From Micromonospora profundi (GTDB lineage: Bacteria > Actinomycetota > Actinomycetes > Mycobacteriales > Micromonosporaceae): a stretch of DNA of 64,000 nt. The position numbers were made by a program, and so were the translations under genes. Positions 1-64,000 of the stretch are shown one piece after another. The DNA is taken from positions 5,737,001 to 5,801,000 of the forward strand of contig NZ_JAATJK010000001.1 in assembly GCF_011927785.1 (NCBI RefSeq). Reading direction: 5' to 3'. Numbering within the stretch: position 1 is the first letter of the stretch; each line of letters opens with the position of its first letter. Below the pieces are notes generated by a model that saw only the letters and a program-made list of their open reading frames with translations, searched no databases and was not told the origin of the DNA.

Positions 1-384
1 TGCCGCAAGTGAGCCGGCGTAGAGGCCGACGCCGACAGTGTTCGCGGCGGCGTGCACCAGGCCGACCCGACGCTGGTCCCGGGAGAGCGCCGCCCAGTCG
101 TTCAGCCCGGCCACCGCCGCGGGCAGCGCGCTCACCGTGCCCAGGCCGACGAGCACTGTGGCCGGCCGGCGCTGGCCCGGCATCAGGTCCAGCACTGCGG
201 AACTGATCCACGCACCTACCGGCACCTGCACCATCGCCGGGTGCAGTGGATGCCCCAGCGGCACACCGTGCAGCAGGTCCCGCAGCCGCCGCGGACGCAG
301 CGTGCTGAGGACCACCCGCTGCAACCGGTCGCCCGTCCGGTCCAAGCCGGCTGCCTGCTCAACTTTCGTCAGAAGTGCTCGCAC
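1..384 (-). CDS. DUF2231 membrane protein (3' part missing)
   Basis: The reading frame stays open from a GTG at 384 to the window edge (128 codons), so the C-terminus lies outside. The N-terminus reads VRALLTKVEQAAGLDR, followed by the HGVPLGHPLHPAMVQVPVGAW block typical of DUF2231 proteins. Hydrophobic stretches follow, consistent with transmembrane helices. In Micromonosporaceae I recall this domain as the N-terminal part of proteins that may also carry a Rieske 2Fe-2S domain; whether that domain is present here cannot be seen. The start is the first GTG in frame, and no strong ribosome site precedes it. It is transcribed away from the crotonase gene at 583. Function unknown; the family call is fairly secure. 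Confidence 0.75.
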   Translation of the reverse strand, partial: MRALLTKVEQAAGLDRTGDRLQRVVLSTLRPRRLRDLLHGVPLGHPLHPAMVQVPVGAWISSAVLDLMPGQRRPATVLVGLGTVSALPAAVAGLNDWAALSRDQRRVGLVHAAANTVGVGLYAGSLAA

Positions 385-582
385 CCGTACCGACTTCCCA
401 GCGAACGCGGTCGCAAACCGCCCAACAGTGGCAATCCCCCACCGCCACCACCCCAGCTTCTCGCCGATCTTGCAGTTGCTGCCCTGGCAATCGCGTACAC
501 CTCGGGCATTTGGGCGACCGAAACTGCACGATCAGCGTGGGTGGGGGTGGGGACCTTGAGTGGGGTGGGCATGCTGGGCTTT

Positions 583-1347
583 ATGGGTGTTCTTGTGGAG
601 CGTTCGGGGCCGGTGACGACTGTGGTGCTGGACCGGCCGGAGGCGCGCAACGCTGTGGACGGGCCGACCGCGCGGGCCCTCGCGGACGCCTTCCGCGCCT
701 TCGACGCCGACCCGGACGCGGCGGTCGCCGTGCTCTGGGGAGCGGGCGGCACGTTCTGCGCCGGCGCTGACCTCAAGGCGATCGGTACGCCGAGCGGCAA
801 CCGGGTCGAACCGGAGGGCGACGGTCCGATGGGGCCCACCCGGATGGTGCTGGGCAAGCCGGTGATCGCGGCGATCTCCGGGTACGCGGTGGCCGGCGGG
901 CTGGAGTTGGCGCTCTGGTGTGACCTGCGGGTCGCCGAGTCCGACGCCACGCTCGGGGTGCTCTGCCGCCGTTGGGGAGTGCCGTTGATCGACGGTGGCA
1001 CGGTCCGGCTGCCCCGGCTGATCGGGGAGAGCCGTGCCCTGGACCTGATCCTCACCGGCCGTCCGGTGCCGGCCGACGAGGCGTTCGCGATGGGGTTGGT
1101 CAACCGGTTGGTGCCGCCGGGCCAGGCGCGGGCGGCAGCCGAGGAGCTGGCGGCCCTGATCGCCAGGCACCCGCAGACCTGCCTGCGCAATGATCGGGCG
1201 GCGGTGCTGGCCGGGGCGGGCCGGCCTGAGTCGGAGGCCATGGCGACGGAGTTGGCGTACGGGATGGAGTCGCTGGCCACCGACGCGGCGGCCGGCGCGG
1301 CCAGGTTCGCCGCCGGCGCCGGCCGGCACGGCGCCGCGGCGGACTGA
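583..1347 (+). CDS. Enoyl-CoA hydratase/isomerase (crotonase) family protein
   Basis: A 254-residue crotonase-fold protein expected to act on an acyl-CoA thioester in the cytoplasm. It starts MGVLVERSGPVTTVVLDRPE, has the conserved LDRPEARNAV start of the fold, the oxyanion-hole segment FCAGADLKAI near residue 60, and the second signature GYAVAGGLELALWCDLRVA near residue 105. The ATG at 583 puts the protein at normal family length; an in-frame ATG at 571 is the alternative. The frame stays open far upstream to position 52, but that stretch has no crotonase homology. It is a single gene, convergent with the glucanase gene, and its substrate cannot be read from the sequence. Confidence 0.85.
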   Translation: MGVLVERSGPVTTVVLDRPEARNAVDGPTARALADAFRAFDADPDAAVAVLWGAGGTFCAGADLKAIGTPSGNRVEPEGDGPMGPTRMVLGKPVIAAISGYAVAGGLELALWCDLRVAESDATLGVLCRRWGVPLIDGGTVRLPRLIGESRALDLILTGRPVPADEAFAMGLVNRLVPPGQARAAAEELAALIARHPQTCLRNDRAAVLAGAGRPESEAMATELAYGMESLATDAAAGAARFAAGAGRHGAAAD

Positions 1348-1354
1348 CGCCAAG

Positions 1355-1399
1355 CCGGGCGGTGTGGTCACCCGTGTGTCGAGTGGCCACACCGCCCGG
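1355..1399. terminator. Bidirectional hairpin between convergent genes
   Basis: CCGGGCGGTGTGG (1355-1367) pairs perfectly with 1387-1399 across a 19-base loop. It lies between the crotonase stop at 1347 and the glucanase stop at 1432, so it could serve both. There is no U-tract, as is usual for high-GC actinobacteria. Confidence 0.65.
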
Positions 1400-1431
1400 G
1401 GAACCGACCGCCGCCCGGCGACCGGGCTGGG

Positions 1432-4400
1432 TCAGTTGCGGTTGATGGTGAACGTCGAGGTGGGGTTCTGGATGTCTACAGCGTTGTTGCTCAGCCGCAG
1501 GTTGTTGAAGGTGACCGACCCGACGGCCGGACCCTGCCCTGCCTCCGGCATCGGGTTGGCCCAGATGGCGAAGCCGGACTTCGCGTCGTAGGCATCACCG
1601 CTCTTGCGCGCCCCGCTGATCGACACGTTTGTGAAGACCGTGTCGGTGATCGGGTTCTGCGGCTGCCCGCCGACGTAGTTCGTCTGGAACATGATGCCGC
1701 TGTAGGTCGGGTCGACGATGTCCACGTCGCTGACCCGGATGCCCTGGAACACCTTCGAAGCGGAGAAGACCCAGATCGCCGGGAAGGTCTGCCCTCCCCA
1801 GAAGTGCCCACCGGCCCGGACGATCGAGATGTTCTCGAACCGGGTGGGTGGGCTCGCTCCGAAGCCGTTCATGGGGTAGCCGAAGTCGAGTGAGCTGATG
1901 GTGATGCCGGCGTAGACGAGCGTGTCCGCGATGTAGATGTTGCGGAACGTGTTGCCGTAGCCGCCGTAGACGGCGACACCGGCGGCCCGCCAGGTCAGCG
2001 TCGACGTCAGGTTCTCGTAGACGTTGTCCCGCATGTCCGCGCCGCCCGCGTCGATGGCCGAGAACAGCGCGAAGCTGTCGTCGCCGGTGGCCCGGGCGTC
2101 GTTGTTGCTCACCAGGTTGTTGGTGCTCCCGTTGGTCATGTTGATGCCGTCGGCGAACATGTTCCGGATCCGGGAGTTCTTGATCGTCATGTAGTCGGTG
2201 TTGGCGCCCCAGTAGAGGCAGACCATGTGCTCGTTCCAGATGTTGTCGATCACGATGTTCGACACGTTGGCGAAGTCGAAGACCTTGCCGGGGCCGTCGA
2301 TCCGCGAGGTGTAGTTGCCGAAGTAGGCGAAGTTCGCGAACGACGACCCGGCCGCCGAGTTCTCCGCCCGGAAACCGATGTCGGTGTTGTCCTGCCCGGA
2401 CGGGGCGTTGAACCGGGTGTACCAGGGGCCGGCGCCGGTCACCTTTACCGCCTTGCCGTACACCTGGAACTTCGACGAGGTGGAGTAGTTGCCGGCCGGT
2501 AGGTACACGCCGATCAGGTTGCCTGTGGTGTCCATCCGCACCCGGTCCAGGGCGTTCTGCACGTCCTGGTGGGTGAAGCCGGTCGGCGTGGTGTAGCGCG
2601 CCGGGTCCGGGTTCGCGATCGGTGCCACCTGCTCGGTGTTCATGAAATCGATGGCGTACGTGGTGGTGTTGGCCGGGTCCTTCTGGAGGCGGATCCTGCT
2701 GCCGGCCGGGATCGTCGAGTTGAGCATGACGTTGGCTTCGTCGTAGATGTGCCGCGGGCTGCCCGCGCTCGGCGAGTTGCCAGGGCTGGCCTCATTGCCG
2801 TAGAGCCAGGCGTAGCGGGACGTCAGGTCGATGGCCTTGTGGAAGGTGCCGTTGACGTAGACGTTGAGCGTGGAGTTGATCCCGCCGCCGCCCGGCGCGT
2901 CCGGGATGGAGAACCTGGTGACGAGGGTGTTGGTGCTGGCCCTGGTGGTCCACTCGACGTAGCTGCCTGTCGAGTTGAGGGTCACCGCGCGCCGGCCGGA
3001 CGCCTCACCGGCCAGATCGCCGACGGTACGGTTCGGGCCGACGACCGTCGCGCCGCCGCCGACCACGCCGTCCTCGGCCTCGTACATGTCGTACGGCATG
3101 TTGGCACCGCGACCGACGAAGAACGGACGGTCACTTGTGTTGTTGCCCTGCTTGACGGGCAGTTCGTTGCCGTCGGCGGCGAGCACCACCCGGACCGTGT
3201 ACTTGCCGTTCACGGCCGTCCAGGTGCCCAGGTTGACCGGGCCGACGGTGGCCCCGGCGTTGATCACTCCGGAGTACGAGCCGGTCAGGGTACGCACGGC
3301 GGTGCCGGCCTCGTTGAGCACTGTGAGCGTGATGCCGTGCGCCCCGGAGGCGGACGCCACGCTGCCGGCGTTGCGTACCGACACCGAGAAGGTGACGGTG
3401 TTGCCAGCTGCCGGGTTGCCCGGTGACCAGGCGACCGCCGAGGCGACCAGGTCGGAGCTGGCGACCGGGCTGACCACAAGAGGGCTTGGGCTGGTGTAGC
3501 TGTTGTTGGTGTCGTCCTGCTCGACGACGGTGTTGCTCTCGTCGACCTTCGCGCTGAGCGGGTAGCTGCCCGCGTCGCGGGTCCCGATATTCGCGCTGAC
3601 AGTGGTCGACGCGCCGGCCGCGAGGCCACCGACGGACGCGGTGCCGACCCGGGTCGCACCGAGGTAGAAGTTGACGTTTGTGGCACCGGAGGCCGCCGAG
3701 CCGGCGTTGCGCACTGTGGCCGACAGGGTGACGGCACTCGTCTCGACGGGCGCGGACGGGCTGAACGACATGCCGGTGACGGTCAGGTCCGGGTTCGGTG
3801 CGGGAGTGCCGATGACCTGGAACTCGGCCACCTGTCCGGCGGGCGCGCCGGTGTTGGAGGCGATCGAGAGCCGTACGTCGGCAGCCGCGCCCGACACCGG
3901 GATGGTGACAGTGTTGCCGGTGGCGGGGTTGAAGGTGTAGTTCGCGGCACCCACAAGCGTGGTGAACGTCGACGAGCCCTGGTCCCGGCCGAGGACTGTG
4001 ATGTTCTGGGTACGCGTGCCCCAGGCCGAGTCCGGGTTGAGCTTCAACACGATCTGGCTGAGGCTGGCGTTGGCACCGAGTTGCACGGTGATCGTGCTCG
4101 GGTTGCCGTTGCCCTCCCAGTAGGTGGCCGTGTTGTTGTCGTTGGCGTTGGTGGCCACGAACGTGTGGACGTACCCGGAGGCGGTGATCGGTTTGCCGAC
4201 CGCGAGGTTGGTGCCGACCGGCGGGTTGCCGGTGCCCGTCCGGGTCACTGTGTTGCTGTTCGCCGACTGGTTGCCGGCCGCGTCCCTGGCCCGCACGTAG
4301 TACGAGACGGTGGCGCTGTCGGGCTGGTTGTCGGTGTAGGTCAGCGTCGAGCCGTTGACGCTGCCGCGCAGCGCGCCGCCCGCGTAGACGTCGTAACCGG

Positions 4401-5133
4401 TGACCCCGACGTTGTCGGTGGACGCCGACCAGGTGAGCCGGATCTGGCCGCTGGCGGGCTGGGTGTAGGCCAGGTTGCCGGGGACGCTTGGCGCCTGGGT
4501 GTCGGGGCTGCTGGCGGCGCCGTACACCTCGACCTCGGAGAGCTGGGCGGCGGGCCAGCCGGTGTTGCCGGTGACCTGGACCCGCACGTAGCGGGTGCTG
4601 GCCGCGGTGAAGCTGGCGGTCGCGGTGTTGGCGGTGCCTGGGTCGAAGGTGTAGTTGCCGGACGCCTTCAGCGTGGTGAAGGTCGAGCCGTTCGTGGAGC
4701 CGAGCACCGACAGCGTCTGGGTACGGGTCTGCCAGGCCGACGACGGCGGCAGCTTGAGCACCACCCGGTCGACGCTGACGGTGGCGCCCAGGTCGGCCTG
4801 GATCCACTGTGGGAACGCGTTGTTGGCGCTCTCCCAGTAGGTGTCGGCGTTGCCGTCGTTGGCGTTGGCCGCCACGTAGTTCTGGTTGTAGCTGCTGGCG
4901 CTCATCGTGGCGGAGAGCCCGGCGAGCATTGCCGCGCGGGCGGCGGACGCGGACGCGGCGACCGCCGGGGCCGCGCTGGCCACGGGGGTGAGGGCCGGGG
5001 CGGCGGCGAGAAGCATCCCGGCGAGCGCGCTGGCGATCAGCCGGCGGTGAACGGGTCGTCGGGCCGTGCGGGTGGTGCGGGGACCGGTCGTGCCGGTCGG
5101 TGGGGTGCCTCGTCTGGTGCCGTTTCTGGACAT
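1432..5133 (-). CDS. Secreted multidomain GH87 alpha-1,3-glucanase (mycodextranase-like)
   Basis: A 1233-residue secreted polysaccharidase. Residues 1-60 form a long basic signal peptide (RRPVHRRLIAS then a hydrophobic stretch, possibly Tat). A discoidin/CBM32-like domain (about 75-205) is followed by an FN3 domain (about 210-300), a second discoidin domain (about 305-440), two CARDB-type beta domains (about 445-670) and a CBM35-like segment beginning MYEAEDG. The last 400 or so residues are a right-handed beta-helix with the GDDSFALFS block I associate with GH87 alpha-1,3-glucanases. The family knowledge predicts endo-cleavage of alpha-1,3-glucan (mutan, nigeran or fungal wall). It lies just downstream of a sugar ABC operon and GH13 glucosidase, suggesting that the products are imported and hydrolysed. 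An AGAGGTG site precedes the ATG. Confidence 0.85.
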   Translation of the reverse strand: MSRNGTRRGTPPTGTTGPRTTRTARRPVHRRLIASALAGMLLAAAPALTPVASAAPAVAASASAARAAMLAGLSATMSASSYNQNYVAANANDGNADTYWESANNAFPQWIQADLGATVSVDRVVLKLPPSSAWQTRTQTLSVLGSTNGSTFTTLKASGNYTFDPGTANTATASFTAASTRYVRVQVTGNTGWPAAQLSEVEVYGAASSPDTQAPSVPGNLAYTQPASGQIRLTWSASTDNVGVTGYDVYAGGALRGSVNGSTLTYTDNQPDSATVSYYVRARDAAGNQSANSNTVTRTGTGNPPVGTNLAVGKPITASGYVHTFVATNANDNNTATYWEGNGNPSTITVQLGANASLSQIVLKLNPDSAWGTRTQNITVLGRDQGSSTFTTLVGAANYTFNPATGNTVTIPVSGAAADVRLSIASNTGAPAGQVAEFQVIGTPAPNPDLTVTGMSFSPSAPVETSAVTLSATVRNAGSAASGATNVNFYLGATRVGTASVGGLAAGASTTVSANIGTRDAGSYPLSAKVDESNTVVEQDDTNNSYTSPSPLVVSPVASSDLVASAVAWSPGNPAAGNTVTFSVSVRNAGSVASASGAHGITLTVLNEAGTAVRTLTGSYSGVINAGATVGPVNLGTWTAVNGKYTVRVVLAADGNELPVKQGNNTSDRPFFVGRGANMPYDMYEAEDGVVGGGATVVGPNRTVGDLAGEASGRRAVTLNSTGSYVEWTTRASTNTLVTRFSIPDAPGGGGINSTLNVYVNGTFHKAIDLTSRYAWLYGNEASPGNSPSAGSPRHIYDEANVMLNSTIPAGSRIRLQKDPANTTTYAIDFMNTEQVAPIANPDPARYTTPTGFTHQDVQNALDRVRMDTTGNLIGVYLPAGNYSTSSKFQVYGKAVKVTGAGPWYTRFNAPSGQDNTDIGFRAENSAAGSSFANFAYFGNYTSRIDGPGKVFDFANVSNIVIDNIWNEHMVCLYWGANTDYMTIKNSRIRNMFADGINMTNGSTNNLVSNNDARATGDDSFALFSAIDAGGADMRDNVYENLTSTLTWRAAGVAVYGGYGNTFRNIYIADTLVYAGITISSLDFGYPMNGFGASPPTRFENISIVRAGGHFWGGQTFPAIWVFSASKVFQGIRVSDVDIVDPTYSGIMFQTNYVGGQPQNPITDTVFTNVSISGARKSGDAYDAKSGFAIWANPMPEAGQGPAVGSVTFNNLRLSNNAVDIQNPTSTFTINRN

Positions 5134-5311
5134 GGGTCGCTTACACCTCTTTCGGGGGTGGTGGGGTGCGTTGCGTTGCCCGGTGACGGGTGCGGAGATA
5201 CGCCCGTCGTGCCGCGACAGGTGGAGACGGTGCGATGGTGGGTGGGCCGTGTCGGTTCGGCGTCGCAGGTTCCTCGTTTTCTCCTCTCTCTCGATACGTC
5301 CGCCGGTCGGG

Positions 5312-6985
5312 TCAGGTCAGGTCGGCGCCGTCCGCCGCGCGCGGCTTGCCCGCCAATTCGGGGGTACGCAGCCAGACGGCCGTGTCGGACGGCAGCAGCC
5401 CGTCGTCGAGTGGGCCGCTGGCCAGCAGCAACTCCCCGTCGGGTGGCAGCGGCACCGCAGTGTCGGAGAGGTTGACCAGGCAGTGGAAGCCGTCGCCGCG
5501 GCTGAAAGCGAGTACGCCGTCCGGGGCGGGCAGCCAGGTCAACCCGCCGTCGCCGAGCGCCGGTTCGGCGCGTCGGAGCCTGATCGCCGTCCGGTACAAC
5601 TCCAGCATCGACGTTGAGTCGCCGGTCTGCGCACGGGCGGTCCGGTCCTTCCAGTCGGCCGGCTGCGGCAGCCAGGGCGCCGCCGCGCCCTCAGGGCTGA
5701 ACTCGAACGGCGGCTCGTCACCGGCCCACGGCAGCGGCACCCGGCAGCCGTCCCGGCCGGGGTCGACCCGGCCGGAACGTTCCCACATCGGGTCCTGGCG
5801 CAGCGCGTACGGGATGTCCTCGACCTCCCACAGTCCCAGCTCCTCGCCCTGGTAGACGTAGGCGGCGCCGGGCAGCGACAGCGACAGCAGCGCGGCGGCC
5901 CGCGCCCGGCGGGTGCCCAACTCCAGGTCGGTGGGGATCCCCTCACGCTTGGCGGCGAAGCTGAACGTGGTGTCCGCCCGGCCGTAGCGGGTGACGTGCC
6001 GGGTGACGTCGTGGTTGGAGAGCACCCAGGTGGCGGGGGCGCCGACCGGGGCGTGCGCGCTCAGCGTCCCGTCGATGCTCTCGCGCAACGCCGAGGCGTC
6101 CCAGGCGCAGCCGAGGAAGTCGAAGTTGAACGCCGCGTGCAGCTCGTCGGGGCGCAGGTAGTTGGCGAACCGCTGGCGGTCCGGCAGCCACACCTCGCCG
6201 ATCAGCGCCCGGTCACCGGGGTACGAGTCGGCGACCCGCCGCCAGCCCCGGTAGATGTCGTGTACGCCGTCGAGGTCGTGGAACGGGTGCGGCTGGTCCG
6301 GCCGGACCTCGGGCAGCGTCCCGTCCTTGACCAGCAGCCCGGCCGAGTCGATCCGGATGCCGTCGACCCCCCTGTCGAACCAGAACCGCAGGATGTCCTC
6401 GAATTCGGCGCGTACCCGTGGGTGGTCCCAGTTGAAGTCCGGCTGCTGCGGGGCGAACAGGTGCAGGTACCAGTCGCCGGGGGTGCCGTCCGGGTTGGTG
6501 GTGCGGGTCCAGGTCTCGCCGCCGAACTCGCCGACCCAGTCGGTGGGCCGCTGGTCGCCGTTCGGGCCTCGTCCGGGACGGAACCAGAACAGGTCCCGCT
6601 CGGGTGCTCCCGGACCGCCGGCCAGCGCGGCCTGGAACCACGGGTGCGCGTCGGAGCAGTGGTTGGGCACCACGTCGACGATCGTCCGGATGCCGAGTTC
6701 GTGCGCCTCCGTGATCAGCGCCTCCACCTCGGCGAGGGTGCCGAAGACCGGGTCGATGTCGCGGTAGTCGGACACGTCGTAGCCGGCGTCCGCCATCGGC
6801 GACGGATACCAGGGGCTGAACCAGATCGCGTCGACGCCGAGCGCGGACAGGTGGTCGAGCCGGGACCGGATGCCTGCTACGTCGCCGATGCCGTCGCCGT
6901 TGCCGTCGGCGAAGCTCCGCGGGTACACCTGGTAGATAACCGCCCCACGCCACCACGGACTTTTGTCTGCTGTGGACACGAGCAC
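5312..6985 (-). CDS. GH13 alpha-glucosidase (oligo-1,6-glucosidase type)
   Basis: A 557-residue cytoplasmic alpha-amylase-superfamily enzyme that should hydrolyse imported malto-, isomalto- or nigero-oligosaccharides. All four GH13 regions are visible: DVVPNHC (104-110), GIRIDSAG with nucleophile Asp213, GEVW with acid Glu264, and SNHD with Asp326. The N-terminus WWRGAVIYQVYPRSFADGNGDG is typical of the glucosidase subfamily. There is no signal peptide. The GTG at 6985 is used; a GTG at 6979 is equally possible. It follows the permease gene by 91 bp as the probable last gene of the sugar operon. The exact linkage preference cannot be told from sequence alone. Confidence 0.9.
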   Translation of the reverse strand: MLVSTADKSPWWRGAVIYQVYPRSFADGNGDGIGDVAGIRSRLDHLSALGVDAIWFSPWYPSPMADAGYDVSDYRDIDPVFGTLAEVEALITEAHELGIRTIVDVVPNHCSDAHPWFQAALAGGPGAPERDLFWFRPGRGPNGDQRPTDWVGEFGGETWTRTTNPDGTPGDWYLHLFAPQQPDFNWDHPRVRAEFEDILRFWFDRGVDGIRIDSAGLLVKDGTLPEVRPDQPHPFHDLDGVHDIYRGWRRVADSYPGDRALIGEVWLPDRQRFANYLRPDELHAAFNFDFLGCAWDASALRESIDGTLSAHAPVGAPATWVLSNHDVTRHVTRYGRADTTFSFAAKREGIPTDLELGTRRARAAALLSLSLPGAAYVYQGEELGLWEVEDIPYALRQDPMWERSGRVDPGRDGCRVPLPWAGDEPPFEFSPEGAAAPWLPQPADWKDRTARAQTGDSTSMLELYRTAIRLRRAEPALGDGGLTWLPAPDGVLAFSRGDGFHCLVNLSDTAVPLPPDGELLLASGPLDDGLLPSDTAVWLRTPELAGKPRAADGADLT

Positions 6986-7076
6986 CTGCTTTCTGCGTCA
7001 GTGCGTCGACGTGCTCGCCGACCTGTCTCTGTCTCGGAGCGAACCACCGTTGTTCGCCGCGGTGTTGCGGTGGTGG

Positions 7077-7964
7077 TCATCCCTTGAGGCTTCCTGCGGT
7101 CAGACCGGACATGATGTTCCGCTGGAAGACCAGGAAGATGATGACGGTCGGGATCGCGGCGATGACCGACGCGGCGATGACCACGTTCATCGGCGTACCG
7201 CCCGCGAAGGTGTAGATGCCGACGCTCACCGTCCTGGTCTCGGGTGACGGCATGACCAGCTTCGGCCAGAGGAAGTCCTTCCAGACCGCCGTCACGGCGA
7301 AGATCGAGACGACGCCGAGGATCGGGCGCGACAGCGGCAGGATGATCGACCAGAGCGTACGCAGCGGCGTCGCCCCGTCCACGAGTGCCGCCGCCATCAA
7401 CTCCTCGGGAATCGAGTCGAAGAACCGCTTCAACAGGAAGATGTTGAACGCGTTCGCGACCATCGGCAGCCAGATCGCGAACGGCGAGTCGAGCAGGTTG
7501 ATGTGCAGGATCGGCAGGTCGAGCACTGTCACGTACTGCGGCACGATGAGCACCATCGCCGGGATCATCAGCGTCGCCAGCATGAGGGCGAGGATCGTGT
7601 TGCCGAAGATCGGTCGGAGCTTGGACAGGGAGTACGCCGCCGCGCTGTCGAAGACGAGTTGGAACAGCACCGCGCCGGCCGCGTAGTAGAACGTGTTGAA
7701 CAGCAGCTTGGCCAGGGCCAGGTTGTTCCACGCGTCGATGTAGTTCTGCGGCTGCGGGTCCTTCGGGAACAGCGTCGGCGGGGTCTGTGCGATCTCCTGG
7801 CCGGACTTGAGCGCGCCGGTGACCATCCAGTAGAGCGGGCCGAGGAAGACGAGAGTGAAACCGGCCACGACGACGGCCAGCAGCGCCCAGTAGATGACCC
7901 GGCCGCGCCCCCTGCTGAGCTGGGCATGGGAGATGAGGGTCCGGGTCCCGGAGTCCTGCGCCAT
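7077..7964 (-). CDS. Sugar ABC transporter permease, MalG type
   Basis: A 295-residue inner-membrane permease of the carbohydrate uptake (CUT1) family, expected to have six transmembrane helices. The EAA loop that docks the ATPase reads EELMAAALVDGATPLRTLW at about residues 190-210, the MalG form. It lies 10 bp after the MalF-type permease, so the two are surely co-transcribed and form a heterodimeric channel. No ATPase gene is present in the locus; actinobacteria commonly use a shared MsiK-type ATPase encoded elsewhere, which is an inference here. Confidence 0.9.
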   Translation of the reverse strand: MAQDSGTRTLISHAQLSRGRGRVIYWALLAVVVAGFTLVFLGPLYWMVTGALKSGQEIAQTPPTLFPKDPQPQNYIDAWNNLALAKLLFNTFYYAAGAVLFQLVFDSAAAYSLSKLRPIFGNTILALMLATLMIPAMVLIVPQYVTVLDLPILHINLLDSPFAIWLPMVANAFNIFLLKRFFDSIPEELMAAALVDGATPLRTLWSIILPLSRPILGVVSIFAVTAVWKDFLWPKLVMPSPETRTVSVGIYTFAGGTPMNVVIAASVIAAIPTVIIFLVFQRNIMSGLTAGSLKG

Positions 7965-7974
7965 TCTCGCCGTC

Positions 7975-8931
7975 CTAGTCCTGTTTCGCGGTCAGCCGCA
8001 CGTACACGGCGGAGAAGCCGGCCAGCACCACGAGCATGATCACGCCCAGTGCGGCGGCGCCGTTGAGGTCGTTCTGGAAGAACCCGTGCTGATAGATGAG
8101 GTACGCCACCGAGGTCGCGGAGTCCTCCGCGCCCGCGCCGTTGGCGAGGATGAGTGGCTCGATGAACACCTGCATGGTGGCGACGATCTGGAGCATCGCC
8201 AGCAGCGCGAGGATCAGGCGGGTCTGCGGGATCGTCACGTGGCGGATCCGCTTCCAGATCCCGGCGCCGTCCAGCTCGGCCGCCTCGTAGAGTTCGCCGG
8301 GGATGTTCTGCAACGACGCCAGGTAGATCAGCACCGCGCCGCCCATGTTCATCCAGGTGGACGCGAGCACCATCGCCGGCATCGTCATCCCGGGCGACTG
8401 CATCCACTGCGACGTGGGCAGGTGCAGCGCCTTCAGGATCGCGTTGAACAGCCCCGCCTCGCTGGGGTCGTACGCGTAGAACTTGAAGAGGAACAGCGCC
8501 GAGGCCGGGGGCAGCATCACCGGCAGGTAGACCAGGATCCGCAGGTATCCCTTGGCGTGGCGGAACTCGTTGAGCAGGATCGCCACGAAGAACGGCACCA
8601 CGTACCCGAGGACGAGCGCGAGGACCGTGAAGTAGGCGGTGTTCTTCCAGGCGGTCCAGAAGCTGGGGTCGTCGACGATGCGCAGGTAGTTGTCCCAGCC
8701 CACCCAGGTCGTCTCGCCGCGCCGGGTCCGCTGGAAGCTCATGACGATGCCGCGGATCATCGGGTACCACGAGAAGACCACGAAGCAGAGCACCGCGCCG
8801 ATCAGGAACGCGTGCCCGGTGAGGTTGTCCCGTACCTTGCGGCCGAGGTTGGTGCGCTGCGGCCCCACCGGGTACGGCGACATCGGGCGGCCCGGTTTCC
8901 TGGGGGTCTCCGGGACGGTGGTGATCGTCAA
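7975..8931 (-). CDS. Sugar ABC transporter permease, MalF type
   Basis: A 318-residue permease, the partner of the MalG-type protein. A cytoplasmic basic N-terminus is followed by the helix HAFLIGAVLCFVVFSWYPMI, and the EAA loop reads GELYEAAELDGAGIWKRI near residue 210. The arrangement binding protein, MalF, MalG, glucosidase is the usual actinobacterial alpha-glucoside order. A strong hairpin separates it from the binding-protein gene upstream, which would let the binding protein be made in excess. Confidence 0.9.
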   Translation of the reverse strand: MTITTVPETPRKPGRPMSPYPVGPQRTNLGRKVRDNLTGHAFLIGAVLCFVVFSWYPMIRGIVMSFQRTRRGETTWVGWDNYLRIVDDPSFWTAWKNTAYFTVLALVLGYVVPFFVAILLNEFRHAKGYLRILVYLPVMLPPASALFLFKFYAYDPSEAGLFNAILKALHLPTSQWMQSPGMTMPAMVLASTWMNMGGAVLIYLASLQNIPGELYEAAELDGAGIWKRIRHVTIPQTRLILALLAMLQIVATMQVFIEPLILANGAGAEDSATSVAYLIYQHGFFQNDLNGAAALGVIMLVVLAGFSAVYVRLTAKQD

Positions 8932-8969
8932 GGCAACTCCAAGTCAGTGACGCGGACGGTGCGGCGCGA

Positions 8970-9002
8970 GGTGTGGGGGCCGGGTTCCACGGCCCCCACA
9001 CC
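8970..9002 (-). terminator. Intercistronic hairpin between binding protein and permease genes
   Basis: GGTGTGGGGGCC (8970-8981) pairs perfectly with 8991-9002 across a 9-base loop, just after the binding-protein stop at 9009. Such partial terminators or mRNA stabilisers often raise binding-protein level over permeases. It is inside an otherwise continuous operon. Confidence 0.65.
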
Positions 9003-9008
9003 TACCGA

Positions 9009-10388
9009 TCAGCTCTGGGCGGACAGGAGCTGGTTGACCTTGTCCTCGGCCGTCTTGAGCAGCGCGTCGATGTTCGAGTTCGGGTTGGTGAGCACCCCGG
9101 ACATCGCAGCGTCGAGCACCGCGTAGATCGCCTGCGCGTTGCGGGGCTCACCCTTGATCGGGATCGGGGTCGCCTCGAAGATCGCGAAGTTCGCGGTGTC
9201 GACGTTCGCGTTCGCCTTGCGCAGTTCGAGTTCCTGCTTCTGTGCGTCGCTGCCGTTGGCGAAGAGCAGCGGCTGCGGCAGGCCCACCGGGTAGTTCTGC
9301 GGCTTGGCCCGTACGTAGTCGAACTGGCCCTTGCCCGGGGTCAACTTCTGGTACGCGATCCACTTCAGACCGGCCTTGACCTGCTCGGGGGTGAGGCCCT
9401 TCTTGAAGAAGTAGCCCTCGCCGCCGCCGAGCGTGCCCTTCGCCAGGCCGTCCTGGCCGGGCAGCGGGCTCATCGCCCAGTCCTGGAATTTGCCCTGGAA
9501 CTGGCTGACGATCGCCTGGGTCGCGTCCGGTGCGCCGATGAACATGCCGACCTTGCCCGCACCGGCGTTGGTCAGCAGGTCGCCCCACTGCAGGAGCTGG
9601 CGGGCGCCCATGCTGTTGTCGCCGTACCGCATGTCCTTGAGGTTCTGCAGGACCTGCTTGCCCATGGCGTTGTTGAAGTCGGCCTTCTTGCCGTCCTCGG
9701 TCAGCACCCGGCCGCCCTGCGAGTAGAGCAGCGAGGTGAAGTGCCAGCCGCCGGTGTTTCCCGCGCTGTACTCCGAGTAGCCGGCGATGCCGTTGCCGAG
9801 CGCCGAGATCTTCTTGGCGGCCGCCCGGACGTCTGCCCACGTCTTGGGCGGGTTGTTGACGTCGAGCCCGGCCTGCTGGAACAGGGCCTTGTTGTAGACA
9901 AGGCCCATCGAGTAGTTCTTCACCGGGACGGCGTAAAGCTTGCCGCCGTCGCTGAAGACCTCTTTGAGTGCCGGGTCGATGCTGTCCCAGGTGGGGACGG
10001 TGTCCTTGTTTGCGTACTCGGAGATGTCCATCGCCTGACCGGAGTCCAGCACCTGCTGGAGATCGGTCATGTACCCGTAGAACACGTCCGTCACGGTGCC
10101 GCCGGCGAGGCGGGCGGTGAAGTCCGGCGGGTTGTTGCACTGCTCGCCGACGCTCACGCTCTTGATGACGATGTCCGGGTTCTGCCGCTGGAACTCGGCG
10201 ACATCGTCGTTCCAGTTCTTCAACAGCTCTTTCTGCGCGCCGACGGGCTGGCAGTCGACAGTGATGGTGACCTTGCCGCCAGCGGTCGTGTCCTTGTCGT
10301 CGCTCTTCGTGGAGCACGCCGTGAGGCTGAGCCCCAGGCCGGCCACGAGCGCTAACGCCGCAGCCCTTCGGTATTGCGGTACGGACAT
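9009..10388 (-). CDS. Sugar ABC transporter substrate-binding lipoprotein
   Basis: A 459-residue solute-binding lipoprotein of the extracellular sugar-binding (SBP family 1) class. The start ATG at 10388 has a good AGGGA site 7-11 bases upstream and gives MSVPQYRRAAALALVAG with lipobox LTAC; an in-frame start at 10493 would bury the signal. The mature protein has the usual alternating lobes, with PDIVIKSVSVGEQCNNPPDFTA near the N-terminus and a YFFKKG segment later. It should capture alpha-gluco-oligosaccharides released outside the cell and feed the two permeases. First gene of the operon, read from the promoter at 10492-10520. Confidence 0.88.
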   Translation of the reverse strand: MSVPQYRRAAALALVAGLGLSLTACSTKSDDKDTTAGGKVTITVDCQPVGAQKELLKNWNDDVAEFQRQNPDIVIKSVSVGEQCNNPPDFTARLAGGTVTDVFYGYMTDLQQVLDSGQAMDISEYANKDTVPTWDSIDPALKEVFSDGGKLYAVPVKNYSMGLVYNKALFQQAGLDVNNPPKTWADVRAAAKKISALGNGIAGYSEYSAGNTGGWHFTSLLYSQGGRVLTEDGKKADFNNAMGKQVLQNLKDMRYGDNSMGARQLLQWGDLLTNAGAGKVGMFIGAPDATQAIVSQFQGKFQDWAMSPLPGQDGLAKGTLGGGEGYFFKKGLTPEQVKAGLKWIAYQKLTPGKGQFDYVRAKPQNYPVGLPQPLLFANGSDAQKQELELRKANANVDTANFAIFEATPIPIKGEPRNAQAIYAVLDAAMSGVLTNPNSNIDALLKTAEDKVNQLLSAQS

Positions 10389-10483
10389 CTGTCCATCCCT
10401 TCGGGAACGGGTGTCTCCATGACGTCGCTGAATCTGCGGTGGTGAGTCCTGACGCCTCGTAGCTGCGCCGGTGCCAGGTGTGA

Positions 10484-10520
10484 GTGACGTCACTGTAGCG
10501 ATGAGAACTCATGTCAGCAA
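10484..10520 (-). promoter_or_regulatory. Promoter and candidate LacI operators of the sugar operon
   Basis: On the minus strand TTGCTG (10520-10515) and TACAGT (10497-10492) are exactly 17 bases apart, a sigma-70-type promoter. Within the spacer is the inverted repeat ATGAG-TT-CTCAT (10501-10512). Immediately after the -10 is the perfect 10-bp palindrome GTGACGTCAC (10484-10493). Both are well placed for repression by the adjacent LacI protein. Which one is the operator is not known. Confidence 0.6.
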
Positions 10521-10666
10521 GAGTTGGACTGCAAACTGAAAAGAGACGACATAGCAGTGGCAGATAGGGATGGCGACACGAGCTGCGGCGGCCTCGAGAG
10601 CTTTTGCCATCCTTTGACCAGGTAGCGTTCAGCCTGCTGCCGGTGAGGGCCGGGCAACGACGAAAA

Positions 10667-10700
10667 CGGCCGCCGACCGCTGGTGAGCGGTCGACGGCCG
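10667..10700 (-). terminator. Rho-independent terminator of the lacI-type gene
   Basis: On the minus strand a hairpin with a 7-bp inner stem (GACCGCT/AGCGGTC, loop 4) and a 6-bp outer CGGCCG stem, separated by a 2x2 internal loop, is followed by TTTT. It ends transcription of the regulator gene before the sugar operon promoter. Confidence 0.75.
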
Positions 10701-10748
10701 AACGTCGTCAGATGGGTACGGGTCAGTGCCCCGGCAGCGTCAGCGCGC

Positions 10749-10798
10749 GGGCGCGGTCAGGGCGCGGTCAGGGCGCGGTCAGGGCGCGGGCGCGGTCA
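10749..10798. repeat. 11-bp direct repeats GGGCGCGGTCA
   Basis: Three perfect adjacent copies of GGGCGCGGTCA (10749-10781) are followed by an expanded copy (10782-10798). The last copy contains the stop codon of the LacI-type gene, so the array extends from its 3' end. Probably slippage-generated. Confidence 0.85.
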
Positions 10799-11800
10799 GC
10801 GGCCCGGGGCGGGTGCGGTGGAGCCGCGAACCACAAGCTCCGGCTCGAACAGCAACTCGTCCTGCAGGACGCCGACGCCCTCGATCTGGGTGACGAGCAG
10901 GTCCACAGCGGCCTGACCCATCGTCTCGATGGGCTGCCGCACGGTGGTCAACGGCGGGTCGGTGCAGGTCATGAAAGCCGAGTCGTCGAAGCCCACCACG
11001 GAGATGTCGGCCGGCACCGCACGACCCAACCGCCGGGCAGCCCGGATGGTGCCCAGAGCCAGCACGTCGCTGGCACAGATGATGCCTGTCACGCCGCGTT
11101 CGACAAGTTTGGTCGCGGCGACCCGCGCGCCCTCCATCGAGAAGCTCGAACGCTCCACACACTCCCGCTCGGCGTCACCCCAACCGGCGGCCTGGACCAT
11201 CGCGTCCAGCTTGCGGCGCGACGGCACGTGTCCCTCTGGGCCGAGCACCATCCCGATCCGCTCGTGACCGAGTGAGCGCAGATGCCCGTACGCCTGCTCC
11301 ACCGCCACGGCGTCGTCGGTGGAGACCCGGGGAAACCCCAACTCGTCGACGCCGGCGTTGACGAGCACCACCGGAAGGCCCCGATCGGTCAGCCGACGGT
11401 AGTGGTCGTGGCGGGCGTCGGCCAGCGCGTACGAGCCGCCGGCGAAGATCACGCCGGAGACCTGGTGGTCGAGGAGCATCTCCACGTAGTCCATCTCGGA
11501 CACACCGCCGATGGTGCGGGCGCACAGAGCCGGCGTGTAGCCGCGCTGGGCGAGAGATCCGGTGACCACCTCGGCGAGCGCCGGGAAGATCGGATTCTGC
11601 AACTCGGGCAGCACCAGCCCGACCAGCCGGGCACGCTCGCCACGCAGTTTGGTCGGTCGCTCGTAGCCCAGCACGTCGAGCGCGGTCAGCACGGCCGTGC
11701 GGGTCGCCTCGGACACCCCGTCCCGGCCGTTGAGTACCCGGCTGACGGTGGCCTCGCTGACGCCCGCCTTCTTGGCAACTTCAGTCAACCGCTTGGTCAC
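10796..11800 (-). CDS. LacI-family transcriptional regulator
   Basis: A 334-residue regulator. The N-terminal helix-turn-helix reads LTEVAKKAGVSEATVSRVLN (about residues 5-24) followed by the hinge, and the rest is a periplasmic-binding-protein-like sensor domain (from about residue 60). It sits just upstream of the sugar operon on the same strand but has its own terminator at 10667-10700. It most likely represses the binding protein-permease-glucosidase operon and releases DNA on binding an alpha-glucoside; that role is inferred from position. Length is normal for the family. Confidence 0.9.
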   Translation of the reverse strand: MTKRLTEVAKKAGVSEATVSRVLNGRDGVSEATRTAVLTALDVLGYERPTKLRGERARLVGLVLPELQNPIFPALAEVVTGSLAQRGYTPALCARTIGGVSEMDYVEMLLDHQVSGVIFAGGSYALADARHDHYRRLTDRGLPVVLVNAGVDELGFPRVSTDDAVAVEQAYGHLRSLGHERIGMVLGPEGHVPSRRKLDAMVQAAGWGDAERECVERSSFSMEGARVAATKLVERGVTGIICASDVLALGTIRAARRLGRAVPADISVVGFDDSAFMTCTDPPLTTVRQPIETMGQAAVDLLVTQIEGVGVLQDELLFEPELVVRGSTAPAPGR

Positions 11801-11935
11801 GGCCGCAATCGTACGTCACATTACTGAAAGAAATGAACAGCAGAATCGTCGTGATTTGCCGTTCCGCTGCGGCGTCTTGCCGCCTTCACCAGGCAGCGCC
11901 TCCGCGCCTCCGCGCCGGATATCGGTCACTGCTAC

Positions 11936-11983
11936 GAGCGTGATACCTCAGAGGCATCAATATGACTCTGAGGTATCACGCTC
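11936..11983. repeat. Intergenic palindrome with 18-bp perfect arms
   Basis: GAGCGTGATACCTCAGAG (11936-11953) is repeated in perfect inverted orientation at 11966-11983 around the 12-base loop GCATCAATATGA. It occupies the 262-bp gap (11801-12062) between the LacI gene and the divergent hydrolase gene, which otherwise shows no gene. I recall similar ATATGACTCTGAGG-type palindromes scattered in Micromonospora genomes, so this is probably a member of a dispersed repeat family and not a local operator. Confidence 0.8.
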
Positions 11984-12062
11984 ATCAGAGCACCCCGAGC
12001 CGCGTGCGAGCAGAACGTGGGCCAGAGGCACGCGGAGCGGCAACTCCACTTACGGTGGCCTG

Positions 12063-13199
12063 ATGCACGCGCGCTTCGCCCCGGTCCGGGACTGCTTCCA
12101 CGACCTGCTCACCTCCGGTCGGGAAACCGGGGCCAGCCTGGCCATCTGGTACGACGGTCAACCGGTGGTCGACCTGGTCGGTGGGCCCCGGACCACCGAC
12201 GGGCCCGAAGTCGGGGCGCGGACCACCGACGGGCCCGAAGTCGGGGCGCGGACCACCGACCGGCCCGACGGCGCGGCGTGGCGTCACGACACGCTCGTGA
12301 ACGTCTACTCGGTCGGCAAGCCCGTCGCGGCACTCTGCCTGCTGATGCTCGTCGACCAGGGACGGATCGACCTCGACGCGCCGGTGACGCGGTACTGGCC
12401 GGAGTTCCGTACCCCTGCGACCGTGCGCCAGGTGTTGTCGCACACCGCCGGGCTGCCGGCCTTCCCGGTGCCGCGGCCGGCCACGGCGATCACCGACTGG
12501 GCGCTGCTCACCGGCGATCTGGCCGCCGCCGACCCCGAGTGGACGCCTGGCTCGGTGGCAGGTGAGCACGCGTGGACGTACGGGCACCTGGTGGGCGAGT
12601 TGGTCCGCCGCGTGGACGGCCGGTCGGTGGGGCGTTACCTGGCCGACGAGATCGCCGGCCCATGGCGGCTCGACCTGGGCTTCGGGCTGGCCGCGGCGGA
12701 TCAACGCCGCTGCGCGGACCTGCGCTACGGCGACCCGCAGTGGCCGACCAGAGCGCTCGGTACGCCGGGCTCGCTGCGCGCCCGCGCCATGGGCAACCCG
12801 GCCGGTGGGCTCGACCTGACAGTGCTGAACAGTCCGCTCTGGCGGGGCGCCGAGGTGCCGGCGGTCAACCTGCACGCCACCGCCGCCGGCCTGGCCCGGC
12901 TCTACGCCGGTCTGCTGGCCGGCGGTGTCCTGGACGGCGCACGCCTGTTCAGCCCGGACCTGGTGGCAGAGGCGACGAAGGTCCAGTACGACGGGCCGGA
13001 CCTGGTGCTGGACCGCATCGCGCAGTGGACGTTGGGCATGCAGTGGGAGCCGGACGGCAGTTGGGGCATGGGTGGCATCGGCGGCAGCAGCGCGTGGGCC
13101 GACCCGGGCAGGGGCTACACCTTCGCGTACGCCACCGCCACGCTGGCCGAACACGATCGTGCCGACGAGTTGGCGGAAGCCCTGCACTCGTGCCTCTGA
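12063..13199 (+). CDS. Serine hydrolase, class C beta-lactamase family
   Basis: A 378-residue protein of the beta-lactamase/esterase (class C-like) superfamily, such as EstB-type esterases. The SxxK motif is SVGK (Ser83-Lys86) in NVYSVGKPVAALCL, a tyrosine motif YGHL sits in WTYGHLVGELV, and the C-terminal region has a Gly-rich strand. No signal peptide is visible, so it is probably cytoplasmic and more likely an esterase than an antibiotic-resistance enzyme. The ATG at 12063 fits the family start MHARFAPVRDCFHDLL. Residues 47-66 are two identical copies of GPEVGARTTD encoded by a 30-bp duplication inserted ahead of the catalytic helix. Divergent from lacI, no operon partner. Confidence 0.8.
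   Translation: MHARFAPVRDCFHDLLTSGRETGASLAIWYDGQPVVDLVGGPRTTDGPEVGARTTDGPEVGARTTDRPDGAAWRHDTLVNVYSVGKPVAALCLLMLVDQGRIDLDAPVTRYWPEFRTPATVRQVLSHTAGLPAFPVPRPATAITDWALLTGDLAAADPEWTPGSVAGEHAWTYGHLVGELVRRVDGRSVGRYLADEIAGPWRLDLGFGLAAADQRRCADLRYGDPQWPTRALGTPGSLRARAMGNPAGGLDLTVLNSPLWRGAEVPAVNLHATAAGLARLYAGLLAGGVLDGARLFSPDLVAEATKVQYDGPDLVLDRIAQWTLGMQWEPDGSWGMGGIGGSSAWADPGRGYTFAYATATLAEHDRADELAEALHSCL
12201..12260. repeat. In-frame 30-bp tandem duplication inside a hydrolase gene
   Basis: Two identical 30-base units (12201-12230 and 12231-12260) encode GPEVGARTTD twice. A partial copy covering GACCACCGAC precedes at 12191-12200. The reading frame is kept, so the array can expand or contract in ten-residue steps. 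Confidence 0.9.
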
Positions 13200-13209
13200 C
13201 CCGCTTGTT

Positions 13210-13257
13210 AGGAAGGGCCCCTTGTACAACACCAGGCGTTAACAAGGTGCCCTTCCT
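13210..13257. repeat. AGGAAGGGCCCC palindrome, degenerate copy
   Basis: A 16-base arm AGGAAGGGCCCCTTGT (13210-13225) is matched with one mismatch by the inverse at 13242-13257. It lies between the convergent hydrolase and phytoene synthase genes and could act as a terminator for both. It is a degenerate relative of the perfect element at 27487-27539, showing that this is a repeated family. Confidence 0.8.
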
Positions 13258-13274
13258 TTCGGTGCAGCCGGCGG

Positions 13275-14198
13275 TCAGCGGGCGGCCGGTTGGATCGTCG
13301 GCCCGGGAATCGTGACGGGGGCGCCGGTCGAGGTGAGCAGGGCGCGGGCGGCCACCGCCATCCGCCGTCGCTGCGGCACGAGGGCACGCCGGGCGAAGAC
13401 GTCGTAGTCCTGCGCGGCCACCTCGTCGAGGATGCCGCCGTAGAGCGCGTACGCGGTGCGCATGCAGGCCTGCGAGGCAGGGGCGAGCATGGTGATGCCC
13501 GGTGCGGCGGCGGCGTAGTGGGCCTGGGCGCGCGTCACCTCGTACTCGATCAGCTCTCTGGTCCGGGGCGTGCCGCGCCCTCGGTTGCGGGCCTCGAGCA
13601 GGTCGTCGCGTGTGACGCCGAACTTCGCAAGGTCCTCGTCGGGTAGGTAGGTGCGGCCCCGGTCGAGGTCCTCGGCGACGTCCCGGATGAAGTTGGTGAG
13701 CTGGAAGGCGAAGCCGAGCTGCCGAGCGGGCTCGCGGGCAGCGGTCGGGTCGGAGCTGCCCAGGATCGGCAGCATCATGGTGCCGATGACGGCCGCCGAG
13801 CCCTCCATGTAGTCCAGCAGGTGGTCGTACGTCGGGTACGCCGTGACGGTCAGGTCCATCGCCATGCTCTTCAGAAACGACGCGAAGTCGTCCCGGTCGA
13901 GATCGAAGACGGCGATCGTGTGCAGGACGGCCGGCAGCAGCGGATCGTCGACCTGCGCGCCGTGCAGACCGGCCACGAACTGGCTGGCCCAGTCGTCGAG
14001 CAGGGCGGCCCGCTCGGCCGGCGGAAGGTCCTCGGTGCGGTCGACGATCTCGTCGGCGTACCTGGTGAAGCCGTACAGCGCGTGCACGTGTCGCCGTTTC
14101 CAGGCGGGAAGCAGTCTGGTGGCGAGATAGTAGGTGCGGCCGTGGCGTCTGTGCAGCTCACGGCATCGGTCATAGGCAGCGGTGAGATCCGTGTCCAC
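13275..14198 (-). CDS. crtB: Phytoene synthase
   Basis: A 307-residue squalene/phytoene synthase family enzyme that should condense two geranylgeranyl diphosphates to phytoene. The first aspartate-rich motif is RYADEIVD (about residues 45-52) and the second is DVAEDLDRGRTYLP (about 185-200). The protein starts from a GTG at 14198 behind an excellent GAGGAGGG ribosome site. It is divergent from the crtE-crtI-idi operon with only 65 bp between the two starts, so the same control region probably serves both sides. The C-terminus (VTIPGPTIQPAAR) is short and unremarkable. Confidence 0.92.
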   Translation of the reverse strand: MDTDLTAAYDRCRELHRRHGRTYYLATRLLPAWKRRHVHALYGFTRYADEIVDRTEDLPPAERAALLDDWASQFVAGLHGAQVDDPLLPAVLHTIAVFDLDRDDFASFLKSMAMDLTVTAYPTYDHLLDYMEGSAAVIGTMMLPILGSSDPTAAREPARQLGFAFQLTNFIRDVAEDLDRGRTYLPDEDLAKFGVTRDDLLEARNRGRGTPRTRELIEYEVTRAQAHYAAAAPGITMLAPASQACMRTAYALYGGILDEVAAQDYDVFARRALVPQRRRMAVAARALLTSTGAPVTIPGPTIQPAAR

Positions 14199-14214
14199 CG
14201 GACCCTCCTCAATT

Positions 14215-14256
14215 ATCGACGCACCAATCGACGCAACTCGTAGCCTAGGGTACGCT
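14215..14256 (+). promoter_or_regulatory. Divergent carotenoid control region: direct repeat plus crtE promoter
   Basis: ATCGACGCA occurs at 14215-14223 and again at 14227-14235, a 12-bp phased direct repeat. A promoter for crtE overlaps the second copy: TCGACG (14228-14233), 17 bases, then TACGCT (14251-14256). The -10 is only seven bases from the crtE ATG and there is no ribosome site, so crtE mRNA may be leaderless. CarH/LitR-type regulators bind direct repeats with 11-12 bp spacing, which makes this a plausible operator for the MerR/B12 protein encoded at 17520. Confidence 0.5.
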
Positions 14257-14263
14257 CGCTCAC

Positions 14264-15406
14264 ATGGCCAACGACGCAGCGACGGGCAACGCGATCCGCG
14301 TGGCTCCGACAGAGCCGGGCGACAGGGACGATCCGGTCCGTGCCGTCCTGGCTGCGTACACCCACGATCTGAGCACCGCCGTCAACGACACCCTCACCAC
14401 CTTTCTCACCGCCGAAGTGGAATCCCTCGCTCAGATCGACGCAGCGATTGGCGAATTCGCCGCAGCCGCACGGGACGCCGTCCTGGTCGGCGGGAAACGT
14501 CTCCGGTCCACGTTCGCGTACTGGGGCTGGCGGGGGGCGTCCGGTGGCAGCGAATCACTCCCACCGGTGTTGCCCGCGCTGGCCGCCCTCGAACTGCTGC
14601 ACACCTTCGCGCTGGTGCACGACGACGTGATGGACGACTCCGCCACCCGGCGCGGCCGGCCCACCGCGCACGTCGCACTCGCCGCCCAGCACGTCGCGGC
14701 AGGCCACCGGGGCGATCCGGACCGCTACGGCGAGGCTGCCGCTGTGCTCATCGGCGACCTCTGCATGGTCTGGGCCGACCGGCTGCTGGCGCACACCGCC
14801 GTGCCGCCGGCCCGGCTGCTGGAGGTCCGCCGCTGCTACGACCAGATGCGGGTGGAGACGATCGCCGGGCAGTACCTGGACGTGCTCGGCGAGAACGACG
14901 CGGCCAACTGGTCTGTCGACCGGGCGCTGCGGGTGGCCCGCTACAAGACCGCCAGCTACACGGTGCAGCGGCCGCTGCTCCTCGGCACCGCCCTGGCCGG
15001 GGTGAGCACCGACGCCCCGCTCGTCGCCGCGTACACCCGCTACGGCCTTGCCGTCGGCGAGGCGTTCCAACTCCGCGACGACCTGCTCGGTGTCTACGGC
15101 GACCCGGCCACCACCGGCAAGCCGGCCGGCGACGACCTGCGCACCGGCAAGCCGACCACACTGCTCATGCTGGCCCGGCAACTGGCCACGCCCGCCCAGC
15201 GCAGGGCGTTGGATCGGGCCGACACCGGGCCGGTCGACAAGCTCGCCGAACTGGTAGCCGACACCGGCGCGGTGGCGCGGGTGGAACGGATGATCGCCGA
15301 GCGGGTGGGCGACGCGCTGGCCGCGCTCGACGCCGCACCCGTGGACCGGACGGCGCGGACGGCGCTTACCGGGTTGGCCACCGCCGCCACCGACCGGCGG
15401 GCCTGA
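14264..15406 (+). CDS. crtE: Polyprenyl diphosphate synthase (geranylgeranyl diphosphate synthase)
   Basis: A 380-residue trans-prenyltransferase supplying the C20 precursor for phytoene. The first aspartate-rich motif is HDDVMDD (about residue 125) and the second is LRDDLLGVYGD (about 270), with the family GKPT segment next. An N-terminal extension of about 30 residues (ATGNAIRVAPTEPGDRDD) precedes the conserved domain. It opens the operon crtE-crtI-idi-merR. Product chain length is inferred from the crt context; the sequence alone would also allow another C15-C20 synthase. Confidence 0.9.
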   Translation: MANDAATGNAIRVAPTEPGDRDDPVRAVLAAYTHDLSTAVNDTLTTFLTAEVESLAQIDAAIGEFAAAARDAVLVGGKRLRSTFAYWGWRGASGGSESLPPVLPALAALELLHTFALVHDDVMDDSATRRGRPTAHVALAAQHVAAGHRGDPDRYGEAAAVLIGDLCMVWADRLLAHTAVPPARLLEVRRCYDQMRVETIAGQYLDVLGENDAANWSVDRALRVARYKTASYTVQRPLLLGTALAGVSTDAPLVAAYTRYGLAVGEAFQLRDDLLGVYGDPATTGKPAGDDLRTGKPTTLLMLARQLATPAQRRALDRADTGPVDKLAELVADTGAVARVERMIAERVGDALAALDAAPVDRTARTALTGLATAATDRRA

Positions 15407-15431
15407 TGAGCGACTCTTTCAAGGAGGTCAC

Positions 15432-16913
15432 GTGCGCACGGTGACGGGACGAACGGATCGCGTGGTTGTCGTCGGCGCCGGGCTGGGCGGCCTGGCCTGC
15501 GCGCTGCACCTGGCCGGCAGCGGCCGACAGGTGACAGTGCTGGAGCGCGAGCCGGTGCCTGGCGGGCGGGCCGGCCGGCTCTCGGTGGACGGCTACGACT
15601 TCGACACCGGCCCGACGGTGCTCACCATGCCCGACTTGATCGCCGAGGCCCTCGGTGCGGTCGGCGAGGAGCTGCACGACTGGCTCGACCTGACCCCGCT
15701 CGACCCGGCCTACCGGGCGTACTACCCGGACGGCTCCACGCTCGACGTACTCACCGACACCACGCGGATGGCGGCCGAGATCTCCCGGGTCTGCGGGCCG
15801 CGCGAGGCCGACGGCTACCTGCGCTTCGTCGACTACGCGCGGGAGTTGTGGCGGCTGGAGCGGACCGACTTCATCGAGCGCAACCTGGACGCCCCCACCG
15901 ACCTGATCACCGGCAACCTGCTCAAGTTGCTCACCGGCGGTGCCTTCCGCCGCCTCCAAACGAAGATCAACCAGTTCTTCCGCGACCCGCGTACTCAGCG
16001 GATCTTCTCTTTCCAGGCAATGTACGCCGGCCTCGCCCCGCACGACGCGCTGGCCATCTACGCAGTCATCGCGTACCTCGACTCGGTGGCCGGTGTCTAC
16101 TTCCCCCGCGGCGGCATCCACGCGGTCTCCCGGGCGATGGCCGGCGCGGCCGAGAAGCACGGCGTGCAGATCCGGTACGACACCACGGTGACGCGGGTGG
16201 AGACCGCGAACGGCCGGGCCACCGGTGTGCTCACCGCCGACGGCGAGTTGGTGCCGGCGGACGTGGTGGTGCTCAACCCGGATCTGCCGGTCGCCTACCG
16301 GGACCTGCTCCCCGCCGCCCCCTCGCGGCGCCTCACCTACTCGCCGTCGTGCGTCGTCCTGCACGTCGGCTCGCGGCAGGGATATGCGAAGATCGCCCAC
16401 CACAACATCCACTTCGGTCGCGCGTGGAAGGGCACCTTCGATGAGGTCATCCGCAGGGGCGAGCTGATGACCGACCCGTCACTCCTGGTCACCAACCCGA
16501 GCAGGACCGACCCGTCGGTAGCCCCGCCGGACCGGCACACCTACTACGTGCTGGCCCCGGTGCCCAACCTTGACCGGGCGCCGTTCGAGTGGCGTGGCGA
16601 CCTGACCCGGCGCTACGGCGACCAACTGATCGGCACCCTCGAGGAGCGCGGCTACGTCGGCTTCGGCGACGGGGTCGAGGTGCTCCAGGCGATCACCCCC
16701 GCCGAGTGGGCGGAGCAGGGAATGGCCGCGGGCACCCCGTTCGCCGCCGCGCACACGCTCTTCCAGACCGGCCCCTTCCGCCCGTCGAACCTGCACCGCG
16801 ACCTGGCGAACGTGGTCTTCGTCGGCTCCGGCACCCAACCGGGGGTGGGCGTGCCGATGGTGCTGATCTCCGGCAAGCTTGCCGCCGGTCGGATCACCGG
16901 GGAAAGCCGATGA
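15432..16913 (+). CDS. crtI: Phytoene desaturase
   Basis: A 493-residue FAD-dependent CrtI-type desaturase that converts phytoene to a coloured carotene such as lycopene. The N-terminal dinucleotide-binding motif VVVGAGLGGLACALHLAGSG and the EREPVPGGRAGRL segment are clear, and the C-terminal FVGSGTQPGVGVPMVLISGK is the family signature for the FAD ADP site. It begins with GTG at 15432 behind a perfect AAGGAGG (15421-15427). Its stop overlaps the idi start (ATGA). The number of desaturation steps cannot be read from the sequence. Confidence 0.93.
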   Translation: MRTVTGRTDRVVVVGAGLGGLACALHLAGSGRQVTVLEREPVPGGRAGRLSVDGYDFDTGPTVLTMPDLIAEALGAVGEELHDWLDLTPLDPAYRAYYPDGSTLDVLTDTTRMAAEISRVCGPREADGYLRFVDYARELWRLERTDFIERNLDAPTDLITGNLLKLLTGGAFRRLQTKINQFFRDPRTQRIFSFQAMYAGLAPHDALAIYAVIAYLDSVAGVYFPRGGIHAVSRAMAGAAEKHGVQIRYDTTVTRVETANGRATGVLTADGELVPADVVVLNPDLPVAYRDLLPAAPSRRLTYSPSCVVLHVGSRQGYAKIAHHNIHFGRAWKGTFDEVIRRGELMTDPSLLVTNPSRTDPSVAPPDRHTYYVLAPVPNLDRAPFEWRGDLTRRYGDQLIGTLEERGYVGFGDGVEVLQAITPAEWAEQGMAAGTPFAAAHTLFQTGPFRPSNLHRDLANVVFVGSGTQPGVGVPMVLISGKLAAGRITGESR

Positions 16914-17530
16914 GCAGCCGTGAGGAGCACCTCGTCGAACTGGTCGACGACGCGGGGCAGGCCGTCGGTGCGGTCACGGTGGCGGCCGCCCACCAGCCGC
17001 CGGGGCAACTCCACAGGGCCTTCTCGGTGCTGCTTGTCGACCCGGACGGCCAGGTGCTGCTCCAGCGGCGGGCCGCGGTCAAGACCCGGTTCCCGCTGCG
17101 CTGGGCCAACTCCTGCTGCGGCCATCCCCAACCGGACGAGTCGCTCACCGAGGCCGCCAACCGGCGGCTACGCGAGGAGTTGGGCACCGGCCCTGTCGAG
17201 CTGACCGAGGTCGGCGTCTACGTCTACTACGCCGAGGACCCGGCCACCGGTCGGGTCGAATTCGAGTACGACCATGTGCTGCGCGGCGAGTTCCTGCCCG
17301 CTGCCCCACTGCAACCGGACCCGGACGAGGTGGCCGAGCTGCGCTGGGCCGACCCCGCAGCCCTCGAAGTCGAGCTGGACCGCGACCCCCGGTCGTACGC
17401 ACCGTGGCTGGGTGGGGTGGTGAACCGGCTGTTGCGCCCCTCTGGCGAGATGCCGGGCGCACCCGGCCCGGCCGTGACCCCGTCCGGATCGTCGGCGGAT
17501 GACGCGGCGGAGCGGTCGGGTGGCCGATGA
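16910..17530 (+). CDS. idi: Isopentenyl-diphosphate delta-isomerase, type I
   Basis: A 206-residue Nudix-fold isomerase that interconverts IPP and DMAPP to feed prenyl chain growth. The catalytic cysteine lies in NSCCGHP, followed by the Nudix-like ESLTEAANRRLREELG helix and the YYAEDPATGRVEFEYDHVL block. The start ATG at 16910 overlaps the crtI stop by four bases, showing translational coupling. The C-terminal 30 residues (after NRLLRPSGE) are low-complexity and overlap the start of the next gene. Confidence 0.93.
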   Translation: MSSREEHLVELVDDAGQAVGAVTVAAAHQPPGQLHRAFSVLLVDPDGQVLLQRRAAVKTRFPLRWANSCCGHPQPDESLTEAANRRLREELGTGPVELTEVGVYVYYAEDPATGRVEFEYDHVLRGEFLPAAPLQPDPDEVAELRWADPAALEVELDRDPRSYAPWLGGVVNRLLRPSGEMPGAPGPAVTPSGSSADDAAERSGGR

Positions 17531-18467
17531 GGCGCTGAGCGCTGGCGCCGTCGCGCGGCGGCTGGGGGTGGCAGTCACCACGCTGCGCACCTGGCACCAG
17601 CGCTACGGGCTCGGCCCAAGCGAGCATGTCCCGGGCCACCACCGCCGGTACACGCCCGCCGACCTGGCCCGCCTCGAAATCATGCGACGGCTCACCGCCG
17701 AAGGCGTGAGCCCCGCCGAGGCGGCCCGGTGGGCACGCCAGGCACCGAACCAGGTGGCCGCCGACGTCGCGCGTAACGGAGGTCGGCTCCGCCCGCCCCA
17801 CCGGGACGGCGGCGGATCCATCCCGGTGGGTCGCGCCGGCCCGGCCGCCCGAGGGCTGGCGCGCGCCGCCATGCGACTGGACGCCGCCGCCATCAACGAG
17901 ACGATCGCGCACACCCTGGCCGCCAGCGGTGTCGTCGCCACCTGGGAGAACCTGCTGCGTCCCGTACTCGTCGGCGTCGGCGAGCGGCACGCGGCCACCG
18001 GTGCCCTGGTCGAGGTCGAACATCTGATTTCCCGCTGCGTGTCGGAGGCGTTCGCGGCGACCAGCCGGGCCTATGCACCCACCGGGCCGGCACGCATCCT
18101 GCTGTCGTGCGCCGACGAGGAGCAACACAGCCTGCCCCTGGAGGCGCTGGCCGCCGCGCTCGCCGAGGTCGGGATCAGCTACCGGATGCTGGGTGCGCGG
18201 GTGCCGCTGGCCGCCCTCGTCGAGGCGGTCACGCGAACCGGCCCGGCCGCCGTGGTGCTCTGGTCGCATACCCGAGCCACCGCCGACCCGGCCCAGCTCG
18301 TCGCCCTGCTCGCCGCGCCCCGCCGCCCGCTGCTGATCCTCGCGGCCGGCCCGGGCTGGCAGGCCGACACACTGCCCGCCGGGGTGGTGCGACCGTTCGA
18401 CCTGGCCGAGGCGCTCTCCCTCGCCGTCGCGGTACGCGACTCGCTGGACCAGTCGACGGGGCCCTGA
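17520..18467 (+). CDS. MerR-family regulator with B12-binding-like domain (CarH/LitR type)
   Basis: A 315-residue regulator. A MerR DNA-binding domain (AGAVARRLGVAVTTLRTWHQRYG, about residues 8-30) is followed by a four-helix and Rossmann-like pair resembling cobalamin-binding photoreceptors. The Glu-His pair of the helical part is present in ALVEVEHLISR and a His sits in ADEEQHSLPL where the cobalt ligand lies. By my alignment from memory, the W-x9-EH motif of CarH has His instead of Trp here and Ala after it. It overlaps idi and closes the carotenoid operon, so it probably controls carotenoid genes in response to light or B12. GTG 17520 has a GGAG site; ATG 17499 is the alternative. Confidence 0.75.
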   Translation: MADEALSAGAVARRLGVAVTTLRTWHQRYGLGPSEHVPGHHRRYTPADLARLEIMRRLTAEGVSPAEAARWARQAPNQVAADVARNGGRLRPPHRDGGGSIPVGRAGPAARGLARAAMRLDAAAINETIAHTLAASGVVATWENLLRPVLVGVGERHAATGALVEVEHLISRCVSEAFAATSRAYAPTGPARILLSCADEEQHSLPLEALAAALAEVGISYRMLGARVPLAALVEAVTRTGPAAVVLWSHTRATADPAQLVALLAAPRRPLLILAAGPGWQADTLPAGVVRPFDLAEALSLAVAVRDSLDQSTGP

Positions 18468-18540
18468 CCGGCCCTGTCGGCCCGGGGTGGCTTCCACTAC
18501 CGTCGGTGGTCCGCCTGCCCCGACCCCCGGGAGCGAACAC

Positions 18541-19314
18541 ATGCAAGCCCGCGCCGCCCTGGCGTCCGTCCTCGCCGTGGTGCTGGCCCTGTCCGGTTGC
18601 GCTCAGCCGCGCGGCAGCATTCACGCCGCCGGCGGGCCACAGCCGATCGAGTCGACCACGCCACCCACCCCGACGCCGCGCCCCACACGTACCAAGCCGC
18701 CGCTGCGACCGCTGCCGTCCACCCTTCCGTCCGGGCTGCGGCGCACCACAGGCGTGAAGCCGGTGGCGTTGACCTTCGACGACGGGCCGAACCCCACCTG
18801 GACTCCCAAGGTGCTCGACCAACTACGGGCTGCCCGGGTGAGCGCCACCTTCTGTGTCGTCGGCCACGAGGCCCAGCGCCACCCCGAACTGATTCGACGG
18901 ATCGTCCGGGAGGGCCATCAGCTCTGCAACCACAGTTGGCGGCACGACCTCGATCTGGCCCGTCGTCCGGTCGCCGAGATCCGGGCCGACCTGGCCCGTA
19001 CCAACAAAGCCATCCGGGCGGCTGCCCCGAACGCACCAGTGCCCTTCTACCGCCAGCCAGGCGGCCGCTGGACAGCGGAGGTGCTGACGGTGGCGAAGCA
19101 GCTCGGCATGCGCCCCCTGCACTGGACCGTCGACCCGCAGGATTGGGCCAAGCCGACGGCCACGACGATCGCCAAGCGAATCCACTCCGCCGCCCGCCCC
19201 GGAGCCATCGTGCTGCTGCACGACGGCGGCGGCGACCGGGCTGCGACGCTCGCCGCCTGCCCGCACCTGATCGCCGACCTGAAGCGCCGCTACGGCATCG
19301 CCCGACTCCGCTAG
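18541..19314 (+). CDS. Polysaccharide deacetylase lipoprotein (NodB domain)
   Basis: A 257-residue extracytoplasmic carbohydrate esterase family 4 enzyme that probably removes N- or O-acetyl groups from peptidoglycan or chitin-like polymers. The ATG at 18541 gives a lipoprotein signal with lipobox LSGC; a Pro/Thr-rich linker runs to about residue 70. The NodB motifs follow in order: TFDDGPN, HSWRHD (metal histidines), RQPGGRW, VDPQDW and LLHDGG. All catalytic and zinc residues of the family are present. GGGAG precedes the start. It stands alone between the carotenoid operon and the tRNA cluster. Confidence 0.88.
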   Translation: MQARAALASVLAVVLALSGCAQPRGSIHAAGGPQPIESTTPPTPTPRPTRTKPPLRPLPSTLPSGLRRTTGVKPVALTFDDGPNPTWTPKVLDQLRAARVSATFCVVGHEAQRHPELIRRIVREGHQLCNHSWRHDLDLARRPVAEIRADLARTNKAIRAAAPNAPVPFYRQPGGRWTAEVLTVAKQLGMRPLHWTVDPQDWAKPTATTIAKRIHSAARPGAIVLLHDGGGDRAATLAACPHLIADLKRRYGIARLR

Positions 19315-19366
19315 GACGCTCTGACCTGCGGTTATGCGCCTCGCTGAAGCTCCTGCGATACCGGTT

Positions 19367-19395
19367 TTGTCGACCGACCAGGCATCACGTATGCT
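19367..19395 (+). promoter_or_regulatory. Promoter of the tRNA-Glu/tRNA-Asp cluster
   Basis: TTGTCG (19367-19372) and TATGCT (19390-19395) are separated by exactly 17 bases, a sigma-70-type promoter about 70 bp upstream of tRNA-Glu. Confidence 0.6.
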
Positions 19396-19467
19396 TTCCA
19401 AGCCTCCGGCGGGGCCGGATGGGAGCAAGTCCGCTTGAAGTTGCGAGTGTGCAATGATGGCGGGGCC

Positions 19468-19540
19468 GCCCTCATCGTCTAGCGGCCCAGGACGCCGCCC
19501 TTTCAAGGCGGTAGCACGGGTTCGAATCCCGTTGGGGGCA
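19468..19540 (+). tRNA. tRNA-Glu (anticodon TTC)
   Basis: Cloverleaf of 73 bases: acceptor GCCCTCA pairs with TGGGGGC with one T-G wobble, the anticodon loop is CTTTCAA between CGCC/GGCG stem bases, and the T arm is ACGGG-TTCGAAT-CCCGT. CCA is not encoded. Confidence 0.95.
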
Positions 19541-19571
19541 CGACCGGCGCAAGCCGGAGCAACACAAGCTA

Positions 19572-19645
19572 GGTCCTGTGGAGCAGTTGGAGTGCTCGCC
19601 GCCCTGTCAAGGCGGAGGTCGCGGGTTCAAGTCCCGTCAGGACCG
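19572..19645 (+). tRNA. tRNA-Asp (anticodon GTC)
   Basis: Cloverleaf of 74 bases: acceptor GGTCCTG/CAGGACC, D stem GAGC/GCTC, anticodon loop CTGTCAA with GTC, T arm GCGGG-TTCAAGT-CCCGT. It follows tRNA-Glu by 31 bases and is probably co-transcribed. Confidence 0.95.
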
Positions 19646-19653
19646 CAGCGCTG

Positions 19654-19674
19654 ACGCCGCGCCCCGCGCGGCGT
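19654..19674 (+). terminator. Hairpin after tRNA-Asp
   Basis: ACGCCGCGC and GCGCGGCGT form a perfect 9-bp stem with a 3-base loop, followed by TCTGCG, nine bases after tRNA-Asp. Confidence 0.6.
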
Positions 19675-19744
19675 TCTGCGTATCGGAGCGTGTGACCCTG
19701 CCGCTGATTCGTCAGGTCGGCGGGTAGCATGAGCCGAGCAACAC

Positions 19745-19818
19745 GGCCAGGTAGCTCAGTTGGTACGAGCGTCCGACTGAAAATCGGAAGGTCGGCGGTT
19801 CGACCCCGCCCCTGGCCA
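19745..19818 (+). tRNA. tRNA-Phe (anticodon GAA)
   Basis: Cloverleaf of 74 bases: acceptor GGCCAGG/CCTGGCC, anticodon loop CTGAAAA with GAA, T arm GGCGG-TTCGACC-CCGCC. A hairpin follows at 19842. Confidence 0.95.
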
Positions 19819-19841
19819 CATAGCCTTTCGCCGGGCTACAG

Positions 19842-19874
19842 GAGCGCCGATCAGCGGAAACGCGGTCGGCGCTC
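19842..19874 (+). terminator. Hairpin after tRNA-Phe
   Basis: GAGCGCCGA (19842-19850) pairs with TCGGCGCTC (19866-19874), followed by TGCTTTGC. Confidence 0.55.
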
Positions 19875-19938
19875 TGCTTTGCTCCCCGAGAACCCGCATG
19901 CCGGCACGGTGGACATCGACCGTTGTAGGGTGCCTGCC

Positions 19939-20370
19939 GTGGGATACCTGGTGTGGCCTTCAGGCCGCCTGCACCTTCCGGAGTCGGACGACGTCGCTGC
20001 GGCCGCCGCTGTCAAAGCCGCCTGGGCCGAACGAGGTGGTTGGTACACGCCAGATTTGTATCCGCCGAATGACACCGTTGTCGGCATGGCGGAGGCAGCC
20101 AGAGCCTCGATCATCCGCGACGGGGACTGGATCGAGTTCAGCCGCGACGACGACGGCGACCCCAAGTGGTCGCATTACGCTACTACCTTCTACGTCGCTA
20201 TCGCACCGTTCGTTCGCTCGGGAACCGTCCAGTTCGAGGGCGAAGACGGTTCCCGCTGGTCTTACACCTACAGTGATGGACAGATGACCCAACAGGGCTG
20301 GAACGGTTGGGATGGATCCGTCCAGCCGTTTGGCGAGTACGTGAATTCCCCTTTCCAGGACCACCAGTAG
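19939..20370 (+). CDS. Hypothetical protein
   Basis: A 143-residue protein that I do not recognise. From the GTG at 19939 it reads MGYLVWPSGRLHLPESDD, then an Ala-rich segment, an acidic FSRDDDGDPKWSHY patch and an aromatic-rich C-terminal half (EDGSRWSYTYSDGQMTQQGWNGWDG). No signal peptide or membrane helix. The frame stays open upstream through the tRNA-Phe gene, so the true start must be after about 19875; GTG 19909 is the alternative. Convergent with the gene at 20404. Codon use is normal for the neighbourhood, supporting a real gene. Confidence 0.55.
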   Translation: MGYLVWPSGRLHLPESDDVAAAAAVKAAWAERGGWYTPDLYPPNDTVVGMAEAARASIIRDGDWIEFSRDDDGDPKWSHYATTFYVAIAPFVRSGTVQFEGEDGSRWSYTYSDGQMTQQGWNGWDGSVQPFGEYVNSPFQDHQ

Positions 20371-20403
20371 TTGCGGCTCGCCACTGGGCTGCCGATCTCG
20401 TCG

Positions 20404-21189
20404 CTAATCCCGGCGGTCCGGCGGACGATGCTGTGCCAGGCCGCCCTGGATCGCCTCCCACACGCTGCGCCCGGCCTGCAGCAGTGTCTCGCCCGCCTGC
20501 TCGGCGAACTGCGTAGCGCTCTGAGCGGCGGCCTGAGCCCCGCCCGGCCCGCCACCTTGACCGTTGCCGCCCTGACCGTTGCTGCCCTGATCCTCGGGCG
20601 CCCGGTCGGCAGGGCCTCGGCCCGTCGGCGGGCGCTCGCCCGGACGCGATCCCGCTGGCTCGGTAGCCTCCGCTCGGCCCTGGTCGGGCGTACCGGGCCG
20701 ATCGGAACCCGGCCGGGCCGGGCGCGCAATGGTTCCGGGCGTTGCTGATCGCCGGCGCAGTTCGTCACGTACCCCGGAGTGCTGTGCCGAGGCGCTGCCC
20801 TCGGCGACCCTGACGGTCATTTGTTCGGCACCGCGACTGAAGTCGTCGATCGCGACGACGGCCGACCGTCCGATGGCTTCGATCACCTGCGGGTTGTTGT
20901 CGATCGTGTCGAGCGCCTTGCTCAGCAGCGCCACCAGCTGCTCCAACCGCACGCGCAACTGCGCCTCGGCCTGCACGCCGTCGACGTCAAGCTCGACGCC
21001 GCGCAGGTGCACCCGTACGCCGGCGTCGATGTGGAGCAGGTTGGCCAGCCGGGCCCGCAGCGAGAGGTCGGCGTCCAACCCGTCGACTGCCAGTCGCAGC
21101 GTGTCGACCGATACCTTCGGAATGTCGAGCAGGACGTCGGGTTCGTCGACGTTCCGGTCCGGCTTCCGCTGCTGCGCGCTCTCGCTCAT
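20404..21189 (-). CDS. Conserved hypothetical protein with basic low-complexity tail
   Basis: A 261-residue protein with two parts. The N-terminal 140 residues look folded (DVLLDIPKVSVDTLRLAVDG, then repeated short strands alternating with Leu-rich segments such as LEQLVALLSKALDTIDNN). The C-terminal 120 residues are Pro/Gly/Arg-rich with a QGSNGQGGNGQGGG stretch and end in an amphipathic AEQAGETLLQAGRSVWEAIQ helix. The ATG at 21189 follows GGGAG closely. There is no signal peptide. I do not know a function; similar proteins seem widespread in Micromonosporaceae. Confidence 0.6.
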   Translation of the reverse strand: MSESAQQRKPDRNVDEPDVLLDIPKVSVDTLRLAVDGLDADLSLRARLANLLHIDAGVRVHLRGVELDVDGVQAEAQLRVRLEQLVALLSKALDTIDNNPQVIEAIGRSAVVAIDDFSRGAEQMTVRVAEGSASAQHSGVRDELRRRSATPGTIARPARPGSDRPGTPDQGRAEATEPAGSRPGERPPTGRGPADRAPEDQGSNGQGGNGQGGGPGGAQAAAQSATQFAEQAGETLLQAGRSVWEAIQGGLAQHRPPDRRD

Positions 21190-21352
21190 ACTCCCGCTCC
21201 ACCCCGTACGCCGCCCGGTCGTCCGGGCGTCCGGCGCGGTTACCCGCTTTCCGGCGGGGCATCCCATCAGTGACCGTTCGGCAACGCACTGTCTGGAACA
21301 GGGCACTGCGCGAAGCTGCACACCCGGGCATCAGCCGGTATGGTCCGGGCCT

Positions 21353-21880
21353 ATGGGACAGGAGATAACTGATCCGGCCGGCATCCGTCAGGACATGGAC
21401 CGTTTCTCCTTGCGGTGCAGCCTCCTCGCCCCAGGGCCGCCCGAGCACGCGTTCGCCGTCTTCACCGACGAGCTGAGCGACTGGTGGGTCACCGAATACA
21501 CCTGGTCCGGCCCGGAGGCGCTCGCCGAGCTGGGCATGGAGCCGCAGGCCGGCGGCATGCTGTACGAGATCGGGCCGCACGGCTTCCGCGCCGACTGGGG
21601 ACGGGTGCTCACCTGGGATCCGCCGCGTCGGCTGGTCTTCAGCTGGCAGATCGGCCCGGACCGGGTGCCGGTGCCGGATCCGGCGCGGGCCAGTGAGGTC
21701 GAGGTGCTGTTCCTGGCGGACGGGCCTGAGCGCACCCGGGTCGAGCTGGAGCACCGGCACTTCGACAGGCACGGCGAGGCTGCCGAGGGATACCGCAAGG
21801 CGCTCACCGCGGGCTGGCACGAGTTGCTCTCCCGCTACCTCGCCACGGTGGCCCGCCGCCACCCCGCCAGCCCCGCCTGA
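21353..21880 (+). CDS. SRPBCC / AHSA1-family protein
   Basis: A 175-residue START-like (SRPBCC) fold protein. The pattern PEHAFAVFTDELSDWW, then WGRVLTWDPPRRLVFSWQIG and the C-terminal GWHELLSRYLATVARRH is typical of AHSA1-like ligand-binding proteins with a hydrophobic pocket. The true start is the ATG at 21353; an earlier in-frame start lies in antisense sequence of the neighbour. Ligand and role unknown. These proteins sometimes accompany ArsR regulators, but none is adjacent. Confidence 0.8.
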   Translation: MGQEITDPAGIRQDMDRFSLRCSLLAPGPPEHAFAVFTDELSDWWVTEYTWSGPEALAELGMEPQAGGMLYEIGPHGFRADWGRVLTWDPPRRLVFSWQIGPDRVPVPDPARASEVEVLFLADGPERTRVELEHRHFDRHGEAAEGYRKALTAGWHELLSRYLATVARRHPASPA

Positions 21881-21885
21881 CACAG

Positions 21886-21909
21886 CCGCCGCGCCTGGCA
21901 GCGCGGCGG
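21886..21909 (+). terminator. Hairpin after the SRPBCC gene
   Basis: CCGCCGCGC and GCGCGGCGG form a 9-bp stem with loop CTGGCA. A second short hairpin (CCCCTG/CAGGGG) follows within 45 bases. Both lie between convergent genes. Confidence 0.55.
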
Positions 21910-21944
21910 GTTCAACGGCCGCCGCCCCTGGCAGCGCAGGGGAG

Positions 21945-22655
21945 TCAATGGCCGCCGAGTTGTCGAGCGGCGGATGAGCGGGTGTTGAGGTCGCGGCCGC
22001 CCAGGTTCGCGCGTTGCCCGGCTTCCGCCCCGGAGCCGAAGCCGGTACCGGCCAGCCGGCGCGGCGGCGCGGTACGCAGTCGCGGGTACTCCTCGGCGAG
22101 CCGGCGCTGCACCCGGTCGGAGCGGTCGGCGAGCACCAGCGCCATGGAAGGTTTGCCCGGCTCGCTGGCTGCCGCTCTCTCGGCCGCCCAGAGTCGACCC
22201 CCGATCACTTCTGCGAAGCCGGCGAGCCAGGACCGGCGGAAGGCGGCCAGGTGCTCGCCCTCGGGGACCGGCGTGGCCGCCAGCCCGTGCGCGGCTTGGA
22301 CGAGCAGCGAGGTGAAGAGCAGGTCGACCCGCTCCAGGTCACTGGCGAAGCCGAAAAGGTGCAGCGTGAACCCGTTGCCGCGCGGGCGACGGACACAGCG
22401 GCAGCGCAGTGGTTCGGCGACGGCGGCGAGGAGGCCGACCTTGTCGCGGGCGTACGGGGCGACGATGTCCAGCACCCTGTCGCCCACCGGGTCGGTGGTG
22501 GGGTCGCGGGCGGCGAGCAGCGCCCGGTCGACCCCGTAGCGGGCGATCAACTCGGTCGCCTTGGCGGTGAACGCGGCCGACTCCGCAGGCGTGCAGGCCG
22601 GGTCCTCGGCCTGGGCCAACAGTTTGCGCACCTTGCTGAGCATGGCCTCGGACAT
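21945..22655 (-). CDS. DUF2786 domain protein
   Basis: A 236-residue protein. The first 40 residues carry the DUF2786 signature (MLSKVRKLLAQAEDPACTPAESAAFTAKATELIARYGVD is the block; only its key pattern KxRxLLAxAED...EAxxFxxKAxEL is family-defining). The ATG at 22655 gives MSEAMLSKVRK; a longer start at 22688 is unlikely. The rest contains a DLERVDLLFTSLLVQA segment and a basic C-terminus. DUF2786 proteins often occur near phage or restriction genes, but nothing here suggests that. Function unknown. Confidence 0.8.
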   Translation of the reverse strand: MSEAMLSKVRKLLAQAEDPACTPAESAAFTAKATELIARYGVDRALLAARDPTTDPVGDRVLDIVAPYARDKVGLLAAVAEPLRCRCVRRPRGNGFTLHLFGFASDLERVDLLFTSLLVQAAHGLAATPVPEGEHLAAFRRSWLAGFAEVIGGRLWAAERAAASEPGKPSMALVLADRSDRVQRRLAEEYPRLRTAPPRRLAGTGFGSGAEAGQRANLGGRDLNTRSSAARQLGGH

Positions 22656-22780
22656 GCCCCCAGAGCTATCACACCCGACCGACAGCAAGGGACCACAGGC
22701 AGATCAATCGATGAGTATCATCGTCACGATCGGCTCCCCGTCCGCCACGGACGGTCAGTGAATCGTTTCCGGAGGCCCGC

Positions 22781-23257
22781 ATGTCATCCCCGATTGCTCG
22801 CCTGCTCGCCGTCGCCACGGCCGCCGCGTTGCTCGCCGTCGGCGCACCCACCCAGGCCGCCCAGGCCACTCCCACCACCCAGGCCACCGAGGTCAACCAG
22901 GTCAAACCGGCCGGTCCGGAGGTCTCGGGGCCGAACCTCTTCGCCACGCTCGCCACCTGCTACGGCGGGGCGGTCCGGTCGTTCTTCCAGACCGGCGGTT
23001 ACGGCGGCCAGGCCGGCACCTACCGCACCACGAGCCGGTGCCGCGACATCAACGTGCGCAACGCCAGCGCGTACGGCACGGACGCCTGCGTGATCTTCGT
23101 CGACAAGACGGGGAGCTGTAACTACTGGACCTACCTGCCGGCCAACTCCGGCTGGATCACTGTGGCGACGAACGTCCGCGACGGCGTCAACTTCCGGGTC
23201 CGCTTCGAAAACCTCCGCTACGAGTACGAGCCACTGGTCGCGTACCACGCGTTCTGA
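22781..23257 (+). CDS. Small secreted hypothetical protein
   Basis: A 158-residue exported protein. A Sec signal peptide (SPIARLLAVATAAALLAVGAP, cleavage after TQA or QATP) is followed by a Thr/Gln-rich linker and a compact domain with four cysteines (ATCYGG, TSRCRD, DACVIF, GSCNYW), suggesting two disulfides. GGAGG lies eight bases before the ATG. The domain has alternating polar strands and many aromatics, resembling small secreted beta proteins of Streptomyces whose role is unknown. Monocistronic. Confidence 0.75.
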   Translation: MSSPIARLLAVATAAALLAVGAPTQAAQATPTTQATEVNQVKPAGPEVSGPNLFATLATCYGGAVRSFFQTGGYGGQAGTYRTTSRCRDINVRNASAYGTDACVIFVDKTGSCNYWTYLPANSGWITVATNVRDGVNFRVRFENLRYEYEPLVAYHAF

Positions 23258-23308
23258 GCGGTTCGGATGCGCGCGGCGCCCGGGTCCCGACGGGCGCCGC
23301 GCGAAGCG

Positions 23309-23698
23309 TCAGCCGGCGCGGCTGCGCAGGGTGGCGATGGTCGAGCCGGCGAGCGTGAGCAGACAGTCGGAGAGCAGCCCATCGGCTGCGGCCGCGCCGA
23401 ATAGTGCCTCCCCGGTCGGTACGTCCTGGTTGGCGTACGCGCTCACGAAGCGCGCCACCCAGCGGGCGTCGTAGGCCGCCTGTTCGATTCCGGGGAAGTC
23501 CAGCGCGCATCCGGTGGTCGATGGGGCGTCACCGACCATCGTCGCGGCCAGGCACCAGGCGACCCCGTACGCGCCGGGCAGGCCGGCACGGTCGACAACC
23601 GCGTCGAATGCCCCCACCACCGCGTCTCCATCGCCAGAGAGTGCCGAGCTGAGCACGGCGGCCGCGTCGTCGAACGTCTGCTGTGGTAGGTCGGTCAC
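23309..23698 (-). CDS. Hypothetical protein
   Basis: A 129-residue protein that I do not recognise. Beginning at GTG 23698 (MTDLPQQTFDDAAAVLSSAL) it is mostly alpha-helical by pattern, Ala-rich and acidic, with GLPGAYGVAWCLAATMVGD in the centre. There is no ribosome site at this GTG, but a TACTGT sequence seven to twelve bases upstream could be a -10 for a leaderless message; a TTG at 23725 is the alternative start. Convergent with the secreted-protein gene. Codon bias supports expression. Confidence 0.55.
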   Translation of the reverse strand: MTDLPQQTFDDAAAVLSSALSGDGDAVVGAFDAVVDRAGLPGAYGVAWCLAATMVGDAPSTTGCALDFPGIEQAAYDARWVARFVSAYANQDVPTGEALFGAAAADGLLSDCLLTLAGSTIATLRSRAG

Positions 23699-23853
23699 GC
23701 AGCGCACAGTAGGACCGGAGGTCAAGGCCAGGCATGTTCGTCACTCTGCGTATTCAACCTGGGTGGCCTGCGCATTACGGCACCTCCACGGTCCCGCTGC
23801 CAGGCCCGGCACGCTAATGTGCGCAGCGGACCTTCGCCGGAGGAAGGACGACC

Positions 23854-25200
23854 ATGCTCGTATCACGCCGTTCGCGGGTGGCCACACTGGCCGCCTGCGC
23901 GACGCTCCTGCTCGCCACAAGCGCTTGCGGGGAAGACAAGGCCGAGGAGGGCAGCGCCCAACAGGTGCGCCTCTATGGCACGGATGGCAACATGCTCAAC
24001 TCCTACCCAGCGGAGTTGAAGGAACGCGCGGATCTCGTCGATGGGATGAAGGGGACCACGCCGCTCACACCCCTGCCCGACGACTTCAAGAGCCGGCTAC
24101 GGTCCGTCAATCCGGCGCTGACGGACTTCCTCTACTCGGCGGAGACGTACGACGCTGTGGTGATCGCGGCGCTCGCCGCCCAGCTCGCCGGGAGCACCGA
24201 CCCGGCGGCCATCGCGAAGCAGATAGTCGGCGTGACGAACAACGGTCAGCGCTGCGAGGACCCGGCCAGTTGCCTGACGCTGGCCCGCGCCGGGCAGGAC
24301 ATCGAGTACCGCAGTGTGTCGCTGACCCGTGCGGGCTTCACCGACAAGGGCGAGCCGGCCACCGCGAGCTACGCCACGCTGACGTTCGACGGCCAGCAGA
24401 TCAACGACGGTAAGACCGAGTTCGTCGGTGCGGGCGCCGAGTCGGCGGCGAGCACCAAGGCTCCGCCGAAGGCGCGCAAGGCCCGCCCGGGTGGCGCCGC
24501 CGACGACCAGAAGCCTCTGATCATCGGTGGCCTGCTGCCGAAGACCGGTGACCTGGCGCTGGCGTACCCGCCGATGGCCGCTGGCGCCGCTCTGGCGATC
24601 AAGGAGATCAACGCTGCCGGTGGTGCGCTGGGCAAGCCGGTGACGTGGATGGACGGCGACGACGGCACCAGCCCGGCGGTGGCCAAGGCGACAGTGGCCA
24701 GGCACACGGCGGAAGGCGTGAGCGTCATCATCGGCGCCGGCGCCTCGGGCATCTCCCGCGAGGTACTGCCGGACGTGGTGAAGGCCGGCAAGATCCTCTT
24801 CTCGCCGTCCAACACCGACGCCAGCCTGACCGATGTCGAGGACAACGGCCTCTACTTCCGCACCGCCCCGCCGGACAGCCTCCAGGGCCGGGCGCTGGCA
24901 GACGTCATCCTCCGCGACGGATCGCAGAAGATCGTCATCGTGGCTCGCAAGGACTCCTACGGCGAGGGCCTTCAGGCCACCGTCCGTGGCGAGCTGGAGA
25001 AGGCCGGAATCGCCGGTGACCGGCTCAAACTGCTCACCTACGAGCCGCCGCCGGACCCGGATTCGCCTCCGGTGGACTTCACGAGCGGCGCGAAGGAGAT
25101 CAAGGAATTCGGCGCAGACGCCGTACTGATCATCGGGTTCGGCGAGTCCGCCCAGGTGATCCGTGCGCTCGCCGACTCCGGGGTGCAGATCCGGCACTGA
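23854..25200 (+). CDS. Substrate-binding lipoprotein with circularly permuted LivJ-type fold
   Basis: A 448-residue lipoprotein (signal with Cys25 in LLLATSAC). The segments of a branched-chain amino-acid-type binding protein are present but in swapped order. Residues 38-185 (VRLYGTDGNMLNSYPAEL through NPALTDFLYSAETYDAVV to YATLTFDG) match what is normally the C-terminal third. A Lys/Ala/Pro-rich linker (about 186-220) leads to PLIIGGLLPKTGDLAL (221 on), normally the mature N-terminus, and the protein ends at VIRALADSGVQIRH, exactly where the first segment would normally continue. GGAGGAAGG precedes the ATG. No permease or ATPase is adjacent, so ligand and transporter are unknown. Confidence 0.8.
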   Translation: MLVSRRSRVATLAACATLLLATSACGEDKAEEGSAQQVRLYGTDGNMLNSYPAELKERADLVDGMKGTTPLTPLPDDFKSRLRSVNPALTDFLYSAETYDAVVIAALAAQLAGSTDPAAIAKQIVGVTNNGQRCEDPASCLTLARAGQDIEYRSVSLTRAGFTDKGEPATASYATLTFDGQQINDGKTEFVGAGAESAASTKAPPKARKARPGGAADDQKPLIIGGLLPKTGDLALAYPPMAAGAALAIKEINAAGGALGKPVTWMDGDDGTSPAVAKATVARHTAEGVSVIIGAGASGISREVLPDVVKAGKILFSPSNTDASLTDVEDNGLYFRTAPPDSLQGRALADVILRDGSQKIVIVARKDSYGEGLQATVRGELEKAGIAGDRLKLLTYEPPPDPDSPPVDFTSGAKEIKEFGADAVLIIGFGESAQVIRALADSGVQIRH

Positions 25201-25219
25201 GCATCGACAGCGGCCCGCG

Positions 25220-25252
25220 ACGGCCGCACCGGCTTCCCGCCGGTGCGGCCGT
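25220..25252 (+). terminator. Strong hairpin after the binding-protein gene
   Basis: ACGGCCGCACCGGC (25220-25233) pairs perfectly with 25239-25252, loop TTCCC, followed by TTCC. It ends the permuted binding-protein gene 20 bases after its stop. Confidence 0.75.
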
Positions 25253-25405
25253 TTCCGTCTGAGGCGCCGCGCGTGATCGACTCGCTTTCCTGCAAATCGC
25301 GGTATCCGAGCGCGTCCGATGCCCCGACTTCAAGGAACCCGAGTCGATCGTGGCCGAGCAGCGCCGCGCGCCGGCAGACGGTGGGCGGTGGGCGTGTTGC
25401 CTGCG

Positions 25406-26149
25406 TCAGCGGGCGCGACGGCGTTGCAGGAACTCGGTCATCCGGCGGTGCTTCTCCTCGTCCTCGAACAGCACCGCCTGGCTGACGAGGTCGAGCTGCG
25501 GGTGCGCGGCGGCCGGCGCGTCCACCGCCAGCTTGGTCAGCCGCAACGCCAGCGGCGAGCCCTGGGCCATCTCGTCCAGCAGCCCGTGCGCCACGGTCAA
25601 CAGCTCACCGGGCTCGTCCACCAGCCGGTTCACCAGGCCGATCCGCAGCGCCTCGGCGGCGTCCACCCGGCGGCCCGTGAACAGCAACTCCTTGGCCCGG
25701 GCCTCGCCGATCAGCGCCGGCAGCCGGTGGGTCGCGCCTGCGCCGGCCAGGATGCCCAACCGCACCTCAGGCTGGCCGAAGACCGCCCGCGCCGTGCACA
25801 CCCGCAGATCGCAGGCGTACGCCAGCTCCGCGCCGCCGCCCAGCGCCGGCCCGTCGACCGCTGCCACACTCGGCATCGGCAGCGCCCTGATCCGGGCGAA
25901 GGCCGCCGAGTTGATCGCGGCCAGCGCGTCGGTGCGCCCCCGCTCGCGGAGCTGGCCGATGTCGGCGCCGCCGGCGAAGATGCCCTCCGCGCCGCCGGTA
26001 AGCAACAGCAGCCGGGGACGCGCCTCCAACTCGGCGCAGACCTCGTGCAGTTCGGCGACGAGGTCGGCGTCGATGGCGTTGCGTTTCTCCGGTCGGTCCA
26101 GCGTGACCACGAGTCGGTCCGGTAGTTCCTCGATCCGCAGCCCGCTCAC
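25406..26149 (-). CDS. Enoyl-CoA hydratase/isomerase family protein
   Basis: A 247-residue crotonase-fold enzyme. From the GTG at 26149 it reads MSGLRIEELPDRLVVTLDRPEKRNAI; the oxyanion segment FAGGADIGQL and the second block DGPALGGGAELAYACDLRV are intact, and Glu in FGQPEVRLG is at the position of a catalytic glutamate. The start overlaps the stop of the upstream dehydrogenase gene (GTGA), so the two are translationally coupled and probably act in sequence on the same acyl-CoA. The pairing resembles PaaF/PaaH-type beta-oxidation, but the substrate is not evident. Confidence 0.88.
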   Translation of the reverse strand: MSGLRIEELPDRLVVTLDRPEKRNAIDADLVAELHEVCAELEARPRLLLLTGGAEGIFAGGADIGQLRERGRTDALAAINSAAFARIRALPMPSVAAVDGPALGGGAELAYACDLRVCTARAVFGQPEVRLGILAGAGATHRLPALIGEARAKELLFTGRRVDAAEALRIGLVNRLVDEPGELLTVAHGLLDEMAQGSPLALRLTKLAVDAPAAAHPQLDLVSQAVLFEDEEKHRRMTEFLQRRRAR

Positions 26150-27003
26150 CGCTTCACACCGCCGTCCCACGTGTAGAAGCCCTGCCCCGACTTCTTGCCC
26201 AGCCGTCCGGCGGCCACCATCTCCTCAAGCAGCGGCGGTGGCGCGAAGCGGTCCCCGTAAGCGGCCTGGAGGGTCCGTGCGATGTCCAGCCGCACGTCCA
26301 GGCCGACCAGGTCGGTGAGTTCCAGCGGCCCGATCGGGTGCCGGTAGCCCAGCACCATCGCCTTGTCGATGTCGGCAGGGCTGGCAACTCCGTCGGCGAC
26401 CATGCGGATCGCCTCCAGCCCCAGGGTGACCCCGAGTCGGGAGGTGGCGAAGCCGGGCATGTCGCGTACGACGACGGGGTCCTTGCCCAGCCGGCCGGCG
26501 AGCGCGACGGCCGCGGCGGTGGTCTCCTCGGCGGTGGCCGGGCCGACCACGATCTCCAGCAGAGCCATCGCCCAGACCGGGTTGAAGAAGTGCAGGCCGA
26601 GGAAGCGCTCCGGCGCGTCCAGCCCGGCGGCCAGCTCACCGATGGCGATGCTTGAGGTGTTGCTGCCCAGCAGGGCCGGGGTCAGGGCGGCGGCGGCGCG
26701 CAGCACGGCCCTCTTCAGGTCCAGCCGCTCCGGTACGGCCTCTACGATCACCGCCGGGGCGGGTTCGACCTCGGCGAGCGTCGGGCGCAGCGTCACCCGC
26801 TGCCGGTTGGCGGCGGCCTCGTCGGCGGTCAGCTTGCCGCGCTGCACCGCCCGCTCCCACAGGTCGGCGAGCCGGTTCAGCGCGGTCGCGCCCCGCTCCG
26901 GGTCCACCTCCACCAACTCCACGGCGTGCCCGGATCCGGCCGCCACGTACGCGATGCCGAGCCCCATCGTGCCCGCACCGACGACCACGAAACGATCGTT
27001 CAT
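26146..27003 (-). CDS. 3-hydroxyacyl-CoA dehydrogenase
   Basis: A 285-residue NAD-dependent enzyme oxidising 3-hydroxyacyl-CoA to 3-ketoacyl-CoA. The Rossmann motif VVVGAGTMGLGIAYVAA opens the protein, GLHFFNPVWAM carries the catalytic His, and the C-terminal domain has GYRHPIGPLELTDLVGLD and KKSGQGFYTW, both hallmarks of the short single-domain (3-hydroxybutyryl-CoA) class. The ATG at 27003 lies four bases after GGGAGG; a GTG directly before it is less well spaced. First gene of the pair with the crotonase at 25406. Confidence 0.92.
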   Translation of the reverse strand: MNDRFVVVGAGTMGLGIAYVAAGSGHAVELVEVDPERGATALNRLADLWERAVQRGKLTADEAAANRQRVTLRPTLAEVEPAPAVIVEAVPERLDLKRAVLRAAAALTPALLGSNTSSIAIGELAAGLDAPERFLGLHFFNPVWAMALLEIVVGPATAEETTAAAVALAGRLGKDPVVVRDMPGFATSRLGVTLGLEAIRMVADGVASPADIDKAMVLGYRHPIGPLELTDLVGLDVRLDIARTLQAAYGDRFAPPPLLEEMVAAGRLGKKSGQGFYTWDGGVKR

Positions 27004-27180
27004 CACGCCTCCCTGTCCGGCCCGGTGGCGCGCGGGGTCCCCGCCGCGCCGACCCGGGTGCTCCGTCGGATCCGCTCGCTCATGGTGCGACCCTAAACAG
27101 CACGACGGCCCGGCCCATGCGTGGGGGAGCGCGGGATCGGGTACGTACGGCCTGTCAACTCAAGGGAAGGACCAGTCGAC

Positions 27181-27483
27181 ATGAGCCAGGCACCGGAGAG
27201 CGTCACCGACCCGGGCAGCACCGACTCGGAGGTCGTGGAGACGCGGGGCGACGAACGGGTCGACCTGTTGCGCGCTGACACCAACAACGACGGTCGTACC
27301 GACGTGTGGGTGGTCGACACCGACGGCGACGGCAAGGCCGATCTGTTCCAGTTCGACACCGACGGTGACGGCAAGGTGGACATCACCATGGTGGACATCG
27401 ACGAGGACGGCACCCCCGACGAGGTGGTCGACGGCGACGGTGGCATGCCGCCCGAGCAGCTTCCCCCGACCGTCCAGGTTTGA
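27181..27483 (+). CDS. Small acidic protein with four tandem calcium-loop repeats
   Basis: A 100-residue, very acidic, probably cytoplasmic protein (no signal or membrane helix). Residues 33-84 consist of four 13-residue units: DTNNDGRTDVWVV, DTDGDGKADLFQF, DTDGDGKVDITMV and DIDEDGTPDEVVD. Each has the DxDxDG calcium-binding loop, and each ends in a short beta-strand-like segment, more like thrombospondin type 3 or dockerin loops than helix-flanked EF hands. AAGGGAAGGA precedes the ATG. The preceding 20 residues and the C-terminal PPEQLPPTVQV tail are disordered by composition. Likely a calcium sensor or buffer; that is inferred. Confidence 0.75.
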   Translation: MSQAPESVTDPGSTDSEVVETRGDERVDLLRADTNNDGRTDVWVVDTDGDGKADLFQFDTDGDGKVDITMVDIDEDGTPDEVVDGDGGMPPEQLPPTVQV

Positions 27484-27486
27484 GGT

Positions 27487-27539
27487 GTAAGGAAGGGCCC
27501 CTTGTTAACGCCTGGCGTTAACAAGGGGCCCTTCCTTAC
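27487..27539. repeat. Perfect 53-bp palindromic element (24-bp arms)
   Basis: Two perfectly complementary 24-base arms (27487-27510 and 27516-27539, core AAGGAAGGGCCCCTTGTTAA) surround CCTGG. It lies four bases after the calcium-loop gene, before a convergent methyltransferase gene, so it can serve as a bidirectional terminator. It is a perfect relative of the element at 13210-13257. I recall the family as abundant in Micromonospora genomes. Confidence 0.85.
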
Positions 27540-27555
27540 ACACACAAGGTTCAGC

Positions 27556-28344
27556 TCATTCGGCGAGACGCAGCGTGGCCAGGTAGTAGGGGGCGTCGCG
27601 GTCGTCCACATCGGTCAGCCGCCAGGCGCTGCCGTGCACCAGTTCGGCGAACTCGTCAGGCGAGCAGACCAGGTAGTCGAACCAATCCGTGCCCAGCTCC
27701 CGGTAGCGGAGTCGCAGCCGCAGCTGGCCGCCGAGCCTGCCCCGACTGCGGTTGCGCTCGTGGTAGCCGGTGTGCAGCGGATCGCGTGTGCCGTACGGGT
27801 TGGTGCCGTGCGCGATGATCTGCGCCCCGGGTCGGGCCAGCGCGGCGAGCGCGGCCAGGAAGCCAGGTGCCCGCTGCCGCCCCTCGAACAGCCCAAGGTT
27901 GTTGCCGAGCAGCAGGAACGTGTCGTACCGCTGGCCGTCGGCGACGTGAGTGTCCACGGTGCCGTGCACCAACCTCCGTACGCCCCGACGTCGACTCACC
28001 GCCAGCGCGCCCGCCGAAGTGTCCAGCCCGGTCACCGGTACACCGCGCTCCTGGAGCAGCAGCGCGATCCGGCCGGCGCCGGTGCCGACGTCGAGAGTCT
28101 CGCCCCGCGCCCGGTCCACGGCCCGGTGGTCGTAGGGCTGCCAGTCGGCCGGCCCGTCCAAATAGTGTGCGGCAGGAGCGCCGTTGATCAGCCCGTCGTC
28201 CCGCTCGATGATCTCGATGACCGGTCGGGGCAGTCGACCACCGGCCATCGGCCGGGGTCCCACCCCGGTGGCTACGGCGAGCGCGTCCCGCAGCAGCTCG
28301 CCGAACACGTCTCCGATGAGAGGCTCGCCAGTCACAATGTTCAC
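27556..28344 (-). CDS. Class I SAM-dependent methyltransferase
   Basis: A 262-residue methyltransferase. SAM motif I is LDVGTGAGRIALLL (about residues 84-97), motif II VTGLDTSAGAL, and a motif III-like TFLLLGNNLGLFEG follows. The N-terminal 80 residues (PLIGDVFGELLRDALAV, then DDGLINGAPAAHYLDG) may bind the acceptor. The acceptor is not identifiable. It is divergent from the PPOX gene at 28389 with only 44 bp between. Confidence 0.82.
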   Translation of the reverse strand: MNIVTGEPLIGDVFGELLRDALAVATGVGPRPMAGGRLPRPVIEIIERDDGLINGAPAAHYLDGPADWQPYDHRAVDRARGETLDVGTGAGRIALLLQERGVPVTGLDTSAGALAVSRRRGVRRLVHGTVDTHVADGQRYDTFLLLGNNLGLFEGRQRAPGFLAALAALARPGAQIIAHGTNPYGTRDPLHTGYHERNRSRGRLGGQLRLRLRYRELGTDWFDYLVCSPDEFAELVHGSAWRLTDVDDRDAPYYLATLRLAE

Positions 28345-28388
28345 GCTATCTGGCCACTCAGTGGCCGTGTCCGCCGTATCCTTGCGGC

Positions 28389-28775
28389 GTGACGATGCTG
28401 GACCGGCTGGCGGCCGAGAAATACATCCTGCTCACGACCTTCCGCAAGGACGGCCGAGCGGTGCCGACGCCGGTCTGGGCGGTCCGGGACGGCGACACGC
28501 TGGCGGTCTGGACCCGGGCCGACTCGGGCAAGGTCAAGCGCATTCGCCGCAACGGCGAGGTGACAGTGGCGCCATGTGACGTGCGGGGTCGACCGCACGG
28601 CGCGGACGTGCCCGCGCACGCGACGATCGACGGCGGCGACATCGGCCGGATCCGTGACCTGCTCAAGCACAAGTATCGGCTGCTCGGCAGGCTGAGTCTG
28701 CTCGGCAGCCGGCTGCGCCGGGGCGAGGGCGGCACTGTCGGCATCCGCGTGACGCTGGCCGAGGCGCACCACTGA
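28389..28775 (+). CDS. PPOX-class F420-dependent oxidoreductase
   Basis: A 128-residue split-barrel flavin/deazaflavin protein. The start MTMLDRLAAEKYILLTTFRKDGRAVPTPVW is the family signature for PPOX-class F420-binding enzymes, with TRADSGKVKRIRRNGEVTVAPCDVRGRP following. Actinobacteria use such proteins in F420 redox reactions or as F420/heme/biliverdin-binding proteins. GTG 28389 is used; ATG 28395 is possible. The C-terminus is basic (GSRLRRGEGGT). Ends before a strong hairpin shared with bldC. Confidence 0.85.
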   Translation: MTMLDRLAAEKYILLTTFRKDGRAVPTPVWAVRDGDTLAVWTRADSGKVKRIRRNGEVTVAPCDVRGRPHGADVPAHATIDGGDIGRIRDLLKHKYRLLGRLSLLGSRLRRGEGGTVGIRVTLAEAHH

Positions 28776-28806
28776 CACCGGGCCGTCGACGACCGACAGC
28801 GGGCAT

Positions 28807-28844
28807 GGAAAGGGGCGGCGGATCGAGATCCACCGCCCCTTTCC
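28807..28844. terminator. Bidirectional terminator between PPOX gene and bldC
   Basis: An 18-base arm beginning GGAAAGGGGCGG (28807-28824) pairs with 28827-28844 with one mismatch and a minimal loop. The genes on both sides converge on it. Confidence 0.8.
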
Positions 28845-28861
28845 GGAAAAGCTGATGCTGC

Positions 28862-29071
28862 TCAGTCGCCCTGCCGCTGCTGCGGGATCTGACCCTGCAG
28901 CAGCGCCCTGACCTCCGACTCGCGGTATCGACGGTGGCCACCCAGAGTGCGGATGGCGCTGAGCTTGCCCGCCTTGGCCCACCGGGTCACCGTCTTCGGG
29001 TCGACCCGGAACATCGACGCCACCTCGGCCGGTGTGAGTAGCGGCTCTGGTTCGTGCGTTCGCGATGCCAT
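28862..29071 (-). CDS. bldC: BldC-family developmental regulator
   Basis: A 69-residue MerR-like DNA-binding protein without a sensor domain. It reads LLTPAEVASMFRVDPKTVTRWAKAGKLSAIRTLGGHRRY, which is the BldC winged helix; full length for the family. BldC proteins bind direct repeats and delay differentiation in Streptomyces. GGAGGAG lies before the start. The 250 bp upstream (29072-29321) is unusually AT-rich around 29190-29330 and may hold its control region. Synteny with the DUF8083 and valine dehydrogenase genes also fits actinomycete bldC loci as I recall them. Confidence 0.93.
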   Translation of the reverse strand: MASRTHEPEPLLTPAEVASMFRVDPKTVTRWAKAGKLSAIRTLGGHRRYRESEVRALLQGQIPQQRQGD

Positions 29072-29321
29072 CGGTCACTCCTCCACATGTATAGACATCG
29101 GCCGGGGTCCCGCCGGCCGACGCGTCTCCCATGGTCCGGCTAGTCCCCGATGTCCGACATGGGCCGAACGGATGAAGGTCCCTAGACGGACGGATGAACC
29201 ATGCCCGATTTTTACGACTTTTACATGGCAGAAAGTACCTTATTCGGACTCATGATCACGGTTCGTGATGCGTCAACTACGAGCACTGCTCAACTTGAGA
29301 GGGCTTCTCGGGCTATTTGCC
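29072..29321. other. AT-rich intergenic region upstream of bldC
   Basis: About 250 bp without a convincing gene between bldC and the DUF8083 gene. The part from 29200 to 29330 (for example GATTTTTACGACTTTTACAT) is clearly poorer in GC than the surroundings. A short open frame on the plus strand from 29201 runs into antisense of the next gene and looks accidental. A TATACA near 29085-29090 on the minus strand could be a bldC -10. The low GC suggests a promoter or protein-binding region. Confidence 0.4.
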
Positions 29322-30161
29322 CTAGTTACACCGCTCCAGCAGCTGCACCGCACGCCACCGGGCCACGAGCTTGTCGTACGCGGCGGACGCCTCGTCGGCC
29401 TCGCCCCGCGACAGCCCGGCAAGGCCGCTGGCGACCAACTCGGGAGAGTCGTCGGCGGTGAGGGTCTCGTCGGAGAGCAGGTCGACAAGGCCGCCGTAGT
29501 CCAGCTCCACCACCGAACGCGGATGGAACTCCTCCAGCCAGCGGGCCGCCTCCTCCACCGCATCGGTGATCGGCGCCTCGCCCACCGACTTGCGCAACAC
29601 CGACAGCGCCCGCGACGACCGCCGGCGGGCCTTGGAGATCTCGGTGCGGTAGCGCATCGCACGCCGGCCCACCTCGGTGACCAGGTCCCGCTCCGCCGGA
29701 TCGAAGAGCACGAACCACCGCAGCGGTACGCCCCAGGTGGCGATCTGCTCGTGCACCCGCGGCACCCCGTGCTCCAACACCCGGGCGCCACTGCGCCAGT
29801 CGTCCACCACGGCCCTGGCCTGCCCGGCGAGCACCGGCGGCACGAAGGCGTCGGCGAGCACCGAGGGCACCCCGTCCCGGGCGCTGAGCGCCGCCTCAGC
29901 GACACGGATCCGCAGGTTCCAGGGGCAGACCAGCAGGCCGTCGTCCGTCTCCAGGACGTACGCCTCCTCGGGCAGGTCCGGTAGCCGCGTCCAGCCCGCG
30001 CCCAACGCTTCGATCACCGCAGTCCGTTGCCGGCCGGGCCCCTCCATGGGTGCGACCGCACGCCCTTCCGAGACGTAGCGACGCCAGTAGCTCTGCCGGT
30101 CACGGTCGAATGCGGTCAGCGGCTCGTACACGCGCAGGTAAGAAGCGAAGAGCGACGGCAC
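29322..30161 (-). CDS. DUF8083-type conserved actinobacterial protein
   Basis: A 279-residue cytoplasmic protein. From the GTG at 30161 it reads MPSLFASYLRVYEPLTAFDRDRQSYW, with later blocks YVLETDDGLLVCPWNLRIRV, RTEISKARRRSSRALSVLRK and the C-terminus RWRAVQLLERCN. I recall this pattern as a conserved family of unknown function found next to bldC or valine dehydrogenase in many actinomycetes. No membrane segments and no recognisable catalytic motif. A longer start at 30224 adds a non-conserved segment. Confidence 0.8.
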   Translation of the reverse strand: MPSLFASYLRVYEPLTAFDRDRQSYWRRYVSEGRAVAPMEGPGRQRTAVIEALGAGWTRLPDLPEEAYVLETDDGLLVCPWNLRIRVAEAALSARDGVPSVLADAFVPPVLAGQARAVVDDWRSGARVLEHGVPRVHEQIATWGVPLRWFVLFDPAERDLVTEVGRRAMRYRTEISKARRRSSRALSVLRKSVGEAPITDAVEEAARWLEEFHPRSVVELDYGGLVDLLSDETLTADDSPELVASGLAGLSRGEADEASAAYDKLVARWRAVQLLERCN

Positions 30162-30357
30162 CGCGCGATCCTCCCACGAACCGCACCCGTACGCGGTCAG
30201 AGGCCGGACCCACGCGCGCCGCAACGTGGGACGACAGCGGCGCGTCGGGCACCTGCGCGGCGGCCGATACTAGGCTCGGACCCACCGGCAGCATCCCCGC
30301 CGGGGGTCCCACCAGGTCCGCACCCCACAAGGGCGCACACCATCTCAGGAGCCAGCC

Positions 30358-31440
30358 ATGGGCGTATTCGCGAGCACCGACGACCCCGGATTGACCGGAC
30401 ACGAACAGGTCGTGTTCTGCCAGGACAAGCAGAGCGGCCTGAAGGCGATCATCGGGATCTACTCCACCGCATTGGGGCCGGCCCTCGGCGGCACCCGCTT
30501 CTACCCGTACGCGAGCGAGGAAGACGCGCTCGCCGACGTGCTCGACCTGTCCCGCGGTATGGCGTACAAGAACGCGCTCGCCGGGCTGGATCTGGGCGGT
30601 GGCAAGGCGGTGATCTGGGGCGACCCGGAGCAGGTCAAGAGCGAGGCGCTGCTGCGCGCGTACGGCCGCTTCGTGGAGTCGCTCGCCGGCCGCTACTACA
30701 CCGCGTGCGACGTGGGCACCTACGTGGCGGACATGGACGTGATCGCCCGGGAGACCCGGTACGTGACAGGCCGCAGCGTCGAGCACGGTGGCGCGGGCGA
30801 CTCCTCGATCCTCACCTCCTGGGGCGTCTTCCAGGGCATGCGGGCCGCCGCCGAGCACGTCTGGGGCACGCCCAGCCTGCGCGGCCGGCGAGTCGGCGTG
30901 GCGGGCCTGGGCAAGGTCGGCAGGTACCTGACCGGGCATCTGCTGGAGGACGGCGCCGAGGTGGTCGCCACCGACGTCAACCCGAAGGCGCTGGCCTGGG
31001 CGCGCACCAACCACCCGCAGATCACCCTCGTGGACGACGCCTCCGCGCTCGTCGCCGCGGACATCGACGTGTACGCGCCGTGCGCGCTGGGCGGCGCTCT
31101 GAACGACGACACCGTGCCGGTACTGCGCGCCAAGGTGGTGACGGGGGCGGCGAACAACCAGCTCGCCCACCCGGGCATCGAGAAGCTGCTGGCCGACCGG
31201 GGCATCCTGTACACCCCTGACTACGTGGTCAACGCCGGCGGCGTGATCCAGGTGGCCGACGAGATCGACGGTTTCAACTTCGATCGGGCGAAGCTCCGGG
31301 CAACCCGGATCTACGACACCACCCGGGAGATCCTGCACCTGGCGGACGCCGACGGCGTACCGCCCGCGGTCGCGGCGGACCGGCTGGCCGAGCGGCGGAT
31401 GGCCGAGGTCGGCCGCCTGCGCACGATCCACCTGCGCTGA
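30358..31440 (+). CDS. vdh: Valine/leucine dehydrogenase (Glu/Leu/Phe/Val family)
   Basis: A 360-residue NAD-dependent amino-acid dehydrogenase that deaminates branched-chain amino acids to 2-keto acids, supplying starter units for branched fatty acids and polyketides. The catalytic segment [13 protein letters not shown] and the lysines in [19 protein letters not shown] are intact; the Rossmann motif is [17 protein letters not shown]. The motif [13 protein letters not shown] is typical of leucine/valine enzymes. Which amino acid is preferred cannot be told by eye. Followed by a perfect 13-bp terminator hairpin. Confidence 0.88.
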
Positions 31441-31448
31441 GCGTTTCA

Positions 31449-31480
31449 CCGGAGGCGGATCGACCGGGATCCGCCTCCGG
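31449..31480 (+). terminator. Terminator of the valine dehydrogenase gene
   Basis: CCGGAGGCGGATC (31449-31461) pairs perfectly with 31468-31480, loop GACCGG, nine bases after the stop. The rest of the gap to 31743 shows a TTGACT at about 31536 and two TGTCACG copies but no gene and no promoter I can define. Confidence 0.8.
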
Positions 31481-31743
31481 GCCTCAAAGGTCGGTAGTGC
31501 TCGGTACGCTGAAGCCCAGTCAGGTTTGTCACGCTTTGACTGGTGTCACGGGCGCTCTCCGCTTCGCTCCTTACCGGGTACACTGGGTGACGGCCGGATC
31601 AACGCGACGCGCAGAGCCGGCTGACGGTAACCCGAGGTGCCGAACGATGGCATCCCCATGTACCGTAAGACCTACGAGAGATGCCTGACGTCATCGGGGC
31701 CCGCCTTCGGGCTGCCCCGCATTCTGTGCGAGGGGGTCGAGCC

Positions 31744-31959
31744 ATGGGGCGCGGCCGTGCTAAGGCCAAGCAGACAAAGGTGGCCCGGGAGTTGAAGTAC
31801 CACTCCCCGAACACCGACCTCACCGCCTTGCAGCGCGAACTGGCGGGTGCTGGTAAGTCTGAGCACCACTTCGACGACGACTCTAAAGAGTTCGTCGACG
31901 ACGATGATGAGAATCATGCTGACGACGACCCGGATCCCTGGGTACGTCCGACCCGCTGA
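31744..31959 (+). CDS. DUF3073 protein
   Basis: A 71-residue protein with the DUF3073 signature: a very basic start MGRGRAKAKQTKVARELKYH, a middle TDLTALQRELAG, and an acidic tail rich in Asp (DDDSKEFVDDDDENHADDD). This family is small, conserved across actinobacteria and of unknown function; the dipolar charge suggests nucleic-acid or ribosome contact, which is speculation. The ATG at 31744 is chosen because the conserved sequence begins there; upstream in-frame starts add non-conserved residues. Confidence 0.88.
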   Translation: MGRGRAKAKQTKVARELKYHSPNTDLTALQRELAGAGKSEHHFDDDSKEFVDDDDENHADDDPDPWVRPTR

Positions 31960-31973
31960 CCTCTCGACGCAGC

Positions 31974-32001
31974 TGAGCACGCGGTAAGCCCCGCGTGCTC
32001 A
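31974..32001. terminator. Hairpin after DUF3073
   Basis: TGAGCACGCGG (31974-31984) pairs perfectly with 31991-32001, loop TAAGCC, 15 bases after the DUF3073 stop. Confidence 0.65.
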
Positions 32002-32034
32002 CGCATGTGCCCGTCGGGAAGACACCGGTGCAGA

Positions 32035-32090
32035 CGATCAGGGGCCTGCCCCAGCCGGAGAACACCTACCGGCCGACAGGCCCCTGATCG
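32035..32090 (-). terminator. Terminator of the cyclophane RiPP operon
   Basis: CGATCAGGGGCCTG (32035-32048) pairs perfectly over 14 bp with 32077-32090; the 28-base loop holds an inner CCGG pairing. It lies just after the precursor stop at 32100 on the minus strand. Confidence 0.65.
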
Positions 32091-32099
32091 CGGTCGACC

Positions 32100-32336
32100 T
32101 CAGCGCGGGCGGTTGTTCCAGTTGTAGAAGGTCGGGATGTTCTCGAAGTGGTTCCAGGCGCAGACCGCGCTGGCGCCGTCCCCGCCCGACACCTCCGCCC
32201 GCAGCCGCCGTGCGTCCGCCGCCTCCTGGAGCAGAGCGACAAGCCCGGGGGCGGCCTCCCGCACCCGCTCGGTGACGCTGTCCGGGATGGCATCCGATTC
32301 GTGCTCAGGCCGCCGGTGACTGGTGGTCTCGGGCAT
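32100..32336 (-). CDS. RiPP precursor peptide with aromatic-X-Asn core (cyclophane type)
   Basis: A 78-residue peptide encoded directly after, and overlapping by 32 bases, a radical SAM/SPASM gene. Residues 1-55 look like a leader (SVTERVREAAPGLVALLQEAADARRLRAEV). The C-terminal 20 residues contain WNH (61-63), FEN (64-66), FYN (70-72) and WNN (73-75), ending RPR. Aromatic-X-Asn triplets are the sites where three-residue cyclophane-forming radical SAM enzymes join the aromatic ring to the Asn beta carbon. A GGGAG site lies nine bases before the ATG at 32336. The arrangement resembles families I recall named multiple-cyclophane RiPP (AmcA type). Product and activity unknown. Confidence 0.75.
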   Translation of the reverse strand: MPETTSHRRPEHESDAIPDSVTERVREAAPGLVALLQEAADARRLRAEVSGGDGASAVCAWNHFENIPTFYNWNNRPR

Positions 32337-33438
32337 GCTCCAACACTCCCTCCAATAGGCGGATCTTGCTGTTGCGGCAGTGCTCGGTCTCCGTACCGTC
32401 GAAACGCCCCAGCTCGAAGTAACGGTTGGCCGCATGACCACCGCCACAGAAGCCGAAGTACGGGCAGGCCGTCCTGCACGCCTCCACCCCGGTCAGGAAC
32501 TCGCCCACCCACGGCGTGGACGCCGCGTCGACGAGGATCTGCGCCAGTGGTGTGGCCAGGACATTCCCACTGCTGAAGTCGCCGTAGCGGGCGTCGGTGA
32601 AGCCCGCCAGCTCCGGCGAGAGCACCGTCACCGAGCCGTCGTGCCCGATGGTCGGGATCGGATCCAGCCGCCGCGGCAGCACGGCGTCCGCCGCGTCATC
32701 GAGCACCGCCGCCGTGTACCGCAGCGACCACTCGACCTCCCGCAGGTGGATCCGGGGCTCCCGGCGCCAGGCCGACACCAACTCGGCCCAGAACGCGGTG
32801 ACCGCCCTCGGGTCGTGACTGTTGTCGCGGGTGTTGACGCCCTCGGTCTCCTCGATGTTGATGCCGAGCACGTCACAGCCCAACCCGAGGAAATAGTCGT
32901 ACAACTCGGCGGCGAGCCCGGGCACGGGCCGGGACACCACTGCCAGCGCCGAGAACGGCAGGCCGTGCCGACGCAGCGCCGCCACACCCCGCAGGATCCG
33001 GTCGTACGCCGGCTGCCCACCCCTGTTGACCCGGTCGCCGTTGCGCTCCCGGGGCCCGTCCACGCTCACGCTCACGCGCATCTCGTGCCGGGCGAAGAAG
33101 TCGCACCACTCGTCGTCGATGAGCGTGGCGTTCGTCTGCACATGATGCTCGACCTCGGGACCGAACGGCGCCATCAGGTCGGCGAGGTGCTCCCGACCCG
33201 CAGCCAACGGCTCACCGCCGTGCCACACCACCGAGAACCGACCGGAGGTCGCCCACGGGTTGACCGCCGCCGCCACCGCCTCGGCCACCGGCACCGACAT
33301 CCGCTGGTCCGCAGCCCGGAACGGCAGATAGCAGTACGCGCAGTCCAGGTTGCAGAGGGTCGTGGGCTGCATCACGACGTACGACGGGACGACGGCCAAG
33401 CCGCGCATACCGCTGAACGCCTGTTCCCGAGCAGCCAT
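32305..33438 (-). CDS. Radical SAM/SPASM peptide maturase (cyclophane-forming)
   Basis: A 377-residue radical SAM enzyme. The 4Fe-4S motif is CNLDCAYC (Cys29, Cys33, Cys36) followed by VVWHGGEPL, and the C-terminal SPASM-type cysteines lie in CRTACPYFGFCGGGHAANRY and EHCRNSK. GGAGGAGGG stands before the ATG. It should bind the leader of the peptide encoded at 32100-32336 and crosslink aromatic side chains to the neighbouring Asn residues through a radical mechanism; the substrate pairing is inferred from overlap and from the core motifs. No protease or exporter gene is adjacent, so removal of the leader must depend on enzymes elsewhere. Confidence 0.88.
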   Translation of the reverse strand: MAAREQAFSGMRGLAVVPSYVVMQPTTLCNLDCAYCYLPFRAADQRMSVPVAEAVAAAVNPWATSGRFSVVWHGGEPLAAGREHLADLMAPFGPEVEHHVQTNATLIDDEWCDFFARHEMRVSVSVDGPRERNGDRVNRGGQPAYDRILRGVAALRRHGLPFSALAVVSRPVPGLAAELYDYFLGLGCDVLGINIEETEGVNTRDNSHDPRAVTAFWAELVSAWRREPRIHLREVEWSLRYTAAVLDDAADAVLPRRLDPIPTIGHDGSVTVLSPELAGFTDARYGDFSSGNVLATPLAQILVDAASTPWVGEFLTGVEACRTACPYFGFCGGGHAANRYFELGRFDGTETEHCRNSKIRLLEGVLEHARDHQSPAA

Positions 33439-33534
33439 CGCCCTCCTCCGCCGAGCCTGAGCCCTTCAGGCTAGGCGGCATGGGCCACTCGGGTGAAGCC
33501 CCCATCAGGTGCCCGTACGATAACCAGAGCGTGA

Positions 33535-34686
33535 TCAACCGCGGGTGTGCTGGCCAACCATCTGCACGTTGCCCGTGCCCTCGATGATCTCGCCAGCCTG
33601 CCACGCCTCGACACCACGGCCGGTGAGCGTGGCGAGCGCCCGGTCGGCGTCCTCCGCCGAGACGATCGCGAACATGCCGACACCCATGTTGAAGGTCGAC
33701 TCCATGTCCTGGTCGTCGATCCGCCCCTTCGACTGGATCAGGTCGAAGACCGGCTGCGGCTTCCAGGTGGACCGGTTGACCACAGCGTCGACGTGCTCCG
33801 GCAGCACCCGGACCAGGTTGCCGGGGATGCCGCCGCCGGTGACGTGGGCGAGGACCCGCACCTCGGCCTCGGCGATCAGCTTCAGGCAGTCCTTCGCGTA
33901 GATCTTGGTCGGGGTGAGCAACTCCTCACCCAGGGTCCGCTGCCGACCGAAGTCGTCGATCACGATGTCCAGCCGCATCCGGGCCGCGCCGAGCAGCACG
34001 TGCCGGACCAGGGAGTAGCCGTTGGAGTGCAGGCCGGAGGAGCGCATCGCGATGACCACATCGCCCACCTCGACCCGGTCCGGGCTGAGGATGTCGCTCT
34101 CCTCCACCACGCCCACACCGGTCGCGGAGATGTCGTACTCGTCCGGGCGCAGCACACCGGGGTGCTCGGCGGTCTCGCCGCCCAGCAGCGCGCAGCCCGC
34201 GTACCGGCAGCCGTCGGCGATACCCGCGCCGATGTCGGCCACCTTGTCCGGGACGACCTCGCCGGTGGCGATGTAGTCGAGCAGGAACAGCGGCTCGGCC
34301 CCACAGGCCACCAGGTCGTCGACGACCATCGCCACGAGGTCGATGCCCACCGTGTCGTGGATGTCCATCTGCTGGGCGATCACCAGCTTGGTGCCCACAC
34401 CGTCGGTGGAGGACGCCAGGATCGGGTTCTTGTACTTCGTCGTGTCCAGCCGGAACAGCCCGGCGAAGCCGCCGAGGTCGCCCAGCACCTCGGGGCGGCG
34501 GGTCTGCCGCACCTTCGACTTCAGCAACTCCACGGCGCGGTCACCCGCGTCGATGGAGACCCCGGCATCGGCGTACGAGACTGAACGCTTCCGACCTTGA
34601 CGGCCAGCGCCAGCCGTCCAGGGCTGACGGTCGCCGCCGCCGGTCGGGCTGCTTCCTGCGCCGCTGCGCTCGGACACGTGCGTCAC
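33535..34686 (-). CDS. purM: Phosphoribosylformylglycinamidine cyclo-ligase
   Basis: A 383-residue AIR synthetase, the fifth step of de novo purine synthesis. The conserved start SYADAGVSIDAGDRAVELLK follows a 35-residue disordered extension; STDGVGTKLVIA and the GGETAEHPG and HVTGGGIPGNL blocks for ATP and FGAM binding are intact. It begins with GTG at 34686 and lies 60 bp after purF on the same strand, so purF-purM form an operon. The N-terminal extension seems normal for the genus. Confidence 0.95.
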   Translation of the reverse strand: MTHVSERSGAGSSPTGGGDRQPWTAGAGRQGRKRSVSYADAGVSIDAGDRAVELLKSKVRQTRRPEVLGDLGGFAGLFRLDTTKYKNPILASSTDGVGTKLVIAQQMDIHDTVGIDLVAMVVDDLVACGAEPLFLLDYIATGEVVPDKVADIGAGIADGCRYAGCALLGGETAEHPGVLRPDEYDISATGVGVVEESDILSPDRVEVGDVVIAMRSSGLHSNGYSLVRHVLLGAARMRLDIVIDDFGRQRTLGEELLTPTKIYAKDCLKLIAEAEVRVLAHVTGGGIPGNLVRVLPEHVDAVVNRSTWKPQPVFDLIQSKGRIDDQDMESTFNMGVGMFAIVSAEDADRALATLTGRGVEAWQAGEIIEGTGNVQMVGQHTRG

Positions 34687-34746
34687 GGTTCTCCCCTTTG
34701 GTTCTCGGTGCCGCGCCGGCGGTGGCCGGGCCGCGCCGGTTTGGTG

Positions 34747-36285
34747 CTACGGGCGGTTTGCGGTCACGCCACCCGGGGTGGCGACGAACGAGCCGTTGGT
34801 GTGCGGTGCCTCCGGCGCGGAGTTGGCGACCCGTCGGCCCACACCTTCGAGCACGTGCTTGCCGATCAGGTTGCCGGCCGGCAGCTCGATCGGGTACTCC
34901 CCATCGAAACATGCCCGACACAGTCGAGTCTTCGGCTGCTCGGTCGCGGCGATCAGGCCAGGAAGCGAAACGTAGCCCAGCGTGTCGGCGCCGATGGAAC
35001 GCCGGATGCCGTCGTTGTCCAACCCGTTGGCCAGCAGCTCCGCCCGGGTGGCGAAGTCGATGCCGTAGAAACACGGCCAGCTGACCGGCGGAGACGAGAT
35101 CCGGACGTGCACCTCGAGCGCCCCCGCCTCGCGCAGCATCCGCACGATGGCGCGCTGCGTGTTGCCGCGGACGATCGAGTCGTCCACCACCACGAGCCGC
35201 TTACCTCGGACGTTCTGCCGCAACGGGTTGAGCTTGAGCCGGATGCCGAGCTGACGCAGGGTCTGCGACGGCTGGATGAACGTACGGCCCACATACGGGT
35301 TCTTCATGAGGCCCGCGCCGTAGGTGATGCCGGACGCCTCGGCGTACCCGATCGCGGCAGGCGTGCCCGACTCGGGCACCGGGATCACCAGGTCGGCCTC
35401 GACCGGGTGCTCCTTGGCCAACTGCCGGCCGATCTGCACCCGCGCCGCGTGCACGTTGCGCCCGGCGATCGTGGCGTCCGGGCGGGCGATGTAGACGTAC
35501 TCGAAGAGGCAGCCCTTCGGCTCCGGCGACGCGAACCGGGTGGAGCGCAGCCCCTCCTCGTCGATCGCGATCAGCTCGCCGGGCTCGACCTCGCGCACCA
35601 CGCTGGCGCCGACGATGTCCAGGGCGGCGGTCTCGCTGGCGACCACCCAGCCGCGCTCCAGCCGACCGAGAACCAGCGGACGTACGCCGTGCGCGTCGCG
35701 GGCCGCGTAGAGCGTCGACTCGTCCATGAAGACGAAGCTGAACGCCCCGCGCAGCTGCGGCAGCACCTCCATCGCGGCCGCCTCGACCGACAGGTCCGGG
35801 CGGCTGGCCAGCAGCATCGTCACCAGCGACGTGTCGTTCGTCGAACCGTCCGCGACAAGGCCGCGCTCGGCGACCTCCTTCTCCAGCTCGGCGGTGTTGA
35901 CCAGGTTACCGTTGTGCGCCAACGCGATGGTCGTGCCGGAACTGGTCGACCGGATGGTCGGCTGGGCGTTCTCCCAGTTGGAGGCGCCGGTCGTCGAGTA
36001 TCGGGCGTGCCCGATCGCCAAATGGCCGCGCAGGCTGGCGAGGGTGGGCTCGTCGAAGACCTGGGCCACCAGACCCAGATCCTTGTAGACCACGACGCCG
36101 GAACCGTCGCTCACCGCGATGCCCGCAGCCTCCTGGCCGCGGTGTTGCAGGGCATAGAGGCCGAAGTAGGTCAGATTGGCGACCTCTTCGCCCGGGGCCC
36201 AGACACCGAAGACGCCACAGGCATCCTGGGGGCCAGGTCGTTGGGGATCAAGGTCGTGGCTCAGCCGGCCGTCGCCTCGGGGCAC
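34747..36285 (-). CDS. purF: Amidophosphoribosyltransferase
   Basis: A 512-residue glutamine-PRPP amidotransferase, the first committed purine step. The N-terminal nucleophile Cys23 (QDACGVFGVW) becomes residue 1 after propeptide removal; the phosphoribosyltransferase PRPP loop is VVVDDSIVRGNT. Four cysteines (including CFYG and LCRACFDGEYP) could ligate the 4Fe-4S cluster found in Bacillus-type enzymes. GTG 36285 lies six bases after AGGGAG; a GTG at 36342 is less likely. First gene of the purF-purM operon. Confidence 0.93.
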   Translation of the reverse strand: MPRGDGRLSHDLDPQRPGPQDACGVFGVWAPGEEVANLTYFGLYALQHRGQEAAGIAVSDGSGVVVYKDLGLVAQVFDEPTLASLRGHLAIGHARYSTTGASNWENAQPTIRSTSSGTTIALAHNGNLVNTAELEKEVAERGLVADGSTNDTSLVTMLLASRPDLSVEAAAMEVLPQLRGAFSFVFMDESTLYAARDAHGVRPLVLGRLERGWVVASETAALDIVGASVVREVEPGELIAIDEEGLRSTRFASPEPKGCLFEYVYIARPDATIAGRNVHAARVQIGRQLAKEHPVEADLVIPVPESGTPAAIGYAEASGITYGAGLMKNPYVGRTFIQPSQTLRQLGIRLKLNPLRQNVRGKRLVVVDDSIVRGNTQRAIVRMLREAGALEVHVRISSPPVSWPCFYGIDFATRAELLANGLDNDGIRRSIGADTLGYVSLPGLIAATEQPKTRLCRACFDGEYPIELPAGNLIGKHVLEGVGRRVANSAPEAPHTNGSFVATPGGVTANRP

Positions 36286-36453
36286 TACCGCTCCCTCATG
36301 CTGGTCTGGATCGGCCTGGTGGAGATCACGGGACGGATCCACACTTCTCGGCCGGGACCACTGTCGTCGCCTGACAGTGTACGCGAATCAGTGTCTATAC
36401 AGATAGTCACGATTTCCCTGCACAGCGTCACCCTCATCCGGGCATTCAGGCAG

Positions 36454-36807
36454 CTAGAGGGGCAGATACGCCGAGAGGTCCGCCCGGATCCCGCTCACCT
36501 GCACACGACCGGCGGCGACCGCCTCGTCCCACCCGACCCGGCCGCTGGCCAACTCCAACCAGGTCAGCGGGGACATCTCGACCACGTTCGGCGGGTTTCC
36601 CCTGGTGTGTCGAGGACCAGGAACACACTGGATCGCACCGTATGGTGGAACCCGCACCTCCACCGATCGGCCGGGGGCGCGCTCCGCGAGGACGGCCAAC
36701 AACGACCGGACCGCCTCCCGGAACACCGGCCGTTCGGGCGTACGCCCCTCGTCAAGCGCCGACAAAGCCGCTGCTATGGCGGCGGATTTACTGTGCGGAG
36801 AGGACAC
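36454..36807 (-). CDS. Sterol-carrier-type small protein
   Basis: A 117-residue protein of an actinobacterial sterol-carrier/MDMPI-like family. From GTG 36807 it reads [21 protein letters not shown]; the conserved core is [29 protein letters not shown] followed by [21 protein letters not shown]. Upstream in-frame starts reach 36882 but add unconserved sequence. It sits directly upstream of purF on the same strand (168-bp gap) and is divergent from the large membrane protein at 36968. The ligand is unknown. Confidence 0.75.
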
Positions 36808-36967
36808 GACGGGACGATACGACCCGTAGCCGGAGCACCCGACGCTGGCCCTGGGTCGCGCCGATCCACTCAGACAAGGCATAGTGGCCGACGGCGTATT
36901 CGTACCGTGATGATCCCCGGCCCGGCGCCCCGCCGGTCAAGGGAAGTCAGCCCGGAAGGCGGTGGAC

Positions 36968-39070
36968 GTGTCAACACACCGACGTGCCTGGAAGCAGCGG
37001 GCCGGTGTGGTCGTAGCGCTGGTTGCCGGCGCTCTGCTCGCCGTCCCCGCAACACCAGCCATGGCCGCAGATGTCGATGTTTCCCCGGGTTCGGTCTCGG
37101 TAAACGCCGGCAGCGATGCCACGATCACCGTGCGAGTCACCCCGGGTGACAACGACGACAGGGCGCGGATCAGCCTCTCCGGTCTACCGCAGGGTGTCAG
37201 CTGCGCCAGCGGCTGCGGCGACGTCAACTTCCCTGGCCTGGCAAAGCAGCCGAGGTCGGTGCTGGTCAGGATCGCGGCCAACGAGAACGCCAGCGACGCC
37301 AACGCCACCATCACCGTGGCCGTCGAGGCCGAGTCCGGCCCGGACACCGCCACCGTCGCGCTGACCGTGCGGGGCAAGGCCGCGCCGCCTACTCAGCAGC
37401 AGCCGCAGACCGTGAAGTCGGTTTCCGGCAAGGTCGTCGTGAAGGCGAACGGCGACGCGGTGCCGAACGCGATCGTGATCCTCCAGGACAGCGCCGGCCA
37501 CCGTTACGACACGATCGCCGACGGCAGCGGGAACTTCCGGTTCACCGGCAGCAACGACAAGCCGATCGCGCCTGGTCGGATCGACGTGGGTGCGTCGTCC
37601 AACAACATCAACGCGGTCAAGAGCTTCACCGCGAACGCAGGACAGTCGATCACCGGGCAGCGCATCAGCCTGGAGATCAAGGTCGAGGTGACACCGAGCG
37701 CCACCCCGTCTCCCACCGTCGAGGCCACCCCCACCGACGAGGCGACCGAGGAGGGCACCGAGGAGGAGCCGTCCACTGAAGCCAGCCCCGGTGCTCCGGC
37801 GAACGCCGCGAACGAGGATGACGGCGGTGGCTTCGGCTCGTACCTGATCATTCTGCTCGGTGGTCTGCTCGTTGCTGCCGGTGTCGGCACGATCGTGCTG
37901 CTCTGGATGAAGCGCAAGGAGAGCGGCGACGACGATGACGAGCCGGCGGCAGCCGGCGCGGCTGGCGCGGTGCCGGCGGCGCGGGGCGGCTTCCGCGGGG
38001 CGGACGACCAGACCCGGGTGGTCAACCGGCCTGGCGGGCCCGATCCGACGATGGTCGGCGGGGCTGCGCTGAGCGAGGCGCCGACGATGATGCACCGCCC
38101 GGTCGTCGACGACGTGCCACCGGACCCGTACGGCGCGCCTCCGCAGCCGTACGGTGCCGCTGGCCAGCAGGGTTGGGCCGGCGCCGGCTACGGCGACGAG
38201 CCCGCGACCGGGGGGTACGGCGCCGGCGGTTACGGCAACGCGCCGGCCTCGGGCGGCGGTTACGGCACGGCGGGTACCCCCGACGGCGGCTACGGCGCGG
38301 CGGACGACGGCTACGGTGCAGCGCCCGGATCCGGCGCAGGCTACGGCGGCGCACAGGTTCCGGGTGGCTACGGCAATGCGCCCGCCTCAGGTAGTGGCTA
38401 CGGCAATGCCCCGGCCTCGGGTGCCGGTTACGGCAACGCGCCCGCCTCGGGTGCCGGCTATGGCAACGCGCCGGCCTCGGGTGGTGGCTACGGCACCCGC
38501 GACTACACCGCCCCGGCCGGTTCCGCCGGTTACCCACCGGCTCCCGCAGGTGGCGAGCGCTTCGACGAGCCGACCGGCCGGTACACGGGCGACAGCACCC
38601 AGTACCCGGCCCCGGCCGACCCGTACTCCACAGGCGTCTACCAGCCCGAGCAGAGCCAGGGCTACGGCCAAGCCGACGCTGCCCCGTACGGCGGTGGGCG
38701 GTCGACCGAGCCGACCGGCGGATACGGCCAGCAGGCCGGCGGGTACGAGCAGGGTGGCGGCTACGGTCAGCAGGCCGGCGGGTACGACCAGGGCGGCTAC
38801 GGTCAGGAGACCCCGCAGCAGCGCGGCAGCTACGACGACCGAGGCTACGAGCAGGGCGGCTACGGCCAGCAGGCCGGTGGGTACGAGCAGGGTGGCGGCT
38901 ACGGTCAGCAGGCCGGCGGCTACGGCCAGGAGACCCCGCAGCAGCGCGGCAGCTACGACCAGCCCGGCTACGACCAGCCCGGCTACGACCAGCAGGGCGG
39001 CCGCGCCCGGCCGGACAGCCCGCCCCCGACCGAGCGGGGCGGCCGTCGCCTCGACTGGCTGGACGACTGA
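36968..39070 (+). CDS. Membrane protein with extracytoplasmic beta domains and prion-like cytoplasmic tail
   Basis: A 700-residue type I membrane protein. A Sec signal (QRAGVVVALVAGALLAVPATPAMA) precedes an Ig-like domain with two cysteines, a carboxypeptidase-regulatory-like beta domain (SGKVVVKANGDAVPNAIVILQD) and a Thr/Glu-rich linker. One helix (SYLIILLGGLLVAAGVGTIVLLW) with MKRKE behind it places the rest inside the cell. The roughly 380-residue tail is rich in Tyr, Gly, Gln, Pro and Ala, including four tandem YGNAPASG(S/A/G)G units and QQAGGYEQGG repeats, resembling prion-like phase-separating sequences. GTG 36968 follows GGAAGG by eight bases. Role unknown. Confidence 0.8.
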   Translation: MSTHRRAWKQRAGVVVALVAGALLAVPATPAMAADVDVSPGSVSVNAGSDATITVRVTPGDNDDRARISLSGLPQGVSCASGCGDVNFPGLAKQPRSVLVRIAANENASDANATITVAVEAESGPDTATVALTVRGKAAPPTQQQPQTVKSVSGKVVVKANGDAVPNAIVILQDSAGHRYDTIADGSGNFRFTGSNDKPIAPGRIDVGASSNNINAVKSFTANAGQSITGQRISLEIKVEVTPSATPSPTVEATPTDEATEEGTEEEPSTEASPGAPANAANEDDGGGFGSYLIILLGGLLVAAGVGTIVLLWMKRKESGDDDDEPAAAGAAGAVPAARGGFRGADDQTRVVNRPGGPDPTMVGGAALSEAPTMMHRPVVDDVPPDPYGAPPQPYGAAGQQGWAGAGYGDEPATGGYGAGGYGNAPASGGGYGTAGTPDGGYGAADDGYGAAPGSGAGYGGAQVPGGYGNAPASGSGYGNAPASGAGYGNAPASGAGYGNAPASGGGYGTRDYTAPAGSAGYPPAPAGGERFDEPTGRYTGDSTQYPAPADPYSTGVYQPEQSQGYGQADAAPYGGGRSTEPTGGYGQQAGGYEQGGGYGQQAGGYDQGGYGQETPQQRGSYDDRGYEQGGYGQQAGGYEQGGGYGQQAGGYGQETPQQRGSYDQPGYDQPGYDQQGGRARPDSPPPTERGGRRLDWLDD
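38369..38488. repeat. Four tandem 30-bp units encoding YGNAPASG repeats
   Basis: Units at 38369, 38399, 38429 and 38459 are each 30 bases and near-identical, encoding YGNAPASGxG. A related single copy lies near 38234. They build part of the Tyr/Gly-rich tail. Confidence 0.9.
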
Positions 39071-39095
39071 CCCGACACACCGCCATACGACACAA

Positions 39096-39133
39096 CGCGA
39101 ACGGCCGTCCGGAACCTCGGGCGGCCGTTCGCG
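39096..39133 (+). terminator. Terminator of the prion-like membrane protein gene
   Basis: CGCGAACGGCCG (39096-39107) pairs perfectly with 39122-39133 across a 14-base loop. Confidence 0.7.
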
Positions 39134-39219
39134 TGTCCGGCGACCGCTCACGCCCTCGATGAGCGCGCAAATGGGCAAGATCACCGGTGCAGCCCGCCCG
39201 ACGCCTCTCGGGCACGGGC

Positions 39220-39292
39220 GGCCGAGGCATGGAGCGTCCGGCACGGACCGGCCGAGGCACGTACCGGCCGGCACGGACCGGCCGAGGGCACG
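39220..39292. repeat. 30-bp direct repeats in the purL-side intergenic region
   Basis: Two 30-base units starting GGCCGAGGCA (39220-39249 and 39250-39279) and a partial third lie between the membrane protein gene and the ComB-type gene. They differ at a few positions. No gene is seen in this 246-bp gap. Confidence 0.75.
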
Positions 39293-39316
39293 GGGTCGAC
39301 GGGTGGACGACCCAGG

Positions 39317-40108
39317 TCAGGCGGCGGAGAAGACTCCCTGGCGGAGGACCGGGACGACAGTCGACGCGTCGACCTGGACGGCGATCTCCACGTCTTCGGC
39401 GAAGCCGCTCTCGGTCAGTTCCCGGCCGGACACGCTTCCGCGTATTGCGGCGGGCACGTCAGGGGTGCTGGCCAGCGCGGCGAGCGCCACGGCCGCCTCC
39501 ACGGAGAGGCCACCCGGTACGCCGGCGAGGGCGTCGAGCACGCTGGCCGCGCCCAGCTGGTCCTCCACCGACGGTCGCAGTGACCCGTCTGGCCACCGCT
39601 CCCCCGAGGCGATGACGCCGATCGGGGCGTCCGTGGTGCCGTACCCCTGGCTCTGCAGCCAACGCCCGACGGCGGGTGCGTTACGCAGGCACGCCGCTAC
39701 CACCGGCAGCCCGGTGGCGCTGGCGGCGGCGCTGATGGCCGAGCCGTTCGGTGATGGCAGCACCAGGTCCGGCACGACGGGTGCGGTGCTCAGCGCGGCC
39801 GGCGAGAGCGACCACGGATTGTCGGCAGTCACCCGACGGCGGCCCACGGCGGCCACCGCGCCGACGCGGATCGCGTACTCGGCGGCCTGCTCGCCCCAGG
39901 GGAACGGATGCACCCGCATGCCGCGAGCGACAGCCACCTCCACGGCGGTGGTGAACGAGAGTACGTCCACCACCACCAGGGCGGCGCAGACCCGACCGAG
40001 TTCGGCCGCGCCGCTCAGCCCCCAGTCGAACCGGGCACCCGATCCGGGCTGGCCGTAGACGGCGGCCGCCAACGCCTCAGCGCTCGTCAGGCGACGGGTC
40101 GGTGGCAC
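39317..40108 (-). CDS. 2-phosphosulfolactate phosphatase family (ComB) protein
   Basis: A 263-residue protein of the ComB family. Conserved blocks are [51 protein letters not shown] and [24 protein letters not shown]. In archaea ComB acts in coenzyme M synthesis; actinobacteria lack that pathway, so another phosphatase role is likely. From GTG 40108 the gene overlaps the 3' end of purL by 32 bases in another frame, suggesting co-transcription with purSQL. Confidence 0.85.
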
Positions 40109-42878
40109 CGGAGTCAGACTCGGACGAACCGGCGGCCTCCGCCGGCCCGGTGGTGCTCGACTGGCCCGACGCGCTCGGCTCCGAGTCGCCCGACTGACCA
40201 GACGCGCCCGGCTCGCCCGACCGACCGGACACGCCAGCCTCGTCCGACTGACCGGACACGCCAGCCTCGACCGGCTCGACCGCTCCGGTCGTTGGCACCG
40301 GGCCGGCCGACGCGATCGGCTCGGACACGACAGTCGCCGGGTCCAGAGGCGCGACGGTCGTGCCCTCGGCCACCGGCAGGGGCGCCGCCTCGACAGCGCC
40401 CGCCACGCCGGCGGCCGGCGCGGGCACCTCGACGGAGGCGGCACCGCCGAACAGGCGCGGCAGCGTCTCGGTGTGCGCGGCGCGCAGCTCGTCCAGGCCG
40501 ATCCGGAACTGGCCGTGCACCTCAAGCGCACCGCCGGTCGGGTCGGTGACGCCGATCAGCTCGAACGGCACCCCCCGCTCGGCGCAGAGCGCCGCGAACG
40601 CCTTGTCGTGGCCGCGCGGCACCGACACCAGGGCCCGCGTGGCGGACTCGCTGAACAGGTAGACGAACGGCATCGAGCCGCCGGCGAACTGCTCCGGCAC
40701 CGCGATCCGGGCACCGACGCCCCGCCGCAGGCAGGACTCGACAAGGCTCTGGGCGAGGCCACCGTCGGACAGGTCGTGCGCGGAGCTGAGGTGACCCACC
40801 CGGGCAGCCTCGGCCAGCAGGTCGGCAAGCAGCTTCTCCCGGGAGAGATCGACCTGCGGCGGAATGCCGCCGAGGTGCTCGTGCGTCACCCAGGCCCACT
40901 CCGAGCCGGACAGCTCGACGTTTGTCTCACCCAGCAGGTAGATCTGGTCGTGATCGCCACCGGGGCGCGGGACGAAGCCCATCGGCACCCGGTCGGCCAC
41001 GTTGTCCAGTACGCCGAGCACACCGACCACCGGGGTCGGGTGGATGGGCGCCGCGCCGGTCTGGTTGTAGAAGCTGACGTTGCCGCCTGTGACCGGGATG
41101 CCCAGCTCCAGGCAGCCGTCCGCCAGGCCGCGAACGGCCTCGGCGAACTGCCACATCACGCCCGGGTCCTCCGGGGAGCCGAAGTTGAGGCAGTTGGTGA
41201 CGGCGATCGGCGTCGCGCCGGTCACCGCCACGTTCCGGTACGCCTCGGCGAGGGCCAGCTTGGTGCCGTTGTACGGGTCGAGCCGCGCGTACCGGCCGTT
41301 GCCGTCCACCGACAGCGCCACGCCGAGCCCGGTCCGCTCGTCGATGCGGATCACGCCGCCGTCCTCCGGCTGGGCGAGGACGGTGTTGCCCAGCACGTAG
41401 CGGTCGTACTGCTCGGTGACCCAGGTCTTGTCGGCCAGGTTGGGCGACGCGATCATGCGCAGCACGGTCTCCCGCAGCGCCTCCGGGTCGGCCGGTCGGG
41501 GCAGCGTCTCGGCCCGGTCGGCCTGGAGCAGGATCAGGTCCGCCGGCTCGCGCATCGGCCGGGCGTACACCGGGCCGTCGTCGACAAGCGAACCCGGAGG
41601 TACGTCGACGACCAGGTGGTCCTGCCACGTGATCAGCAGTCGGCCGGGGCGGCCGTCCGGCTCGGGTGCGGTGACCTCGCCGATCGCGGTGGCGAGGACG
41701 CCCCACTTTTCACAGGTCTTGAGCACCGCGTCGAGCTTGTCCGGCTCGACGACCAGCAGCATCCGCTCCTGGGACTCGCTGGCGAGGATCTCGTGCGGGT
41801 CCATGGAGGGCTCACGCAGCGGTACGCGCTCCAGCCAGACCCGCATGCCGGTGCCGGCCGCGGCGGCGGTCTCGGTGAGCGCACAGGTCAGACCGGCGCC
41901 GCCGAGGTCCTGGATGCCAACGACCAACTGGCCGTCGTACAGCTCCAGGCACGCCTCGATCAACAGCTTCTCGGTGAACGGGTCGCCGACCTGCACGGCG
42001 GGGCGACGGGCCTCGCTGCCCTCGTCGAAGGTGGCGCTTGCCAGCACGGACACGCCGCCGATGCCGTCCCGGCCGGTCTTGGCGCCCATCAGCACGACCA
42101 CGTTGCCGGGGCCGGCGGCAGCCTTGTTCTGGAGCCGGTTGACCGGCAGCACGCCCAGGCAGAGCGCGTTGAGCAGCGGGTTGCCCTGGTAGGAGGGGTC
42201 GAAGACCAACTCGCCACCGATGTTGGGCAGGCCGAGGCAGTTGCCGTAGCCGCCGACGCCGGCGACCACGCCGGTGAGCACCCGCGCGGTGTCCGGGTGG
42301 TCCGCCGCACCGAAGCGCAGCGGGTCCATCACCGCGACCGGGCGGGCACCCATGGCGAGGATGTCGCGGACGATGCCGCCGACACCCGTCGCCGCGCCCT
42401 GGTACGGCTCGACGAAGCTCGGGTGGTTGTGCGACTCGACCTTGAAGGTCACGGCCAGGTCGGCGGAGATCTGCACCACACCGGCGTTCTCACCGATGCC
42501 GGCGAGCAGCCGGTCGCTGTGCGGTGCCTTCTCGCCGAACTGGCGCAGGTGCACCTTGCTCGACTTGTAGGAGCAGTGCTCGCTCCACATGATCGAGTAC
42601 ATCGCCAGCTCGGACTGGGTGGGCCGACGCCCGAGGATCTGCCGGATCCGGTCGTACTCGTCGTCGCGGAGCCCCAGCTCGGTGTACGGCTGAAGCTCGC
42701 CCGAGGTGCCGTTGGCGCGCTGCACGGTATCCACGCCGTCGGTCCAGTCGGCCGTGGCCGGCTGGGGGGCGGGAGCGGTCGCCGTGTAGGCGGGTTCCGC
42801 CGGGCTCGGCTCGGCCGGCTGCGCCGGGGCGGAGTACGCCTCCGGAGTGTCCCGTACCGGGTCCGGATGGGTGGTCAT
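40077..42878 (-). CDS. purL: Phosphoribosylformylglycinamidine synthase, large subunit
   Basis: A 933-residue FGAM synthetase subunit, longer than usual. The catalytic body is normal: [33 protein letters not shown] and [13 protein letters not shown] are all present. It has an 80-residue Pro/Ala-rich N-terminal extension and a roughly 120-residue Ser/Gly/Glu-rich C-terminal tail with repeated VSGQS/VSGRS/ASGQS motifs that is not part of the family fold. ATG 42878 follows GAGGAGAGG. It works with PurQ and PurS encoded just upstream on the same strand. Confidence 0.93.
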
Positions 42879-42924
42879 GACCTCTCCTCGCTGCGCTCGT
42901 GCCCGCCCGACCGACTCCTCGCGT

Positions 42925-43608
42925 TCACGCCGGTGCCCCCACCAGGTGCTTGAGGACCGAGGTGAAGAAGCCGAGGCCGTCCAGCGAGGGGCCGGTGAGC
43001 GCCTCCACGGCGTGCTCGGGGTGCGGCATGATGCCGACCACGTTGCCGGCGGCGTTGGTGATCGCGGCGATGTCACGCTGCGAGCCGTTGGGGTTGCCGC
43101 CGATGTAGCGGGCGACCACCCGGCCTTCGGCTTCGAGCTGGTCCAGGGTCGCGGTGTCGGCGACGTAGCAGCCCTCGCCGTTCTTCACCGGGATGAGCAC
43201 CTCCTGGCCGGGCTGGAACGCGTTGGTCCAGGCGGTGCCGACCGACTCGATGCGCAGGATCTGGTCCCGGTTACGGAAGTGCAGGTGTTGGTTGCGGGTG
43301 AGCGCACCGGGCAGCAGGTGCGCCTCGCAGAGGATCTGGAAGCCGTTGCAGATGCCGAGCACCGGCAGGCCACCCTGGGCGGCGTCCACGATCGTCTCCA
43401 TCACCGGTGCGAACCGGGCGATGGCGCCGCAGCGCAGGTAGTCGCCGTAGGAGAAGCCGCCGGGGAGCACTACGGCGTCCACCCCGTGCAGGCTCGGGTC
43501 ACCGTGCCAGAGCCGGACCGGCTCGGCGCCGGAGATCCGGACGGCACGGGCCGCGTCCCCGTCGTCGAGTGAGCCGGGGAAGGTGACGACACCGACCCGG
43601 GCGGTCAC
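42925..43608 (-). CDS. purQ: FGAM synthase, glutamine amidotransferase subunit
   Basis: A 227-residue class I glutamine amidotransferase delivering ammonia to PurL. The nucleophile is in GICNGFQ (about residue 87) and the His-Glu pair in MPHPEHAVE near residue 200; [16 protein letters not shown] supplies the oxyanion region. Its ATG overlaps the purS stop by four bases and it precedes purL by 46 bp, so purS-purQ-purL are one operon. Confidence 0.95.
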
Positions 43609-43868
43609 GAGCGGGCGTCCGCGGTCTCGTCGGCCTCGACCAGGCGGACGGTGAAGTCCTCGATGACCGGGTTGGCGAGCAGCTTGTCGGCGATCTCCCG
43701 GGCCCGGTCCAGGTCGGGTTCACCGGTGAAGTCGATCTCGATCCGCCTGCCGATCCGAACTGAGGCGACGTCGCTGACGCCGAGCCGGGGCAGCGCGTTT
43801 GCGACGGCCTGGCCCTGCGGATCGAGGATCTCGGGCTTGAGCATGACGTCGACGACGACGCGAGGCAC
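43605..43868 (-). CDS. purS: FGAM synthase, PurS subunit
   Basis: An 87-residue PurS protein, which bridges PurQ and PurL. From GTG 43868 it reads [22 protein letters not shown], followed by [20 protein letters not shown], the family pattern. AGGAG precedes the start by eight bases, while an upstream in-frame start at 44027 lacks conservation. First gene of the purSQL operon. Confidence 0.93.
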
Positions 43869-44222
43869 TGGGCACTCCTGACTGTGTACGCAGTTGGGTG
43901 CCGACCCACAACGGGCGAGCGCAGCCAGCCTACCTGGCAGATACCGCCGCGGACGCACCGGCCGGGCGCAGTTCAGGCAGTGATCAACATAACTGGTGGC
44001 CGAACCTGTCCAAGATCCGGGACACACGCTCCCACCAGGGCATATACGGCGTCGCGGGTAGCTGAATCGTTACATTGCCGCATCTCGATCAAATTCTTGA
44101 AAACAACTCCGGACCGCCTTACTCTACATCGACGTAGTTCGATGCCAGCGCCGGCGGGGACCTCCGTCGGCGCCCTCCCGCACCCGGCGACCCCGGGTCC
44201 GCCCCGTCCAAGGAGTCCCCCG
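43869..44222. other. Intergenic region between purS and protease gene
   Basis: About 350 bp without a gene between two divergently transcribed units. It must hold the purS promoter on the minus strand, which I cannot define, and holds a clear protease promoter at 44097-44125 on the plus strand. The part 43980-44110 is lower in GC than the genes around it. Confidence 0.5.
44097..44137 (+). promoter_or_regulatory. Promoter and palindrome upstream of the trypsin-like protease
   Basis: TTGAAA (44097-44102) and TACTCT (44120-44125) are exactly 17 bases apart. Overlapping the -10 is the near-palindrome CTACATCGACGTAG (44124-44137, one mismatched pair), a candidate operator at the transcription start. 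Confidence 0.6.
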
Positions 44223-44906
44223 ATGCGCATCCGTCCCCTGCTCGCCATGCTCGGCGTCGCGCTCGCCGGCGCCCTCGGCAGCGCCTCCGGCGCGGTCGCC
44301 GCCCCGGCCGGCCCTCAGCCCATCATCGGCGGCAACACCGTCTCGTCCGCGCCCTGGGCCGCCGCGGTGCTCAGCAACGGCTCGTTCACCTGCTCCGGCA
44401 GCGTGATCGCACCGCAGTGGGTGCTCACCGCCCGACACTGCATCAGCGGCACCATGTCGGTACGGGTCGGCAGCGTCTACCGGGCCTCCGGCGGCGTCAC
44501 CCGCACGGTCAGCGCCACCTACACCCGCAACGACCTGGCCCTCATGCGGCTCTCCAGCACCGTCAGCACCTCGACGGTGAGCCTCGCCAGCAGCAACCCG
44601 CCGATCGGCTCCACCAACTCGATCTACGGCTGGGGCATGACCTGCTACAGCGGCTGCTCCGCGTCCAGCCAACTCAAGACCGCCACCGTCCGGGTCACCA
44701 GCAACAGCGCCACCGACGCGTACGGCGGGCAGGCCATCCGCAGCAGCCGGATCAGCGGGAACGCCTGGCGGGGAGACTCGGGCGGTCCGCAGTTCTACAA
44801 CGGCCAGCAGGTCGGAGTGGCCTCCACGGCCGACGGCTCCAGCATCCAGAACTACGGCAGTGTCGCGTACAACAGGGCCTGGATCACCTCGACGGCCGGT
44901 GTCTGA
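44223..44906 (+). CDS. Secreted trypsin-like (S1) serine protease
   Basis: A 227-residue exported chymotrypsin-fold protease. A Sec signal peptide of about 27 residues leads to a very short propeptide and the mature start IIGG (34-37). The catalytic triad is His72 (LTARHC), Asp104 (RNDLALM) and Ser186 (GDSGGP). Cysteine pairs flank His72 and the CYSGC segment. Mature length is about 190 residues, like Streptomyces trypsin-like and alpha-lytic-type enzymes. AAGGAG precedes the ATG. Probably an extracellular nutrient-scavenging protease. Confidence 0.9.
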   Translation: MRIRPLLAMLGVALAGALGSASGAVAAPAGPQPIIGGNTVSSAPWAAAVLSNGSFTCSGSVIAPQWVLTARHCISGTMSVRVGSVYRASGGVTRTVSATYTRNDLALMRLSSTVSTSTVSLASSNPPIGSTNSIYGWGMTCYSGCSASSQLKTATVRVTSNSATDAYGGQAIRSSRISGNAWRGDSGGPQFYNGQQVGVASTADGSSIQNYGSVAYNRAWITSTAGV

Positions 44907-45035
44907 CGGTTAGAGCCCCGCGCGGCGCGGATGGTCGGCAGCGTGCCGGCCGTCCGCGCCGCGTCGTTTTGCAGCATCCGATCAGGTGAACAATGCACAC
45001 GATCGGGTCGCCCCACTCCTGACAGCATCGGAACC

Positions 45036-45494
45036 GTGCTGGTCGTGACGACGGAGCAACTGCCCGGCTACGAAATCCGCCAGATCCTCGGTGAGGTGGT
45101 GTCATCGATGGCCAGGACGCGCAACCCGTACCGCGAGGGGGTCAAGAACCTGCGCGGTGGCGCGTACGACCCGATGGCGCCCGACAACCTCACCCGCTGG
45201 CGTACCGACTCGGTGTCCCGTCTCGGCGAGGAAGCCCTGCGGCTCGGCGCGAACGCGGTGATCGGCATGCGCTTCGACAGCCGGGACTGCGGCGAGATGT
45301 GGATGGAGATCTGCGCGTACGGCACAGCGGTGATCGCCGTACCCACGATGGCCGAGGTCATGCCGGCCGACCAGCCTGCGGTCGCCGCGGACACCGCGCA
45401 CGACCCGGGCTTCGCGGAGTCCCTCGGCGGCATCGCCGAACCCGCGAGCGCCCCGAACCTCCGCACAGCCGCCGAAACCCCAACCCGCGAGTAA
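45036..45494 (+). CDS. YbjQ/UPF0145 family protein
   Basis: A 152-residue protein of the YbjQ (heavy-metal-binding-like) family: VVTTEQLPGYEIRQILGEVV at the start, NPYREGVKNL in the middle and ALRLGANAVIGMRFD near residue 75 are diagnostic. The structure is a pentameric beta barrel in known members; the role is unknown. The Cys in FDSRDCGEMW and a 40-residue low-complexity tail (AEVMPADQPAVAAD onward) are extra. GTG 45036 is the start. Confidence 0.88.
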   Translation: MLVVTTEQLPGYEIRQILGEVVSSMARTRNPYREGVKNLRGGAYDPMAPDNLTRWRTDSVSRLGEEALRLGANAVIGMRFDSRDCGEMWMEICAYGTAVIAVPTMAEVMPADQPAVAADTAHDPGFAESLGGIAEPASAPNLRTAAETPTRE

Positions 45495-45533
45495 CGCCCA
45501 CCCACGCCCACCCCGAAGCGGTGATGCCGGAGG

Positions 45534-46958
45534 TTAGAGGATCGGCGGCGGGGAATAGGTTGCGGCGTTCGGGTGGGTTTCTACCACCTTGGTGATGCGG
45601 CGGGTCAGTGCTGCCACCTGGGCGGGGGCGGCACCCACGAAGGCCGTGCGGTCGGCTACCAGGGTGTCGATGTCGGCGCGGGACAGGCCGAGGCGACCGT
45701 CGGCGGCCAGCCTGTCGAACAGGTCGTTCTCCGGAGCGCCCTTCTCGCGCATGGCCAGCGCCACCGCTACGGCGTGCTCCTTGATCACCTCGTGCGCGAC
45801 CTCACGACCAACGCCCCGCCGGACCGCCGCCACCAGGATCTTCGTGGTGGCCAGGAACGGCAGGAACCGCTCCAACTCCCGGTTGATCACCGCCGGGTAT
45901 GCGCCGAACTCGTCGAGCACGGTGAGGAACGTCTGGAACAGCCCGTCGGCGGCGAAGAACGCGTCCGGCAGGGCCACCCGGCGGACCACCGAGCAGGACA
46001 CGTCCCCCTCGTTCCACTGGTCACCGGCCAGCTCGCCGACCATCGACAGGTAACCCCGGATGATCACCGCGAAGCCGTTCACCCGCTCCGACGAGCGGGT
46101 GTTCATCTTGTGCGGCATCGCGCTGGAGCCGACCTGGCCCGGCTTGAAGCCCTCGGTGACCAGCTCCTGGCCGACCATCAGCCGGATCGTGGTGGCCAGC
46201 GACGACGGCGCGGCGGCGGTCTGCGCCAGCGCGGCAAGCACGTCGAAGTCGAGCGAGCGCGGGTAGACCTGCCCGACGCTGTCCAGTACGCGGGAGAAGC
46301 CCAGGTGCTCGGCGACCCGCCGCTCCAACTCGGCGACCTTGTCGGCGTCGCCGTCGAAGAGGTCGAGCTGGTCGGCTGCCGTGCCGACCGGCCCCTTGAT
46401 CCCGCGCAGCGGGTAGCGGGCGATCAGCTCCTCCAGCCGCTCGTACGCGATCAGCAGCTCCTCCGCCGCCGAGGCGAACCGCTTGCCAAGCGTGGTGGCC
46501 TGCGCGGCGACGTTGTGCGAACGGCCGGTCATGACGAGCTCGGAGTGCTCGTGGGCCAGCCACGCCAGCCGGGCGAGGGTGGCCACCACCCGGTCCCGGA
46601 TCAGCTCCAGCGAGGCGCGCACCTGCAACTGCTCGACGTTCTCGGTGAGATCCCGCGAGGTCATGCCCTTGTGCACGTGCTCGTGCCCGGCGAGCGCGCT
46701 GAACTCCTCGATCCGGGCTTTCACGTCGTGCCGCGTGACCCGCTCCCGCTCGGCGATCGAGGCGAGGTCGACCTGGTCGAGCACCCGCTCGTACGCCTCG
46801 ACCACACCGTCGGGCACCGGCACGCCCAGGTCGCGCTGGGCGCGGAGCACGGCGAGCCAGAGTCGCCGCTCCATCCGGACCTTCTCCTCCGGCGACCAGA
46901 GGGCGACAAGCTCGGGTGAGGCGTAACGGTTGGCGAGCACGTTCGGGATCGTCGTCAC
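45534..46958 (-). CDS. purB: Adenylosuccinate lyase
   Basis: A 474-residue fumarase/aspartase superfamily enzyme acting twice in purine synthesis. The superfamily signature is VGSSAMPHKMNTRSSERV with the catalytic serine loop; TGRSHNVAAQATTLGKR carries the general His. The start MTTIPNVLANRYASPEL at GTG 46958 has GAGG three bases upstream; an ATG at 46967 is possible. It belongs to the two-domain long class that begins TTIPNVLA. Confidence 0.94.
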   Translation of the reverse strand: MTTIPNVLANRYASPELVALWSPEEKVRMERRLWLAVLRAQRDLGVPVPDGVVEAYERVLDQVDLASIAERERVTRHDVKARIEEFSALAGHEHVHKGMTSRDLTENVEQLQVRASLELIRDRVVATLARLAWLAHEHSELVMTGRSHNVAAQATTLGKRFASAAEELLIAYERLEELIARYPLRGIKGPVGTAADQLDLFDGDADKVAELERRVAEHLGFSRVLDSVGQVYPRSLDFDVLAALAQTAAAPSSLATTIRLMVGQELVTEGFKPGQVGSSAMPHKMNTRSSERVNGFAVIIRGYLSMVGELAGDQWNEGDVSCSVVRRVALPDAFFAADGLFQTFLTVLDEFGAYPAVINRELERFLPFLATTKILVAAVRRGVGREVAHEVIKEHAVAVALAMREKGAPENDLFDRLAADGRLGLSRADIDTLVADRTAFVGAAPAQVAALTRRITKVVETHPNAATYSPPPIL

Positions 46959-47041
46959 GTACCTCATTCTCGCCTACCCCACGACGGGCGACCTGGTCGG
47001 GCACGGCTTCGCGGCATCCCGGCGGCGAGGACGGCCCCTGC

Positions 47042-47075
47042 CCGCTACAGCCCGGCCGTGGGCGGGCTGTAGCGG
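47042..47075 (-). terminator. Terminator after the fused permease-like gene
   Basis: CCGCTACAGCCCG (47042-47054) pairs perfectly with 47063-47075, loop 8, just beyond the stop at 47086 on the minus strand. Confidence 0.75.
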
Positions 47076-47085
47076 AGGCCGGGCG

Positions 47086-48873
47086 CTAGGACTGCCGCGG
47101 GTCCCGTTCCGTGACGTCGTTCTGGTCGGTCTGCGGAAGGGCCGACGCCGCGACACCGGCAGGCATCGCACCGGTAGCCGCGGCACCGGTAGGCCCGGCA
47201 CCGGCGTGCGGCTTGGCCTCCTGTCGGCCCGCCAGGATGACGAGCCGGTCGAGGTAGAGCAACTGCAACGCCAGGAAGGCGAGCAGGAAGAACAGCAGCA
47301 TCGGCAAGGGCAGTATCTGAGCCAGATCTCCCTGCGCGGTGCCCTCAGCGTCGAACCGCCCCCGAAGCCGGTAGAGCAGGAAATTCGGTGCCGGCCACAG
47401 CCCGTTCTGCGCGACTACCAGGCGCGGCCACAGCCAGTCCTGCGCGGCGACCAACCAGGTCAGCAGCCCGGCCCCGGCCACCATCGGCAGGGCGGGCAGC
47501 AGCATCGTCGAGATGAACCGGCCGCTGCCCTCCCAACGTTCCCGCTGACCCCGGAAGAACAGGGTGAACACCACGAGCGCGGGGATGGAGAGCCAGCTCG
47601 GCGGGATCAGCGCCGCGAAGGTGTTCAACTGCTCGGCGTCACGAGCCCGGAGGTAATGGGCGCCCGCGAGTGGGCCGACGCCGACGAAGAGCCAGGGTGC
47701 GAAGGGCAGCAGGAGAAGCTCGCTGGCCCGGCCCAGCGGGCGCAGGCCACCGATCGCAAATCCGGCCAGCGCGGCGAGGCCCACCCCGATCACCGTCGAG
47801 ATCAGCGGTGGCAGCCAGGTGTTGATCTGAATTTGGCCGGCGGTGACACCCCGGGGCAGCGCCGTCACGTCGGCGGTGAGCAGCCGCAGCCACGGCGTCA
47901 ACACGTACGCGAGCACGCCGAGGAACGCCAGCAGCCCCACCACCAGGAGGCCGAGTGCGACACGACTCCGCACGGCAGGGGTCGGTTCCGCCGGGCGGTC
48001 GCGCCAACCGGTGAAGGCGATCCGCGTACGGGTCAGCAGGAGCAGGGCGACGGCGAGGAGGCCGAGCGTTCCCAGCAGCACCAACAGCACCGCGCTGCCG
48101 GCAGCGCCGACACCGGTCTGGGCGAGGACGAAGGTCTGCTGGTAGACGTCCAGCAACGGAGTTCTGTTCTGCCCCCTCTGGGCGACGACGGGCCACTGGA
48201 GGGACCAGGACTGCATCGTCACCGCGACGACGGTCAGCGCCAGCACGCCGCCGGCGGCCAGGGCCGCCGGCAGGGACCTGCCGTGGGGGCGGCGGCACCA
48301 CACGGCGAGGAAGACTGTGGCACCGATCGCGATCACCAGCCCGGCGGGCAGCAGCGCCACCGTACTGATGGCGGAGGTCTTCCCCGGGCCGGTGCCGGCC
48401 TGTTCCATCGTCCGCGCCGTCCCCACGGCGAGCGGGGCGTAGGCGGCCAGCGGCACGGCCAGCAGCGCCCGGGTGACAAGTCTCGGCACCCGCCCGGCCC
48501 GCTCCGCCGCGAGCGCGAGCGCAGGGGCGACGATCAGCGCGAGCAGCACCGGTATCAGTGCGAGCAGCAGCACGTAGACCAGGTCACCGAGGAATCCCGA
48601 GGCGACGATCTCTCGGTAGTTGTCCAGGCCGCCATCGGAGGCTCGGCTGCGGCGGTTCGGCACCAGTCTTCCTGGCCCGAAACTATCCACAATGGTGCTG
48701 ATCGACGGAATGACGTACGACCACAGCAGGGCGACGGCGGCCGGCACGATCAGGGCCAGGCCGGTGACGATCTGGGCCGTCCGACTCAGCCGGACGCCCC
48801 CCGACGGCGGCCGAGGGGGCGGCACGGCGAAACGAGGCTGTGGACCGGAGGTGGACATCGGGGCGGTCGACAT
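47086..48873 (-). CDS. Polytopic membrane protein resembling fused MalF-MalG sugar permeases
   Basis: A 595-residue membrane protein with about 12 hydrophobic segments. The first half (VTGLALIVPAAVALLWSYVIPS, DNYREIVASGFLGDLVYVL) looks like a MalF-type permease, and the second half (NTWLPPLISTVIGVGLAALAGFAI, LLTWLVAAQDWLWPRLVVAQ) like MalG. The EAA loop that contacts the ATPase is not recognisable in either half. No binding protein or ATPase is nearby. It may be a degenerate transporter or have a new role. The 50-residue C-terminal tail is Ala/Pro-rich. Assignment to the permease family is by pattern only. Confidence 0.6.
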   Translation of the reverse strand: MSTAPMSTSGPQPRFAVPPPRPPSGGVRLSRTAQIVTGLALIVPAAVALLWSYVIPSISTIVDSFGPGRLVPNRRSRASDGGLDNYREIVASGFLGDLVYVLLLALIPVLLALIVAPALALAAERAGRVPRLVTRALLAVPLAAYAPLAVGTARTMEQAGTGPGKTSAISTVALLPAGLVIAIGATVFLAVWCRRPHGRSLPAALAAGGVLALTVVAVTMQSWSLQWPVVAQRGQNRTPLLDVYQQTFVLAQTGVGAAGSAVLLVLLGTLGLLAVALLLLTRTRIAFTGWRDRPAEPTPAVRSRVALGLLVVGLLAFLGVLAYVLTPWLRLLTADVTALPRGVTAGQIQINTWLPPLISTVIGVGLAALAGFAIGGLRPLGRASELLLLPFAPWLFVGVGPLAGAHYLRARDAEQLNTFAALIPPSWLSIPALVVFTLFFRGQRERWEGSGRFISTMLLPALPMVAGAGLLTWLVAAQDWLWPRLVVAQNGLWPAPNFLLYRLRGRFDAEGTAQGDLAQILPLPMLLFFLLAFLALQLLYLDRLVILAGRQEAKPHAGAGPTGAAATGAMPAGVAASALPQTDQNDVTERDPRQS

Positions 48874-48955
48874 CGGGCTTGATCCTTCAGGGCATGGGGA
48901 AGGGCGGGGTCAGGCTAGCCCTCCCATGCACGCATCACGATCTAGGAAGCGTCGA

Positions 48956-50248
48956 TCAGCGCTCCAGGATCGCCGTCACGCCCTGACCGCCGGCCGCGCA
49001 GATGGAGATCAACCCGCGGCCGCTGCCCTTCTCGGCGAGCAGCTTTGCCAGGGTCGCGACGATCCGGCCGCCGGTGGCGGCGAACGGGTGCCCGGCGGCC
49101 AGCGACGAGCCGTTGACGTTGAGCTTCTCCCTGTCGATCGCGCCGAGCGGGGCGTCCAGGCCGAGCCGGTCCTTGCAGAACTCCGGCGACTCCCAGGCGG
49201 CGAGGGTGGCCAGCACCTGGGACGCGAACGCCTCGTGGATCTCGTAGTAGTCGAAGTCCTGCAACGTCAGCCCGGCACGGGCCAGCATGCGGGGCACCGC
49301 GTACGTGGGGGCCATCAGGAGCCCTTCTTCGCCGTGCACGAAGTCCACGGCTGCCGTCTCCGACCAGCTGAACCAGGCCAGCACCGGCAGGTTGTGCGCG
49401 GCAGCCCACTCCTCGCTGGCAAGCAGCACTGTGGACGCGCCGTCGGTGAGAGGCGACGAGTTGCCGGCGGTCATCGTGGCGTGCTCGGCGTCCGGGCCAC
49501 GGGTGCCGAAGACCGGCTTGAGCGAGCCGAGCTTCTCCACGCTCGTGTCCGGACGGAGGTTCTGGTCGCGGGTGAGCCCCAGGTACGGCGTCATCAGGTC
49601 GTCGAAGAAGCCCTTGTCGTACGCGGCGGCCAGCCGCTGGTGCGAGCGCAGCGCCAGCTCGTCCTGGGATCGCCTGTCGATCTGCCAGCGCATGGCGGTC
49701 TGGGCGGCGTGGTCCCCCATCGACAGGCCGGTACGCGGCTCGGCGTTGCGGGGGATCTCCGGCTTGAACGGCTGGAGCGGGCGCAGCTTCGCGGCGATCT
49801 TCATCCGCTCGCCCAAGGTCCGGGCGGAGTTGAGTTTGAGCAGGGTGCGCCGCATGTCCTCGTTGACGGCGAGCGGCGCGTCGGAGGTGGTGTCGACACC
49901 GCCGGCGATGCCGACGTCGATCTGACCGAGGGCGATCTTGTTGGCGACCAGGATCGCTGCCTCCAGGCCGGTGCCGCACGCCTGCTGGATGTCGTACGCC
50001 GGTGTGTGCGGGTCGAGCCGGGAGCCGAGCACCACCTCACGGGTGAGGTTGAAGTCACGGGAGTGCTTGAGCACCGCACCGGCCACCACCTCGCCGACCC
50101 GCTGTCCGGCCAGCCCGTACCTGGCGATCAGGCCGTCCAGCGCCGCGCCGAGCATGTCCGCGTTCGACGCCTGCGCATAGCGGGAGTTGGAGCGGGCAAA
50201 GGGGATGCGGTTGCCGCCGATGACCGCGACCCGTCGGATGCTCTGCAC
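48956..50248 (-). CDS. Acetyl-CoA acyltransferase (thiolase)
   Basis: A 430-residue thiolase that cleaves 3-ketoacyl-CoA. The acylated Cys91 is in QQACGTGLEAA, the His in SSLAAGHPFAATGG, and the second Cys in SICAAGGQG. It resembles the trifunctional-enzyme/FadA2 (FadI) type. It is divergent from the FabG4-type gene with 56 bp between, in which an operator shared with the TetR site at 58210 is found. The same neighbourhood (thiolase, FabG4, MaoC) occurs in mycobacteria as fadA2-fabG4-htdX, as I recall it. Confidence 0.92.
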   Translation of the reverse strand: MQSIRRVAVIGGNRIPFARSNSRYAQASNADMLGAALDGLIARYGLAGQRVGEVVAGAVLKHSRDFNLTREVVLGSRLDPHTPAYDIQQACGTGLEAAILVANKIALGQIDVGIAGGVDTTSDAPLAVNEDMRRTLLKLNSARTLGERMKIAAKLRPLQPFKPEIPRNAEPRTGLSMGDHAAQTAMRWQIDRRSQDELALRSHQRLAAAYDKGFFDDLMTPYLGLTRDQNLRPDTSVEKLGSLKPVFGTRGPDAEHATMTAGNSSPLTDGASTVLLASEEWAAAHNLPVLAWFSWSETAAVDFVHGEEGLLMAPTYAVPRMLARAGLTLQDFDYYEIHEAFASQVLATLAAWESPEFCKDRLGLDAPLGAIDREKLNVNGSSLAAGHPFAATGGRIVATLAKLLAEKGSGRGLISICAAGGQGVTAILER

Positions 50249-50272
50249 GATCCGCCTCCTTGAAGATGTGTT

Positions 50273-50296
50273 GCGCCAACCCTACTCGCCAGTAGG
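50273..50296. promoter_or_regulatory. Candidate operator for the TetR regulator, thiolase/FabG4 side
   Basis: On the minus strand the sequence from 50296 reads CCTACTGGCGAGTAGGGTT, matching the first 19 bases of the palindrome at 58210 (CCTACTGGTGCGTAGGGTT) with two differences. The inner CCTACT-n4-AGTAGG is itself palindromic. It sits between the divergent starts of thiolase and FabG4. Confidence 0.65.
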
Positions 50297-50304
50297 CTAC
50301 GCCC

Positions 50305-51672
50305 ATGAGCGACAGGTACGCGAGCTTCGTCCAATCAGCCGCCGGCCGCGCGCTGGTCAAGCGTCTCGGGCTGCCCGACCCGCCGCGACTGCGCCGACAC
50401 CACCCCGGCGATCCGCTGCTGCCCGGGCCGTTGCTGCTCGGCGCGGCCACCGGCGGGCGACTCGCCGAGCCGATCGCCAAGATCCTGGCATCCGCCGGGG
50501 TCGAGCTGGCCGACCAGGCCACCGCCGCCCACAGCGACACCCCGCAGCGGTACGGGGCGCTGGTCTTCGACGCCACCGGGATCACCGACTCGACCGACCT
50601 TCGCCAGCTGTACGACTTCTTCCACCCGCAGGCCCGGGCCGTGCTGCCCAGCGGTCGGGTGATCGTGCTCGGCACCCCGCCATCGGAGTGCCCGACGCCG
50701 CGCGAGGCCACGGCCCAACGCGCTCTGGAGGGGTTGGTCCGCAGCATCGGCAAGGAGTTCGGCAGGGGCACCACCGCACAGCTCGTCTACGTGACAGGCG
50801 ACGCCAGCGCCCCCGGGACCCGTACCAGCCTCGAATCGACACTGCGGTTCCTGCTGTCCGGCCGCTCCGCGTACGTCTCGGGGCAGGTCATCCGGGTTGG
50901 CGACGGCACGGCGAGCGCCCCGGCGGACTGGGATCGTCCCCTGGACGGGCAGGTCGTGCTCGTGACCGGCGCGGCCCGGGGCATCGGCGCGGCGCTGGCC
51001 CGGGTCCTGGCCCGCGACGGCGCGCAGGTGGTGGCGCTGGACATCCCGGCCGCCGGGGATGCCCTGGCCGCCGTGGCGAACGACATCGGCGGTACGGCAG
51101 TGCAGCTCGACCTGACCGCGCCGGACGCCCCGACCCGGCTCGCCGACCACCTGGCCAGCCGCCACGGTCGGGTCGACGTGGTGGTGCACAACGCGGGAAT
51201 CACCCGGGACAAGACGCTCGGCCGGATGGACGCCGACCGGTGGGACCAGGTGATCGACGTGAACCTCTCCAGCCAGGAGCGGATCAACGACGTCCTACTG
51301 GAACGGGAGCTGATCCCGGCCGGCGGGCGGATCGTGTCGGTCTCGTCGATCGCCGGGATCGCCGGCAACCGGGGGCAGACCAACTACGCCACCAGCAAGG
51401 CCGGCGTGATCGGGCTTGTCGACTCGCTCGCCCCGGCTCTGCACGAGCGGGGGATCAGCGTCAACGCGGTGGCCCCCGGCTTCATCGAGACCCGCCTGAC
51501 GGCGCGCATCCCGCTTGTCGTCCGTGAGGCGGGCCGGCGGATGAACAGCCTGTCGCAGGGCGGGTTGCCGGTCGACGTGGCGGAGGCGATCGGCTGGTTG
51601 GCGTGGCCGGCGTCCGGCGCGGTCAGCGGCAACGTCGTACGCGTCTGCGGCCAGAGCCTGCTGGGGGCGTGA
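50305..51672 (+). CDS. fabG4: High-molecular-weight 3-oxoacyl-ACP/CoA reductase (FabG4 type)
   Basis: A 455-residue two-domain SDR enzyme. The N-terminal 200 residues are a degenerate flavodoxin-like domain; the C-terminal half has TGAARGIGAALA (NADH/NADPH binding), HNAGITRDK and the catalytic YATSK with serine in VSVSSIAG. This layout is the FabG4 class found in actinobacteria, which reduces long-chain 3-ketoacyl-CoA. Its stop overlaps the start of the MaoC gene (TGATG). Pairing with a thiolase and hydratase suggests a fatty-acid elongation or degradation cycle. Confidence 0.92.
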   Translation: MSDRYASFVQSAAGRALVKRLGLPDPPRLRRHHPGDPLLPGPLLLGAATGGRLAEPIAKILASAGVELADQATAAHSDTPQRYGALVFDATGITDSTDLRQLYDFFHPQARAVLPSGRVIVLGTPPSECPTPREATAQRALEGLVRSIGKEFGRGTTAQLVYVTGDASAPGTRTSLESTLRFLLSGRSAYVSGQVIRVGDGTASAPADWDRPLDGQVVLVTGAARGIGAALARVLARDGAQVVALDIPAAGDALAAVANDIGGTAVQLDLTAPDAPTRLADHLASRHGRVDVVVHNAGITRDKTLGRMDADRWDQVIDVNLSSQERINDVLLERELIPAGGRIVSVSSIAGIAGNRGQTNYATSKAGVIGLVDSLAPALHERGISVNAVAPGFIETRLTARIPLVVREAGRRMNSLSQGGLPVDVAEAIGWLAWPASGAVSGNVVRVCGQSLLGA

Positions 51673-52736
51673 TGGCGAGAAGAGGACAGCCCACCGGGGA
51701 GCCGGATGACCTGTCGGTCCACGAACTGATCGACGGCCCCACCGAGATCCTGTCGCGGGAGACCCTGGACGCGATCCGCCGTCCGGAGCCCGCCGGTCAC
51801 GACCTGAGCGTCGAGCAGACACACGACCTGGCCGCCGGAACCGACGCGACCCGCGACCTCTCCGGCGCGCAACCGGCCAACCGCACCCGGGAGCGCATCG
51901 AACTGCCCCGGATGCCGGCGGCCGGACCGCTGTACCGGCGGGCGTTGCTCGGTGCGCTGCCGGGCCTCGGCAAGGGGCGGCGCGGGAACGACCTGCCGGC
52001 GGCCGAGCTGGCAGTGGACGGCGTGAGCGTCGACAGGACGCACCTTGCCGACTACGACCGGGTCTGCGGGTTCCGGCTCACCGATCAGCTCCCCGCGACG
52101 TTTCCGCACGTCATGGGCTTTCCACTGAGCCTGCGGCTGATGACCGCGCCGGACTTTCCCCTCCCGCTGACCGGCCTGGTGCACATCGACAACCGGATCA
52201 CAGTGCACCGCCCGATCACCGCCGACGAGGCCATCGACTTCACGACGTACGCCCAGGATCTGCGCCCGCACGACCGGGGGCGGCAACTGGACGTGGTGCT
52301 TGTCGGCTCGGTGGACGGGGAGGAGGTCTGGCGCGGCGTCTCCACGTACCTGGGTCGGGAGCCCACGGCCGGCGGCGGTGAGCGGCGCGACCGGAGCGGG
52401 CGCACCGAGGTGCCCGCCGGTACGGCCCGCTGGCGTGTCGAACCCCGGGTCGGCACCGAGTACGCGCGGGTCTCCGGGGACCACAACCCGATCCACACGT
52501 CAGTGCTCGGGGCGCGGCTGTTCGGGTTCCGCCGGCCGATCGCGCACGGCATGTGGAGCAAGGCGCGATGCCTCGCAGCGCTGGAAAACCGGCTGCCTGA
52601 CGCCTACACGGTCGAGGTCGCCTTCAAGCTGCCGGTGTCGTTGCCGAGCACCGTGAGCTTCGCGCTGCTGCCGGACGGCGGGTTCGCCCTGCACGACTCG
52701 CGTGGCCGACCGCACCTGGTGGGCCTCCTGCGCTGA
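51672..52736 (+). CDS. MaoC-like (3R)-hydroxyacyl dehydratase
   Basis: A 354-residue double-hotdog dehydratase like HtdX of mycobacteria. The hydratase-2 motif with its catalytic Asp and His lies in YARVSGDHNPIHTS, followed by IAHGMWSKA, in the C-terminal half; the N-terminal 80 residues are linker-like. It interconverts (R)-3-hydroxyacyl-CoA/ACP and enoyl forms. Start ATG 51672 overlaps the fabG4 stop. A 70-residue N-terminal part (EPDDLSVHELIDGPTEIL) is of unknown function. Confidence 0.9.
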   Translation: MARRGQPTGEPDDLSVHELIDGPTEILSRETLDAIRRPEPAGHDLSVEQTHDLAAGTDATRDLSGAQPANRTRERIELPRMPAAGPLYRRALLGALPGLGKGRRGNDLPAAELAVDGVSVDRTHLADYDRVCGFRLTDQLPATFPHVMGFPLSLRLMTAPDFPLPLTGLVHIDNRITVHRPITADEAIDFTTYAQDLRPHDRGRQLDVVLVGSVDGEEVWRGVSTYLGREPTAGGGERRDRSGRTEVPAGTARWRVEPRVGTEYARVSGDHNPIHTSVLGARLFGFRRPIAHGMWSKARCLAALENRLPDAYTVEVAFKLPVSLPSTVSFALLPDGGFALHDSRGRPHLVGLLR

Positions 52737-52739
52737 CGC

Positions 52740-52775
52740 GCCAGTGCCGATCCCGGATCCGGGCTTGGCACTGGC
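52740..52775 (+). terminator. Terminator after the MaoC gene
   Basis: GCCAGTGCC (52740-52748) pairs with GGCACTGGC (52767-52775) around an inner palindrome CCCGGATCCGGG. It overlaps the -35 of the next operon's promoter. Confidence 0.65.
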
Positions 52776-52816
52776 GTTCTCGTGCGCTAAGTTGTTCTCA
52801 CAGAGAGATGTTCTCA
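52765..52816 (+). promoter_or_regulatory. Promoter and candidate NrtR operator of the four-gene operon
   Basis: TTGGCA (52765-52770) and TAAGTT (52788-52793) are 17 bases apart. TGTTCTCA occurs at 52793-52800 and 52809-52816, a 16-bp phased direct repeat covering the likely transcription start. Placement right before an NrtR-type regulator suggests autoregulation. Confidence 0.6.
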
Positions 52817-52832
52817 AAGTGAGGGTGACGCG

Positions 52833-53585
52833 ATGAACGAGCAGGAGTTCCTGGAGGCGTACGACCCCCGGGCCTACCCGTCGGTCGCCGTGACCGTCGA
52901 CGTGGTAGCGCTGACCATCCGCGACGGCGCGCTGCACCTCTTGCTGATCCAGCGGGGCCAGCCACCCTTCGAGGGGCACTGGGCGCTGCCCGGCGGCTTC
53001 GTCCAACCCGACGAGGACCTCGCCGCCGGTGCCCGACGTGAGCTGGCCGAGGAGACCGGGCTCGGCGGCGAGGGGCTGCGCCGCGTACACCTGGAGCAGT
53101 TGGGCAGCTACGGCGCTCCCGACCGCGACCCGCGGATGCGCGTCGTCTCGGTCGCCCACCTCGCGTTCGCCCCCGACCTGCCCGACCCGGCCGCCGGCAG
53201 CGACGCCGACGCGGCGACCTGGCTGCCGGTGACCGCCCTGACCAGCCGGCAGCTCGCCTTCGACCACGGCCGGATCATCGACGACGCGCTTGAGCGCGCC
53301 CGCTCCAAGCTCGAATACACCCCACTCGCCACGCGCTTCCTCGCCGCCGAGTTCACCATCAGCGAGCTACGCGCCGTCTACGAGACGGTCTGGGGTCACC
53401 CCCTGCACGCCGGCAACTTCCACCGCAAGGTGCTGTCCGTGCCGGGCTTCGTGGAAAGCACCGGCGCCAGCACCGAGCGCGGCGGCTCGCGGGGTGGCCC
53501 CCGCGCCCGGCTCTACCGGGCCGGCGACGCCCGGCTGCTGCACCCCGCGCTGCTGCGCCCCGCCCGCGAGGAGACGGTGCGATGA
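52833..53585 (+). CDS. NrtR-type Nudix/winged-helix regulator
   Basis: A 250-residue protein with a Nudix domain (residues 15-145) joined to a winged-helix domain (about 155-230). The Nudix box GX5EX7REUXEEXGU is complete (Gly55, Glu61, RELAEETGL 69-77), unusual because many NrtR regulators have lost catalysis. The C-terminal helix-turn-helix reads FTISELRAVYETVWG. NrtR proteins bind ADP-ribose-type NAD metabolites. It heads a four-gene operon; the stop overlaps the next ATG. The direct repeat upstream is its likely site. Confidence 0.85.
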   Translation: MNEQEFLEAYDPRAYPSVAVTVDVVALTIRDGALHLLLIQRGQPPFEGHWALPGGFVQPDEDLAAGARRELAEETGLGGEGLRRVHLEQLGSYGAPDRDPRMRVVSVAHLAFAPDLPDPAAGSDADAATWLPVTALTSRQLAFDHGRIIDDALERARSKLEYTPLATRFLAAEFTISELRAVYETVWGHPLHAGNFHRKVLSVPGFVESTGASTERGGSRGGPRARLYRAGDARLLHPALLRPAREETVR

Positions 53586-54553
53586 GGACCGCGGAGGCCA
53601 TCGGCCTGGTCACTGCCGCCCGCACCGACACCGACCTGTTCGGCACGGACCAGCCGGCCAGGCGCTACCGCGAGCTGGTCGCGGCCCTGCACCCCGACCG
53701 CCTGACGGCCGACCCGGCGGTACGCGCCGAAGCCCTCGACGCGTTCATCCACGTCACCACCCGGTGGCAGGCCCGGCAGGTCACAGTCCTCGGCGACTAC
53801 CGCCTCGGCGCGCTTGCCCACTCCGGTGACCTTGCCGACCTCTACGACGTCGGAGACGACAGGCTGCTCAAGCTGCCCCGGCGGCCCACCGACAACGACC
53901 TCATGGCCCGCGAGGCACACGCCCTGCACACCATCGCCGAACGCGGCGACCCGCGCTACCTGCCGTACGTGCCCCGACTCGTCGACGAGTTCCGGCACTC
54001 CGACGCCGCGACCGGCGCCGAACGGCGGATCAACGTGCTCGCCACCGCGCCCGGCCTGCACGACCTCGACGCGGTGCGGCGCGCGTACCCCGACGGGCTG
54101 GACGCCCGCGACGTGGCCTGGATGTGGCGGCGGCTGCTCGTGGCACTCGGCCTGGCCCACCGGGCCGGCGTGGTGCACGGCGCGGTCCTGCCGCGACACG
54201 TGCTGATCGAGCCGGCCGCCCACGGCGTGGTGCTCGTCGACTGGTGCTTCTCCGCGCCCGTCGGCAGCACGATCCCGGCCATGGTGCCCGGCTACCAGGA
54301 CTGGTATCCGCCGGAGGTCTTCCAGAAGCGGCAGTGCGGGCCGGGCACCGACATCTGGATGGCGACCCGCTGCATGACCTCGCTGCTGAACCGCCACGCG
54401 CCGCGCGAGCTGCTCGCCTTCGCCCAGGGCTGCCGGCAGCGGTTCCTCAAGGACCGGCCCGACGACGCGTGGCGCCTGCTACGCGAATTCGACAACGTGC
54501 TGGGCCGGCTCTACGGGCCACGCACCTTCCGCCCCTTCACCCTCACCCCCTAA
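53582..54553 (+). CDS. J-domain protein fused to a protein-kinase-like domain (pseudokinase)
   Basis: A 323-residue fusion. Residues 1-65 resemble a J domain with the HPD motif (His37-Asp39). From about 70 a kinase-like fold begins: Lys97 in LLKLPR and Glu111 in MAREAHAL fit the catalytic lysine-glutamate pair, but the HRD position reads VVHGAVLPRHVLI with Ala201 in place of the catalytic Asp, while DWC (220-222) replaces DFG. A phosphotransfer role is thus doubtful. It may recruit Hsp70 or bind nucleotide. It overlaps the NrtR stop (ATGA) and precedes the VWA gene by 9 bp. Confidence 0.75.
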   Translation: MRTAEAIGLVTAARTDTDLFGTDQPARRYRELVAALHPDRLTADPAVRAEALDAFIHVTTRWQARQVTVLGDYRLGALAHSGDLADLYDVGDDRLLKLPRRPTDNDLMAREAHALHTIAERGDPRYLPYVPRLVDEFRHSDAATGAERRINVLATAPGLHDLDAVRRAYPDGLDARDVAWMWRRLLVALGLAHRAGVVHGAVLPRHVLIEPAAHGVVLVDWCFSAPVGSTIPAMVPGYQDWYPPEVFQKRQCGPGTDIWMATRCMTSLLNRHAPRELLAFAQGCRQRFLKDRPDDAWRLLREFDNVLGRLYGPRTFRPFTLTP

Positions 54554-54562
54554 GGAGCTGTC

Positions 54563-55522
54563 ATGGGCAGTGGAATCTGGTCCACCGACGTGTACGACGC
54601 CGCCGACCGCTACCGCAGGTCGACCGGCAAGAGCGCCTTCTCCTACAGCGACAGCGGGGCCCGCACCGTGCACCCCGCACTCGACCCCCGGGAGGCGACG
54701 CGGGAGAGCCGCGACTCCGACGAACACCCCCGGTCGACGCCCGTCGCGGTGCTCTTCGACGTGACAGGCTCGATGCTCAAGGTGCCGCGCGTCCTGCAGA
54801 CCAAGCTGCCGCAGCTGCTCGGGCTGCTGCAACGGCAGGGCTACGCAAGCGACCCGCAGATCATGTTCGGGGCGATCGGGGACGCCACCTGCGACCGGGT
54901 GCCGTTGCAGGTCGGCCAGTTCGAGTCGGACAACCGAATGGACGACGACCTCGGCCGGATCGTCCTCGAAGGCGGTGGCGGCGGGCAGATGACCGAGTCG
55001 TACGAGCTGGCCATGTACTTCATGGCCCGGCACACCGCCACCGACAACTGGGACAAGCGCGGCCGGCGCGGCTACCTGTTCATCATCGGCGACGAGCTGG
55101 CGTACCCGACGGTGAAGGCGCGGGAGGCTGCCGGCGTGATCGGTGACAACCTGACCGAGGACGTGCCGCTGCGGCACATCGTCGACGAGGTGACGAGCCG
55201 CTGGGACACCTACTACCTGCTCCCCGCCGGCAGCCACTACGCCGGCAACGCGAAGGTGCTCGACTTCTGGCGGGACCTGCTCGGGCAGAACGCGGTGGTC
55301 CTCGACGACCTCGATGCGGTCTGCGAGACCATCGCGCTCACCATCGGCCTCGGTGAGCAGGCCATCGACCTTGACGAGGGCCTGCGTCACCTGGACCGCG
55401 CGGGCTCCACCGCCACCGGCACCGTGTCGAAGGCGCTGGCCCGCCTCAACCGGGGGCGGCGCGCCGAGGTGTCGACGCTGCCGGCCTTCCGCGACACCAC
55501 AGGCGGGGTGACCCGACTGTGA
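54563..55522 (+). CDS. VWA-like domain protein
   Basis: A 319-residue cytoplasmic protein with a von Willebrand factor A-like domain. A 60-residue N-terminal segment (GSGIWSTDVYDAADRYRRSTG) precedes the metal-adhesion motif DVTGS (Asp66, Thr68, Ser70). FGAIGDATCD and LFIIGDELAYP are later strands of the fold. AAGGAG lies before the ATG. In operon with NrtR, the J-domain protein and the PurA-like enzyme; the stop overlaps the next start. It may scaffold the others, like VWA proteins paired with AAA ATPases, though no ATPase is present. Confidence 0.78.
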   Translation: MGSGIWSTDVYDAADRYRRSTGKSAFSYSDSGARTVHPALDPREATRESRDSDEHPRSTPVAVLFDVTGSMLKVPRVLQTKLPQLLGLLQRQGYASDPQIMFGAIGDATCDRVPLQVGQFESDNRMDDDLGRIVLEGGGGGQMTESYELAMYFMARHTATDNWDKRGRRGYLFIIGDELAYPTVKAREAAGVIGDNLTEDVPLRHIVDEVTSRWDTYYLLPAGSHYAGNAKVLDFWRDLLGQNAVVLDDLDAVCETIALTIGLGEQAIDLDEGLRHLDRAGSTATGTVSKALARLNRGRRAEVSTLPAFRDTTGGVTRL

Positions 55523-56781
55523 GGCACGTGGCGGTGGTCGACCTCGGCTATGGCGACGCTGGCAAGGGCACTGTCGTGGACTGGCTCTGCGCCACCCGAC
55601 CCGTGCACACGGTCGTCCGCTTCAACGGGGGCGCGCAGGCGGCGCACAACGTCGTGCTGCGCGACGGGCGGCACCACACGTTCGCACAGTTCGGCGCCGG
55701 CACCTTCCACCCCGGCGTGCGTACGCACCTGTCGCGGCACGTGGTGGTGGACCCGCTGGCGCTGGCCGCCGAGGCCGACCATCTCGCCACTGTCGGGGTG
55801 CCCGACGCGCTGGACAGGTTGACAGTGGACGGGTCGGCACTGCTCGCCACCCCGTACCACCGGGCCGCCAACCGGGCCCGGGAGATCGCCCGGGGAGCCG
55901 ACCGGCACGGCTCCTGCGGGCTGGGTGTGGGCGAGGCCGTCGCGTACGGTCTCGCCCACCCCGACGACGCGCCACGGGTCGCCGACTGCCGCAGCCCAGC
56001 GCTGCTGCGCCGTCGGCTGACCGTCCTGCGGGACCGGCTCACCGCCGAACTCGGCCCGCTGGACGCCCCGCCGGTCGAGGACTGCCTGCCCGCGTTCACC
56101 GGGTTCGCCGGCCGGGTCGCGATCGTCGACGGCAGCTGGCTCGCCGGGGCGCTGCGCTCCGGGACGTGCGTCTTCGAGGGTGCACAGGGGGTGCTGCTGG
56201 ACGAGTGGCACGGCTTCCACCCGTACACGACGTGGAGCACCACCACGTTCACAAACGTCGACGGCCTGCTCGCCGAGGCGGGCCTGCCCGGCGAGGTGGC
56301 CCGGCTCGGGGTGCTGCGGATCGTCACCACCCGGCACGGGGCCGGCCCGCTGGTGACCGAGGACCAGGCGCTGCCGTTCACCGACCGGCACAACGCCACG
56401 AACCCGTGGCAGGGCCGGTTCCGGTTCGGCCACTTCGACGCTGTCGCCCACCGGTACGCCCTCGCGGCAGCCGGCGGCGTCGACGGCCTCGCGCTCACCC
56501 ACCTCGACCTCGCCGGCCCCGGCCTGCGGATCTGCCGCCGCTACGACACCACCGACCGGATCACCCCGGGCCCGCCCGGTGACCTGGACCGGCAGGCCGC
56601 GCTCACCGCCCGCCTGCTGCGCTCCCGCCCGGTGTACGACGATCCACCGTCGGACTGGCCGGAGGCGGTACGCGCCGAGCTGGGCGCGCCCGTGGTGCTG
56701 ACCTCTCACGGCCCCACCGCCGGGGACAAGACACCGCACGGGCCGCTGCTCGCGGCACCGGCCCTGGCCCGGTCGGTCTGA
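55519..56781 (+). CDS. Divergent adenylosuccinate synthetase paralogue
   Basis: A 420-residue protein of the PurA fold, distinct from the true purA at 63176. The P-loop reads LGYGDAGKGT instead of GDEGKGK, keeping the catalytic Asp13 and Lys16; the second catalytic His is His43 in GGAQAAHNVV. EGAQGVLLDEWHGFHPYTT is the middle motif; the region equivalent to [13 protein letters not shown] is NPWQGRFRFGHFD. The missing residues suggest another nucleotide substrate or amide-forming reaction. Last gene of the NrtR operon, ATGA-overlapping the VWA gene. Confidence 0.85.
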   Translation: MRHVAVVDLGYGDAGKGTVVDWLCATRPVHTVVRFNGGAQAAHNVVLRDGRHHTFAQFGAGTFHPGVRTHLSRHVVVDPLALAAEADHLATVGVPDALDRLTVDGSALLATPYHRAANRAREIARGADRHGSCGLGVGEAVAYGLAHPDDAPRVADCRSPALLRRRLTVLRDRLTAELGPLDAPPVEDCLPAFTGFAGRVAIVDGSWLAGALRSGTCVFEGAQGVLLDEWHGFHPYTTWSTTTFTNVDGLLAEAGLPGEVARLGVLRIVTTRHGAGPLVTEDQALPFTDRHNATNPWQGRFRFGHFDAVAHRYALAAAGGVDGLALTHLDLAGPGLRICRRYDTTDRITPGPPGDLDRQAALTARLLRSRPVYDDPPSDWPEAVRAELGAPVVLTSHGPTAGDKTPHGPLLAAPALARSV

Positions 56782-56874
56782 TGTTCCTGACCCGGTCGGC
56801 CTGACGTCCGGACCGAAGGCGGATGATCCGCCGACTCGGCCTCCGGGCGGGTCGCACCCGGCGAGCATTGGTGC

Positions 56875-57495
56875 ATGGAAGCCCTGCTCGACCTTCTCCG
56901 TGGGACCGTCACGTCACCGTGGGTGTACCTGGTGATCTTCGGCCTCACCGCGGTCGACGCGTTCTTCCCCGCGGTGCCGGGCGAGGCGGCGGTGATCACC
57001 GCGGCGGTGCTCGCCGCCGACGGCGGGCACCCCGATCTGACTCTGGTGATCGTCAGCGCCGCCCTCGGCGCGCTGATCGGCGACCACATCTCGTATGCCA
57101 TCGGGCGGGGCGGCGGCGCGAACCGGCTGGCCCACCTACCGGATGGCAGTCGCCGGCGGGCCGGCTCCGAGTGGGCTCGCCGCGCCGTTGACAGGCGCGG
57201 CGGGATAATCCTGACCACCAGCCGGTACGTGCCCGGCGGCCGGACGGCCGTCACCCTCACCATGGGCGCGGTGCGCTATCCCCGCCGGGCGTTTCTGCTG
57301 TACGACAGCATCGCGGCGGTCACCTGGGCGCTGTACTGCGGCCTGCTCGGCTACTTCGGTGGGCTGGCCTTCGAGCGTGACCCGCTGAAGGGCGTCCTGG
57401 CCGGCATCGGGCTCTCGCTGATCGTCACGTTCGGTCTGGAAGGTGTGCGATGGCTGCGCCGTCGGGCGCACCGCCGCGCCGCAGCCGGCCGCTGA
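56875..57495 (+). CDS. DedA/VTT-family membrane protein
   Basis: A 206-residue integral membrane protein of the DedA (VTT) family, with a re-entrant helix pattern. The typical features are VDAFFPAVPGEAAVITAAVLAA, GALIGDHISYAIGRGGG and the conserved SRYVPGGRTAVTLTMGAVR. Family members act as undecaprenyl-phosphate or phospholipid flippases. The ATG at 56875 has no strong site. It lies 93 bp after the PurA-like gene and may be separate from that operon. Confidence 0.88.
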   Translation: MEALLDLLRGTVTSPWVYLVIFGLTAVDAFFPAVPGEAAVITAAVLAADGGHPDLTLVIVSAALGALIGDHISYAIGRGGGANRLAHLPDGSRRRAGSEWARRAVDRRGGIILTTSRYVPGGRTAVTLTMGAVRYPRRAFLLYDSIAAVTWALYCGLLGYFGGLAFERDPLKGVLAGIGLSLIVTFGLEGVRWLRRRAHRRAAAGR

Positions 57496-57523
57496 AACCA
57501 CTGCCGCCTGCCCGGTTCGGGCG

Positions 57524-57569
57524 GGCGCGGGACCTTCTCACTCCGACGGCGCGGGACCTTCTCACTCCG
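57524..57569. repeat. Two 22-bp direct repeats at the tetR 3' end
   Basis: GGCGCGGGACCTTCTCACTC plus CG occurs at 57524-57545 and 57548-57569. The second copy contains the stop codon of the TetR gene. Confidence 0.85.
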
Positions 57570-58197
57570 GCGGCCGCCAAGTGACGCCGTGCAGGAGTTG
57601 GGCGGCGCCGAGCCAGGCCACGTTCATCATCCGGGTTGCGGTCTTCTCCGGGTCGGCCTCCGGACGGTCGGCGAGCCAGTCGGCAAGCGACTCGGTGGCC
57701 CCCACCAGCGCGTACGCGACGACTTCCAGGTCGACGGCGCCGACCTCGTGCCCCTCCGCGCGCAGCGCGTGGTCGAGCATCTCGGCGACCACCTCGACGA
57801 GCCGGGTCCGCATCGTGGCCAACTCGCCGGCGAACGGCTGCTCGCCCCGGGCCTGCCGGTAGAGCACCGCCCAGCCGTCGCGATGCGCGCCCACGAAGCC
57901 GAAGAACGCCCGCAGACCGCGCCAGAGCCGAACGTCCGCCGGCAGGTCGGGGGCGGCGGCACCGGCGATGGCCTGCATCATCCGGGTGCCCTCGCGGTGC
58001 AGACAGGCGACGAACAGTTCCTCCTTGGTCCCGAGGTACGCGTAGACCATCGGTTTGGAGATGCCCGCGTACTCCGCGATCTCGTCCATGCTGGCGTGGT
58101 GGAAGCCGCGCCGGGAGAAGACCTTCACTGCCGCGTCGAGCATCTGCTGCTCGCGGACGGCACGCGGCAGGCGCTTGAAGGCGGGAGCTGAGGACAC
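57562..58197 (-). CDS. TetR-family regulator of fatty-acid genes
   Basis: A 211-residue regulator. The N-terminal helix-turn-helix is MDEIAEYAGISKPMVYAYLGTKEEL (its key residues SKPMVYAYLG recognise DNA); the C-terminal domain probably binds acyl-CoA. GTG 58197 is chosen because SSAPAFKRLPRAVREQQ is the conserved start; a longer start at 58260 would run into the operator. It is divergent from the SCP2-acyl-CoA dehydrogenase-ligase genes with the palindrome at 58210-58241 between, and the same sequence lies between the thiolase and fabG4 genes. Confidence 0.88.
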   Translation of the reverse strand: MSSAPAFKRLPRAVREQQMLDAAVKVFSRRGFHHASMDEIAEYAGISKPMVYAYLGTKEELFVACLHREGTRMMQAIAGAAAPDLPADVRLWRGLRAFFGFVGAHRDGWAVLYRQARGEQPFAGELATMRTRLVEVVAEMLDHALRAEGHEVGAVDLEVVAYALVGATESLADWLADRPEADPEKTATRMMNVAWLGAAQLLHGVTWRPPE

Positions 58198-58209
58198 CTT
58201 GCGAGCATA

Positions 58210-58241
58210 CCTACTGGTGCGTAGGGTTACGCACCAGTAGG
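58210..58241. promoter_or_regulatory. Perfect palindromic operator of the TetR regulator
   Basis: CCTACTGGTGCGTA (58210-58223) and its exact inverse TACGCACCAGTAGG (58228-58241) flank GGGT. It is placed between divergent starts at 58197 and 58266, so it can control both directions. Confidence 0.8.
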
Positions 58242-58265
58242 CAATCTCCCCGGAAGGCACATCTC

Positions 58266-58718
58266 ATGACTGACTTCGACCCGGCCACCTTCGCCAACGT
58301 CGGCCCCAAGGAGTTCGCCCAGCTGGTCAAGTCCACCCCGGACGACAAGATCGCCCAGGTGATGTCCGGTGACATGCGTGGGAAGATCCTCGGCGAGGTG
58401 TTCAACCGGATGCCGTCGCTGTTCCGCGCCGACCGGGCCGGCTCCACGAACGCCGTCATCCACTGGATCGTCACCGGTCGCCCGGACGGCGGCAGCGACA
58501 CCTACGAGGTGGTCATCGCCGACGGCAAGTGCCACGTGAACGAGACCCCGCAGCACGACCCGAAGCTTGCCCTCACCATGGGCCCGGTGGAGTTCCTGAA
58601 GATCGTCTCCGGTGGCGCCAACCCGGTCATGATGTTCATGACCGGCAAGCTGAAGGCGAAGGGCGACCTCGGTCTCGCCGCCAACATCGCCAACCTGTTC
58701 GACATCCCCAAGGCCTGA
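58266..58718 (+). CDS. SCP2 sterol-transfer family protein
   Basis: A 150-residue SCP2-domain protein: MTDFDPATFANVGPKEFAQLVKS, then WIVTGRPDGGSDTYEVVIADGKC, and the SGGANPVMMFMTGKLKAKGDL helix that closes the lipid tunnel. These bind acyl-CoA or other lipids and hand them to dehydrogenases. The next gene begins one base after its stop, so the two are co-transcribed. Follows the palindromic operator. Confidence 0.9.
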   Translation: MTDFDPATFANVGPKEFAQLVKSTPDDKIAQVMSGDMRGKILGEVFNRMPSLFRADRAGSTNAVIHWIVTGRPDGGSDTYEVVIADGKCHVNETPQHDPKLALTMGPVEFLKIVSGGANPVMMFMTGKLKAKGDLGLAANIANLFDIPKA

Positions 58719-58719
58719 C

Positions 58720-59934
58720 ATGGCCGAGTTCTCGCTAGACCTGAATGAGGAACAGCGGGACCTGCGGGACTGGGTGCACGGCTTCGCCGCCGAGGTCGTG
58801 CGCCCGGCCGCCGCCGAGTGGGACGAGCGCGAGGAAACCCCGTGGCCGGTGATCCAGGAAGCCGCAAAGGTCGGCCTCTACGGCTTCGAGTTCCTCGCCA
58901 CCTGCTGGGCCGATCCGACCGGGCTCTCCCTGCCGATTGCCAGCGAGGAACTCTTCTGGGGTGACGCCGGCATCGGGCTGAGCATCTTCGGCACCTCGCT
59001 CGCCGTCGCCGCCATCTACGGCGCCGGCACCCCCGACCAACTTGTCGAATGGGTGCCGCAGTGCTTCGGCGACGTCGACTCGCCGGCCGTCGCCGCGTTC
59101 TGCACGAGCGAACCGGAGGCCGGCTCCGACGTCGGCGCCATGCGCACCCGGGCCGTATACGACGAGGCCACCGACGAGTGGGTGCTCTCCGGGCAGAAGG
59201 CGTACGCCACGAACGGCGGCATCGCCGGAGTGCACGTCGTCACCGCCTCGGTCGACCCCACACTCGGCTCCCGCGGCCAGGCCGCATTCGTCGTACCGCC
59301 CGGCACCCCCGGCCTGACCGCAACCCGCAAGCTGCGCAAACTCGGCCTCCGCGCCTCGCACACCGCCGACGTCTTCCTCGACGACGTACGGGTGCCCGGC
59401 CGGTGCCTGCTCGGCGGTCGGGACGCGCTGCTGCAACGACTCGACCGGGCACGCTCCGGACAGCGATCCACCGGGCAGGCCGCCATGCGCACCTTCGAGC
59501 TGTCCCGACCGACGGTGGGCGCGCAGGCGCTCGGCGTGGCCCGGGCCGCCTACGAGTACGCGCTGGACTACGCCAAGGACCGCGTCCAGTTCGGCAGACC
59601 GATCATCGAGAACCAGGCGGTGGCGTTCGCGCTGGCCGACATGCGGATGGAGATCGACGCGGCACGGCTGCTGGTCTGGCGTGCCTCCTGGATGGGCCGC
59701 AACAACCGCCCGTTCACCGCCGGTGAGGGCTCGATGTCCAAGCTCAAGGCCGGTGAGGTCGCGGTGTCGGTCACCGAGAAGGCCGTACAGTTGCTCGGTG
59801 GGGCCGGTTTCCTGCGCGACCATCCGGTGGAGCGCTGGTACCGGGACGCGAAGATCTACACCATCTTCGAGGGCACCTCAGAGATTCAGCGACTGGTAAT
59901 CTCCCGCGCGATCTCCGGGATGCAGATCCGCTGA
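58720..59934 (+). CDS. Acyl-CoA dehydrogenase
   Basis: A 404-residue FAD enzyme introducing the alpha-beta double bond. The characteristic parts are SLDLNEEQRDLRDWVHGFA, EAGSDVGAMRT with the FAD site, YALDYAKDRVQFGRPI and the catalytic region YTIFEGTSEIQRLVISR. In this acyl-CoA dehydrogenase class the base is a Glu in the EGTSEIQ segment. Shares the operator at 58210 with the SCP2 gene and TetR, and supplies the first beta-oxidation step in the region. Confidence 0.93.
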   Translation: MAEFSLDLNEEQRDLRDWVHGFAAEVVRPAAAEWDEREETPWPVIQEAAKVGLYGFEFLATCWADPTGLSLPIASEELFWGDAGIGLSIFGTSLAVAAIYGAGTPDQLVEWVPQCFGDVDSPAVAAFCTSEPEAGSDVGAMRTRAVYDEATDEWVLSGQKAYATNGGIAGVHVVTASVDPTLGSRGQAAFVVPPGTPGLTATRKLRKLGLRASHTADVFLDDVRVPGRCLLGGRDALLQRLDRARSGQRSTGQAAMRTFELSRPTVGAQALGVARAAYEYALDYAKDRVQFGRPIIENQAVAFALADMRMEIDAARLLVWRASWMGRNNRPFTAGEGSMSKLKAGEVAVSVTEKAVQLLGGAGFLRDHPVERWYRDAKIYTIFEGTSEIQRLVISRAISGMQIR

Positions 59935-59989
59935 CCGACGACGCCCGGGCCTGCGCCGTAATCCAGGCCGCGTCTCGAACCCGTCGGTT

Positions 59990-60027
59990 TCCTGGCCCGG
60001 CTCGCCTTGGCAGGGGCCGGGCCAGGA
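59990..60027 (+). terminator. Terminator after the acyl-CoA dehydrogenase gene
   Basis: TCCTGGCCCGG (59990-60000) pairs perfectly with 60017-60027. It is about 55 bases after the stop. The rest of the gap to 60193 holds no other gene. Confidence 0.65.
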
Positions 60028-60193
60028 GACCGGCGCCACCACCACACGTCCCAGCCACGATGCGTGCTGCCTTCGTCACCCCACGTTGACGCCAGCTGAG
60101 CCTGCCGTCGCGCCCGGACGCATGATCAAGGAAGAAGCCGCCGGGCGCAGGCAAGCAACCCGTCCGCGTACCAATCCCAAGGAGGTCTGCGGC

Positions 60194-61756
60194 ATGGACC
60201 TGCCGTTCGTCGTTGCCACGCTGACCCGTCGCGGCCTGCTCACCCCCGGCCGGCCCGTCCGGATCGTCTCGCAGCTCAACGCGCTACGTACCTGGGGGTG
60301 GAGCCTCGCCGGCGAACTCCGCCAGGCAGCCGCCCGCGACCCCGGCCGTCCGGCGATCATCGACGAGGACGGCATCGAGCTGACCTACCAGGACCTCCTC
60401 GAACGGGCTGAGCGAACGGCCCGGTCGATGCGCGCCAGGCACGGTTTGCAGCCCGGCGACCGGATCGGTGTGCTCTGCCGCAACCACCACGGGCTCATCG
60501 AGACGATCGTGGCGGCCACCCTGCTCGGCGTCGACGCGGTCCTCGTCAATACCGGACTCTCCGCAGCCCAACTGCGCACGGTCGCCGAGGAACAGCAGCT
60601 ACGGCTGCTGGTGCACGACGACGAATTCGCCGAACGGGTCCTCACACTCCCCGCCGACCTGCCCCGCCTCGACGAACGAGCCCGCGAGGAACTGGTCGCC
60701 GGAGCGCTGCCTGGCGAACTGCGGCCACCGGAGCGCGACGGCCGGATCATCGTGCTCACCTCCGGCACCACCGGCACACCCAAGGGCGCCCGCCGGCCCA
60801 CGCCGCACGGCTTCGGTCCCCTCGTGTCCATCATCGACCGCATCCCGCTGCACGTACGGGACCGCGTCATGATCGCCGCACCGATCTTCCACACCTGGGG
60901 ATTCGCCGCCCTCCAGGTGTGCTTCGCCCTGCGGGCAACGATCGTGCTGCACCGTCGCTTCGACCCGGCCGCCACGCTCGCCGCCCTGGCTGCGCACCAG
61001 TGTGACGCCCTGTTCGCCGTACCGGTGATGGTCCAGCGGCTCATGGAGGTGCCCGCACCGGACCCGCGCCCGTCCCTCAAGGCCGTAGCGGTGAGCGGAT
61101 CGGCACTGCCGGGCGGGCTCGCACCGAAGTTCATGGACGTCTACGGCGACGTCCTCTACAACCTGTACGGCTCCACCGAGGTCTCCTGGGCGTCCATCGC
61201 CGGTCCGGACGAACTGCGCCAGGCCCCCACCACGGCGGGCCGACCACCGCACGGCACCCGCGTGCAGATACTCGACGACGACGGCCGGCCCGTGCCGCAG
61301 GGACGCGTCGGTCGGATCTTCGTCGGCAACGAGATGCTCTTCGAGGGCTACACGTCCGGCGCCAGCCGGGAGAGCCGCGACGGTCTGCTCGATACCGGTG
61401 ACCTCGGCCGGCTCAACGCCGACGGGCTGCTCTTCGTCGACGGCCGGGCCGACGACATGATCGTCTCCGGCGGCGAGAACGTCTTCCCGTCCGAGGTGGA
61501 GGACCTGCTCGCCGGGCTCCCGCAGGTACGCGAGGCGGCAGTGATCGGCGTGCCCGACCCCGAGTACGGTCAACGGCTCGCCGCGTTCCTCGCCCTGCAC
61601 CCCGGCGAGACACTCGACTCCGACGCGGTCCGCGAGTACGTCCGGCGCTACCTGGCCCGTTTCTCCGTACCCAGGGACGTGGTCTACGTGAAATACCTGC
61701 CCCGCAACGCCACCGGCAAGGTGCTCACCCGGGAACTACGCCGCTACGTCAGCTGA
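60194..61756 (+). CDS. Acyl-CoA synthetase (AMP-forming)
   Basis: A 520-residue ANL-superfamily ligase that activates a fatty or other carboxylic acid to the CoA ester. The ATP P-loop is LTSGTTGTPKGARR, then YNLYGSTEVSW, the hinge LDTGDLGRLN and GRADDMIVSGGENVFPSEVE, and the catalytic lysine in NATGKVLTREL. ATG 60194 is eight bases after AAGGAGG; longer in-frame starts lack a site. A terminator and 259 bp separate it from the dehydrogenase, so it has its own promoter. FadD-like, substrate unknown. Confidence 0.9.
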   Translation: MDLPFVVATLTRRGLLTPGRPVRIVSQLNALRTWGWSLAGELRQAAARDPGRPAIIDEDGIELTYQDLLERAERTARSMRARHGLQPGDRIGVLCRNHHGLIETIVAATLLGVDAVLVNTGLSAAQLRTVAEEQQLRLLVHDDEFAERVLTLPADLPRLDERAREELVAGALPGELRPPERDGRIIVLTSGTTGTPKGARRPTPHGFGPLVSIIDRIPLHVRDRVMIAAPIFHTWGFAALQVCFALRATIVLHRRFDPAATLAALAAHQCDALFAVPVMVQRLMEVPAPDPRPSLKAVAVSGSALPGGLAPKFMDVYGDVLYNLYGSTEVSWASIAGPDELRQAPTTAGRPPHGTRVQILDDDGRPVPQGRVGRIFVGNEMLFEGYTSGASRESRDGLLDTGDLGRLNADGLLFVDGRADDMIVSGGENVFPSEVEDLLAGLPQVREAAVIGVPDPEYGQRLAAFLALHPGETLDSDAVREYVRRYLARFSVPRDVVYVKYLPRNATGKVLTRELRRYVS

Positions 61757-61810
61757 CCGCTCCCGGCCGGCTGTCGGACCGCCGCACTGCCCACGGTCCG
61801 GCCGCGGGGA

Positions 61811-63061
61811 TCAGCTGGGGATCGTGATCCGGTTGTCGACGGCTGCGGCGGCGATGTCGGTACGGTGCTGCGAGCCGGCCAGCTCCACCCCGTCCACCAG
61901 CGCGTACGCGGCGTCCCGCGCGGAGGACAGGTCGGGGCCGGTGGCCGTACCGCAGAGGACCCGGCCACCGGCGGACAGCAACGCGCCGTCGCTGGCCCGG
62001 CGGGTGGTCCCCGCGTGGATGATGCCCGGACGGTCCGCGCCGGTGATCACGTCACCGGTGCGCGGCGCCGCCGGGTAGCCCTGCGCGGCGACCACCACTG
62101 TGACCGCGGCGCCGTCCCGCCACCGGAGCGGCGGATGCGCGGCAAGCGTGCCGGTCGCCGCAGCGTGCAGCAGCCCGCCCAGCGGGGACTCCAGCAGCGC
62201 GAGCACCACCTGGGTCTCCGGGTCGCCGAAGCGGGCGTTGAACTCGATCACACGAGGGCCTGCGGCGGTGATCGCCAGCCCGACGTAGAGCAGACCGGCG
62301 AACGGCGTGCCCCGCCGGCGCATCTCGGCCAGGGTCGGGTGGACCACGTCGCGCATGACCTCGTCGACAAGGCCGGGCGGTGACCACGGCAGCGGTGCGT
62401 ACGCGCCCATGCCGCCGGTGTTCGGGCCGGTGTCGCCGTCACCGATCCGCTTGAAGTCCTGTGCCGGCAGCAGCGGCAGAGCCGCCTCCCCGTCGGTGAC
62501 CACGAAGAGGCTGACCTCCGGACCGTCGAGGAACTCCTCGACCACGACCCGGCCGCACTCCTGAGCGTGCGCCAGGGCGGCGGCCCGGTCATCGGTCACC
62601 ACCACGCCCTTGCCGGCGGCGAGCCCGTCGTTCTTCACCACGTACGGTGCGCCGAACTCGTCAAGCGCGCGGCCGGTGCTCTCCGGGTCGGTGCAGGTGT
62701 ACGCCCGCGCGGTGGGCACACCGGCGGCCGTCATCACGTCCTTGGCGAAGGTCTTGGAGCCCTCCAACTGGGCGGCCTCGCCCGAGGGGCCGAAAGCGGC
62801 GATGCCCTTGGCGCGTACCGCGTCGGCGACACCGGCGACCAGCGGCGCCTCCGGCCCGATCACCACCAGGTCAGCCGCGGTCTCCACGGCGAGCGCCGCC
62901 ACCGCGGCCGGATCCGTCGCGGTCACCTCCCGCAGCTCAGCCACCTCAGCGATACCGGGGTTACCCGGTGCCGCGATCAGCGCGGAAACAGCCGGATCGG
63001 AAGCCAACCCGAGCGCGAGAGCGTGCTCCCGCCCACCACCACCCACCAAAAGAACGCGCAC
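61811..63061 (-). CDS. purD: Phosphoribosylamine-glycine ligase
   Basis: A 416-residue GAR synthetase, the second purine step, ATP-grasp fold. It begins MRVLLVGGGGREHALALGL; GPEAPLVAGV, SKTFAKDVM and the ATP-grasp part RVIEFNARFGDPETQVVL are all intact. Full length and normal for the family. It is downstream of purA on the same strand with a palindromic element between them, so co-transcription is uncertain. Confidence 0.95.
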   Translation of the reverse strand: MRVLLVGGGGREHALALGLASDPAVSALIAAPGNPGIAEVAELREVTATDPAAVAALAVETAADLVVIGPEAPLVAGVADAVRAKGIAAFGPSGEAAQLEGSKTFAKDVMTAAGVPTARAYTCTDPESTGRALDEFGAPYVVKNDGLAAGKGVVVTDDRAAALAHAQECGRVVVEEFLDGPEVSLFVVTDGEAALPLLPAQDFKRIGDGDTGPNTGGMGAYAPLPWSPPGLVDEVMRDVVHPTLAEMRRRGTPFAGLLYVGLAITAAGPRVIEFNARFGDPETQVVLALLESPLGGLLHAAATGTLAAHPPLRWRDGAAVTVVVAAQGYPAAPRTGDVITGADRPGIIHAGTTRRASDGALLSAGGRVLCGTATGPDLSSARDAAYALVDGVELAGSQHRTDIAAAAVDNRITIPS

Positions 63062-63096
63062 GCCCGAGATCCTACTGTCCCCCGCACCGACCTCTG

Positions 63097-63155
63097 TTGA
63101 TCATGAGGCTGACGGGTTCCACGGTGATCCATTGGCCCGCCAACCTCATGATCAA
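63097..63155. repeat. TTGATCATGAGG palindromic element
   Basis: TTGATCATGAGG (63097-63108) is inverted at 63144-63155, and the following CGGG/CCCG bases continue the stem with single mismatches. It fills the purA-purD gap (63062-63175). GTTGATCATGA-type palindromes are, as I recall, frequent between genes in Micromonospora. Confidence 0.75.
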
Positions 63156-63175
63156 TGCAGACGATCTGTGCGGGA

Positions 63176-64000
63176 TCAGGGCAGGAGGGGGTGGAGGAGG
63201 ACGTTTTCTTCTCGGCCCGGGCCCACGCCCACCACGCTCACCCTGGTGTTGCAGAGTTCCTCCACCCGGGCGATGTAGCGGCGGGCGTTCTCCGGCAGGT
63301 CGTCGGCGGTGCGGGCCTTGGTGATGTCCTCCCACCACCCGTCGAGCTCCTCGTACACCGGCTTGGCGTGGTGGAAGTCCGTCTGGCTCATCGGCATGTC
63401 GTCGACCCGTACGCCGTTGATCTCATAGCCGACGCAGATCGGCACCTTGGGCAGCCCGGTGAGCACGTCGAGCTTGGTGATGACCAGGTCGGTGACGCCG
63501 TTGAGGCGGCACGCGTACCGGGCCACCACGGCGTCGAACCAGCCGCACCGGCGCTCCCGGCCAGTGGTGGTGCCGTACTCGCCGCCGACCTTGAGCAGGT
63601 GCTGGCCGTTCTCGTCGAAGATCTCGGTCGGGAAGGGCCCGGAGCCGACCCGGGTGGTGTACGCCTTGCTCACCGCGATCACCTTGTTGATCGCGGTGGG
63701 CGGGATGCCGGCGCCCACGCAGGCGCCACCTGCGGTCGGGTTGGACGACGTCACGAAGGGGTACGTGCCGTGGTCCATGTCCAGCATGGTGGCCTGGGCG
63801 CCCTCCAGCAGCACCGTCTCGCCCCTGTCCAGGGCGTCCCAGAGCATCGACCGGGTCTCGGCGATGTACGGCGTGAGCCGCTCCGCGTACTCCAGGTACT
63901 CCTCGACGGTGGCTTCCAGGTCGATCGCCTTGCGGTTGTAGACCTTGAACAGCATCTGGTTCTTCTCGCGCAGCGCGAGTTCCAGCTTCTTGCGCAGGAT
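63176..64000 (-). CDS. purA: Adenylosuccinate synthetase (N-terminal part outside the window)
   Basis: The C-terminal 274 residues of PurA; the frame is open to the window edge. It has all canonical blocks: [46 protein letters not shown] with the IMP-binding arginines, and TKLDVLTGL for GTP. It joins IMP and aspartate in the first step to AMP. The P-loop lies beyond the edge. Its motifs provide a good reference for the divergent paralogue at 55519. Confidence 0.95.

Follow-up and report, generated by a model that had tools for sequence, protein, structure and literature searches.

The window, that is, the whole stretch of 64,000 nt of Micromonospora profundi DNA that we analyzed, contains four co-directional genes forming one unit, which encode an NrtR regulator, a J-domain pseudokinase, a VWA protein and a divergent PurA (Table 1). 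A first-pass annotation of the window had already described a compact four-gene operon, a description that is confirmed by our analysis and that turned out to be an understatement.

Table 1. Features of the four-gene cassette, in window coordinates
Feature	Position	Strand	Description
Four-gene unit	52833-56781	+	nrtR, J-domain pseudokinase, VWA protein, divergent PurA
Tandem-palindrome operator	52791..52829	+	GTTG TTCTCA-CAG-AGAGAT G TTCTCA-AAG-TGAGGG TGAC
nrtR	52833..53585	+	Nudix domain and NrtR winged helix, catalytic Nudix box intact
J-domain pseudokinase	53582..54553	+	J domain ~1-65, kinase fold ~67-311
VWA protein	54563..55522	+	integrin beta I-like fold, MIDAS D66-x-T-G-S70
Divergent PurA-like ligase	55519..56781	+	starts with GTG, overlaps the VWA gene by GTGA

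The Nudix domain and the winged helix of NrtR both score above the Pfam gathering thresholds, while the score against the NCBIfam NtrR equivalog, 140.9 bits, falls short of the 400 needed. The strict Nudix box is not universal in this group, as 28 of 78 cellular NrtRs, and likewise plasmid and phage regulators, deviate from it (one non-regulator row was dropped from A3 for the regulator profile). The operator, which spans -42 to -4 relative to the nrtR start codon, consists of two TTCTCA-N3-TGAGAA palindromes in tandem that recur every 16 bp, the two 15-bp units lying at 52795-52809 and 52811-52825. Of 79 rows, 77 keep its core upstream of nrtR; two rows with a poor operator (L075 and L088) were dropped. 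The exact TTCTCA-N10-TTCTCA arrangement has a single occurrence in the genome and, at the stringency used, the operator pattern is found in one place per genome across the genus, at the cassette in 36 of 37 cases and at a broken cassette in the other. We set aside the idea of a global NAD regulator, of which there is no sign in cells at that stringency. The window operon contains no NAD biosynthesis or salvage gene, which sets its regulator apart from the NrtRs of NAD metabolism. MsNrtR similarly combines a Nudix domain with a winged helix and has an operator ahead of its own gene, but this operator is GTTTTCGA-N7-TCGAAAAC rather than a tandem of TTCTCA-N3-TGAGAA, and the Nudix box, intact in the window NrtR, is lost (PMC6800001). 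The genome encodes a second NrtR (L213:5514-6227), adjoining a nucleoside-phosphorylase-like gene; from a by-eye reading of this neighbor, it looks unrelated to the system.

In the product of the second gene, an HPD motif at residues 37-39 sits between two helices (25-36 and 45-65), the hallmark of a J domain. Among relatives, 72-73 of the 74 cellular and 56-57 of the 64 viral ones have the motif, and the Pfam DnaJ model matches 29 of 58 relatives, the window protein not being one of them. In the kinase moiety, HRD is replaced by H199-G-A, and an Ala occupies the position of the catalytic Asp in all 74 cellular relatives. These retain K97 and E111 without exception and D220 in 71 of 74, while among the 64 viral relatives K97 is found in 32, E111 in 34 and D220 in 25 (two non-kinase rows were dropped from A1 for the kinase profile). 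As judged from its motifs, this domain is a pseudokinase, since it lacks the HRD Asp expected of an active kinase.

The third protein displays the fold and the MIDAS motif of a VWA/integrin I-like domain. The fold assignment rests on a predicted model, because no PDB chain matched the VWA profile at E <= 10. The protein has a near-invariant Met-Gly start and a tail, modeled with low confidence, that ends in Arg-Leu. A C-terminal [RK][LIVF] is found in 31 of 49 non-redundant VWA proteins, versus 4 of 46 PurA-like proteins and 1 of 41 kinases.

The fourth protein shares with canonical PurA its fold and the catalytic residues D13, K16, H41, Q224 and D333, Asp13 and His41 each being present in all 80 genome proteins of the PurA-like family and in 74 of its 75 viral ones. 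It departs from canonical PurA in the aspartate loop and at positions N38, T129, R143, V273 and K331. Among 155 PurA-like proteins, N38 is replaced by Q in 153, V273 by H in 152, T129 by C or V in 150, and K331 by H or C in 147; R303 is variable, in a region that aligns poorly and where MAFFT and HMMER place gaps differently. We take N38, T129 and V273 to be residues of the IMP pocket, the pocket roles other than that of Asp13 following the E. coli literature. Such a pocket would suggest that the enzyme acts on something else than free IMP plus aspartate, although PurA could tolerate changes of this kind. In a tree of the window protein, 59 of 162 PurA-like rows, eight canonical PurAs and one PurZ, a branch unites the 60 PurA-like rows apart from the eight canonical ones with a support of 88/92, not of the highest class, the tree being unrooted.

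The four genes travel together. In 73 of 80 genome loci, picked by VWA similarity, the order is NrtR, kinase, VWA, PurA; of the remaining seven, five have NrtR, VWA and PurA with no recognized kinase and two are contig ends. When the search was anchored on PurA instead (PF00709, 61 relatives), each of the 26 divergent copies was found at most ~1.1 kb from a VWA gene, and 24 of these 26 genomes also have a canonical PurA. The four genes are together in more than 10 further actinobacterial genera, with differing flanks, and on plasmids of Rhodococcus, Tsukamurella and alphaproteobacteria, with the regulator relocated. None of the seven flank genes of the window accompanies the cassette in the 55 loci from other genera, some of which stop at contig edges. 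Distances between the cassette proteins are correlated (Mantel r 0.71-0.91), as shared descent alone would also yield. Presence is sporadic: within the genus, 41 of 61 genomes have the VWA gene, while a survey of 396 genomes of the phylum, limited to five scored candidates in each, found it in 2, both from the same genus. At the empty site, the MaoC and VTT genes adjoin in 13 of the 15 cassette-less congeners tested (of 20). A PurA remnant is visible at the empty site of one cassette-less congener. The first-pass annotation had proposed searching for a conserved cluster across genomes, and held that the operon would be incidental if the genes rarely occurred together outside the genus or if the neighborhood varied freely. 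The unit is conserved well beyond the genus and keeps its order while its flanks change, so that this objection falls. The idea that unrelated genes happen to share an operon, for which only the diversity of the parts could be invoked, is ruled out for practical purposes by this kept order amid different flanks, by the shared operator and by the phage copies.

The part comprising the kinase, VWA and PurA genes is found in 60 of 80 viral contigs and in ~190 Mycobacterium phage records (IMG/VR contigs are counted as viral by their collection, named isolates only being certain phages). In 77 of the 80 viral loci, there is no NrtR within 6 kb. Trees of the PurA-like protein and of the VWA protein (the latter with the window protein and 61 of 167 VWA rows, trimmed to 290 residues) both place the bacterial copies within the phage diversity. 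The row L041, which has a stop codon, was dropped from the analysis. Scanned with one representative each, phage neighbors include R2K ATP-grasp (9 loci), HAD_SAK_2 (8) and DNA-ligase-like (9) proteins, which mostly stem from AT-rich phages related to each other and which we kept out of the evidence. In Vibrio phage L036, anaerobic ribonucleotide reductase genes lie upstream.

Three of the 80 viral loci, representing two lineages, place the module in NAD operons. The close kin L141 and L144 have NrtR, NadV, VWA, PurA, kinase and an NMNAT-like gene in one operon, and L143 has an operon of NrtR, VWA, NadM-like, NadV, PurA and kinase. NrtR is found with the module in several arrangements. NadV is also matched in two further loci, as a fragment in L148 and ~6 kb off in L186. 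Phage NAD+ salvage by NadV with NadM or NadR, known as NARP2, shares an operon with the module in L141, L143 and L144, whereas the window operon has neither NadV nor an NMN adenylyltransferase. These three phage operons suggest a tie between the module and NAD+ salvage. The NAD-linked reading of the first-pass annotation is thereby upheld in part, by the NrtR family and by the phage operons with NadV and an NMN-adenylyltransferase-like gene; in the genus, the operator pattern occurs only at the cassette at the stringency used.

The same annotation had pointed to possible defense, ADP-ribosyl or macro-domain genes nearby. We scanned at most two flanking genes per side at 28 of 56 loci, which gave 102 ORFs, 100 of which were aligned and two long ones omitted. 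Among the best 25 of 75 Pfam families, none matched more than 7 of the 100 (TIG), and among the best 25 of 105 PADLOC families there were only scattered matches (subtilase 3, IetS 3, mad2 2, mad3 1, and a single protein with matches to many kinase models). Within these best 25 families of each list, no neighbor recurs that would indicate a defense or ADP-ribosyl system; a rare macro or ADP-ribosyl gene may lie outside them. An earlier clustering of ORFs at the 56 loci suffered from noise, since antisense ORFs of GC-rich DNA cluster as well; once the cassette and the frames antisense to it are set aside, its largest cluster covered 11 loci. The four cassette proteins themselves show partial PADLOC matches to MkoA, PD-T4-6, mad6, PglW and PDC-S07, the best at 5.6e-10.

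Sequence comparison establishes what the parts of the cassette are, that they are conserved together behind a dedicated operator sequence, that they are kin to phage copies, and that the PurA-like protein keeps the catalytic residues. The whole looks like an uncharacterized NAD-linked system of phage-host conflict. Our best reading, to which we give slightly less than an even chance, is a phage-related, NAD-linked purine-ligase module that in cells is under a dedicated NrtR repressor. Large double-stranded DNA phages widely carry the module, and the cassette would be its bacterial version, controlled by NrtR. Tandem dimers of NrtR would occupy the double palindrome and repress the operon, with putative release upon a rise of an ADP-ribose-type, NAD-derived ligand, for example through NAD+ breakdown in infection or stress; NrtR may also destroy its signal, because its Nudix box looks active. 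The PurA-like enzyme would use standard PurA chemistry, a GTP-driven activation at purine C6 followed by attack of an amine. As its substrate, we would first guess a purine nucleotide belonging to the NAD or ADP-ribose family, given that some phages join the module with NadV and an NMN adenylyltransferase in one operon. The VWA protein, as the constant partner, might position the ligase or its substrate through its metal site and C-terminal Arg-Leu tail, while the J-domain pseudokinase might recruit DnaK for assembly or recycling of the complex. The role of the module in phages would be to shield or restore a nucleotide pool that comes under attack from host defenses, and bacteria would have re-used the module under NrtR. 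A more specific version, which we regard as improbable, is that the PurA-like/VWA pair is a nucleotide-editing machine that builds or repairs the purine ring in NAD+ or in dinucleotides of the ADP-ribose type, in which the VWA tail or N-terminal glycine presents the substrate, the J-pseudokinase recruits DnaK and NrtR senses the same metabolite. Such editing may, for example, lead a hypoxanthine form back towards adenine, or yield an N6-substituted NAD unusable by defense NADases. In a bolder form, the amine acceptor would be the VWA protein itself, resulting in purine-to-protein conjugation.

Several other explanations have to be weighed against this phage-related, NAD-linked module. The cassette could simply ensure purine supply, a second adenylosuccinate synthetase boosting AMP during phage growth or stress and the other genes aiding folding, which would agree with the kept catalytic core and with the purine needs of large-genome phages, including the Vibrio phage with its reductase genes. 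We consider this unlikely, since the window protein scores 147.6 bits with the NCBIfam PurA model NF002223 (cut-off 402), the pocket is changed almost without exception, a canonical PurA is nearly always present as well, and every divergent copy in the PurA-anchored search lies beside a VWA gene. A PurZ-like enzyme making a precursor of a modified DNA base for phage genomes is suggested by the name of the PHROGs family, 2-aminooxy adenylosuccinate synthetase. Phage PurZ is likewise a PurA relative, PurZ and PurZ0 are recognized by replacement of Asp13 by Ser or Gly, and all 147 phage PurZ sequences have Ser there (PMC12884076), whereas the PurA-like family keeps Asp13 almost throughout. The phiVC8 PurZ is the reverse of the PurA-like ligase, with Ser at Asp13 and with N38 and V273 kept, and chromosomal bacterial copies under NrtR fit DNA modification poorly. 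The kept Asp13 and the different pocket residues led us to reject this explanation, which we find very hard to believe.

It has also been predicted that Nudix regulators and vWA chaperones form systems (PMC9503650), and the cassette could be a stress or antiphage system like these vWA, Ter and ADP-ribosyl-glycohydrolase neighborhoods, in which the Nudix regulator would sense ADP-ribose set free during infection and the VWA protein would act as a chaperone for damaged proteins, with the ligase producing a signal nucleotide. The cassette shares with them a Nudix transcription factor and a vWA protein, and its sporadic presence would fit, but it has a PurA-like ligase and a J-domain pseudokinase instead of an ADP-ribosylglycohydrolase or phosphatase (PMC9503650). 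Considering that neighbors of the expected kinds do not recur among the 100 proteins and best 25 families of each list, that PADLOC matches of the four proteins are weak and of kinase and Nudix type, and that lytic phages themselves carry the kinase-VWA-PurA core, we doubt this explanation. The stress or conflict role suggested in the first-pass annotation survives in one respect, since a conflict role gains weight from the prevalence of this core in large lytic phages, and loses ground through the lack of a recurring defense or ADP-ribosyl neighbor in that sample.

A gene set annotated merely as kinase, hypothetical protein and PurA-like thus becomes one module, in ~190 Mycobacterium phage records and many larger phages, which also serves bacteria, there under an NAD-type sensor. 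Through this module, a link from phage NAD+ salvage to purine chemistry and chaperones becomes open to experiment; the module also supplies a natural fusion of a J domain with a kinase and, for a metabolic ligase, a partner that resembles integrins. De Souza and Aravind reportedly described, in 2012, NAD-related gene neighborhoods with related Nudix/ADSS/DnaJ linkages. The word adenylosuccinate is absent from the main text of the later papers from the de Souza/Aravind group that we searched, and no description of the cassette was found in the open-licence PMC literature, judged mostly from listings. The genome note on mycophage Pinkcreek contains the words PurA and adenylosuccinate (PMC9476963).

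The four cassette genes form one conserved unit. In the source genome, a single contig of 6.93 Mb, they are co-directional over window positions 52833-56781: the first two overlap by ATGA, 9 bp separate the second from the third, and the last two overlap by GTGA. A VWA profile search of 84,980 species genomes confirmed at least 557 relatives; we analyzed loci anchored on the best 80, all from Actinobacteria, a selection that biases the sample to close kin. With gene order scored by gene end, the arrangement regulator, kinase, VWA, PurA-like ligase was found at 73 of these 80 loci, so that the compact operon described in the first-pass annotation recurs as a cluster across genomes. A recognized kinase was absent within 6 kb at five loci, three of them in Hamadaea, and two loci were cut by contig ends. 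As a guard against VWA-anchored sampling, we also searched 61 related genomes for PurA (PF00709): a divergent copy, scoring 190-213 bits, occurs in 26/61 and adjoins a VWA gene in all 26. A canonical PurA is also present in 24 of these 26; in G001 and G028, drafts of 560 and 410 contigs, the divergent copy alone was found. Pairwise distances are correlated among the cassette proteins (Mantel r 0.71-0.91), as expected if they travel together.

Coordinates of the cassette and of related features
Feature	Position	Strand	Remark
Inverted repeat	window 52740-52775		GCCAGTGCC...GGCACTGGC
Operator	window 52791-52829
nrtR	window 52833-53585
J-domain pseudokinase	window 53582-54553
VWA gene	window 54563-55522
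PurA-like ligase gene	window 55519-56781
Ordinary PurA	window 63176 to past window end	minus	6.4 kb downstream of cassette
Second NrtR-type regulator	G000:C1:3416513-3417226 (L213:5514-6227)		source genome
Apparently broken cassette	G009:C13:66438-69557 (L214)
Decayed PurA-like fragment	L251 (G033) 2747-2843		congener without cassette
VWA gene with insert	L038:5001-6782		Mycobacterium phage Yassified
Adenylyltransferase-like proteins	L141:11467-12606; L144:8899-10029		phage contigs

The operator sequence is conserved. TTCTCA or its complement lies within 140 bp upstream of nrtR at 71/78 loci. The direct-repeat operator noted in the first-pass annotation is borne out; it consists of two copies of the palindrome TTCTCA-N3-TGAGAA, repeating every 16 bp (consensus GTTnTTCTCAnnnyGAGwtnwtCTCAnnnTGAGaannAC, anchored on the outer half-sites). 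Its CTC and GAG cores are near-invariant in 77/79 rows (L075 and L088 do not fit), the inner GAG too, although it was not used for anchoring. The pattern occurs in 37/61 Micromonospora genomes, at one place in each; in 36 of them this place precedes the VWA match by 1.5-1.9 kb (coordinates compared by eye), and the reversed pattern occurs in 1/61. Judging from this sequence pattern, NrtR therefore appears dedicated to the cassette operon. In the remaining genome, G009, the operator is retained beside a cassette that is apparently broken, with kinase fragments ~2.5 kb apart and the VWA match absent. The Nudix box is intact in the window NrtR, and its strict pattern is matched by 50/78 cellular relatives. 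MsNrtR, as described in PMC6800001, has an operator palindrome of another sequence and no longer has Nudix activity. Just 3' of the MaoC-like gene, immediately before the operator, lies an inverted repeat, possibly that gene's terminator. The second NrtR-type regulator sits beside a nucleoside-phosphorylase-like gene, in surroundings that by eye resemble a mobile region.

Bacterial and phage copies of the cassette are kin. Among 50,697 phage records searched by tblastn, the VWA protein matched 206 (188 Mycobacterium, 10 Rhizobium and 6 Vibrio phages), the cassette kinase 191 and the mycophage PurA-like protein 225, of which 190 were at least 90% identical. Phage LRRHood carries kinase, VWA, a small gene and PurA-like in that order, while Vibrio and Rhizobium phages carry VWA and PurA-like genes and no recognized kinase. 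A viral-contig scan confirmed 343 VWA relatives; among the best 80, kinase, VWA and PurA-like genes lie within 6 kb in 60, VWA and PurA-like in 15, kinase and VWA in four, and VWA alone in one, and 13 of these contigs exceed 200 kb. In maximum-likelihood trees, actinobacterial copies are nested among phage sequences and alphaproteobacterial plasmid copies in another phage clade; since the root was not inferred, we can only infer the direction of transfer. The Yassified VWA gene, annotated as an HNH endonuclease, contains an in-frame intein-like insert just ahead of the conserved GDE motif, beginning with Cys and ending SSN before Cys, and the VWA query matched many other Mycobacterium phage records in two pieces. 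VWA is followed, at a distance of two or three genes, by an R2K_2 ATP-grasp gene in AT-rich phage contigs L163, L165, L167, L169, L172, L173, L174, L183 and L188.

Some phage contigs also link the cassette to NAD+ salvage. L141 and L144 encode, in this order, NrtR, NadV-like, a small gene, VWA, PurA-like, kinase and NMN-adenylyltransferase-like, whereas the order in L143 is NrtR, VWA, NadM-like, NadV-like, PurA-like and kinase. At 63-70% identity, L141 and L144 are related to each other, so these arrangements represent two lineages among the 80 viral loci. The NadV matches are strong (564 and 578 bits versus a cut-off of 405 for NF006629, which NCBIfam names nicotinate phosphoribosyltransferase), and Pfam adds a NAMPT N-terminal domain. 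The adenylyltransferase matches are weak, all below the NCBIfam cut-off (E 2e-6 in L141, 6e-9 in L143), with Pfam CTP_transf_like at 32.4 bits in L141 and 19.4 versus the required 21 in L144. L148 has a NadV fragment and L186 a more distant match. The L141 and L144 adenylyltransferase-like proteins have an extra N-terminal half resembling, by eye, a CinA/PncC-type NMN amidohydrolase; a Pfam scan reported no such domain in them. NrtR itself precedes the other cassette genes in actinobacterial chromosomes and follows them in Rhodococcus and Tsukamurella plasmids; in Agrobacterium and Acetobacter plasmids it is divergent, the Acetobacter gene being split across two ORFs.

The conserved unit, its operator sequence and its kinship with phage copies are shown by these data; the NrtR ligand, the PurA-like substrate and the cassette's role we infer as follows: NrtR would repress the operon until an NAD-derived ligand relieved repression, the PurA-type ligase would act on a changed substrate with the VWA protein as a partner, and DnaK would be recruited. 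Two contexts in the literature are close: PMC9503650 treats ADP-ribosylglycohydrolase-centered systems with vWA proteins and Nudix factors, and PMC12774641 deals with the reconstitution of NAD+ by phages; the cassette appears neither in section 31 of the former nor in the opening of the latter's abstract. Because we found no matching system in PADLOC or NCBIfam and no description in the open-license papers searched, a coverage outside which de Souza and Aravind 2012 falls, the cassette may be new.

Micromonospora has a single cassette site, between a MaoC-like and a VTT/DedA gene. Flank genes are shared with the window at 24/25 Micromonospora loci (one recorded as Verrucosispora), and none of the window's seven flank genes was found at any of 55 loci from other genera, some of which end at contig edges. 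The VWA gene is present in 41/61 Micromonospora genomes and, in a scan that scored no more than five candidates from each genome, in 2/396 across the phylum, both Micromonospora. We examined 15 of 20 cassette-less congeners: the MaoC and VTT genes are adjacent in 13 (the VTT match being partial in one), one has no VTT there and one runs off the contig. One of these 13 empty sites keeps the decayed PurA-like fragment between the two genes, so cassette loss happens. Among 100 cassette-neighbor proteins from 28 actinobacterial loci (alignment A10), defense-like matches are scattered (mad2, two; mad3, one), and one kinase matches the PD-T4-6 and mad6 models.
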